Source of the DNA: Sulfurihydrogenibium subterraneum DSM 15120
GTDB lineage: Bacteria; Aquificota; Aquificia; Aquificales; Hydrogenothermaceae
DNA: 38,194 nt
Assembly (NCBI RefSeq): GCF_000619805.1
Contig: NZ_JHUV01000001.1
Span: 1-38,194, forward strand
Direction: 5' to 3'
Shown here: positions 1 through 38,194 of the stretch, one piece after another
Layout: each line of letters begins with the position of its first letter
Position numbering within the stretch: position 1 is the stretch's first letter
Program-made: the position numbers and the translations under genes
The notes under the pieces: generated by a model
Told to the model about the DNA's origin: nothing
What the model saw: only the letters and a program-made list of their open reading frames with translations
Database searches by the model: none

Positions 1-117
1 GTAGAGTTAGAAGTAGAGTTAATGGTACCAGTAGCTATGGAAGAGCAGATGAGATTTGCAATCAGAGAAGGTGGAAGAACAGTAGGTGCTGGTGTTGTTA
101 CTAAAATCTTAGATTAA
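1..117 (+). CDS. tuf: Elongation factor Tu, C-terminal end (partial)
   Basis: The first 38 codons of the window read as the end of EF-Tu domain III, with the hallmark stretch [18 protein letters not shown] and the terminus VVTKILD before TAA. EF-Tu is the GTPase that delivers aminoacyl-tRNA to the ribosomal A site; this end of the barrel contacts tRNA. The 5' part lies outside the window. rpsJ begins 14 bases after the stop, so tuf is probably the upstream member of the same transcript, as in many bacteria where str-type genes precede the S10 cluster. The identification rests on direct family recognition. Confidence 0.97.
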
Positions 118-131
118 TGTGAGGATAAGCG

Positions 132-440
132 ATGCAGGAAAAAATTAGAATCAAGCTAAAAGCTTTTGACCATAGAGTTTTAGATCAATCTGTAAAACAG
201 ATAGTTGATACAGTTAAAAGAGGCGGAGGGCTCTTAAAGGGTCCTGTCCCTCTCCCAACAGAAAGAAAAGTTTGGTGCGTACACAGATCACCTCATAAAT
301 TTGAACAATCAAGAGAGCACTTTGAAATGAGAATTCACAAAAGATTGATAGAGATAGAAAACGCAACACCTCAAACTATAGAAGCTTTAATGGATATAAA
401 TCTACCAGCAGGTGTTGATGTTGAAATTAAATTAAGCTAA
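132..440 (+). CDS. rpsJ: 30S ribosomal protein S10 (NusE)
   Basis: This 102-residue protein is of normal S10 length. It carries the typical core [16 protein letters not shown] near the N terminus and the loop segment [17 protein letters not shown] around residues 41-57. S10 is a head protein of the small subunit and, as NusE, partners NusB in rRNA antitermination. It is preceded by a purine-rich GAGGATAAG ribosome site and followed 14 bases later by rplC. It is the first gene of the S10 cluster, 14 bases after tuf, with no separate promoter or S10-type leader visible in so short a gap. Confidence 0.98.
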
Positions 441-454
441 AAGGAGAGATGACG

Positions 455-1141
455 ATGCCTAAAGGCATAATTGGTAAAAAAATAGGTATGACAAGAGTTT
501 TTGTTAATGGAAAGGCTATTCCCGTAACTGTTGTTCAAGCAGGACCATGCTATGTTACATACATAAGGTCTAAAGATAAAGATGGATACGAATCAGTGGC
601 CCTTGCCTTTGGAGAAAGAAAAGAAAAGAATACTCCAAAGTCTCTACTTGCTATATTTAATAAGGCTAATATCAAACCTAAAAAAATAATCAAAGAGTTT
701 CCTCTAAAAGAGGGAGAAACATTAGAGTTAGGACAAGAAATAAGAGTAGAACAAGTTTTTGAAAAAGGAGATTTAGTAGACGTAACAGGAAAGTCAAAAG
801 GTAGAGGATTTACATCTGTAATGAAAAGATGGGACTTTGCAGGATTTCCAAGGTCTCACGGTCATAGATACCACAGGGCAGTTGGTTCTATAGGTTGTAG
901 AACAGAGCCAGGTAGAGTTTGGAAGACAAAAAGAATGGCAGGACATTATGGTAATGAAACTATAACTGTTCTTGGATTAGAGGTTGTTGATATTATCCCT
1001 GAGAAAAACGTTATCCTTTTAAAAGGGTCAATACCTGGATCACCAAATTCAACGGTTTTCTTAAAAAGTAGTGTAATTGCAGATAGAAGAAAAGGAAAAT
1101 TAAAATTAGCAAAATCAAAAGCAGCTTATGCACAAACATAA
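455..1141 (+). CDS. rplC: 50S ribosomal protein L3
   Basis: L3 is an early-assembly protein near the peptidyl transferase centre. The 228-residue product opens with the family signature MPKGIIGKKIGMTRVF and carries the conserved internal RSHGHRYHR / GRVWKTKRMAGH extension around residues 130-170. I chose the ATG at 455 rather than the in-frame ATG at 449. The AAGGAG at 441-446 is 8 bases from 455 but only 2 from 449, and family members start with MPKG-type sequence. It sits between rpsJ and rplD in standard S10 order. Confidence 0.97.
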   Translation: MPKGIIGKKIGMTRVFVNGKAIPVTVVQAGPCYVTYIRSKDKDGYESVALAFGERKEKNTPKSLLAIFNKANIKPKKIIKEFPLKEGETLELGQEIRVEQVFEKGDLVDVTGKSKGRGFTSVMKRWDFAGFPRSHGHRYHRAVGSIGCRTEPGRVWKTKRMAGHYGNETITVLGLEVVDIIPEKNVILLKGSIPGSPNSTVFLKSSVIADRRKGKLKLAKSKAAYAQT

Positions 1142-1159
1142 CTGGAAGAGGTGAATTAA

Positions 1160-1786
1160 ATGGAATTCAACGTAGTTAACAATAAAAATGAAACAGTTGG
1201 AAAAGTAAATTTAAAAGAAGAAATTTTCCAAACTGAAGTAAATCAAGGAACAGTTTGGGAAGTTATAAAATGGCACTTAGCAGCAAAAAGAGCAGGAACT
1301 GCAAAAGCGAAAACAAGGGCAGAAGTAGCTGGTTCAAATAGAAAAATATACCCTCAAAAAGGAACAGGTAGAGCAAGACACGGGGACATAAAAGCCAATA
1401 TCTTTGTAGGTGGTGGTGTTGCACATGGTCCCCATCCAAGAGATTATTACTATTCTCTTCCTAAGAAGGTTAGAAAGAAAGTTTTAAAAGGAGTTTTAAC
1501 TTACAAATTAAATAACAACGAACTTATTGTGGTTGATGATTTTAATTTTGACCAACCTAAAACAAAAAATGCCGTTGAAGTCTTGAAGAATTTTGGTTTA
1601 GAAAATTCTAAAGTTTTATTGGTTTTACCTGAAAAATTAGAAAACGTTATAAAATCATTTAGAAATATACCTAAAGTAAAAATCTTAGTCTCTGAAGGGT
1701 TGAACTCTTACGATTTATTAAACAATGAAAAAGTTATTATGTTTAAATCAGCTTTAGAAAAGATTCAAGAGAGGTTAGCGCAATGA
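1160..1786 (+). CDS. rplD: 50S ribosomal protein L4
   Basis: This 208-residue product matches the normal L4 length. It has the tunnel-lining loop rich in basic residues (KAKTRAEVAGSNRKIYPQKG and GTGRARHGDI, about residues 50-75) followed by the globular KNAVEVLKNFGL...VLLVLPE part. L4 lines the exit tunnel with L22, and in E. coli it also represses its own operon. No E. coli-type S10 leader is recognisable upstream, so such control cannot be claimed here. The stop overlaps the rplW start in an ATGA at 1783-1786, which implies translational coupling. Confidence 0.97.
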   Translation: MEFNVVNNKNETVGKVNLKEEIFQTEVNQGTVWEVIKWHLAAKRAGTAKAKTRAEVAGSNRKIYPQKGTGRARHGDIKANIFVGGGVAHGPHPRDYYYSLPKKVRKKVLKGVLTYKLNNNELIVVDDFNFDQPKTKNAVEVLKNFGLENSKVLLVLPEKLENVIKSFRNIPKVKILVSEGLNSYDLLNNEKVIMFKSALEKIQERLAQ

Positions 1787-2076
1787 GAACTGTATACGAT
1801 ATTATAATAAGACCTGTCTTAACAGAAAAAGCAGTTAAAGATAACGAAAAAAACAACACTTTAACTTTTGAAGTTGCCATGGATGCCAATAAAATAGAGA
1901 TAAGAAAGGCAGTGGAAGAAATATTTGGTGTAAAGGTTGAAGAGGTTAGAACTTTAATAGTTAAGCCTAAGCCAAAAAGATTTGGATTTAGATCTTCTGG
2001 TTTTAAGAAGGCTTGGAAAAAAGCAATAGTAAGAGTTAAATCAGAAAAACCTATAAATATAGCTGAATTAGTTTGA
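1783..2076 (+). CDS. rplW: 50S ribosomal protein L23
   Basis: The 97-residue protein has the L23 opening (YDIIIRPVLTEKAV) and the extended loop KPKPKRFGFRSSGFKKAWKK at about residues 61-80. L23 sits at the tunnel exit and is the docking site for trigger factor and SRP. Its start overlaps the rplD stop by four bases. It is followed after 11 bases by rplB with a GAGGTGAGAG-type ribosome site. Confidence 0.97.
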   Translation: MRTVYDIIIRPVLTEKAVKDNEKNNTLTFEVAMDANKIEIRKAVEEIFGVKVEEVRTLIVKPKPKRFGFRSSGFKKAWKKAIVRVKSEKPINIAELV

Positions 2077-2087
2077 GGTGAGAGATA

Positions 2088-2912
2088 ATGGGTGTTAGAA
2101 AATTAAAACCGGTGACAAACGGTACAAGACACGCGGTACTATACGACTTTGCAGAAATAACAAAATCAGAACCAGAAAAATCTTTAGTTGAACCTCTAAA
2201 AAAACATGCCGGAAGAAACAACCAAGGTAGAATAACCGTAAGGCACAGAGGTGGTGGACACAAAAGACTTTACAGGATAATCGATTTTAAAAGAGATAAA
2301 TGGGGAGTACCTGCGAAGGTTGCTGCTATAGAGTATGATCCTAACAGAAGTGCTAGGATTGCTTTACTTCATTATTTTGATGGAGAAAAAAGATACATTA
2401 TTTGGCCAGAAGGACTTAAAGTTGGTGATATAGTCAAGTCTGGTCCAGATGCAGAAATTAAAGTTGGGAATGCCCTCCCACTTGAGAATATCCCTGTTGG
2501 TACTTTAGTTCATAATATAGAATTAACACCAGGAAAAGGTGGACAGCTTGTTAGGTCTGCAGGTATGTCTGCTCAAATATTAGGTAGAGAGGGAGATTAC
2601 ATTCAAGTAAGACTACCTTCAGGGGAAATTAGGTTAATATACAAAAAGTGTATGGCGACAATTGGAGCAGTTGGATTGGCAGAACATGAGCTTATTGAAC
2701 TTGGTAAAGCTGGAAGATCAAGATGGCTTGGAATCAGACCTACTGTTAGAGGTACTGCAATGAACCCTGTAGATCACCCTCACGGTGGTGGTGAAGGTAA
2801 AACTTTTGGTAAACATCCTGTTTCGCCTTGGGGCTTACCAACAAAAGGATATAAAACAAGAAGAGGTTCCAAGTACTCTGATAAATTCATAATCAAACGT
2901 AGAGGTAAATAA
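2088..2912 (+). CDS. rplB: 50S ribosomal protein L2
   Basis: The 274-residue product is of normal length. It shows the L2 signatures [18 protein letters not shown] (around residues 43-60) and HPHGGGEGK (around residue 229). The histidine-containing loop of the second motif reaches towards the peptidyl transferase centre, and L2 is needed for subunit association. The C terminus is basic, as in the family. rpsS begins two bases after the stop. Confidence 0.98.
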
Positions 2913-2914
2913 AG

Positions 2915-3214
2915 ATGGGATACAAAGGTAAGTGGAACGAAAGAAATAAAAATCCATATGTAAATGAAAAAATACTTAAAAAGATCAGACAAATGAATGA
3001 AACTGGTGAGAGAAAAATAATCAAAGTCTGGGACAGAGCTTGCACAATTACCCAAGAGATGGTAGGACATACAATTGCTGTTTACAATGGTCAAAAGTTT
3101 ATCCCTGTCTACATCCAACCTGAAATGGTGGGACATAAGCTTGGAGAGTTTTCTCTTACAAGAACTTTTAGAGGACATCCAGACAAGTCAGCAAAAGCTG
3201 TTAAGAAAAAGTAA
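2915..3214 (+). CDS. rpsS: 30S ribosomal protein S19
   Basis: S19 is a small-subunit head protein that contacts S13 and the A-site finger bridge. The family core is clear: [15 protein letters not shown] followed by [19 protein letters not shown] at about residues 69-87. At 99 residues it is slightly longer than the roughly 92 of E. coli, because the N terminus ([19 protein letters not shown]) is diverged. The ribosome site is AGAGGTAAATAAAG ahead of the ATG. Confidence 0.96.
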
Positions 3215-3226
3215 GAGGAGATGAAA

Positions 3227-3574
3227 ATGGAGAACACAGCAAGAGCAATTTTAAGATACGCTCATTTATCACCTTATAAAGCAAGGCAAGTTATAAACTT
3301 AATAAGAGGTAAAGACGTTGCTACAGCGTTAGCAACACTACAACAAATACCTAAAAAATCTGCAAGGATTGTAGAAAAACTATTAAAAAGTGCAATATCT
3401 AATGCAGAACTAAAAGGTATGGATATAGACAATTTATATATAGCAAAAATACATGCCGAAGAAGGACCAATGTTAAAAAGGTATACTCCAAAGGCTCATG
3501 GAAGAGCAACGATGATAAGAAGAAGATTCTCTCATATATACGTATATTTAGCTGAGAAACAGGAGGAAAAGTAA
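3227..3574 (+). CDS. rplV: 50S ribosomal protein L22
   Basis: L22 spans the large subunit and its beta hairpin lines the exit tunnel. Visible motifs are the helix [18 protein letters not shown] and the hairpin-tip region [20 protein letters not shown] (about residues 82-101). I place the start at 3227, giving 115 residues, rather than at the ATG at 3221. The GAGGAG at 3215-3220 abuts 3221 with no spacer but stands 6 bases from 3227. rpsC follows one base after the stop, so the two are likely coupled. Confidence 0.96.
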
Positions 3575-3575
3575 A

Positions 3576-4256
3576 ATGGGTCAAAAAGTACACCCTATAG
3601 GATTTAGACTTGGAATAACTCAAGACTGGAGATCAAAATGGTACGCTGATAAAAAGAAGTACACTAAAACTCTTCATGAAGATTTAGCAATAAGACAGTT
3701 TATTCAAGATAGATACAGAGCTGCTGGTATAGCAGACGTTATAATAGAAAGGCTTGGTGATAAGTTAAGAGTTAAGATTTTAGCTGCAAGACCTGGAATA
3801 GTTATTGGAGCAAAAGGTGCTGAAGTTGAAAAATTAAATGAAACGTTAAAAAATATATCTTCTGCAAAGGAAATTCTTGTAAATGTGGATGAAGTTAAGA
3901 GACCAGAATTAAACGCTAAGCTTGTAGCTGAAGATATAGCTCTTCAACTTGAAAGAAGAGTTACTCATAGAAGAGCAATGAAAAAAGCTATAGACTCTTC
4001 AATGAAAGCCGGAGCGAAAGGTATAAAAACACAAGTTGGTGGAAGAATAGGCGGAGTAGACCTTGCAAGAAAAGAATGGTTTATGGCTGGAAGAATGCCA
4101 CTTCAAACCCTCAAAGCTGATATAGACTACGGAACAGCAAGAGCTTCTACAAAATACGGAATACTTGGAGTTAAAGTTTGGATTTATAAAGGTGATAAGG
4201 TAGAAAGTAGAGTAGAAGAAGTTTTAAGTAAAGTAGAAGAAGAACTTAAAGTTTAA
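3576..4256 (+). CDS. rpsC: 30S ribosomal protein S3
   Basis: The 226-residue product opens with [14 protein letters not shown], the standard S3 start. It carries the KH domain with its GxxG-type loop ([11 protein letters not shown], about residues 77-87) and the C-terminal domain [22 protein letters not shown]3 sits at the mRNA entry channel and contributes to mRNA unwinding. AGGAGG precedes the ATG inside the end of rplV. Confidence 0.98.
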
Positions 4257-4280
4257 TGAGTTAATTAAGGAGGTTTAAAT

Positions 4281-4700
4281 ATGTCTTTACTACAACCGAA
4301 GAAAGTTAAATGGAGAAAACAACAAAGAGGCAGAATGAAAGGAAAAGCCTCAAGAAGAAATCAAGTTGATTTTGGAGAGTATGGTTTACAAGCTTTAGAA
4401 CCTTGTTGGATGACTTCAAGACAGATTGAAGCAGCAAGAATTGCAATAGTTAGGGAAGCAAAGAAAGGTGCAAAAGTTTGGATAAGAGTATACCCCCATA
4501 AACCTATTACTAAAAAGCCTGCAGAAACTCGTATGGGTAAAGGAAAAGGTGATTTAGATCAATTTGTAGCAGTTGTAAAACCAGGACATATTCTCTTTGA
4601 GTTAGCTGGAGTCCCAGAAGAAGTTGCAGCTGAAGCATTTAGAAAAGCAGGACACAAACTCCCTATAAAAACAAGAATGGTAAAACTGCAGGAGGTTTAG
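4281..4700 (+). CDS. rplP: 50S ribosomal protein L16
   Basis: L16 is a late-assembly protein that positions tRNA in the A site. The 139-residue product has the expected N-terminal [14 protein letters not shown], the [19 protein letters not shown] segment, and the [21 protein letters not shown] region at about residues 74-94. AAGGAGG stands 7 bases before the ATG. It follows rpsC after 24 bases and is followed by rpmC after one base. Confidence 0.97.
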
Positions 4701-4701
4701 T

Positions 4702-4899
4702 ATGAAATCAAGTGAGCTTAGGAAACTCAGCAATGAAGAGTTAAAGGAAAAAGTTATAGAGTTAAAAAAGAAATTATTTAATTTAAGATTCCAAAATAAA
4801 ATAGGTTCTTTAGCTAAAAATAGCGAAATAAAACAGACAAAAAAAGATATTGCAAGAATCTTGACAATAATAAGAGAAAGAGAATTAACTAATAAATAA
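4702..4899 (+). CDS. rpmC: 50S ribosomal protein L29
   Basis: This 65-residue protein matches the two-helix hairpin of L29, with SSELRKLSNEELKEKVIELK, the central LFNLRFQNKIG motif, and the closing IARILTIIRERE. L29 sits beside L23 at the tunnel exit, where nascent-chain factors dock. A strong GCAGGAGG lies inside the end of rplP, so the pair is probably coupled. Length and order (rplP-rpmC-rpsQ) are standard. Confidence 0.96.
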   Translation: MKSSELRKLSNEELKEKVIELKKKLFNLRFQNKIGSLAKNSEIKQTKKDIARILTIIRERELTNK

Positions 4900-4914
4900 T
4901 CAAGAGGTGAAGTA

Positions 4915-5178
4915 ATGACAACTGAAACAAAGAAAAATATAAAAGAGTTTGTTGGAAAAGTTGTAAGTAATAAAATGGATAAAACGGTAGTAGTTGCTGT
5001 TGAAAGAAAATTTCCACACCCTCTCTACGGAAAACAAGTAAAGAAGACTAAAAAGTTTTACGCACATGATGAAGAGAACAAATGTAAAGAAGGAGATATT
5101 GTTAGAATAAGAGAAACAAGACCTCTTTCTAAATTAAAAAGATGGATTGTTGTTGAAATCATACAAACGTCAGCATAA
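4915..5178 (+). CDS. rpsQ: 30S ribosomal protein S17
   Basis: S17 is a primary 16S-binding OB-fold protein. The 87-residue product has the family core [20 protein letters not shown] and the later [18 protein letters not shown] (about residues 61-78). A ten-residue polar N-terminal tail ([10 protein letters not shown]) precedes the fold. AAGAGGTGAAGTA is the ribosome site. It is the last gene before a 73-base gap that contains a promoter, so it may mark the end of the S10-type subunit of the superoperon. Confidence 0.97.
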
Positions 5179-5183
5179 TCCTA

Positions 5184-5212
5184 TTGATTTTACTTTTATA
5201 AAGTTGTATAAT
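5184..5212 (+). promoter_or_regulatory. Internal sigma70-type promoter before rplN
   Basis: TTGATT at 5184-5189 and a perfect TATAAT at 5207-5212 are separated by 17 bases in one of the largest intergenic gaps of the ribosomal cluster (5179-5251). The expected start near 5219 would leave a leader of about 33 bases ending in AAAAAGGAGAGC before rplN. It falls exactly between the S10-type and spc-type gene groups. The match is seen in the sequence; its activity is inferred. Confidence 0.7.
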
Positions 5213-5251
5213 ATTAGTTTGTCTTTCTAAAAAAGAAAAAGGAGAGCAGTT

Positions 5252-5620
5252 ATGATACAGAGAGGAACTTATTTAAATACTGCTGACAATTCAGGAGCTA
5301 AGAAAGTTCAATGTATAGGTATACCTGGTGGTGCTAAAAAGATGCATGCAACTGTAGGAGATGTTATAACCGTAACTGTTAAATCTGCTATTCCTAACGG
5401 TACTGCTAAGAAAGGAAAAGTATACAAGGCGGTAGTGGTAAGAACAAAAAAAGAGATTGCAAGACCTGATGGAAGTTATGTAAAAGCAGATGATAATGCG
5501 GTTGTTTTATTAAACAACCAGTTAGAGCCAATAGGAACTCGTATATTGGGTCCTGTTTGTAGAGAGTTAAGATCAAAAGGTTTTTATAGAATTATTTCTC
5601 TTGCACCGGAGGTAATTTAA
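5252..5620 (+). CDS. rplN: 50S ribosomal protein L14
   Basis: The 122-residue product is a textbook L14. It starts [20 protein letters not shown] and carries the conserved [20 protein letters not shown] (about residues 61-80) and [13 protein letters not shown] near the C terminus. L14 sits at the subunit interface (bridge B8 region). It is the first gene behind the internal promoter and is preceded by AAAGGAGAGC. rplX follows two bases after its stop. Confidence 0.98.
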
Positions 5621-5622
5621 TA

Positions 5623-5982
5623 ATGATTAAGCTAAAGAAGGGAGATCCGGTAATTGTAATAGCCGGCAAAGATAAAGGAAAAATAAGTAAAATAAAACAG
5701 ATAGTTAAAAAAGATGAAAAAGTAAAAGTTGTAGTGGAAGGCGTTAATGTAGTGAAAAAGCACGTTAAGGCTATTCAAGGTGTTAGAGAAGGTGGAATTT
5801 TCGAGATAGAAAAGCCTATTGACATCTCAAATGTTGCTTATTACGATGAAACCTTGAAAAAACCTATTAAAATTGGCGTTAAGATTATAGATGAAGGAAA
5901 TAAAAAAGTTAAAGTTAGAATTAATAAAAAGACAGGACAAGTTATAGATAAAGTCTGGGAAAAAATTAAAAAAGAGGTATAG
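5623..5982 (+). CDS. rplX: 50S ribosomal protein L24
   Basis: L24 is an assembly initiator that binds the 5' end of 23S rRNA. The N-terminal KOW motif is plain (KLKKGDPVIVIAGKDKGKIS, residues 3-22), followed by GVNVVKKHVKA and a lysine-rich tail. At 119 residues it is longer than the E. coli protein (about 104), mostly through a longer region after the KOW domain. The ribosome site GGAGGTAATTTAATA lies inside the end of rplN. Confidence 0.96.
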   Translation: MIKLKKGDPVIVIAGKDKGKISKIKQIVKKDEKVKVVVEGVNVVKKHVKAIQGVREGGIFEIEKPIDISNVAYYDETLKKPIKIGVKIIDEGNKKVKVRINKKTGQVIDKVWEKIKKEV

Positions 5983-5985
5983 TAA

Positions 5986-6552
5986 ATGGCTGCTGTAGTA
6001 GGATATAAACCAAGACTTCAACAAAAATACGAAGAAGAAGTTATTAAAAAATTGATGGAAAGGTTTGGGTATAAAAGCCCAATGGAAGTTCCAAGATTAA
6101 AGAAGATAGTTATAAACATGGGTGTTGGTGAAGCCGTCGGAGATATTAAGCAACTAGATAGAGCTGTTGAAGACCTTACAGCGATAGCAGCCCAAAAACC
6201 TGTTATCACAAGGGCAAAAAAATCAGAAGCTGCTTTTAAACTTAGAAAAGGAAACCCTATTGGAGCTAAAGTCACTCTCAGAAAAGATAGAATGTGGGAC
6301 TTTTTAGATAAACTTATCTCTGTTGCATTACCAAGGGTTAGAGACTTTAGAGGATTAAACCCAAAATCTTTTGACGGTAGAGGAAACTATGCTTTTGGTT
6401 TAGCAGAGCAAATAGTTTTTCCAGAAATAGACTATGATAAGGTTGATAAAATCAGAGGAATGGACATTATTATTGAAACAACAGCAAGAACAGATGAAGA
6501 GGCTTTATGGCTTTTATCACTGTTAGGTTTACCTATTAGATCAGGAGGATAA
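5986..6552 (+). CDS. rplE: 50S ribosomal protein L5
   Basis: L5 binds 5S rRNA in the central protuberance and contacts P-site tRNA. The 188-residue product shows [19 protein letters not shown], the [20 protein letters not shown] segment, and [20 protein letters not shown] at about residues 118-137. The N terminus is a few residues longer than usual. rpsN begins two bases after the stop, preceded by AGGAGG that encodes the last residues of L5. Confidence 0.98.
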
Positions 6553-6554
6553 TA

Positions 6555-6743
6555 ATGGCACGTAAATGTTTAGTTGTAAAATCTTTTCAAAAAAAACCTA
6601 AATATAAAACTAGGGTTCATTCAAGATGCCCTTTATGTGGGAGGCCGAGAGGTTATATAAGGCAGTTTAATATGTGCAGGATATGCTTTAGAGAAAGAGC
6701 ATTAAGAGGCGAAATTCCAGGAATTAAAAAAGCAAGCTGGTAG
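6555..6743 (+). CDS. rpsN: 30S ribosomal protein S14, zinc-binding short type
   Basis: The 62-residue protein is the short zinc form of S14 (often called rpsZ). It has Cys25-x2-Cys28 and Cys41-x2-Cys44 flanking the conserved [12 protein letters not shown]. Longer zinc-free S14 forms are about 100 residues. S14 packs into the 30S head beside S3 and S10. The four-cysteine form is the common version in thermophiles and Gram-positives. It lies in standard spc order between L5 and S8. Confidence 0.97.
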
Positions 6744-6754
6744 GAGGAAATATA

Positions 6755-7165
6755 ATGATTACAGACCCAATAGCAGACATGATTGCAAGAATTAATAATG
6801 CAATTAAATCTAGGAAAGATGAGGTGGCAATACCAAATTCAAAAATCAAAGAAAAGATAGCTGAAATTTTAAAAAAAGAAGGCTATATAGAAGATTACGT
6901 AATATCTGAAGAAGATAAAAAAGGGAATCAGGCAACTTTAATAATTAAATTAAAATACTTAGGAAGAAGAAATACAAAACCTGCAATTACAAAAATAGAA
7001 AGAGTTTCAAGACCTGGTCTTAGAAGATACGTTCCAATAGAAAACCTTCCTTACGTTCAAAAAGGTTTAGGTATCGCTATTTTAACAACGAATAAAGGTA
7101 TCATAACAGATGCTGAGGCAAGAAAATTGAAAGTTGGTGGAGAAGTAATCTGCTACGTTTGGTAA
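6755..7165 (+). CDS. rpsH: 30S ribosomal protein S8
   Basis: The 136-residue protein starts MITDPIADMIARINNAI and ends with the conserved GIAILTTNKGIITDAEARK followed by VGGEVICYVW. S8 is a primary 16S rRNA binder that organises the central domain, and in E. coli it represses the spc operon by binding near the L5 cistron. I saw no clear S8-site mimic around rplE here. A strong AGGAGG precedes the start. Confidence 0.98.
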   Translation: MITDPIADMIARINNAIKSRKDEVAIPNSKIKEKIAEILKKEGYIEDYVISEEDKKGNQATLIIKLKYLGRRNTKPAITKIERVSRPGLRRYVPIENLPYVQKGLGIAILTTNKGIITDAEARKLKVGGEVICYVW

Positions 7166-7186
7166 TAATAAAAGGAGGCTATCAGA

Positions 7187-7732
7187 ATGTCAAGGATAGG
7201 TAAAAAACCCATAATCATACCAAAAGGTGTAGAAGTTAAGGTTGACAATGATAATACCGTAACAGTAAAAGGTCCGAAAGGAATGTTAACATACAAATTC
7301 CATCCTAATATGAAAATAAAAGTTGAAGAAAATCAAATAATAATTGAAAGACCTAATGATGAGTCTTTAAACAGAGCTTTACATGGTACTACTAGAGCTT
7401 TATTGAATAATATGGTTAAGGGAGTTACCGAAGGCTTTACAGAAGAGTTAGAGATCGTAGGTATAGGTTATAGAGGTGCAGTAAAAGGTAAAACTCTTGA
7501 ACTTACCTTAGGATACTCTCATCCTGTTGTTTATGAAATTCCCGAAGGAATTCAAATTACTATGGAAGGAACCAACCTAATAAAAGTCTCTGGAATTGAC
7601 AAACAAAAAGTAGGTCAAGTTGCTGCAAAAATAAGGTCCTTCAGAGAGCCAGACCCTTATAAAGGAAAGGGTATAAGATATAAAGGCGAAGTAATTAAAT
7701 TAAAAGCTGGAAAAACTGTTGGTAAAAAATAA
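7187..7732 (+). CDS. rplF: 50S ribosomal protein L6
   Basis: L6 lies near the sarcin-ricin loop and supports factor binding. The 181-residue product opens [18 protein letters not shown] and carries the second-domain signature [20 protein letters not shown] (about residues 154-173). It has AAAAGGAGG 9 bases before the ATG. It has a normal family length and the usual duplicated alpha/beta fold. Confidence 0.98.
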
Positions 7733-7747
7733 TTAAGGAGTTGAAGA

Positions 7748-8119
7748 ATGGCTGCTAAAAATAGGTCAGAAGCAAGAATAATAAGACATAAAAGAATAAG
7801 AAAAAAAATTTTTGGAACACAAGAAAAACCCAGACTTGCATTTTATAGAAGTTTAAATGCAATTTACGCTCAGATTATAGATGATGAAAAAGGTCAAACT
7901 ATACTTTCTGCATCTACGATAGATAGAGATTATGTAGAAAAATTCGGTAAAAGAGGTGGAAAATCCATAGAAGATGCAAAAAAACTTGGAAAGTTTATTG
8001 CTGAAAAAGCATTAGCTAAAGGAATAAAAAATGTAGTTTTTGATAGAGGTGGTTTTCTTTATCACGGAAAAGTTAAAGCTTTTGCAGATGCAGCCAGAGA
8101 AGGCGGATTAAACTTTTAA
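7748..8119 (+). CDS. rplR: 50S ribosomal protein L18
   Basis: L18 binds 5S rRNA with L5 in the central protuberance. The 123-residue product has a basic N-terminal tail ([20 protein letters not shown]), the [23 protein letters not shown] core, and the closing [20 protein letters not shown] (about residues 98-117). AAGGAG lies 7 bases before the ATG. Order and spacing fit the spc group. Confidence 0.98.
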
Positions 8120-8133
8120 GAAGGAGAAAGGTA

Positions 8134-8718
8134 ATGGGAGTAAAGAATATTGAAAGATTAATAGAGCAAAGAATTAAAGAAAATCCTATCAATCCAGATT
8201 TATTACAGTTGGAAGAAAAAGTTGTAGAAATTAGAAGAACTACCCGTGTTATGGAAGGTGGAAGAAGATTTTCATTTAGTACCTTGGCTATCGTTGGAGA
8301 TAAAAACGGGCATGTAGGGTTTGGTCATGGTAAAGCCAGAGAGGTTCCACCTTCAATAGCAAAAGCCATTGCAGATGCAAAGAAAAGATTGATAAAAGTC
8401 CCTCTTATAGAAGGAACTATTCCGCATGATGTAATAGGTGAATACGATTCTGCTGTAGTTCTTTTAAAACCTGCAAGAAGAGGTACTGGTGTTGTTGCAG
8501 GAGGACCTATGAGACCAGTACTAGAACTTCTAGGAGTAACTGATATTCTTACTAAAATAATAGGTAGAACAACAAATCCAAACGCTGTTGTAAGAGCTAC
8601 TTTCGATGCACTTTTAAAGATAAAGAGCCCAGAAGAAGTTGCCAAAATAAGGTCTATTGATGAAGAGGTTATATTGAAAAACTACAAAATATACGCTGGA
8701 GGTGTACCAGTAAGATGA
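8134..8718 (+). CDS. rpsE: 30S ribosomal protein S5
   Basis: S5 helps set decoding accuracy and lines the mRNA entry tunnel. The double-stranded-RNA-binding-like domain carries GGRRFSFSTLAIVGDKNGHV and GFGHGKAREVPPSIAKA (about residues 42-75), and the C-terminal domain has the GGPMRPVLELLGV segment. At 194 residues it exceeds the E. coli protein (about 167), mainly because some 20 acidic/basic residues precede the first domain. The stop overlaps the rpmD start in an ATGA at 8715-8718. Confidence 0.97.
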   Translation: MGVKNIERLIEQRIKENPINPDLLQLEEKVVEIRRTTRVMEGGRRFSFSTLAIVGDKNGHVGFGHGKAREVPPSIAKAIADAKKRLIKVPLIEGTIPHDVIGEYDSAVVLLKPARRGTGVVAGGPMRPVLELLGVTDILTKIIGRTTNPNAVVRATFDALLKIKSPEEVAKIRSIDEEVILKNYKIYAGGVPVR

Positions 8719-8894
8719 AAATAAAAGTAAAATTGGTAAAGGGTTTAGCAGGTAAAACTGAAAAACAAAAACTGGCTTTAAGATCTTTAGGGTTAAAAAA
8801 AATAAACGATGAAAGAATTTTAGATAAAAATCCGATGGTTTGCGGAAATTTAGAAATTGTAAAACACTTAGTTAAAGTGGAGGAGTTGCAATAA
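8715..8894 (+). CDS. rpmD: 50S ribosomal protein L30
   Basis: This short 59-residue frame begins [20 protein letters not shown] and continues [17 protein letters not shown]...[18 protein letters not shown], the L30 pattern of a ferredoxin-like fold ending in a long helix. Its ATG overlaps the rpsE stop by four bases, and its TAA overlaps the rplO ATG by one base, so both joints suggest coupled translation. Its position between S5 and L15 is canonical. L30 is missing in some bacteria but present here. Confidence 0.95.
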
Positions 8895-9340
8895 TGAAAT
8901 TACACGAATTAAAACCAAATAAAGGTGCTACACATAAAAAGAAAATAGTAGGTAGAGGTATAGGATCTGGACACGGTAAAACATCTACTAGAGGGCAAAA
9001 AGGACAGACTTCAAGGTCAGGAGATTCTAAATTACCTGCAAGATTTGAAGGTGGACAAACACCTTTTATAATGAGAATCCCAAAAAGAGGTTTTAAAAAC
9101 CCAAATAAAGTAGAATACGAAATAGTAAATTTAAAAGATCTTGAAAAAAAATTTAATGAGAATGAAGAAGTAAACCCTCAAACATTAATAGAAAAAGGGT
9201 TGGTTAAAAGAGGAAAGTGTGTAAAAATATTGGGAGATGGTGAATTAACTAAAAAGCTAACTGTAAAAGCTCATGCAATTTCTGCCTCTGCTGAAGAAAA
9301 GATAAAATCAATTGGTGGAACTGTAGAAAAAATTTCTTAA
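8894..9340 (+). CDS. rplO: 50S ribosomal protein L15
   Basis: The 148-residue product shows the unstructured glycine/basic N-terminal arm of L15 ([19 protein letters not shown], about residues 21-39) and the globular domain with [20 protein letters not shown]15 threads through the large subunit and is a late-assembly protein. GGAGGAG lies inside the end of rpmD. It directly precedes secY, as in most spc operons. Confidence 0.98.
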
Positions 9341-9352
9341 TCGGGGTATTTT

Positions 9353-11275
<1,923 letters not shown>

Positions 11276-11287
11276 TAATATTTACCT

Positions 11288-12040
11288 ATGATTGAACTTA
11301 AGTCAAAAGAGGATATTGAAAAGTTAAGAATCGCAAATAAGCACGTTGGTGAGATTTTAAATTTGTTAAAAGAATATGTTAAGCCAGGTGTGTCTGCATA
11401 CGAGTTAGATCAAATAGCTTACGAAGAATGTAAAAAAAGGAATGTTAAACCAGCTTTTTTGGGGCTTTACGGATTTCCAGCCTCTTTGTGTGTTTCAATA
11501 AATGAAGAGGTTGTACACGGTATTCCTAAAAAAGAAAAAGTTATAAAAGAAGGTGATATAGTAAGTTTGGATTTCGGTGTAGAATACGAAGGCTGGTTCG
11601 GAGATGCAGCTATTACAGTAGCTGTTGGAGAAGTGAGCGAAAGGAAAAAAAGACTTATAGAAGGTGTAGAAAGATCTTTAGAAGAAGCTATTAAGCTTTG
11701 TTATCCTAGTAGAAACTTAAAAGAAATAGCTTCTGTTATACAAAAAACGCTTTTAGATTATAAACTTACGCCAGTTTGTACATACGGTGGACATGGGATA
11801 GGTAGAAAACCACATGAACCGCCACATGTTACAAACTGTGTTGAAAATGCGGAAAATGTAGTACTAAAAGAAGGAATGGTATTGGCTATAGAACCTATGG
11901 CATATTTAGGAAAAGGAAAGATAAGAGTTTTAAAGGATGGCTGGACTGTCGTTACGACGGATAAAAGCCAGGCTGCACACTTTGAACATAGCATTGCAGT
12001 TACAGAAAATGGTCCTATTGTTTTATCAAAATTAGATTAA
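11288..12040 (+). CDS. map: Methionine aminopeptidase, type I
   Basis: Map removes the initiator methionine from nascent proteins. The 250-residue product has the pita-bread fold motifs and all five metal ligands in context: Asp in LDFGVEYEGWFGDAA (two), His in GHGIGRKPHEPPH, Glu in LAIEPM, and Glu in VTENGP near the C terminus. No Shine-Dalgarno is visible in the 13 bases between adk and the ATG (ATTAATATTTACCT). Together with the overlapping promoter this suggests a near-leaderless transcript in addition to readthrough. Placement between adk and infA is standard. Confidence 0.97.
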   Translation: MIELKSKEDIEKLRIANKHVGEILNLLKEYVKPGVSAYELDQIAYEECKKRNVKPAFLGLYGFPASLCVSINEEVVHGIPKKEKVIKEGDIVSLDFGVEYEGWFGDAAITVAVGEVSERKKRLIEGVERSLEEAIKLCYPSRNLKEIASVIQKTLLDYKLTPVCTYGGHGIGRKPHEPPHVTNCVENAENVVLKEGMVLAIEPMAYLGKGKIRVLKDGWTVVTTDKSQAAHFEHSIAVTENGPIVLSKLD

Positions 12041-12051
12041 GGTAGAAAGAG

Positions 12052-12288
12052 ATGGCTAAGAAAAAAGAAGAGCAACAAAAAGAGAAGGGAATAGTTTTAG
12101 AGGGAACAGTTTTAGAAGCTTTGCCTAACGCAATGTTTAGAGTTCAACTTGAAACAGGGCATGAAGTTTTAGCGCATGTATCAGGAAAGATGAGAATGCA
12201 CTTTATAAAGATATTACCTGGTGATAAAGTAAAAGTTGAGTTATCTCCTTATGACTTATCAAGAGGAAGAATTATTTTTAGAGTTTAA
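12052..12288 (+). CDS. infA: Translation initiation factor IF-1
   Basis: IF-1 binds the 30S A site during initiation. The OB-fold signature is clear: [20 protein letters not shown], then [19 protein letters not shown] and the closing [21 protein letters not shown]. At 78 residues it is slightly longer than the usual 72 because of a Lys/Glu-rich N-terminal tail ([13 protein letters not shown]). It lies between map and rpmJ as in many bacteria. Confidence 0.97.
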
Positions 12289-12303
12289 TTAGGAGGATAA
12301 AGG

Positions 12304-12417
12304 ATGAAAGTGAAAGCTTCTGTAAAACCAAGATGTGAAAAGTGTAGAATAATAAGAAGGAACGGAAGAGTAATGGTGATATGTGAGAATCCAAAACATA
12401 AGCAAAAACAAGGCTAA
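12304..12417 (+). CDS. rpmJ: 50S ribosomal protein L36, zinc type
   Basis: This is a 37-residue frame starting [19 protein letters not shown]. Cys11, Cys14, Cys27 and His32 form the zinc site of the C+ type L36, and length and charge are exactly those of the family. AGGAGGATAAAGG precedes the ATG. It sits between infA and rpsM, the standard place. It is easily missed by length cut-offs. Confidence 0.96.
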
Positions 12418-12434
12418 AAAGGAGGCTGTAAAAT

Positions 12435-12785
12435 ATGGCACGTATTGCAGGCGTAGATTTACCAGATAGAAAAAGATTAGAGATTGCTCTTACTTACATA
12501 TACGGTATAGGTAAGACTAGAGCAAAAGAAATATTGGAAAAAACTGGAATAGACGGAATGAAGAGAGTTGGAGAGTTAACTCCCGAAGAACTTAATACAA
12601 TAAGAAAGTTTATAGAACAAAATTATAAAGTAGAAGGTGACCTCAGAAGAGAAGTTGCAGTTGCTATCAAGAGATTGGTTGATATGGGTTGTTATAGAGG
12701 TATTAGACATAGACTTGGTCTTCCAGTAAGAGGTCAAAGAACAAAAACAAATGCAAAAACAAGAAGAGGAAAAAGAAAAAAGTAA
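12435..12785 (+). CDS. rpsM: 30S ribosomal protein S13
   Basis: S13 in the 30S head contacts P-site tRNA and bridge B1. The 116-residue product has [20 protein letters not shown] with its helix-hairpin-helix ([11 protein letters not shown], about residues 25-35) and the basic C-terminal tail [20 protein letters not shown]. In E. coli, S4 represses this cistron through a pseudoknot. No comparable long leader exists here: the gap to rpmJ is 17 bases with AAGGAGG. Confidence 0.98.
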
Positions 12786-12815
12786 TTTAAATAAGAATAA
12801 GAATGAGGTGTAAAC

Positions 12816-13208
12816 ATGGCTAAAAAAAGAAAATCTGCTCCTAAAAAACTAAAAAGAACAGTAACTTCAGGTATAGCCCACATACAATCAACATTCAATA
12901 ACACTATAGTTACTATAACTGACAAAGAAGGTAACACTCTTTCATGGGCATCTGGAGGAACAGAAGGATTTAAAGGGACAAGAAAAAATACTCCTTATGC
13001 AGCACAGCTTGCTGCTCAAAAAGCCGCTAAAAAAGCTATGGATGAATATGGATTAAAAGAAGTTGAAGTTTGGGTAAAAGGACCCGGAGCTGGTAGAGAA
13101 CCAGCAATAAGAACATTGGCAGCTGCTGGTTTATCAATTACTGCAATTAGAGACGTTACACCTATACCCCATAACGGTTGTCGTCCAACAAGTAAAAGGA
13201 GGGTTTAA
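12816..13208 (+). CDS. rpsK: 30S ribosomal protein S11
   Basis: S11 lies on the 30S platform near the mRNA exit. The 130-residue protein has the core [18 protein letters not shown], the [20 protein letters not shown] segment, and the conserved C-terminal [16 protein letters not shown]. The ribosome site is AATGAGGTG. rpsD follows three bases after the stop. Confidence 0.98.
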
Positions 13209-13211
13209 TCA

Positions 13212-13826
13212 ATGGGTAGATATATAGGACCTTTAACAAAAGTAAGTAGAAGGTTAGGTGTATTTGTAGGTGGTGATATAGAATCTTTCCAAAAGAGAAA
13301 TTTTCCACCTGGACAACATGGAAGAACTCAAGGTAGAAAAAAGCTATCAGATTATGGAGTTAGATTACAAGAGAAACAAAAGTTAAAGTTTCTATATGGT
13401 GGTCTAAGAGAAGGTCAATTTAGAAGATACTTTGAGGAAGCATCTAAAAAAGCGGGTAACACAGGTGTAGTTTTATTGCAACTTTTAGAGAGAAGATTAG
13501 ATAATGTTGTATATAGATTAGGTTTTGCAAAAACAAGACAACAGGCAAGACAATTCGTAAAACATGGTCATTTTACTGTTAATGGAAAAAAAGTAGATAT
13601 TTCATCTTATAGGGTTGATGTTGGAGATATTATAGAAGTTAGAGAGAAAAGTAAAAAATTGTCTGTTTTTAAAGAGAATTTAGAAAGTAGAGACCCAAGA
13701 TCAGTCCCTAGGTGGCTTGAGTTGGATAAAGACAGTATGAGAGGTAAGGTTATAGAAATTCCGGAAGAAATAGAATTAGAGATTCCTGTTAATGTTCAGT
13801 ACATTATTGAGTTTTACTCTATGTAA
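13212..13826 (+). CDS. rpsD: 30S ribosomal protein S4
   Basis: S4 nucleates 30S assembly at the five-way junction of 16S rRNA and is a translational repressor in E. coli. The product is 204 residues. It has a basic N-terminal domain without the zinc cysteines of some S4 forms and an S4/Hsp15 RNA-binding domain (ERRLDNVVYRLGFAKTRQQA, ARQFVKHGHFTVNGKKVDI, about residues 88-130). AAGGAGG precedes the ATG. It is followed by an unusually GC-rich, foldable 109-base spacer before rpoA, the only sizeable gap in the alpha cluster, which makes S4 feedback on rpoA-rplQ an obvious hypothesis. Confidence 0.98.
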   Translation: MGRYIGPLTKVSRRLGVFVGGDIESFQKRNFPPGQHGRTQGRKKLSDYGVRLQEKQKLKFLYGGLREGQFRRYFEEASKKAGNTGVVLLQLLERRLDNVVYRLGFAKTRQQARQFVKHGHFTVNGKKVDISSYRVDVGDIIEVREKSKKLSVFKENLESRDPRSVPRWLELDKDSMRGKVIEIPEEIELEIPVNVQYIIEFYSM

Positions 13827-13836
13827 TAAGATTTTG

Positions 13837-13875
13837 AATGCTCCAAAACCGCCTGCCGGGGCAAGGAGCATTTTT
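13837..13875 (+). terminator. Terminator-like hairpin after rpsD (possible attenuator)
   Basis: AATGCTCC at 13837-13844 pairs perfectly with GGAGCATT at 13865-13872 (8 bp) around a 20-base loop, followed by TTTTT ending at 13875. It stands between two genes that are normally cotranscribed. The loop is complementary to downstream sequence, so it may be conditional rather than constitutive. The pairing is seen; the function is inferred. Confidence 0.55.
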
Positions 13876-13927
13876 ATGTAAAGGCGGTAATAAATACCCC
13901 GGTACCGGAAAAGTATCCGGTTAGGAG
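13837..13927 (+). promoter_or_regulatory. GC-rich structured RNA candidate in the rpoA leader
   Basis: In an AT-rich neighbourhood this spacer is strikingly G+C rich and self-complementary. The hairpin loop carries ACCGCCT (13848-13854), complementary to AGGCGGT (13882-13888), and TGCCGGGG (13854-13861), complementary with one G-U to CCCCGGTA (13897-13904). The order A-B-A'-B' means these pairings would be pseudoknotted. A third helix, ACCGG (13904-13908) with CCGGT (13917-13921) around AAAAGTAT, abuts the rpoA ribosome site AGGAG (13923-13927). It is compatible with an autoregulatory mRNA site or attenuator for rpoA-rplQ. I do not recognise a known riboswitch class. Confidence 0.6.
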
Positions 13928-13935
13928 TAGTAAAG

Positions 13936-14916
13936 ATGCCTTCTTTGTTAGATTTTGTTATGCCTTCAAAAATATACTGGGATGAATCAACTAAAACAGA
14001 AAATTTTGGTAAATTATACGTAGAACCGTTAGAAAGAGGTTATGGTATAACTCTTGGTAATGCTTTAAGAAGGGTTTTACTTTCTTCATTACCCGGTGGT
14101 GCTATAACAGCTGTTAAGATAGTTGGAGTACCCCACGAATTTACGACAATAAAAGGTGTAATAGAAGACGTAAGTGAAATTATTTTAAATTTAAAACAGA
14201 TCAGATTGAAAGTAGATGAAAATATAGAAAGAGACTTTGCTATATTAGAAGTTGAAGGACCTGGTAAAGTTTTTGCAAAGGATATTAAAGTTCCACCAGG
14301 AATCGAAGTAGTAAATTCTGATGAGTATATATGCACTCTTTCTGAAAATGTAAAACTTCAGATGGAACTTAGAATAGAAAGAGGAAGAGGATACAAAACG
14401 GTAGAAGAGTTAGAAGAGATAAACGAAATTGGTTGGATATTAATTGATACTTCTTTTTCTCCGATAAAAAGATGTACCTTTGCTGTAGAGCCTGTTAGAG
14501 TAGGAGATAAAACAGACTACGATAGACTTATCCTTGAAATAGAGACAGACGGAACGATTACTCCAGATGAAGCGTTAGAAAAGTCAGCAAACATATTGAT
14601 TGAACATTTCACACTACTACAAAAACCTACCGTAAGAAAGGCACAAGTTATAAAGAAAACTGTTGCACCAAAAACAGAAGAGTTAAAAATAGAAGAAGAC
14701 AAATTGTCCTTAGCAATAGATGAACTTGAAATATCTTCAAGGGCTATAAATACTTTAAGAAAACTTGGAATAAACACAATTGGAGATTTGGTAAAATTAT
14801 CAGAAGATGATTTAAAAGAGGCTAAAAGTATTGGAAGAAAGTCTTTAAAAGAGATAAAGGACGCTTTAGCAGACATGGGCTTAGAACTTGCACCATCTAA
14901 ATCAACAACAGAGTAA
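13936..14916 (+). CDS. rpoA: DNA-directed RNA polymerase alpha subunit
   Basis: Alpha dimerises to start RNA polymerase assembly and reads UP elements and activators. The 326-residue product has the N-terminal domain with EPLERGYGITLGNALRRVLL and SSLPGGAITAVKI (about residues 31-60), a charged linker near 230-255, and the C-terminal domain with two helix-hairpin-helix elements (RAINTLRKLGINTIGDLVKL and the following KSIGRKSLKEIKDAL). Its ribosome site AGGAG is 8 bases upstream and lies immediately after a small hairpin, so accessibility may be controlled. rplQ follows after 16 bases. Confidence 0.98.
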   Translation: MPSLLDFVMPSKIYWDESTKTENFGKLYVEPLERGYGITLGNALRRVLLSSLPGGAITAVKIVGVPHEFTTIKGVIEDVSEIILNLKQIRLKVDENIERDFAILEVEGPGKVFAKDIKVPPGIEVVNSDEYICTLSENVKLQMELRIERGRGYKTVEELEEINEIGWILIDTSFSPIKRCTFAVEPVRVGDKTDYDRLILEIETDGTITPDEALEKSANILIEHFTLLQKPTVRKAQVIKKTVAPKTEELKIEEDKLSLAIDELEISSRAINTLRKLGINTIGDLVKLSEDDLKEAKSIGRKSLKEIKDALADMGLELAPSKSTTE

Positions 14917-14932
14917 TTAAAGGAGGAATAAA

Positions 14933-15304
14933 ATGCGTCATAGAGTTAAAACAAAAAGCTTTCACAGAAGAAAAGAGCAAAGAGAAGCTCTTTTTATAAA
15001 CTTAGCAAAAGCTCTTATATTAAATGGTAGAATTACGACCACTTTACCAAAAGCAAAAGCTTTAAGGTCTTTTGTGGAAAAGTTAGTAACTTTAGCAAAA
15101 GAAGATTCTATACACTCAAAAAGATTGCTATCCCAAAGATTAAGAGATCAAAGAGTTGCAAGGAAGTTGTATAGTGAAATAGCTCCTTTGTTTAAAGAGA
15201 GAAACGGTGGTTATACAAGAATATACAAGTTAGAGAAAAGAAGAATAGGTGATGGCGGAGAACAGGCTATAGTAGAGTTTGTAGAATATCCTGAAAAAGG
15301 ATAA
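14933..15304 (+). CDS. rplQ: 50S ribosomal protein L17
   Basis: L17 sits near the tunnel exit. The 123-residue product starts MRHRVKTKSFHRRKEQREAL and continues with LAKALILNGRITTTLPKAKALR, the conserved family core, and ends GDGGEQAIVEFVEY. It closes the alpha cluster. The stop TAA overlaps the ATG of yggT by one base (TAATG), so transcription and translation evidently continue into non-ribosomal genes. Confidence 0.98.
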   Translation: MRHRVKTKSFHRRKEQREALFINLAKALILNGRITTTLPKAKALRSFVEKLVTLAKEDSIHSKRLLSQRLRDQRVARKLYSEIAPLFKERNGGYTRIYKLEKRRIGDGGEQAIVEFVEYPEKG

Positions 15305-15603
15305 TGTTTATATTATCAAATTTTCTTTTGGCAGTGTCCCATACGTTGGACATTGCCCTTGAAATCTATAAATGGATTGTTATAATCTCAGCTTTAGTAT
15401 CTTTTGTAAATCCCGACCCTTATAACCCGATAATCAAATTTTTAAGAGCTTCTACAGAACCTGCTTACAGATTTATTAGAAGATATATTCCTACAATAAT
15501 CTACAACGTAGATTTTGCCCCCTTTATCGTTATTCTAATAATAATATTCCTTCAAAGATTCTTGGTTCCAACCCTACAACAGCTTGCATACCATCTTAGT
15601 TAA
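15304..15603 (+). CDS. YggT family membrane protein
   Basis: This 99-residue protein has two hydrophobic stretches (about residues 18-38 and 70-88) separated by the family's conserved amphipathic part DPYNPIIKFLRASTEPAYRF with the RRYIP turn. YggT proteins are small inner-membrane proteins linked to osmotic shock tolerance or, in photosynthetic lineages, to thylakoid biogenesis; the biochemical role is unsettled. The start overlaps the rplQ stop by one base, with AAAAAGG upstream. Family assignment is firm, function is not. Confidence 0.85.
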   Translation: MFILSNFLLAVSHTLDIALEIYKWIVIISALVSFVNPDPYNPIIKFLRASTEPAYRFIRRYIPTIIYNVDFAPFIVILIIIFLQRFLVPTLQQLAYHLS

Positions 15604-15619
15604 ACCTATATTTTTTCTT

Positions 15620-16669
15620 ATGATTGATTTAAAAGCCACTTTAGCTTTAGAGAGATTTTTACTTTCAAAACCCGTTGGTAAAGATATTCCTCTTACTGTA
15701 GGGGAAACTGTAAAAGCAAAAGTTATTGATGTCTTACCATCAGGAGCTGTGGTTTTAAGTTTAAAAGATAGTTATCTGACGGTTAACTCAAAGTTAAATC
15801 TTGAAAAAGGTCAAGAGCTTCTTTTAAAAGTTCTTCCACCAAAGGATAATAAATTACAGCTGGAGCTAATCTCTTTAGATGGAAAACCTTTAAAACCCCC
15901 TGAAGTCAAAATTGATGATCTTTATTCTAATTTAGTAAAAGACATTGAGACATTTAAAAACTTACCAGAGGAGCTTAAAAACCAAGTAGTAAAAAGTTTG
16001 TTAGACAGTTCTCAAATCTCCATTGTAAACTCAAAATTTGACAAAACACCAGAGATAAATACGGCCATTGTAAAAAAATCTGTTGAAAACTCAGGAATTT
16101 TTTATGAAAATAAGCTTTACAACTTTTTTAAAGTTATATCAGAATTACAAGAAAATATAAAAGAAGAGTCTTTAAAATCGCTTTTGAGAGATTTAAATAC
16201 TCAAAATTACAAAGAAAAAATAAATGAACTTAAAATGAAAATAGAAGACAGTGCTACTTTGCAAAAGTTAGAAAATTTGGAAAATACTATAGACTCTATA
16301 AAAGAAGACTTAAAATTTACATATCAAGACCCTAAAACATTAGAAGCTGTAAAAAATCTTCAAATTGCATCATTACTTAGTAATGCTGTTTATGGTATTT
16401 TTAACTTTAACATGCCAAATGTTAAATTTGGAAATTTTGAAATTAAAAAATCTCAGGTTGATGGTGAAGATGCTTTTTACTTTAAAGGGAGTCTTAACTT
16501 TGATAATGGGAAGGTTGACTTTTTAGTGGCAAGGTTTAAGGAAGGCTATTTTATCTCAATAAGACCAGAAAGCGAAGATTTAAAAGAAAAAATGAAAATT
16601 TATAAAAATGAACTTTTTAAATCTTTAAACCAGCAAGGAGTAAAGGTAGTTAGTTTAGATGTCTACTGA
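15620..16669 (+). CDS. FliK-like hook-length-control family protein
   Basis: The 349-residue product has a beta-rich N-terminal segment (VKAKVIDVLPSGAVVLSLKD, about residues 29-48, then a GQELLLKV repeat-like strand), a long polar helical middle (about 95-250), and a C-terminal domain. That last part (FYFKGSLNFDNGKVDFLVAR, ending LNQQGVKVVSLDVY) resembles the Flg_hook domain of FliK. FliK measures the hook and switches export by touching FlhB's C-terminal domain. The next gene encodes just such a domain, which supports the call. I prefer ATG 15620 over an in-frame TTG at 15584 that overlaps yggT. Neither has a clear ribosome site. Confidence 0.6.
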   Translation: MIDLKATLALERFLLSKPVGKDIPLTVGETVKAKVIDVLPSGAVVLSLKDSYLTVNSKLNLEKGQELLLKVLPPKDNKLQLELISLDGKPLKPPEVKIDDLYSNLVKDIETFKNLPEELKNQVVKSLLDSSQISIVNSKFDKTPEINTAIVKKSVENSGIFYENKLYNFFKVISELQENIKEESLKSLLRDLNTQNYKEKINELKMKIEDSATLQKLENLENTIDSIKEDLKFTYQDPKTLEAVKNLQIASLLSNAVYGIFNFNMPNVKFGNFEIKKSQVDGEDAFYFKGSLNFDNGKVDFLVARFKEGYFISIRPESEDLKEKMKIYKNELFKSLNQQGVKVVSLDVY

Positions 16670-16922
16670 AAATAGAAAAGCAGTAGCTTTAAAGTATGAG
16701 AGATACAAAGACACAGCTCCAAAAGTTATTGCAAAAGGAAAAGGAGAAATTGCACAGAAGATTATAGAAGTTGCAAAAGAACACGGTGTTTACGTAAAAG
16801 AAGATAAAGATTTAGTAGAGGTCTTATCTGGTTTAGATTTGTATCAGGAGATACCAGAAGACCTCTACAAAGTAGTAGCGGAAATATTAGCTTTTATTTA
16901 TAAAACTAAACAGAAACGTTAA
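16659..16922 (+). CDS. FlhB C-terminal-domain protein (FlhX/YlqH type)
   Basis: The 87-residue protein corresponds to the part of FlhB/YscU just after the NPTH autocleavage site: RKAVALKYERYKDTAPKVIA, KGKGEIAQKIIEVAKEHGVY, then LDLYQEIPEDLYKVVAEILA. The NPTH motif and the membrane part are absent, so this is a stand-alone domain like FlhX or B. subtilis YlqH. Such proteins can substitute for FlhB's cleaved C-terminal fragment in some species. It overlaps the FliK-like gene by 11 bases in another frame, and its last 17 bases overlap the end of dapD on the other strand. Confidence 0.8.
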   Translation: MSTENRKAVALKYERYKDTAPKVIAKGKGEIAQKIIEVAKEHGVYVKEDKDLVEVLSGLDLYQEIPEDLYKVVAEILAFIYKTKQKR

Positions 16923-17721
16923 ACTCTCTCAGAGCTTCGTTTAGTGAAGTCTTCTTGTCTGTAGACTCTTTTCTCTTTCCGATTATCAATGCACATTGGA
17001 CGCCGTATTCTCCTGCTGGGAACTTTTTAGTTATCGTTCCAGGTACAACTACACTTCTTGCAGGGACTCTACCTCTATACTCTACAGGTTCCTCTCCCGA
17101 TACATCTATTATCCTTGTAGATGCAGTTATTACAACGTTTGCACCTAAAACTGCCTCTTCTTCTACTATTACACCTTCAACTATAATACATCTTGAACCT
17201 ATAAAACAGTTGTCTTCTATGATAACAGGTCTTGCAGAAGGAGGCTCTAAAACGCCACCCAGTCCTACACCACCTGACAAGTGAACATTTTTTCCTACTT
17301 GAGCACATGACCCAACTGTAGCCCACGTATCAACCATAGTTCCGCTTCCAACGTATGCACCTATATTTACATAAGATGGCATAAGTATAGCACCTGGCTC
17401 TATATAACTTCCGTACCTCGCAGTAGCTGGAGGTACAACTCTAACGCCTCTTTCTCTCCAGTTTTTCTTTAAAGGTATCTTATCATAATATTCAAAAGGT
17501 CCAACTTCCATAACTTGCATATCTTGGATAGGAAAGTATAGGAGTATAGCTTGTTTGACCCACTCGTTTACAATCCATTCTCCGTTTACCTTTTCAGCAA
17601 CTCTTATTTTTCCTTTATCAAGAAGGTCTATAGTTTCCCTAACAGCTTCTTTGTATTTATTATCCTTTAACAGCTCTCTATTTTCCCAAGCTTGAGTTAT
17701 AAGTGTTTTTAATTCTTCCAA
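16906..17721 (-). CDS. dapD: 2,3,4,5-Tetrahydrodipicolinate N-succinyltransferase
   Basis: DapD transfers succinyl from succinyl-CoA to tetrahydrodipicolinate in the succinylase branch of diaminopimelate/lysine synthesis, feeding peptidoglycan. The 271-residue product has the family N-terminal helical domain, then a left-handed beta helix of hexapeptide repeats from about residue 100 to 220 (GSYIEPGAILMPSYVNIGAY, GTMVDTWATVGSCAQVGKNV). The GVGLGGVLEPPSA segment is diagnostic of DapD. The start is TTG at 17721, six bases after a perfect AGGAGG. It is a single gene transcribed towards the ribosomal operon, overlapping it by 17 bases. Confidence 0.96.
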   Translation of the reverse strand: MEELKTLITQAWENRELLKDNKYKEAVRETIDLLDKGKIRVAEKVNGEWIVNEWVKQAILLYFPIQDMQVMEVGPFEYYDKIPLKKNWRERGVRVVPPATARYGSYIEPGAILMPSYVNIGAYVGSGTMVDTWATVGSCAQVGKNVHLSGGVGLGGVLEPPSARPVIIEDNCFIGSRCIIVEGVIVEEEAVLGANVVITASTRIIDVSGEEPVEYRGRVPARSVVVPGTITKKFPAGEYGVQCALIIGKRKESTDKKTSLNEALREFNVSV

Positions 17722-17748
17722 TGCTTTCCTCCTGAAAGTTTTTGATAA

Positions 17749-17757
17749 ATTATATCA
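17749..17757 (-). promoter_or_regulatory. Extended -10 element for dapD
   Basis: Read on the minus strand the sequence is TGATATAAT: a consensus -10 (17749-17754) with the TGn extension (17755-17757). No good -35 is found 16-18 bases further upstream, as is usual for extended -10 promoters. The predicted start lies about 20 bases before the dapD TTG. Confidence 0.5.
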
Positions 17758-17802
17758 GAATTTAAGTTATAATTATAAACAAAACGTTTAGAGGTGTGGA
17801 AA

Positions 17803-18465
17803 ATGGGAGATTTAATAAGGATATATATAAATCCAAAAGAAAATTTAAAACAGATTAAAGAAAAACCTTTATCTTACAGTAGTTTGATTTCTAAATTTCT
17901 TCTTCCTTTTTCATTTTTACCTGTTTTAGGTTATCTAATAGGTTTTACCGTTTTAAAGTCTAACTATCTATCTTCTATAAACCAGTTTATAGATTTATTA
18001 AAGTCTGACCCAAAAGCAGACCTTTCAACGATTGAGTATATGAATAAGATTTTGCTAATGCTACAATCTTCCGATTATTCAAAAATATTTATATTTTTAG
18101 GTATAGTATGGTTATTTGAAATTTTTAAGCCTATCTTTTTGTCTGCTTTAGTTTTTTTCTTTGGTAAATCATTTGGAGGAGATAACGACCCTTTAAAAGT
18201 TTTTAATCTTGGAGTTATATCTCTTATTCCTGTTTGGATTGCTGGACTGAGTTATATGGTAAACTCTCCTGTTAACGCTTTTTTACTGTTTTTAGCCAGT
18301 TTTTATATGTTTTATCTTATTTTTATTGGGTCTGAAAAAATTTTAAGCATTCCTTCTGAAAACTCAAAAAACTTTCAATTTATAATAGTGATAGTGATTT
18401 TTTACGTAATTTTAAGTGGAATAATAGGTATGTTTCAAACATATTTAATTAGGAGTCTTTTATAG
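17803..18465 (+). CDS. Yip1-domain integral membrane protein
   Basis: The 220-residue product starts with a short cytoplasmic stretch (GDLIRIYINPKENLKQIKEK) typical of bacterial Yip1-domain proteins. About five hydrophobic segments follow, roughly at residues 30-48, 92-115, 130-150, 158-175 and 190-213. The molecular role of bacterial Yip1 proteins is not established. The start at 17803 is chosen because GAGGTG (17791-17796) gives a 6-base spacer, whereas an upstream in-frame GTG at 17794 lies within that ribosome site. It is the first gene of a plus-strand unit with mscS, coaE and gmhB. Confidence 0.7.
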   Translation: MGDLIRIYINPKENLKQIKEKPLSYSSLISKFLLPFSFLPVLGYLIGFTVLKSNYLSSINQFIDLLKSDPKADLSTIEYMNKILLMLQSSDYSKIFIFLGIVWLFEIFKPIFLSALVFFFGKSFGGDNDPLKVFNLGVISLIPVWIAGLSYMVNSPVNAFLLFLASFYMFYLIFIGSEKILSIPSENSKNFQFIIVIVIFYVILSGIIGMFQTYLIRSLL

Positions 18466-19482
18466 ATGGTAAAAGACTATAAAATAGTTATTGTTTTCTT
18501 TGCTTCTATATCAATTTTATACATAATACGGATTCTAACAATTGAATTTTTAAAAAAATTAGCTCAAAAAACTCCAACAAAGTTAGATGATGTTATTTAT
18601 AAAGCAATTAGATTACCTTCTTTACTGTGGATTTTTATAATATCTTTACATATAACATTAACTTTCTTAGATATTTCAGAAAGGCATTATCATCTTTCAA
18701 CAAAGATAATAAATACTCTACTTATTTTATCAATAACTATATTTTTAGCCAACTTATCTACAAGGTTGTTAAAACTCTATATGGAAGAAAAGAACTTACC
18801 AACAACAGGAACTTCATTAATCTTTATTATAATAAATACTGTTATATACATCGTGGGTATTTTAATTATTCTTTCTAACTTGAATGTTCCAATTACTCCT
18901 ATAATAACTACTTTAGGGATAGGTGGTTTAGCGGTAGGTTTAGCTTTAAAAGATACTCTTTCTAACATATTCTCAGGTTTGTACATTCTCGTTGAAAAAA
19001 GGATAAATATAGGGGATTTAATAGAACTTGAAAACGGTAAAAAAGGTTATGTAGTTAACATAAGTTGGAGAACGACTACTTTAAAAACGTTGACAAATGA
19101 TACGGTAATAATTCCAAATGAAAAGTTGGCTCAAAGTGTAATTTTAAATTATGCAAAACCTGTAAACATAACCAGAACTTCCATTGAAATTCCTGTTTCT
19201 TATGATACAGATATAGATAAGCTCGAAAAAATTATATTAGAAGAAGTTGAAAAGTATTCAAAAGAAGATAGTAAATTGTTTTTAAATCCAGAACCTACTT
19301 TTAGATTTGTTCCCGGATTTGGAGACAGCTCTCTTAACTTTACTTTGTATGTATATGTCTTAGATTATGAAGGTGGTTTTGCAGTCCAAAGTGAGTTAAG
19401 AAAGAGAATATTTAAAAGGTTAAAAGCTGAAAATATAGAGATACCTTATCCACAATTAGATGTTCACTTAAAGAGGCAGTAA
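18466..19482 (+). CDS. Small-conductance mechanosensitive channel, MscS family
   Basis: MscS-type channels open under membrane tension and release solutes on osmotic downshock. The 338-residue product has N-terminal membrane helices, then the pore-helix region with the family pattern IITTLGIGGLAVGLALKDTL (about residues 148-167). The beta domain follows (INIGDLIELENGKKGYVVNI, SWRTTTLKTLTNDTVIIPNE), and the C-terminal alpha/beta part ends near EIPYPQLDVHLK. The gene starts directly after the yip1 stop, with AGGAGTC inside that gene, so the pair is likely cotranslated. Confidence 0.92.
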   Translation: MVKDYKIVIVFFASISILYIIRILTIEFLKKLAQKTPTKLDDVIYKAIRLPSLLWIFIISLHITLTFLDISERHYHLSTKIINTLLILSITIFLANLSTRLLKLYMEEKNLPTTGTSLIFIIINTVIYIVGILIILSNLNVPITPIITTLGIGGLAVGLALKDTLSNIFSGLYILVEKRINIGDLIELENGKKGYVVNISWRTTTLKTLTNDTVIIPNEKLAQSVILNYAKPVNITRTSIEIPVSYDTDIDKLEKIILEEVEKYSKEDSKLFLNPEPTFRFVPGFGDSSLNFTLYVYVLDYEGGFAVQSELRKRIFKRLKAENIEIPYPQLDVHLKRQ

Positions 19483-19484
19483 AA

Positions 19485-20075
19485 ATGAAAGTAATAGGAC
19501 TTACAGGCGGTATTGCTACGGGTAAATCTACAGCTGAAAAAATACTACAAGATTTAGGCTGTTTTGTTATAGATGCAGATAAAGTTGTTCACTCTCTTTA
19601 TGAAAATTCAGAAGTGTTAAAAGAAGTAAAAACACACTTTCCTGAAGCTTTTGAAGAAGATAAGTTAGATAAAAAGAAGCTGGCTAGCATAATATTTAAC
19701 GACCCTGAAAAGAGGAAAATACTTGAAAGTATAATACATCCTAAAGTAAATCAAGAAATAGATAAATGGTTAAAGGAAGTTAAAGAGAAAAATCCTAATG
19801 CTGTAGCTATAGTATCTGTCCCTTTAATGATTGAAACTGGAAGTTATAAAAAATACGATGAGATAATTCTCATATATGCTCCAAAGGAGATCCAGATTGA
19901 AAGATTGCTTAAAAAAGGGTTTGCCCAAGAAGAAGCTCTAAGTAGAATAAATGCTCAAATGGACATAGAAGAAAAGAAAAAGTATGCGACTTACATTATA
20001 GAAAACACAGGCTCAATAGAAGATTTAAAAAGAAAGTTAGAAGATTTATATAAAAAACTAGTTAAAGATTGCTGA
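19485..20075 (+). CDS. coaE: Dephospho-CoA kinase
   Basis: CoaE performs the last step of coenzyme A synthesis, phosphorylating the 3'-OH of dephospho-CoA. The P-loop GGIATGKST lies at residues 8-16, followed by the DADKVVHSLY motif at about 32-41 and the helical CoA-binding part with HPKVNQEIDKWL. The 196-residue length is normal. It lies three bases after mscS with GAGGCAG upstream. coaX, the pantothenate kinase that begins the pathway, lies about 0.7 kb away on the other strand, beyond gmhB and the tRNA. Confidence 0.95.
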   Translation: MKVIGLTGGIATGKSTAEKILQDLGCFVIDADKVVHSLYENSEVLKEVKTHFPEAFEEDKLDKKKLASIIFNDPEKRKILESIIHPKVNQEIDKWLKEVKEKNPNAVAIVSVPLMIETGSYKKYDEIILIYAPKEIQIERLLKKGFAQEEALSRINAQMDIEEKKKYATYIIENTGSIEDLKRKLEDLYKKLVKDC

Positions 20076-20084
20076 GGAGGTTTT

Positions 20085-20633
20085 ATGAAGGCGGTTTTTT
20101 TAGACAGAGATGGAGTAATTAACGTAGATAAAGGATACGTCCATAAAATTGAAGACTTTGAGTTTTATCCTAACGTTTTTAAAGCTTTAAAAAAACTCCA
20201 GGACAATGGTTTTAAACTTTTTATTGTAACAAATCAATCTGGAATAGCTGTTGGCTACTACACAGAAGAAGACTTTTTAAAGCTTACAGAATATATGCTT
20301 AAAGAATTTGAAAAATATGGAATAAAAATAGAGAAGGTTTATTACTGCCCCCATCACGAGAACGGTATTGTTGAAAAGTACTCTATCAAGTGTGATTGTA
20401 GAAAACCAGAGAGTGGTATGATAAAACAGGCTATAAAAGAGTTTGGTGTTGATTCATCCCAATCATTTTTAATAGGAGATAAAGAAAACGATATTTTAGC
20501 AGCTCATAAAGAAGGAATAAAAGCAGCTTTAGTTAAAACTGGACAAGGCTTAAAATACGTAGAAAACACTACAGCTGATTATGTTGGAGAAGATATTTTA
20601 GATGTGGTTGAAAACTTTATATTGAAGCATTAG
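20085..20633 (+). CDS. gmhB: D-glycero-D-manno-heptose 1,7-bisphosphate 7-phosphatase
   Basis: GmhB dephosphorylates heptose bisphosphate on the route to ADP-heptose for the LPS inner core. The HAD nucleophile motif FLDRDGVIN gives Asp7 and Asp9. The motif II region VTNQSGIAVGYYT follows, and a zinc loop has Cys88, His90, Cys103 and Cys105 (CPHHENG, CDCRKPESG). Motif IV GDKENDI is near residue 131. The 182-residue length fits GmhB; the related histidinol-phosphatase HisB-N is the main alternative. AGGAGG precedes the ATG. The stop is three bases from the 3' end of the convergent tRNA gene, leaving no room for a terminator. Confidence 0.87.
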   Translation: MKAVFLDRDGVINVDKGYVHKIEDFEFYPNVFKALKKLQDNGFKLFIVTNQSGIAVGYYTEEDFLKLTEYMLKEFEKYGIKIEKVYYCPHHENGIVEKYSIKCDCRKPESGMIKQAIKEFGVDSSQSFLIGDKENDILAAHKEGIKAALVKTGQGLKYVENTTADYVGEDILDVVENFILKH

Positions 20634-20636
20634 AAG

Positions 20637-20727
20637 CGGAGAGGGCGGGATTCGAACCCGCGGTGCAGGTTTTACCCCGCACAACTTCTTAGCAGGAAGC
20701 CGCTTTCGACCACTCAGCCACCTCTCC
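20637..20727 (-). tRNA. tRNA-Ser (anticodon GCU)
   Basis: On the minus strand the 91 bases fold as a class II tRNA. The acceptor GGAGAGG pairs with CCTCTCC, with G as discriminator. The anticodon stem GCTTC/GAAGT encloses the loop CTGCTAA (anticodon GCU, reading AGC/AGU). A long variable arm GTGCGGG/CCTGCAC has one G-U pair, and the T arm is GCGGG-TTCGAAT-CCCGC. CCA is not encoded (CTT follows the discriminator). It lies downstream of coaX but has its own promoter. Confidence 0.97.
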
Positions 20728-20741
20728 ATAAAGGAGAATAT

Positions 20742-20770
20742 ATTATATTACTACATAAGAGAATTTGCAA
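20742..20770 (-). promoter_or_regulatory. Promoter for tRNA-Ser inside the 3' end of coaX
   Basis: On the minus strand TTGCAA (20765-20770) and TATAAT (20742-20747) are exactly 17 bases apart. The predicted start is about 8 bases before the tRNA 5' end at 20727. The -35 and most of the spacer are coaX codons, and the coaX stop lies within the spacer. The good match and short distance make it likely that the tRNA is transcribed independently of coaX. Confidence 0.72.
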
Positions 20771-21515
20771 GGTAAAAAATACCTTTCATTGGAAGTTTAG
20801 GCTCAAAAATAAATTTTCTTTTTAAGCTTGATGCTATTATATTAGCATTTCCTCCAGTTAATATAATATTAAACCTTTCTTTATAGTTTTCTTCAACCTT
20901 TTCAATTATTCCTTCTACCAATGATAAATAACCGTAATAAATCCCTGATTGAATACTATTTACTGTATTTTTACCAACTACAGAATCTGGTCTTTCTAAA
21001 CTAACTTTTGGCAGTTTTGCTGTTTTTGAGAATAAACATTTTAAAGATGTTTCCATTCCGGGGAATATTAATCCACCGTCGTACTCACCTTTTTTATTCA
21101 CCACATCAAACGTGATAGCTGTACCAAAATCTATACAAAGTATCGGGGGTTTTGTAATATGCAAAGATGCATAACTGTTTAACAATCTATCTACTCCTAC
21201 TTGAGACGTGTCGTCATAGTTTATTTTAATTGGAACTTTCAAGTCTTTACCAATAAATAAAGGGTTTTTGTCAAAATATTTAAGCAGGGCAATCCTAATT
21301 GTTGTGTCTATATTAGGTACTACTGAGGATATGATGATATGTTTGATGTCCTTTTTTTCTCTAAGAAAGTATCTTACAAAAAAATCTATGTTTAAAATCC
21401 AATCATCAGAAGTTTTCTCTAAGTCTGTAGAAAATTTCATGCTATGTATTTCATCTAAGTTTTTAATAAGTCCAAATTCTACTGTTGTATTACCTACGTC
21501 AATTCCAAGTATCAA
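20751..21515 (-). CDS. coaX: Type III pantothenate kinase
   Basis: CoaX phosphorylates pantothenate, the first step of CoA synthesis; type III enzymes use a sugar-kinase/ASKHA fold and a monovalent cation. The 254-residue product has the phosphate-1 motif GIDVGNTTVEFG at residues 4-15, the QVGVDRLLNSYAS segment around 106-118, and the CIDFGTAITFDVV adenosine-side motif. GGLIFPGMETSL follows. The start is TTG at 21515 and overlaps the amidase stop by four bases (TTGA). It is the third gene of tsaB-amidase-coaX and is followed by tRNA-Ser. Confidence 0.95.
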   Translation of the reverse strand: MILGIDVGNTTVEFGLIKNLDEIHSMKFSTDLEKTSDDWILNIDFFVRYFLREKKDIKHIIISSVVPNIDTTIRIALLKYFDKNPLFIGKDLKVPIKINYDDTSQVGVDRLLNSYASLHITKPPILCIDFGTAITFDVVNKKGEYDGGLIFPGMETSLKCLFSKTAKLPKVSLERPDSVVGKNTVNSIQSGIYYGYLSLVEGIIEKVEENYKERFNIILTGGNANIIASSLKRKFIFEPKLPMKGIFYLANSLM

Positions 21516-22708
21516 CTTTCCGCTTTACCTTTAAAAACTAAATTTTTATACTTGAAAAAGTAATCTACTGTAGATTTGTAAAGAACTTTTGCCAAGTTAT
21601 CTAAAAACTTATCATCTGATAGGAGTTTTGCATCTTTTTCATTTGTTATAAAAGCTGTTTCTACTAAGACTGCTGGAATGGAAGGGGTTTTTAAAACTGC
21701 AAAATTTGCCGATTCTATTTTTTTAAACTCTGTATCAGGTAGTAGGTTTTTAGTATTTACTTCAATAAACTTTGCAAAGTTAAGTCCTTCAGTCATTGTA
21801 TGGCTTATAGCCATATCTGCAACTATTTTATTTACATTTGGATTTGCACTAACTTTTACAACATTTAAAACTGTTTTGTTTTCTCTTTCTTCTACCATCT
21901 TTGCAAGTTTAGATGTAGCACCTCTTAAATTCAGTGTATATACATAAGTTCCTGAAAGGTTTGGATTTTCTGAAGCATTAGTGTGAATACTTATAAATAG
22001 GTCTGCCTTTTTCTCTAAAGCTATTAAAGTTCTATTGTATAATGGTACAAAGTAATCGTCATCTCTGGTAAGATAAACTTTAAATCTGCCATCTTTTTCA
22101 AGATAGTTTTTAAGTTTTAAAGCAACTTGGAGGTTGATGTCTTTTTCTTTAAGACCGTTTGCCATAGCTCCCGGATCGTGTCCTCCATGTCCCGGGTCTA
22201 TCACTATAATCTTCTTTTTCCCGGAAAAGTTTTTAGGAACTTCTACATCAAGAGAGGATAGCGATGAGTTTTTAGTTTGGTTTTCAAGATTTTTAAGAAT
22301 TGTATCAAGTATATCAGCTTGGTAATCTTTTTTTTCTATCTTTTGAGGTTGATTTTTTATTATAGATGAGTTTGTTATATCAATAACAAATCTATCTGGA
22401 TTTGATAGAGAAAAATATTTATAAGTAGCATCTTCTTGAAGTGTAATATAGATTAAAGATGAATTCTTTTTTTCGTTTGTGTATATATCGATTTCTTTTA
22501 TTGAGGAATTTTTCAACTCAAGATTTGAATTTTTGTATTTGTCAGGAATTTTTATTATTATATTGTTGTTGGAAACTGCTATTACATCCGCATTTTTTAC
22601 TCCATCAAATACTATTCTGACTTTGCCTTCGTAGGTTCCGGTTCTAATCTCAAATCCAAAAGAAAAACTTATAATAAAGACTGTTAACAGTATCAAATAT
22701 CTAAACAT
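21512..22708 (-). CDS. N-acetylmuramoyl-L-alanine amidase (AmiC type, AMIN + Amidase_3)
   Basis: The enzyme cleaves the amide bond between MurNAc and the stem peptide, usually for daughter-cell separation. The 398-residue product has a signal peptide (hydrophobic residues 4-18), an AMIN-like beta domain to about residue 115, a polar linker, and the Amidase_3 domain from about 165. The zinc ligands are His174 (DPGHGGHDPG), Glu188 (LKEKDINL) and His242 (SIHTNA), and the catalytic Glu is 350 (VETAFITN). AAAGGTG precedes the ATG. It is cotranscribed with tsaB upstream and coaX downstream. Confidence 0.93.
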   Translation of the reverse strand: MFRYLILLTVFIISFSFGFEIRTGTYEGKVRIVFDGVKNADVIAVSNNNIIIKIPDKYKNSNLELKNSSIKEIDIYTNEKKNSSLIYITLQEDATYKYFSLSNPDRFVIDITNSSIIKNQPQKIEKKDYQADILDTILKNLENQTKNSSLSSLDVEVPKNFSGKKKIIVIDPGHGGHDPGAMANGLKEKDINLQVALKLKNYLEKDGRFKVYLTRDDDYFVPLYNRTLIALEKKADLFISIHTNASENPNLSGTYVYTLNLRGATSKLAKMVEERENKTVLNVVKVSANPNVNKIVADMAISHTMTEGLNFAKFIEVNTKNLLPDTEFKKIESANFAVLKTPSIPAVLVETAFITNEKDAKLLSDDKFLDNLAKVLYKSTVDYFFKYKNLVFKGKAES

Positions 22709-22751
22709 TTTTCACACCTTTTATAGCTTTTCGGCAATTTTTTTTAAATGT

Positions 22752-23333
22752 TTAATCGTGATATATAGGTTCAATAAAAAATGGATTTTCTTCTTTTTTA
22801 CTGTTTAAACAGTAAAAACCACCATCTACAGCTAAAGAGGTAAGTAGTTTTGTAGATCCTTCTATATCCAGATTTTTAGTTATAACTAATGTATTTTTTA
22901 AAGTCTTTATATATTCTTTAAATTCTTCAAAGGTTTTTATGTAGTAATTTTCTTGACCTTTTAGTTTATAAGCTACCCTTGATTTTCCAATGTTTATAAC
23001 AGCTACAACATTTCCACAAAAATGTCTGTATTTGTATATTATAACGTCTAAGGTTTGATAAGTATATACTGGAATGTTCAAAGCGTAAGAAAGTGTCTTG
23101 GCTGTAATTACTCCTACTCTAAGGCCTGTATTAGACCCTAAGCCTATGTTAACCATTACTCCTTTAAGATTTTGTTTTTCTATCTGGAGAGTTTTAAATA
23201 GATTATCTATCTCCACTATTAAAATCTCAGAAAAAGGTTTAGGTTTTAAGTAATCTACATAGCCGTAAACTTTTTCTTCGTCAATAACCGCAATTCCGAA
23301 ATTGTCCGAAAAAGTATCTATACTTAAATACAA
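22752..23333 (-). CDS. tsaB: tRNA threonylcarbamoyladenosine biosynthesis protein TsaB
   Basis: TsaB is the non-catalytic partner of TsaD in making t6A37 on ANN-decoding tRNAs. The 193-residue product opens MYLSIDTFSDNFGIAVIDEE and contains GLGSNTGLRVGVITAKTLSYA (about residues 64-84), the TsaB version of the family's GPGSFTGLR motif. The C-terminal half is diverged and shorter than in E. coli (231 residues). The start is TTG at 23333 with AAAGGG upstream. It is divergent from the FlgM-like gene, and the two promoters interleave. Confidence 0.85.
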   Translation of the reverse strand: MYLSIDTFSDNFGIAVIDEEKVYGYVDYLKPKPFSEILIVEIDNLFKTLQIEKQNLKGVMVNIGLGSNTGLRVGVITAKTLSYALNIPVYTYQTLDVIIYKYRHFCGNVVAVINIGKSRVAYKLKGQENYYIKTFEEFKEYIKTLKNTLVITKNLDIEGSTKLLTSLAVDGGFYCLNSKKEENPFFIEPIYHD

Positions 23334-23345
23334 TGTTAACCCTTT

Positions 23346-23372
23346 TAAAGTTTTAATAAATTATACCGAAAA
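23346..23372 (+). promoter_or_regulatory. Sigma28 (FliA)-type flagellar promoter
   Basis: TAAAGTTT (23346-23353), eleven bases, then ACCGAAAA (23365-23372). This matches the FliA consensus TAAAGTTT-N11-GCCGATAA at 8/8 and 6/8 positions with the exact spacing. It drives towards the FlgM-like gene at 23401, with a predicted start about 20 bases before its ATG and the ribosome site AAAGGA in between. The match is seen directly; sigma28 use is inferred from established consensus knowledge. Confidence 0.75.
23360..23365 (-). promoter_or_regulatory. -10 element for tsaB
   Basis: A perfect TATAAT on the minus strand lies about 27 bases before the tsaB start codon, with a predicted start near 23353. 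The sequence 17 bases upstream (TTTTAA) is a weak -35. It lies within the spacer and first base of the -10 of the opposing sigma28 promoter, so the two polymerase footprints would overlap. Confidence 0.5.
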
Positions 23373-23400
23373 TTTATTAAACTTAAAACTGGTAAAGGAT

Positions 23401-23583
23401 ATGTACAACGAAGAAGAATTAAATGAGGTTATAGAAAGGTTGAAAGATTTATTAAATCAGGAGGAAGAAATGAGACAGCAGAGGATTGAGGAAATCAAGC
23501 GTTTGATTGCTGAAGGAAAATACACCGTCCCTATTGATGAGCTTGTTGAGAAATTACTTAAAAAGTTAAAAGAAAGTCCTTAA
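23401..23583 (+). CDS. flgM: FlgM-like anti-sigma28 factor
   Basis: The 60-residue acidic/basic helical protein ends with RIEEIKRLIAEGKYTVPIDE followed by [10 protein letters not shown], the pattern of the FlgM C-terminal sigma28-binding region (xxIKxxIAEGxYxVDxxxIAxKLL). FlgM holds FliA inactive until it is exported through the finished hook. A FliA-type promoter directly upstream strongly supports the assignment. I start at ATG 23401, behind GGTAAAGGAT, not at an in-frame TTG at 23302 that would lie inside tsaB and upstream of the promoter. The last 18 bases overlap the end of the cysteine desulfurase gene on the other strand. It is shorter than enterobacterial FlgM (97 residues). Confidence 0.75.
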   Translation: MYNEEELNEVIERLKDLLNQEEEMRQQRIEEIKRLIAEGKYTVPIDELVEKLLKKLKESP

Positions 23584-24696
23584 CTCTTTGTAAATGTTTG
23601 TTATTTTTTCTACTGCAGCTTCCACTTCTTTGTCTGTGTTAAAAATGCCAAAAGAAAATCTGATTGAAGATAAAGCTTGCTTGTCAGTGTATCCATAAGC
23701 CTTCAAGACATGGGAGGGGGTTGGAGTTCCAGATGAGCAAGCTGAACCTGAAGAAACAGCTATACCTTCTGTATCTAAAGCCATTATTAAACTCTGAGCG
23801 TCTATCTTTGGGAATATTATGTTTGATATGTTTGGAAGTCTTTTAACATCTTTACTTACTATTTCAATTTCTTGAATGTTTTGAGTTAGCTTTTCTTCAA
23901 AGGAGCTGTGTAGATATTTTAAGTGATTTAAGAGTTTATCTTTATTTTTATTCCAGTAGTCTACCGCTATAAAAAGTGAGTGTATCAGTTGAGGGCTTTC
24001 TGTTCCAGACCTTAAACCTCTTTCTTGACCTCCACCAAAAATGATAGGAGTTAGTTTTATACCTTCTTTTTTATACAGCATTCCTATAGATTTTGGAGCG
24101 TTTATCTTATGACCTGAAATAGAAAACATATCTATATACTGTAGTGGTATGTCTTCTTTACAGAATGACTGCACTGCATCAGTAAAAAATAAAACTTCTT
24201 TTTCTTTACATATTTTTCCTATACTTTCTAAGTCTTGTAATACGCCAGTTTCGTTGTTCCCCTGAATAATACAAACTAATAGTGTTTTGCTATTTATCAA
24301 ACTTTTTAAGTGGTCTAAGTCTATAACACCATTTTTATCAACTTTAACAAAATCTATTTTGTATCCTTTTGATGACAGATATTTAAGGGGCATTAAAACT
24401 GATTTGTGTTCTATCTGGGTTGTAATAATGTGGTTTTTTTCTGGATAACTTTCTGCAAGACCTATAATAGCTAAGTTATTACTTTCTGTTGCACAAGAAG
24501 TAAAGATAATCTCGTCAGCATTACAACCTATATACTGAGATATTCCGTATCTACTTTTTTCTATCAGGTTTCTGGCTTTTTGTCCCTCTTTGTGTATAGA
24601 GCTCGGGTTTGCGTAATAATCCTTATAAAGAGTTTTTAAAGAGTCTAAAATCTCCGGTAGAACCGGAGAAGTTGCAGCATTGTCAAAGTAAATCAT
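23566..24696 (-). CDS. Cysteine desulfurase (NifS/IscS family)
   Basis: This PLP enzyme takes sulfur from cysteine for Fe-S clusters and thiolated tRNAs. The 376-residue product has [16 protein letters not shown] at the start, the PLP lysine Lys197 in [12 protein letters not shown], and the persulfide cysteine Cys320 in [15 protein letters not shown], the group I (NifS/IscS) form with the extended active-site loop. No scaffold gene (iscU/nifU) adjoins it, so NifS and IscS cannot be separated from context. The start overlaps the leuS stop in an ATGA, marking it as the last gene of carB-leuS-desulfurase. Confidence 0.93.
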
Positions 24697-26516
24697 TGTT
24701 TAATCGTTTGCAACCTTTCTTTTAACTCTTCAACTGTAGACTCTTCGTTTAATCCTAAAATTTCTAAAAGTTTTTCTATACTGACCCATTTTTTAAGTAC
24801 CATTCCTTGAGTTAAAAGCTTTTCAAATGGCTCGTCAAAGTCTACTAAACCTATATCTTTTAAAAATTTCGTAAAAAATCTTGAGTAGAGAAGATGAAGG
24901 ACGGCGTGCTCTATACCACCGATGTATATGTCTACTGGCATCCAGTAGTTTACCTTTTCTTTATCAAAAGGTTTTTCTTGGTTTTTAGGGTCGCAGTATC
25001 TTAAAAAGTACCAAGAGCTGTCTATAAATGTGTCCATAGTGTCTGTTTCTCTTTTTGCAGGCTTTCCACATTTTGGACAGGTTGTATTTACAAACTCTTC
25101 TACCTTTGATAAAGGATTACCACCCATACCTGTAAACTCTACATTTTGAGGAAGTATTACGGGAAGGTCTTTTTCTGGTACAGGCACTATTCCGCAGGAT
25201 TCACAGTATATAATAGGAATAGGTGTTCCCCAGTATCTTTGTCTTGATATGTTCCAGTCTCTAAGTTTGTAGTTGACTGTTTTTTTACCTATACCTTTTT
25301 CTTCTAAGAGCTGTGTTATTTTTTCTTTAGCTTCAGATGAGGTTAATCCTGAAAACTCTCCTGAGTTTATAAGTATTCCTTCTTCTTCGTAAGCTCCTTT
25401 TTCAAAGTCCCATTCTTTATCTAAAGGTTTTATAACTTGTTTTATTTGTAGGTTGTATTTTTTGGCAAACTCGTAGTCTCTTTGGTCGTGGGCAGGTACT
25501 GCCATTATGGCACCTGCTGCATAACCCCACAGAATGTAGTTTGCAGCGTATATTGGCACTTCTTCTCCAGTTAGAGGGTTTATAGCGTACCTTCCAGTAA
25601 ATACACCTTCTTTTTCTTCTACAATAGACCTTTCTTTTGTAGAAAGAGATTTTATCTTTTCAACAAACTTTTTAACTTCTTCTTCATAAGGTGTGTTTTC
25701 TGATAGTTTTAAAACGATAGGGTTTTCTGGAGCAACTGCCATAAAAGTTACTCCATATAAAGTGTCTGGTCTTGTTGTAAATACTTCTAAGTATTCATCG
25801 CTGTCTTTTATTTTAAACTTAATTGTAGCACCTACCGATTTTCCTATCCAGTTTTCTTGCATTATTAAAACTTGAGAAGGCCATTTACCTTTTAGTTTTT
25901 CTAAATCTTGGAGTAATCTTTCTGCGTAATCTGTTATTTTTAAATACCAAGATGGGATTTCTTTTTGGACTACTTGAGTGCCACATCTCCAGCATTTTCC
26001 GTCAATTACCTGCTCGTTTGCTAAAACTGTAAGGTCGTGAGGACACCAGTTAACAAGAGCGGACTTTCTGTAGGCTATACCCTTTTCAAACATCTTTAAA
26101 AATATCCACTGATTCCATTTGTAATAATCTGGATTACAGGTTGCTACTTCTCTGTCCCAGTCATAAGAAAATCCAAGTCTTTTAAGCTGAGATTTCATGT
26201 AATCTATATTTTCGTAAGTCCATTTAGCTGGATGGATACCACTTTTTATTGCTGCGTTTTCTGCAGGCATTCCAAAAGCGTCCCATCCCATAGGATGTAG
26301 TGTGTTTTTACCTGTCATTCTGTAGTATCTGTTTATAACGTCCCCTATTGCGTAGTTTCTTACGTGTCCCATGTGTATCTTTCCAGAAGGGTATGGGAAC
26401 ATCTCAAGGACATAGTATTTATTCTGTTTGTTTTCACCTTCTACTGATTTAAAAACTTTTTCTTTTTCCCATTTTTCTAAATACTGTTTTTCTATTTCTT
26501 CAAATTTATACTCCAT
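24693..26516 (-). CDS. leuS: Leucyl-tRNA synthetase alpha subunit (split LeuRS)
   Basis: LeuRS charges tRNA-Leu. The 607-residue product contains the HIGH motif (HMGH, residues 48-51), the zinc-like CWRCG insertion, the CP1 editing domain ([20 protein letters not shown] and [18 protein letters not shown]), and the rest of the catalytic fold to [11 protein letters not shown]. It then stops, without KMSKS, anticodon-binding or C-terminal domains. Ordinary LeuRS is about 800-870 residues. Aquifex aeolicus has a natural split enzyme (alpha about 630 residues, beta carrying KMSKS), and this matches its alpha subunit. The gene ends cleanly, overlapping the next gene by four bases, so it is not a frameshift. 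The beta gene is not in the window. Confidence 0.93.
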
Positions 26517-26526
26517 CTTTCTCTCC

Positions 26527-28206
26527 TTATTCGGTATCTCTGTAGTAAATTATGGTTGTATCATCTTCTACTTTTCCAGATAAAGATTCGTAAGATGAGT
26601 AATAGTAAGGTGTAAATGCTTCAAACTCAGCTGCGCAGGTATCTACTACCTTGTAAGATACTATTATTTTTCTTTTTCTTACTTCTTCTTCCGTTGTTTT
26701 AAGAAGTCTTGCAAGCTCTCTGTCTGAAAATCCCCATTGTTTAGCTTTTTCTAACTCTTGGTCTGTAATAGTATCTATAGTTTTAGTTGATAAGTAAAGC
26801 TCGTAATCTATTATTTCTTTTATCTGATTTAAGAACCATTTGTCTATGTGGGAAAGCTTGTTTATCTCTTCTACTGTATAACCTTTTCTAAAGGCTTCTG
26901 CTATGTACCAAAGTCTATCTGGGTTTGGCTTTATTATTTTTTCTTTTAAAGTATTTTCGTCTATGTTTTCTAATCCCATATAAAATCCGTATCTACCTAA
27001 CTCTAAACTTCTGAGGGCTTTTTGAAGGCTTTCTTTAAATGTTCTTCCAATTGCCATCACTTCACCGACTGACTTCATCATTGTGGTTAGGGTAGGATCA
27101 GCTTCTGGGAATTTTGCAAAATCAAATCTTGGTATTTTTACAACTACATAGTCTATGGTAGGTTCAAAAGATGCTGGTGTTTTTTTAGTAATATCGTTAG
27201 GAAGCTCATCTAAAGTGTATCCTACTGCAAGTTTTGCTGCTATTTTTGCTATTGGAAATCCTGTAGCCTTTGATGCTAAGGCTGAAGACCTTGAAACTCT
27301 TGGGTTCATCTCTATAACGTAAAATTCTCCTGTTTTTGGGTTTTGTGAAAACTGTACGTTTGACCCTCCTGTTTCTACTCCAATCTCTCTCATTACTGCA
27401 ATTGAGTAATTTCTAAGTATCTGATACTCTCTATCTGAAAGAGTCATAGCAGGAGCTATGGTTATACTGTCTCCTGTGTGGACTCCCATTGGGTCGAGGT
27501 TTTCTATAGAACAAATAATAACACAGTTATCGTTTTTATCTCTCATTACTTCCATCTCAAACTCTTTCCATCCTATAACAGACTCTTCAAGAAGGACTTC
27601 GTGGATAGGAGATGCATCTAAACCTGCTTTTACTTTAGGATAAAACTCTTCTCTGTTGTAGGCTATACTTCCTCCTGTTCCACCTAAGGTGAAAGATGGT
27701 CTTATAATAACAGGAAATCCAATCCAGTCTATTACTTCTTCAGCTTCTGCAACAGATTTAACAACGGCACTTTTAGGCATAGATAAGCCGATGTTTTCCA
27801 TTGCTTTTTTAAAAAGGTCTCTGTCTTCTGCTTTTTTTATAACTTCGTACTTTGCACCGATAAGTTCAACGTTGTATTTGTCTAAAATGCCTTTCTCATA
27901 CAGGTCTATTGCAAGGTTTAAAGCTGTTTGACCTCCAAGTGTAGGTAAGATTGCGTCAGGTCTTTCTTTTTCTATTATTTTTTCTAAAACTGGCGTTATA
28001 AGTGGTTCTATGTATGTTCTATCTGCTATGTTTGGGTCTGTCATTATGGTTGCAGGGTTAGAGTTTACAAGGATTACACGGTAGCCTTCTTCTTTTAGGG
28101 CTTTTGCACCTTGAGTCCCTGAGTAGTCAAACTCGGCAGCTTGTCCGATTACTATAGGTCCAGATCCGATTAGAAGGATTGTTTCAATGTCAGTCCTTTT
28201 TGGCAT
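26527..28206 (-). CDS. carB: Carbamoyl-phosphate synthase large subunit, N-terminal half (split CarB)
   Basis: CarB makes carbamoyl phosphate for pyrimidines and arginine. The 559-residue product covers only the carboxyphosphate-forming ATP-grasp half and the oligomerisation domain: [20 protein letters not shown] at the start, [44 protein letters not shown], and the end [18 protein letters not shown]. Full-length CarB is about 1070 residues. The second ATP-grasp half and MGS-like domain are absent, and leuS follows 10 bases on. Natural two-gene CarB is known from Aquifex and some methanogens. AAAGAGG precedes the ATG. A possible promoter upstream (CTGACA at 28256-28261) has an ambiguous -10. 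Confidence 0.93.
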
Positions 28207-28267
28207 ACTTTACCTCTTTGAGATTTTAGATATATATTTTAGCATTTTTGATACATGTCAGAAAATT

Positions 28268-28296
28268 TTAAAAAGGGGGTTTAATTATTGTATAAT
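28268..28296 (+). promoter_or_regulatory. Promoter for the PEGA/SHOCT lipoprotein gene
   Basis: TTAAAA (28268-28273), 17 bases, and a perfect TATAAT (28291-28296). The expected start near 28303 places the strong AGGAGG and the ATG at 28330 inside a short leader. It also rules out the upstream in-frame TTG at 28288 as the start, since that codon would not be transcribed. Confidence 0.5.
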
Positions 28297-28329
28297 ATGG
28301 ATAAAAAAATCACAGGAGGAATACAGGCC

Positions 28330-28854
28330 ATGAGAAGCTTAGTAAAATTTTCGGGGGCAATATTTTTTATTTCCTTTATAACATCTTGTGCAACAATAAC
28401 AAGAGGAACAGAAGATGTACTAAATATTGAGTCTGATCCACCAAATGCTCAAGTTGTTTTATCAAATGGATTAACATGCAAAACACCTTGTAGTTTAAAA
28501 TTAAAAAGAAAAGACAGCGTAGTAGTTAAAATTTCAAAAGATGGATACCAACCAGTTGAAGTTAATGTAGTTCCAAAAATTGCAGGTGCTGGAAGTGCTG
28601 GAATGGCAGGAAATGTTGTATTAGGCGGGATTATAGGTGCAGCTGTTGACGCTGGAAGTGGAGCCATGTATGATCTTACACCTAACCCCATAAAAGTTAC
28701 TTTAGAAAAAGCTGTTGATGATAATATAAAAAATAAAGAAAATAATATAACAGAGAAACTTAAAAAAATTGAAGAAATGAAACAAAAAGGGTTAATAAGT
28801 CAGGAGGAATTTGACAAATTAAAATTAGAAATTCTAAAGAATGAAATAAATTAA
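28330..28854 (+). CDS. Lipoprotein with PEGA and SHOCT domains
   Basis: The 174-residue product starts with a lipoprotein signal: basic MRSLVK, a hydrophobic stretch, and lipobox ITSC with Cys20 as the modified residue. A PEGA-type beta domain follows (VLNIESDPPNAQVVLSNGLT...CKTPCSLKLKRKDSVVVKIS), then a Gly/Ala-rich segment AGSAGMAGNVVLGGIIGAAV and DLTPNPIKVTLEK. A C-terminal SHOCT motif comes last (LKKIEEMKQKGLISQEEFDK). PEGA modules occur in envelope proteins; SHOCT is a short oligomerisation-type helix. The specific function is unknown. AGGAGGA lies 9 bases before the chosen ATG. It is a single-gene unit between promoter and terminator, flanked by minus-strand operons. Confidence 0.78.
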   Translation: MRSLVKFSGAIFFISFITSCATITRGTEDVLNIESDPPNAQVVLSNGLTCKTPCSLKLKRKDSVVVKISKDGYQPVEVNVVPKIAGAGSAGMAGNVVLGGIIGAAVDAGSGAMYDLTPNPIKVTLEKAVDDNIKNKENNITEKLKKIEEMKQKGLISQEEFDKLKLEILKNEIN

Positions 28855-28867
28855 TCAAAACATTTTC

Positions 28868-28890
28868 GGAGCCGTTTAAGGCTCCTTTAT
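28868..28890 (+). terminator. Rho-independent terminator after the lipoprotein gene
   Basis: GGAGCC (28868-28873) and GGCTCC (28880-28885) form a perfect 6-bp stem around GTTTAA, followed by TTTATT. It lies between two convergent genes. On the minus strand the same hairpin is followed by a weaker T-rich stretch just beyond the DUF167 stop, so it may serve both directions. Confidence 0.8.
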
Positions 28891-29105
28891 TCTATTTCTA
28901 TCTCCTTTTCCCTTGAAGATTGTCCTCTTATGATTTTTATCTTTGATTTTGGTATATCTAAAAATTCAGAAAGAAGCTCTATTACTTTTTCGTTTGCTTT
29001 ACCTTTTTCTGGAATAGTAGTACATCTTACTTCGTAAAAATTTTCCTCTATCTTCTTTACTTCGTTTTTACTTGCTCCAGGTTTTACTTTTACTTTTATT
29101 CTCAA
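28887..29105 (-). CDS. DUF167/YggU family protein
   Basis: The 72-residue product matches the family exactly: MRIKVKVKPGASKNEVKKIE, then TTIPEKGKANEKVIELLSEF (about residues 29-48) and the closing KIKIIRGQSSREKEIEI. Members have a compact alpha/beta fold and no established biochemical role. The start is TTG at 29105, two bases before the ino1 stop. The ribosome site is weak (GAGAAAGA). It is the last gene of serA-ino1-DUF167 and ends next to the bidirectional hairpin. Confidence 0.85.
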   Translation of the reverse strand: MRIKVKVKPGASKNEVKKIEENFYEVRCTTIPEKGKANEKVIELLSEFLDIPKSKIKIIRGQSSREKEIEIE

Positions 29106-29107
29106 TT

Positions 29108-30214
29108 TTATCTTTCTCTTATTCCAGCTATAAACTCTTCTACCATCTGTCTTGCTTGCCAGTCTTTATACTGGATAGGTGGATGTTTCATTGTGTAAGC
29201 TGAAATTGAGTATAAAGGTCCTCCTATTCCTCTGTCTTGAGCAAGTTTTGCACATCTTATTGCATCTATTGCAACTCCTGCACTGTTAGGAGAGTCTTCA
29301 ACTTCAAGCCTTAGCTCTATATTCATAGGAACGTCTCCAAATAGTCTTCCTTCGATTCTTATAAATGCAAGTTTTTTATCTTTAAGCCATGGGACATAAT
29401 CAGAAGGTCCTATATGAACATTTCTTGGGTCTATTCCATAAGGTATTAAGGAGGTTACTGCCTCCGTTTTTGATTTTTTCTTTGTTTCTAATCTGCTTCT
29501 TTCAAGCATGTTTAAAAAGTCTGTGTTTCCACCCACATTAAGCTGATAAGTTCTGTCTACTTTAACACCTCTTTCTAAGAGAAGCTGTGTCAACACCCTG
29601 TGGGTTATAGTAGCTCCAACTTGAGATTTTATATCATCACCTACAACAGGGATACCTGCCTCTTCAAACTTTTTAGCCCACTCATCGTCAGACACTATAA
29701 AAGTAGGCATACAGTTTATAAACGATACACCTGCTTCTAAACATGCTTGAGCGTAAAATCTTGCTGCCTTTTCAGCTCCTACTGGAACGTAGTTTATTAA
29801 AACGTCTGCCTTAGATTCTATCAAAACTTTAACAACAGTTTCTAAACTGTCTTCTTTTGCATCTGCAAGAACAAAAGCGTTTTCTGGAGGGTAATTTTTC
29901 ATATGTTCAGGATAACCGTCTAAAACTTTACCCATTCTTACTTTTACACCCATTGGAGGAATGTCTCTTTTGAAAACAGTGGTACAGTTTGGAGGTGCAA
30001 ATATAGCCTGACTTACATCAAAACCTACTTTCCTTGCATCTATGTCCCACGCTGCTACTATCTCTATGTCCCAAGGTTTATACCCACCGATATCTTCGTG
30101 CATCAAACCACTTGCTTCAATGTTCTGCTTTTCTTTATAGTAGTAGATTCCTTGAATTAAAGAGCTCGCACAGTTTCCAAGTCCAGCTATAGCAACCCTT
30201 ATTTTCTTATACAA
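29108..30214 (-). CDS. ino1: myo-Inositol-1-phosphate synthase
   Basis: The enzyme isomerises glucose 6-phosphate to myo-inositol 1-phosphate using NAD. The 368-residue product has the N-terminal Rossmann motif [16 protein letters not shown] (residues 7-22) and the prokaryotic/archaeal-type signatures [37 protein letters not shown] (about residues 192-208) and [14 protein letters not shown]. It is shorter than the eukaryotic enzyme (about 530). The start is TTG at 30214, six bases after a perfect AAGGAGG. In thermophiles the product can feed di-myo-inositol phosphate or inositol lipids; neither pathway's next gene is in the window. Confidence 0.94.
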
Positions 30215-30227
30215 CTTAATCCTCCTT

Positions 30228-31817
30228 TTATAATATAACTTGTTTTGCTTTTATTATTTCAGGTAGTTGGTGAATCTCTTCTAAAACGGCTTCGTTTAAT
30301 TTATCGTCAAGTTGTAGAGCTCCAAGGGCTATCTTTCCTTTCTCAAGTCTTCCAAGTCTAAATCCAGCTATGTTTATATTATGTCTTGCAAGAATTGTTC
30401 CAAGTTTTCCTATTACTCCTGGAACGTCTTTGTTTTCAAACATTAAAATTACACCATAAGGTTCAATATCTATCCAGTAGTTATCTACAAGCATAATTCT
30501 TGGTAATTTATCATAAAACGCTGTTCCACCGACTACAACTTCTTTACCATCAGATTTTGCTGTTATTTTAATAAACTCTTTAAAGTTAAGTCCAGCTTCT
30601 CTTGTAGATTTAACTACGTTTATACCTCTTTCTTTTGCTATAAATGGTGCATTTATTATGTTTACTGGAGTGTCTAAAACAGGAGATAAGTATCCTTTTA
30701 AGAAAAATGCAACAATAGGCTCTATATGGTCTCTGATAGTGCCTCTTACTTCTACATTTATTTCTGTAAAGTGTCCGCCTGCATACTGGGTTAAGAAGCT
30801 TCCTAACTTTTCTGCAAGTTCAAGGTATGCTTTTATGTTTTCAAATCCTTCTGTTATTGTAAACGGTGCATTTACTGCAACTTCTACAAACTGTCCTTTT
30901 AACGCTGCTATTACGTACTGAGCTATTTTGATTGCAACATTATCTTGAGACTCATAAGTGTTAGCTCCTATATGAGGAGATAAGCTTATGTTTGGAAACT
31001 CAAAAAGTCTTCTTATTCTATCGTCTGGTGGTTCTTTTGAGAAAACGTCTAAACCAAGACCAGCTATCTTACCTTCTTTTACAGCTTCGTATAAAGCATC
31101 TTCGTCAACTATACCCCCTCTTGCACAGTTTATAAAGTAAACGCCTTTTTTCATTAAATCAAATTCTTTTTTACCTATCATATTTCTGGTCTCTTCAGTT
31201 AAAGGACAATGAAGTGTGATTATATCTGACATCTTTATCAAATCATGTAAGTTATCAATAAGTTCAACTCCAAGTCTTTCTCCTTTCTCTCTTGGTATGT
31301 ATGGGTCGTAAGCTATAACTTTTGATCCAGCTGCTTTACATCTTATAGCAACTTGAGACCCAACGTTTCCAAGACCTATTATACCTACTACTTTACCGTC
31401 AAGCTCTTCTCCCATAAATCTTTTTCTATCCCAATAACCTTCCATCATGGATTTGTGAGCTAAGTGAAGTTTTCTTAAAACTGCGTAGAGGTGAGCCATT
31501 GTAATTTCGGCAGCTCCTATGGTGTTAGCTCCCGGAGTGTTTATAACTAAAATACCTCTTCTTGAAGCTTCTTCTAAATCTACATTATCTACACCTACAC
31601 CAGCTCTTCCTACTACTTTTAATTTTTCAGCTCTTTCTAAAAGTTCTTTTGTGACTGGAGTTCTACTTCTTGTTATTATTGCATCGTAATCTTTCACTAT
31701 TTCTAAAAGCTCGTTAAACTTTATTTCCGGTTGATAATCAAGATCTATCATTTCATCGTTATTGAGAATTTCCAAACCTTTAGGAGATATATCATCTGTG
31801 ACTAAAACTTTATACAT
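30228..31817 (-). CDS. serA: D-3-Phosphoglycerate dehydrogenase (long ASB/ACT form)
   Basis: SerA oxidises 3-phosphoglycerate to 3-phosphohydroxypyruvate, the first step of serine synthesis. The 529-residue product is the long form: catalytic and NAD domains (GLGNVG at 148-153, Arg233 in CARGGIVDE, Glu262 in FSKEPPDD, His282 in SPHIGANT), an allosteric-substrate-binding-like domain (about 315-450), and a C-terminal ACT domain ([20 protein letters not shown]), usually the serine-feedback site. AAGGAGG precedes the ATG. It heads the minus-strand operon with ino1, and its extended -10 overlaps that of the divergent radical SAM gene. Confidence 0.96.
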
Positions 31818-31832
31818 TTAAAGTTTTCCTCC

Positions 31833-31861
31833 TTGAAAAAATAATTTAGAGATATTATTAT
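31833..31861 (+). promoter_or_regulatory. Promoter for the radical SAM/peroxiredoxin unit
   Basis: TTGAAA (31833-31838) and TATTAT (31856-31861) are 17 bases apart, each 5/6 to consensus. The predicted start near 31868 leaves a leader of about 25 bases containing GTGAGGG. The -10 overlaps the opposing serA -10 almost completely. Confidence 0.55.
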
Positions 31862-31865
31862 ATCA
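31857..31865 (-). promoter_or_regulatory. Extended -10 element for serA
   Basis: Read on the minus strand the sequence is TGATATAAT, a perfect -10 with TGn extension and no good -35. It has the same nine bases as the dapD element at 17749-17757. The predicted start is about 32 bases before the serA ATG. Confidence 0.5.
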
Positions 31866-31892
31866 GGAAGTTAAATAAAGTGAGGGAAAAGA

Positions 31893-32813
31893 ATGTATTA
31901 CAAAAAGTTTAACGACTATCTGAAAGAAAAGTATGGTGGAAGGATACAAAAGTTAGCAATAGACGCAGGTTTCACATGTCCAAACAGAGATGGGTCTAAA
32001 GCTTCTGGTGGTTGTACCTTTTGCAACAATCAATCTTTCAGTCCCTATGCAATGACAAAACAAACTGTAAAAGACCAGATAGAAAAAAGTATGGAATTTT
32101 ATAAAAATAGATTTAAAAACGTAAAAGGATTTTTAGCTTATTTCCAAGCTTTTACAAATACTTATGCCCCAGTTGAAAAACTAAGAGAAGTTTACGACCA
32201 AGCTATGAGTTATCCAGAAGTTATAGGTATGTCTATTGGAACAAGACCTGACTGTGTACCAGAAGAAGTATTAGACTTAATAGCATCTTACACAGTTGAA
32301 AAGCCTGAGATATGGGTAGAGTATGGTTTACAAACAGCCCATTTTAAGACACTTCGGAATATAAACAGAGCTCACGGTGTAGCTGATTTTGTAGACGCAG
32401 TTTTAAGAACAAAGAAAAGAAGTGGAATAAAAATCTGTGCTCACGTAATACTTGGTCTTCCCGGTGAAGATTATGAAGATATGATGGAAACAGCAAAATT
32501 AATAGCAGCTCTTCCGATAGATGGAATCAAGATACATCCGCTTCATATAGTAAAACACACAGCTATGGAAAAACAGTACTACAGAGGTGAGATTAAAGAA
32601 CTGGATTTAAAAGAATATGCAAAATTAGCAGTAGACTTTTTATCATACTTGCCAAAAGATATAATCGTCCACAGAATAACAGGAGAAGCTACGGAAGACG
32701 AGCTTATAGCTCCTTACTGGTGTTCTCCAAAGTACAAAATGGAAGTCTTAAAAGCCATAGAAGAAGAGTTTAAACTCAGAAACGCAAATAAAAATTTAAC
32801 ACTGATTGCATAA
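31893..32813 (+). CDS. Radical SAM protein, TIGR01212/YhcC family
   Basis: The 306-residue product has the family's 4Fe-4S site CPNRDGSKASGGCTFC with Cys29, Cys41 and Cys44, an unusual wide CX11CX2C spacing. Conserved blocks FLAYFQAFTNTYAPVEKL, IGTRPDCVPEEVLDL, GLQTAHFKTLRNINRAH and DGIKIHPLHIVKHTAM follow through the TIM-barrel. The substrate of this family is not established. GTGAGGG precedes the ATG. It is followed after nine bases by an exported peroxiredoxin gene. Confidence 0.92.
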   Translation: MYYKKFNDYLKEKYGGRIQKLAIDAGFTCPNRDGSKASGGCTFCNNQSFSPYAMTKQTVKDQIEKSMEFYKNRFKNVKGFLAYFQAFTNTYAPVEKLREVYDQAMSYPEVIGMSIGTRPDCVPEEVLDLIASYTVEKPEIWVEYGLQTAHFKTLRNINRAHGVADFVDAVLRTKKRSGIKICAHVILGLPGEDYEDMMETAKLIAALPIDGIKIHPLHIVKHTAMEKQYYRGEIKELDLKEYAKLAVDFLSYLPKDIIVHRITGEATEDELIAPYWCSPKYKMEVLKAIEEEFKLRNANKNLTLIA

Positions 32814-32822
32814 GAGTTAAGT

Positions 32823-33323
32823 ATGAAAAACTTTATTTTGAGTATTCTAACCTTTATAGGACTTGCAACAGCAGGAAAGCCTATCTCAGAAGGTCAGCCA
32901 GCTTACAATTTCTCTCTAACAGCAGACGATGGCAAAATTGTAAAACTTGAAGATTACAAAGGTAAATGGGTAGTTTTATACTTTTATCCAAAGGCTGACA
33001 CACCAGGTTGTACAACTCAGGCAAAAGAATACACAAAACTTATGCCAGAATTTGAAAAAAGAGGAATAGTAGTTTTTGGAATCAGTACAGATGACGTTGA
33101 AGATATAAAGAAGTTTAAACAAAAACATAATTTAAAAGTAAAGTTTTTATCAGACCTTAAAGGAGAAGTTGCAAAAGCTTATGACGTACCTTTAATCTTT
33201 GGACTTTGTTCAAGAAATACCATAATTATAAACCCAGTAGGTAAAGTAGAGAAAATATACAGAGGAGTTGACCCCTCAGCTGACGCTAAGAATGTTCTTA
33301 ATTATATCAGTTCAAAGCTGTAA
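32823..33323 (+). CDS. Exported AhpC/TSA-family peroxiredoxin (Bcp/PrxQ-like)
   Basis: Peroxiredoxins reduce hydroperoxides with a reactive cysteine. The 166-residue product has a short signal peptide (KNFILSILTFIGLATAG) and then the fold with YFYPKADTPGCTTQAKEY, giving peroxidatic Cys63. The resolving cysteine five residues on, common in Bcp/PrxQ, is replaced by Lys68. Another cysteine, Cys129 (IFGLCSRN), could resolve instead, or the enzyme could be 1-Cys. A periplasmic location is inferred from the signal. The ribosome site is weak (AAGAG). Confidence 0.87.
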   Translation: MKNFILSILTFIGLATAGKPISEGQPAYNFSLTADDGKIVKLEDYKGKWVVLYFYPKADTPGCTTQAKEYTKLMPEFEKRGIVVFGISTDDVEDIKKFKQKHNLKVKFLSDLKGEVAKAYDVPLIFGLCSRNTIIINPVGKVEKIYRGVDPSADAKNVLNYISSKL

Positions 33324-33499
33324 GGTTTCTGTTTAGGGATAGTTGAACTTTTCTTAATTTTTATCTTTATCTCTTAATTTTTTATCTGTTGAATAAAATT
33401 CTTTTAATCCTTATTTTTATTTTGATTTGATAATATTCTTTATTTAAAGACTTTAGTCTGTTATACATAGATTATCTTATAAAATTTAAATCAACAGCC
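33324..33499 (+). other. AT-rich spacer upstream of groES, with a small palindrome
   Basis: No gene is seen here. The segment is very T-rich after the peroxiredoxin stop, with two imperfect direct copies of TCTTAATTTTT(T)ATCT between about 33350 and 33390 and no stable terminator hairpin. A perfect short palindrome AGACT-TT-AGTCT lies at 33448-33459, some 40 bases upstream of the groES -35. No CIRCE element (TTAGCACTC-N9-GAGTGCTAA) is present. Confidence 0.4.
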
Positions 33500-33528
33500 T
33501 TGACAAAAATAGAAAAGGCATTTATAAT
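33500..33528 (+). promoter_or_regulatory. Perfect consensus promoter of groES-groEL
   Basis: TTGACA (33500-33505), 17 bases, TATAAT (33523-33528): both hexamers and the spacing are perfect sigma70 consensus. The predicted start near 33535 leaves a leader of about 36 bases ending in TAGGAGG. It is consistent with very high basal chaperonin expression. Confidence 0.88.
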
Positions 33529-33570
33529 AAATTATTAGATATAAAAAAAATTTATGTAGGAGGTAGCAAG

Positions 33571-33867
33571 ATGGCAAAGTTAAAACCTCTTTATGACAGA
33601 GTTGTTGTTAAAAGAGTTGAGGAAGAAGTTGCAAAAACACCAGCTGGTATAATTATCCCAGATACTGCAAAAGAAAAACCTCAAATTGGAGAGGTGATTG
33701 CGGTAGGTGAGGGAAAGGTTTTAGAAAATGGTAATGTTTTACCATTAAAAGTAAAAGTTGGTGATAAAGTTTACTTTAGCAAGTATGCTGGAAACGAAGT
33801 TAAAGTTGACGGTGAAGAATTAATCATCTTAAGAGAAGATGACATTTTAGCAATTATTGAAAATTAA
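33571..33867 (+). CDS. groES: Co-chaperonin GroES
   Basis: GroES caps the GroEL cavity as a heptamer. The 98-residue product has [16 protein letters not shown] at the start, the mobile loop region [20 protein letters not shown] (about residues 18-37), and the end [28 protein letters not shown] lies 9 bases before the ATG. It is followed by groEL after 18 bases, in the usual order. Confidence 0.98.
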
Positions 33868-33885
33868 AAATAGGAGGTGGTATAG

Positions 33886-35523
<1,638 letters not shown>

Positions 35524-35547
35524 TAAAAATTTATATAGAGTTTTAAC

Positions 35548-35572
35548 AAGCCCCCATTACGGGGGCTTTTTT
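35548..35572 (+). terminator. Rho-independent terminator of groES-groEL
   Basis: AAGCCCCC (35548-35555) and GGGGGCTT (35561-35568) form an 8-bp stem around ATTAC, with the T run continuing to 35572 and a further T-rich stretch after it. It is the strongest intrinsic terminator in the window. Confidence 0.95.
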
Positions 35573-35579
35573 ATTTTTA

Positions 35580-35588
35580 TGGTAAAAT
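35580..35588 (+). promoter_or_regulatory. Possible extended -10 promoter for dedA-comEC
   Basis: TGGTAAAAT is a TGn-extended -10 (TAAAAT at 35583-35588) just after the groEL terminator, where a new promoter is needed. No recognisable -35 exists because the upstream bases are the terminator's T run. The leader would be about 13 bases and include AAAAAGG. Confidence 0.4.
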
Positions 35589-35607
35589 AAAGTAAAAAGG
35601 ATTTTAG

Positions 35608-36216
35608 ATGGAAATTTTAGATTTTATTCTTCACATTGACAAATATTTAGCAATTTTAATCGAAAATTACGGAACTTTTGTTTATCTCTTACTATTTTTT
35701 ATAATCTTCTCTGAAACTGGATTTGTAATAACCCCTTTTTTACCCGGAGACTCTCTTTTGTTTGTGTTAGGCTCTTTTTCTGCTGTAAATCTTTTAGACA
35801 TTAAAATTTTATATCCTCTACTACTATCGGCTGCAATACTTGGAAACATTGTAAACTTTTTTATAGGATATTACTTTGGAGAGAAGATACTTAGAAACGG
35901 AAAGTTGATAAAGCAAGAGTATATAAAAGAAACAGAGAAGTTTTTTCAAAAGCATGGTGGAAAAGCTGTAATAATATCAAGATTTTTGCCGATTTTTAGG
36001 ACTTTTGTTCCTTTTGTAGCAGGTATAGGAAAGATGGATACTCATCAGTTTATGTTGTATAACTTTATAGGTGGATTTTCTTGGATTACTTTCTTTTTAC
36101 TTCTTGGCTATTTTACAGGAAACATTCCTTTTATAAAAGACAACATAACCCACTTTATCTATGCTATTATAGTTTTATCATTTTTGCCAATGGTTGTAAA
36201 AGTGTTTAAAAAGTGA
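35608..36216 (+). CDS. DedA family membrane protein
   Basis: The 202-residue product has several membrane segments and the family signatures ETGFVITPFLPGDSLLFVLG (about residues 36-55) and FGEKILRNGKL. The conserved arginine-containing SRFLPIFRTFVPFVAGIGKM lies at about 128-147. DedA proteins are linked to proton-dependent lipid carrier (undecaprenyl phosphate) or phospholipid flipping; which applies here cannot be told. AAAAAGG precedes the ATG. The stop overlaps the comEC GTG start by four bases (GTGA). Confidence 0.9.
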   Translation: MEILDFILHIDKYLAILIENYGTFVYLLLFFIIFSETGFVITPFLPGDSLLFVLGSFSAVNLLDIKILYPLLLSAAILGNIVNFFIGYYFGEKILRNGKLIKQEYIKETEKFFQKHGGKAVIISRFLPIFRTFVPFVAGIGKMDTHQFMLYNFIGGFSWITFFLLLGYFTGNIPFIKDNITHFIYAIIVLSFLPMVVKVFKK

Positions 36217-37928
36217 TTTATCCGTGGTTAACTCCACTTATAATACTTGTAGTTGGAATAGTTTTAAATCAAAAGTTTAATTTTAGCATACATATAGTTA
36301 TTCCAGTTTTAATTTTCATTCTATCTTTTTCTTTTAAAGGTATTTTTAGATATATAATTTTAAACGTTGGCATACTTCTACTTGCTTTTTCTGTAAGTTA
36401 TAAAGAAAAGATAAATACTTTTGAGATAAAAACTCCTTCATTTTTTGAGTGTAAGGTCGTATCATTTCCAAGTGAGTATAGAACTTCTAAATCTTTTGAC
36501 TGTAAAGTTATATCTTCAGATTATCAGGAGCTGAAAGGAAAGACTATAAAGGTTTACTCAAAGGAAGAAGATGTATACTTTTTAACAAGACTGGCTTTTT
36601 TTGGTAAAGGGAAGGTAGAAGATGGAGAGGTGAAGGTTAGTACTATAAAAAATTTTGTGATAGTGGACAATTCTGATAATCCTTTATACTCATTTTTTAA
36701 GCTTAAAGAAAGTCTGATAAATAACTACGGACTTCATAGATTAAATAATGAGACTTTTTCTGTTGGAACTGCTTTAATATTTGGAGAAAAGAAGTATTTG
36801 GATTATGGAACTTACAAACCTTTTTTAGAGACAGGTCTTGCACATCTAATAGCAATATCTGGGTCTCACATCGCAATACTGTTTTTTTCTTTAAACTTTA
36901 TTCTGTTTTTCTTTAGTGAAAGAGTTAGATATCTTGTTTTAGCCTCTCTTCTTCCTTTTTATACAGTTTTTACAGGTTTTGGTATTCCTGTTGTTAGAGC
37001 TGTGTTTATGGCTTTAATTTTTATACTTTCTAAACTTCTTTATTTAAAAAACAATCCTTTAAACATTCTGTTTTTTACAGCTTTTATTTTTCTACTGATT
37101 AATCCTGATTCTTTGTTTTCTGTATCTTTTCAGCTCTCTTTTGTGGCTGTGCTTGGAATAATACTTAGCGTTGAAGTTTTAAAAGATTACAATAATCTTG
37201 TTAAACTTTTAGGTGTGTCTTTGTTTGCAACTTTATTCACAGCTCCGATAGTTTTATACTACTTTTATAACTTTTCTCCAACTACTATAATAGCCACTCC
37301 TATAGCCTCTTTACCTTTGTATCCTTTGCTTACTCTCTCAGTTTTTAACATTTTTACAGGGTTTAATCTTGACTTTTTAGTTAAGTTTATGGACTTTTTT
37401 GGACTGATTTTTATTGAGATAGTTAAGTTTTTCTCAAAACTTGGTTTTTATCATACAGGGTTTAGTCCATCTGTATGGGTTATTAGTTTATATTTTGTTG
37501 TGATTTTAGCTGTTTTAAACTTGAAGATAAGAGCTGTTGAAAAGGTCTTGATAAGTTGTTTTGCTTTTATTGTTTTTCTGTTTTTAAGTAAAAGTGATTT
37601 AAGACCTAAGATTTATACTATTAAGACAAAGGTTTATCCTGTTGTATTTGTAGCAAAGGAAGGGAGCTGTTATCTTTTTACTGATTTTGAGTATAGCAAG
37701 GCTTTGAATCTTTTGAGGAAGGAAGGTTGTAAGTCAAGCTATCTTTTAACAGAAAAGCCTGAGAAGTTTTCAGATGACTTTATTTTAAACTTTGATAGGA
37801 TTATAACTTACACTTATCAGGTAAGTGTGGACAATATTCTGTTTAAAAAGTGGGTAGAACCGTATTTGCTGATAAATGGTAAAGAGTATTTTTTGAAAAA
37901 CGATGATAGAGTTATTTTCTTGGATTAA
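36213..37928 (+). CDS. comEC: ComEC/Rec2-family DNA-uptake channel protein
   Basis: ComEC carries single-stranded DNA across the inner membrane in natural transformation. The 571-residue product has two or three N-terminal membrane helices, an OB-like periplasmic region (about residues 70-150), and the Competence domain. The diagnostic GLAHLIAISGSHIAIL is at about 208-223, followed by FTGFGIPVVRAVFMALIFIL and many hydrophobic segments. The metallo-beta-lactamase domain found at the C terminus of many ComEC proteins is absent: only about 110 residues follow the last membrane helix and no HxHxDH motif is seen. The start is GTG at 36213, overlapping dedA. No terminator is visible after the stop. 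Confidence 0.9.
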   Translation: MIYPWLTPLIILVVGIVLNQKFNFSIHIVIPVLIFILSFSFKGIFRYIILNVGILLLAFSVSYKEKINTFEIKTPSFFECKVVSFPSEYRTSKSFDCKVISSDYQELKGKTIKVYSKEEDVYFLTRLAFFGKGKVEDGEVKVSTIKNFVIVDNSDNPLYSFFKLKESLINNYGLHRLNNETFSVGTALIFGEKKYLDYGTYKPFLETGLAHLIAISGSHIAILFFSLNFILFFFSERVRYLVLASLLPFYTVFTGFGIPVVRAVFMALIFILSKLLYLKNNPLNILFFTAFIFLLINPDSLFSVSFQLSFVAVLGIILSVEVLKDYNNLVKLLGVSLFATLFTAPIVLYYFYNFSPTTIIATPIASLPLYPLLTLSVFNIFTGFNLDFLVKFMDFFGLIFIEIVKFFSKLGFYHTGFSPSVWVISLYFVVILAVLNLKIRAVEKVLISCFAFIVFLFLSKSDLRPKIYTIKTKVYPVVFVAKEGSCYLFTDFEYSKALNLLRKEGCKSSYLLTEKPEKFSDDFILNFDRIITYTYQVSVDNILFKKWVEPYLLINGKEYFLKNDDRVIFLD

Positions 37929-38025
37929 ATAGCGACAGGTCAAGGTTAGCTCAAAACATATAATAGTTTACACATTAAGCACTATTTAAGTTAGTTTGAG
38001 TTTCTTTTAATATAAAAAAGACTAC
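37929..38025 (+). other. Non-coding AT-rich flank between comEC and the CRISPR array
   Basis: No gene, terminator or clear promoter is seen. A TATAAT occurs at 37959-37964 without a usable -35. CTCAAA near 37950 and TTTGAG near 37995 are complementary but far apart. It may include the trailer of the leftward-transcribed array. Confidence 0.4.
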
Positions 38026-38055
38026 ATTTTAATCTTTAAAAAGCATGTTAAAAAC
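38026..38055. repeat. Decayed terminal CRISPR repeat
   Basis: Aligned without gaps to the intact repeat, 20 of 30 bases match, including the last seven (TAAAAAC) and AGC[A]-type positions before them. Eight of the ten differences are transitions, mostly C to T or G to A. It is followed by 37 bases before the first intact repeat, the same range as the intact 35-base spacer. Decayed repeats are typical of the leader-distal end of arrays. Confidence 0.65.
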
Positions 38056-38092
38056 AATATAAAACTCTTGAATGAAACACTAGTAAATGAAA

Positions 38093-38194
38093 GTTTCAAT
38101 TCCTCATAGGCACGCTAAAAACGTACATGGAAAAATATCCTGACAAATACAAAAAGCGTTTCAATTCCTCATAGGCACGCTAAAAACCCTACAT
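38093..38194 (-). CRISPR. CRISPR array, leader-distal end (continues past the right edge)
   Basis: Two identical 30-base repeats lie at 38093-38122 and 38158-38187 (plus strand begins GTTTCAATTCCTCATAGG and ends GCTAAAAAC). They are separated by a 35-base spacer (38123-38157), and a second spacer begins at 38188. The reverse complement ends in ATTGAAAC, the common 8-base crRNA 5' handle of type I-B and type III systems, so transcription is probably on the minus strand, entering from beyond the right edge. No cas gene is in the window, so subtype is open. Confidence 0.93.

Follow-up and report, generated by a model that had tools for sequence, protein, structure and literature searches.

The RNA leader between rpsD and rpoA of Sulfurihydrogenibium subterraneum is probably a domesticated core of an IS607-type TnpB guide-RNA scaffold

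We found that the spacer between rpsD and rpoA in the window (the whole 38,194-nucleotide stretch of Sulfurihydrogenibium subterraneum DNA analyzed here) specifies a structured RNA. This RNA is probably the core of an IS607-type TnpB transposon's right-end guide-RNA scaffold (reRNA, or omegaRNA), domesticated as the 5' leader of the rpoA mRNA. The transposon origin of the leader is well supported by sequence comparison, and conservation of its structure suggests a function in cis. The window copy is a derivative of an IS607-type TnpB reRNA, not a member of that class.

The gene order at this locus is rpsM-rpsK-rpsD-(109 nt)-rpoA-rplQ. The spacer (positions 13827-13935) extends from the TAA stop codon (13824-13826) of rpsD, which encodes S4 and was assigned by Pfam, to the ATG at 13936 of rpoA (13936-14916; Pfam-confirmed), which the element leads. 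An earlier note on this DNA had described the spacer as the only sizeable one in the alpha cluster and as GC-rich in AT-rich DNA, and both observations held. A gap of 146 bases (12289-12434) contains a short ORF that is rpmJ-like by eye, which leaves the 109-base spacer as the sole large one. Its GC content is 0.45, compared with 0.33 window-wide (top 2% of 109-base stretches), and that of the core (13837-13921) is 0.49 (top 0.5%). A promoter scan found no consensus promoter upstream of the element.

The rpsD stop codon and rpoA lie on the + strand, as do the parts of the RNA itself. Hairpin P1 (13836-13844/13865-13873) bears in its loop the 5' strands of two pseudoknot helices, P2 (CCGCCT, 13849-13854, with AGGCGG, 13882-13887) and P3 (GCCGGGG, 13855-13861, with CCCCGGT, 13897-13903, including one G-U pair), so that the strand order P1 P2 P3 P1' P2' P3' forms an a-b-c-a'-b'-c' pseudoknot. 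An A-rich loop, TAATAAATA (13888-13896), separates the 3' strand of P2 from that of P3 and is kept as ..AAATA in both transposon and solo copies. Hairpin P4 (ACCGG/CCGGT, 13904-13908/13917-13921) sits where the transposon right end has its terminal hairpin. It is followed by a re-made Shine-Dalgarno (SD) sequence, AGGAG (13923-13927), 8 nt ahead of the rpoA ATG, where transposon copies end in CCAGG. The fold energy, computed without the pseudoknot, gave a z of -2.4. The last hairpin, abutting the rpoA ribosome site, is present as the earlier note described it; the two pairings of the loop with downstream blocks also stood, except that T13854 had been assigned to both and can serve only one. 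That note had further read P1 and a following T5 run as terminator-like. The hairpin exists, but the T5 run is replaced in relatives by TTCTTATA, TTAAAA, or CTAAAA, and a terminator scan found no intrinsic terminator on the + strand; thus, it is not a conserved terminator. A terminator or attenuator, which requires a GC hairpin and a conserved T-run, was rejected because the T-run fails.

The RNA structure at rpsD-rpoA is real, and its conservation is well beyond chance. The seven genomes of the genus all have the element at this site, as do both genomes of the sister genus (g7). In the other members of the family and order that we read, the rpsD-rpoA spacer is short or lacks the element; among the other Aquificota read, G068 (Aquificaceae; 1,500,577 bp) alone has a copy there, an independent one. 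The near outgroup G108 reads TAATAAAAGGAGGATTGATAAGAATG, an empty site. The earlier note had proposed looking for covariation in close relatives, where the helices proved to be both conserved and covarying. Among the nine rpoA leaders, P1 is maintained at 4 to 10 bp via double changes (for example, A-T in the window's own genome, G000, to G-C in G004; also TGCTCC/GGAGCA, TCCCC/GGGGG, and AGTCCC/GGGACT), and P3 occurs as GCCGGG/CCCGGT, GCTGGG/CCCAGC, and ACTGGG/CCCAGT. P2 varies in this set solely by A/G at one end, and the core loop is invariant. Among homologues, all seven P1 pairs vary on both sides, and P3 is also found as GCGGGGG/CCCCCGC and, in G146, as GCAGACC/GGTCTGC. P2 covaries in G068, from CCGCC/GGCGG to GCGCC/GGCGC and TAGCGCC/GGCGCTA, and reads CCGCTT/AAGCGG in G146. 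Across 69 distinct homologues, 92.9% of cells pair, versus 76.7% when shuffled and at most 52% with partners slid, and covariation is 0.400, versus 0.102 shuffled and at most 0.079 slid. The corresponding values for 34 G068 copies plus one own-genome copy are 95.3% and 0.370. Rfam searches of the window and homologues at gathering and permissive thresholds (4227 models, RAGATH-18 perhaps not among them) returned nothing at the element, in agreement with the earlier failure to recognize a known RNA family, and an identity with some unrelated known element was likewise not found.

The same core recurs elsewhere, the first homologue found being ahead of htpX in a different family. A pattern scan of GTDB genomes returned 39 stretches belonging to Aquificota, thermophilic Firmicutes, and Atribacteria, of which about 33 are real; the matches L081, L086, L089, L093, L108, and L109 were judged to be due to chance. 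Pattern scans of IMG/VR gave one real match, L073, and the others of the first scan were judged chance. L073 is a viral contig (IMGVR_UViG_3300022514_000030; 172,670 bp) that bears both tnpB and the guide-RNA scaffold and might move the element from host to host. A covariance model of the core (R1) matched 83 of 136 Aquificota genomes, with up to 35 copies apiece, and found 3 to 26 copies per Firmicutes genome searched, with repeated copies in Caldanaerobacter, Thermovorax, and Fervidicola; these counts include many related copies and do not represent independent events. Genes led by the core, most of them named by Pfam in G068 and by eye in other genomes, include hfq, rpsT, infC, htpX, acpP, metE, and trxB.

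Two genomes are especially rich in solo cores. G068 has 35 matches, and the 34 that were read (L143-L154, L220-L238) are all solo and lie 25 to 47 nt (median, 36) upstream of start codons, several with a perfect TATAAT immediately upstream. The genes that they lead comprise rpsT, rpsU, rpsR, rpsK, rplY, rpmF, infC, tsf, rho, rpoA, two hfq genes, metE, glyA, ilvC, ndk, ppa, nuoB, ftsH, and others. Two near-identical subfamilies among these cores suggest recent spread. G146 (an uncultured bacterium; MAG SRR5214706_bin.133) has 18 solo cores (L219, L296-L312), some of which lack P1 and consist of a minimal P2/P3 pseudoknot 12 to 16 nt ahead of the ATG; at some G146 genes the pseudoknot is present and an SD is not evident. 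A P1-less minimal core is also found in two species of the genus (L239:1391-1447, which is G000:C8:332390-332446, and L313:323-369 in G004), preceding an ATP-citrate-lyase-like gene (MAQRGIREYDGKR, by eye), with GCCGGAAT/ATTCCGGC as P3. No report of such leaders turned up in the PMC papers searched.

The link to transposons came from homologues that sit 3' of tnpB and extend to the transposon right end; the window copy has no adjacent tnpB. Fourteen Caldanaerobacter copies and one Thermoanaerobacter copy contain, in order, the end of the tnpB ORF, a longer RNA region, the core, the terminal hairpin, and GGTAACCAGG, at which the similarity among them ends. The transposon protein matches TIGR01765 and TIGR01766, i.e., TnpB, with Pfam Cas12f1-like_TNB under the cut-off, and it represents a lineage of about 500 aa with the TIGR01765 N-terminus. 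At L279, a serine recombinase (PF00239, resolvase) is encoded upstream of tnpB, which marks the element as IS607-type; a serine recombinase is absent near several other tnpB copies, including the one in the window's own genome. That genome has one intact IS607-type tnpB with a guide-RNA scaffold (L155:364-2026; G000:C10:86563-88225), inserted after AAAGGTGG and with its right end 8 nt ahead of the ATG of an iron-containing ADH-like gene. In full copies, the CTTGG loop of the 5' part of the scaffold (P0) can pair with the CCAGG end, a pairing read from sequence and outside the covariation count. None of tnpB, the scaffold 5' of P1 (P0), or the CCAGG end remains in the window copy, whose descent is therefore traced through the core and through intermediates elsewhere. 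Such forms include the G004 series, in which tnpB is intact in five copies and decayed in three (one of these ahead of rpsM) and the rpoA copy is solo. A riboswitch had been considered while only leaders were known and was demoted once tnpB-linked copies appeared. At L213 (G136:C6), a transposon copy ends immediately ahead of GATGAAACCCGGCAACC, a segment that is SAM-riboswitch-like by eye.

The right-end guide RNA of IS607 TnpB is RAGATH-18-derived (Ren et al. 2024, PMC11061315). The complete copies described here resemble it in lying 3' of an IS607-type tnpB, in being pseudoknotted, in following an AGGAG-like target motif, and in having a 5' loop able to pair with the 3' end beside the guide. 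They differ in the longer, ~500-aa TnpB and may differ in family, as the RNA gave no match in an Rfam model set that perhaps lacked RAGATH-18; the window copy differs further in being solo, without the 5' domain and guide boundary, and in its position as a 5' leader.

Flanking sequences indicate where these elements insert. The left-end flanks of nine copies read AGGAGG|TTAAAAACAGTTAACA or close variants (GGAGG-type ends), and the right end lies 2 to 9 nt ahead of a start codon in 9 of 14 Caldanaerobacter-type copies with a readable right flank (by eye). Thus, the element inserts between the SD and the start codon, its right end bringing CCAGG as a substitute. IS607 TnpB recognizes AGGAG as its target-adjacent motif (TAM) in 18 of 22 strains (PMC11061315). 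At rpoA, six relatives have an empty site, TAAGGAGG...ATG (also read as TAAGGAGGAA...ATG), and G068 has the filled site, TGACGGAGG|element...ATG. At the window locus, the left-end GGAGG is no longer recognizable. Automatic mapping of left and right ends at further tnpB loci mostly gave no result, because the tnpB ORF extends into the RNA and other subfamilies differ in their left ends.

These sequences indicate how the leader probably arose. The transposons insert just 3' of an SD used as the target-adjacent motif, and therefore frequently land between SD and start codon, with the right end providing a replacement SD. The distribution, empty sites, and remnant ends point to one insertion at rpoA in the common ancestor of the genus and its sister genus, after which tnpB was probably lost and the RNA core stayed. 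The RNA would then have been retained as a 5' leader in which the three-helix pseudoknot and P4 stand right upstream of the rebuilt AGGAG. That the structure persists in the absence of TnpB, in some copies as no more than a minimal pseudoknot, favors a role in cis. Its location at the 5' side of the mRNA, beside the initiation region, suggests that this role concerns the start of translation or the stability of the mRNA. Most likely, the leader would set translation initiation and/or shield the 5' side of the rpoA mRNA, and it would uncouple rpoA initiation from translation of upstream rpsD. Weighing against this explanation are the loss of P0 and of the CCAGG end from the window copy, the invariance of P2 within the rpoA set alone, the lack of an upstream consensus promoter, and the missing left-end GGAGG.

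We consider it unlikely that the RNA is instead a nonfunctional transposon right end that is decaying in the spacer and has merely escaped deletion. Other copies visibly decay, as the three tnpB remnants in G004 illustrate, and leader function is read from sequence comparison; however, nine of nine genomes in two genera keep the element, P1 and P3 show compensatory changes around an invariant core loop, many double changes hold the fold in G068 and G146, and P1-less cores retain the minimal pseudoknot.

It is very unlikely that the RNA still works as a guide RNA, with the start region of rpoA as its guide and the genome's TnpB, or a repressor resembling TnpB, binding it in trans. The own genome does encode an intact TnpB of this IS607-type family, loop sequences are common to transposon and solo copies, and TnpB-derived RNA-guided repressors (TldR) exist (PMC13418256). 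Yet solo cores remain in G003, G012, G090, G017, G088, and G146, in which TIGR01766 had no match, and the CCAGG end able to pair with the P0 loop is lost. In addition, the AGGAG of the window copy equals the published IS607 TAM and immediately precedes the sequence that would be the guide; the locus would thereby become its own target, which argues against continued guide function. G068 has no TnpB of this IS607-type family: its five TIGR01766 proteins belong to another group, and none adjoins a core. Two TnpB-like proteins of that group (L281, L283) read IYIG in the RuvC-II stretch, possibly without the usual Glu. TldRs, which are nuclease-dead, are alike in that parts of a TnpB transposon were domesticated for host gene control (PMC13418256), but a TldR and its guide act on DNA in trans, whereas here the RNA scaffold alone is kept, in cis.

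The reverse history, with ancestral leaders and a derived guide scaffold, in which a transposon captured an old cis-regulatory RNA or riboswitch, is highly improbable. It would accommodate the great diversity of led genes and the strong loop conservation, but the solo forms at L153 and L221 retain the transposon ends GGGTAACCAGG, the empty-site comparison at G068 rpoA demonstrates insertion, and a scaffold at the right end of tnpB is general for IS607 TnpB (PMC11061315).

If the leaders are functional, transposon guide-RNA scaffolds would provide structured 5' UTRs ready for use, and one genome, with 34 led genes (rpoA, infC, tsf, rho, and hfq among them), would have rewired many core-gene starts. 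These findings connect an orphan leader RNA with transposons whose nucleases are RNA-guided, and they show how a mobile element can spread without killing genes, by inserting after an SD and supplying a new one. IStrons (an IS plus a group I intron; PMC4227781) are comparable in that RNA carried by the IS can make insertion less harmful to a gene; unlike in IStrons, harm is avoided here by landing after the SD and carrying a new one. We give about an even chance to the broader proposal that thermophiles have repeatedly, and genome-wide, domesticated the scaffolds of SD-targeting IS607 TnpB transposons as leaders 5' of their essential genes, which would make up a shared, TnpB-independent layer of posttranscriptional control.

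In E. coli, S4 exerts control through a pseudoknotted mRNA, and the earlier note had proposed an S4-responsive or other attenuator of rpoA-rplQ. Such control by S4 or another ribosomal protein is scarcely credible despite the location right after rpsD, the one point that speaks for S4, and the pseudoknot fold, since this core also precedes many genes that have no relation to S4, has no conserved terminator, is missing from this spacer in most relatives, and derives from a TnpB guide-RNA scaffold; S4 control is not supported. The alpha-operon S4 leader (Alpha_RBS, RF00140) is likewise a pseudoknotted leader within the alpha operon, but it precedes rpsM and has another fold, and it was rejected as an identity for the element, where it has no match. 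A weak RF00140 match (23 bits against a cut-off of 38) spans the rpsM start at 12371-12467; we attribute it to rpsM coding similarity, its stem pairs being broken. Two CRISPR-DR2 repeats lie at the end of the window (38093-38187).
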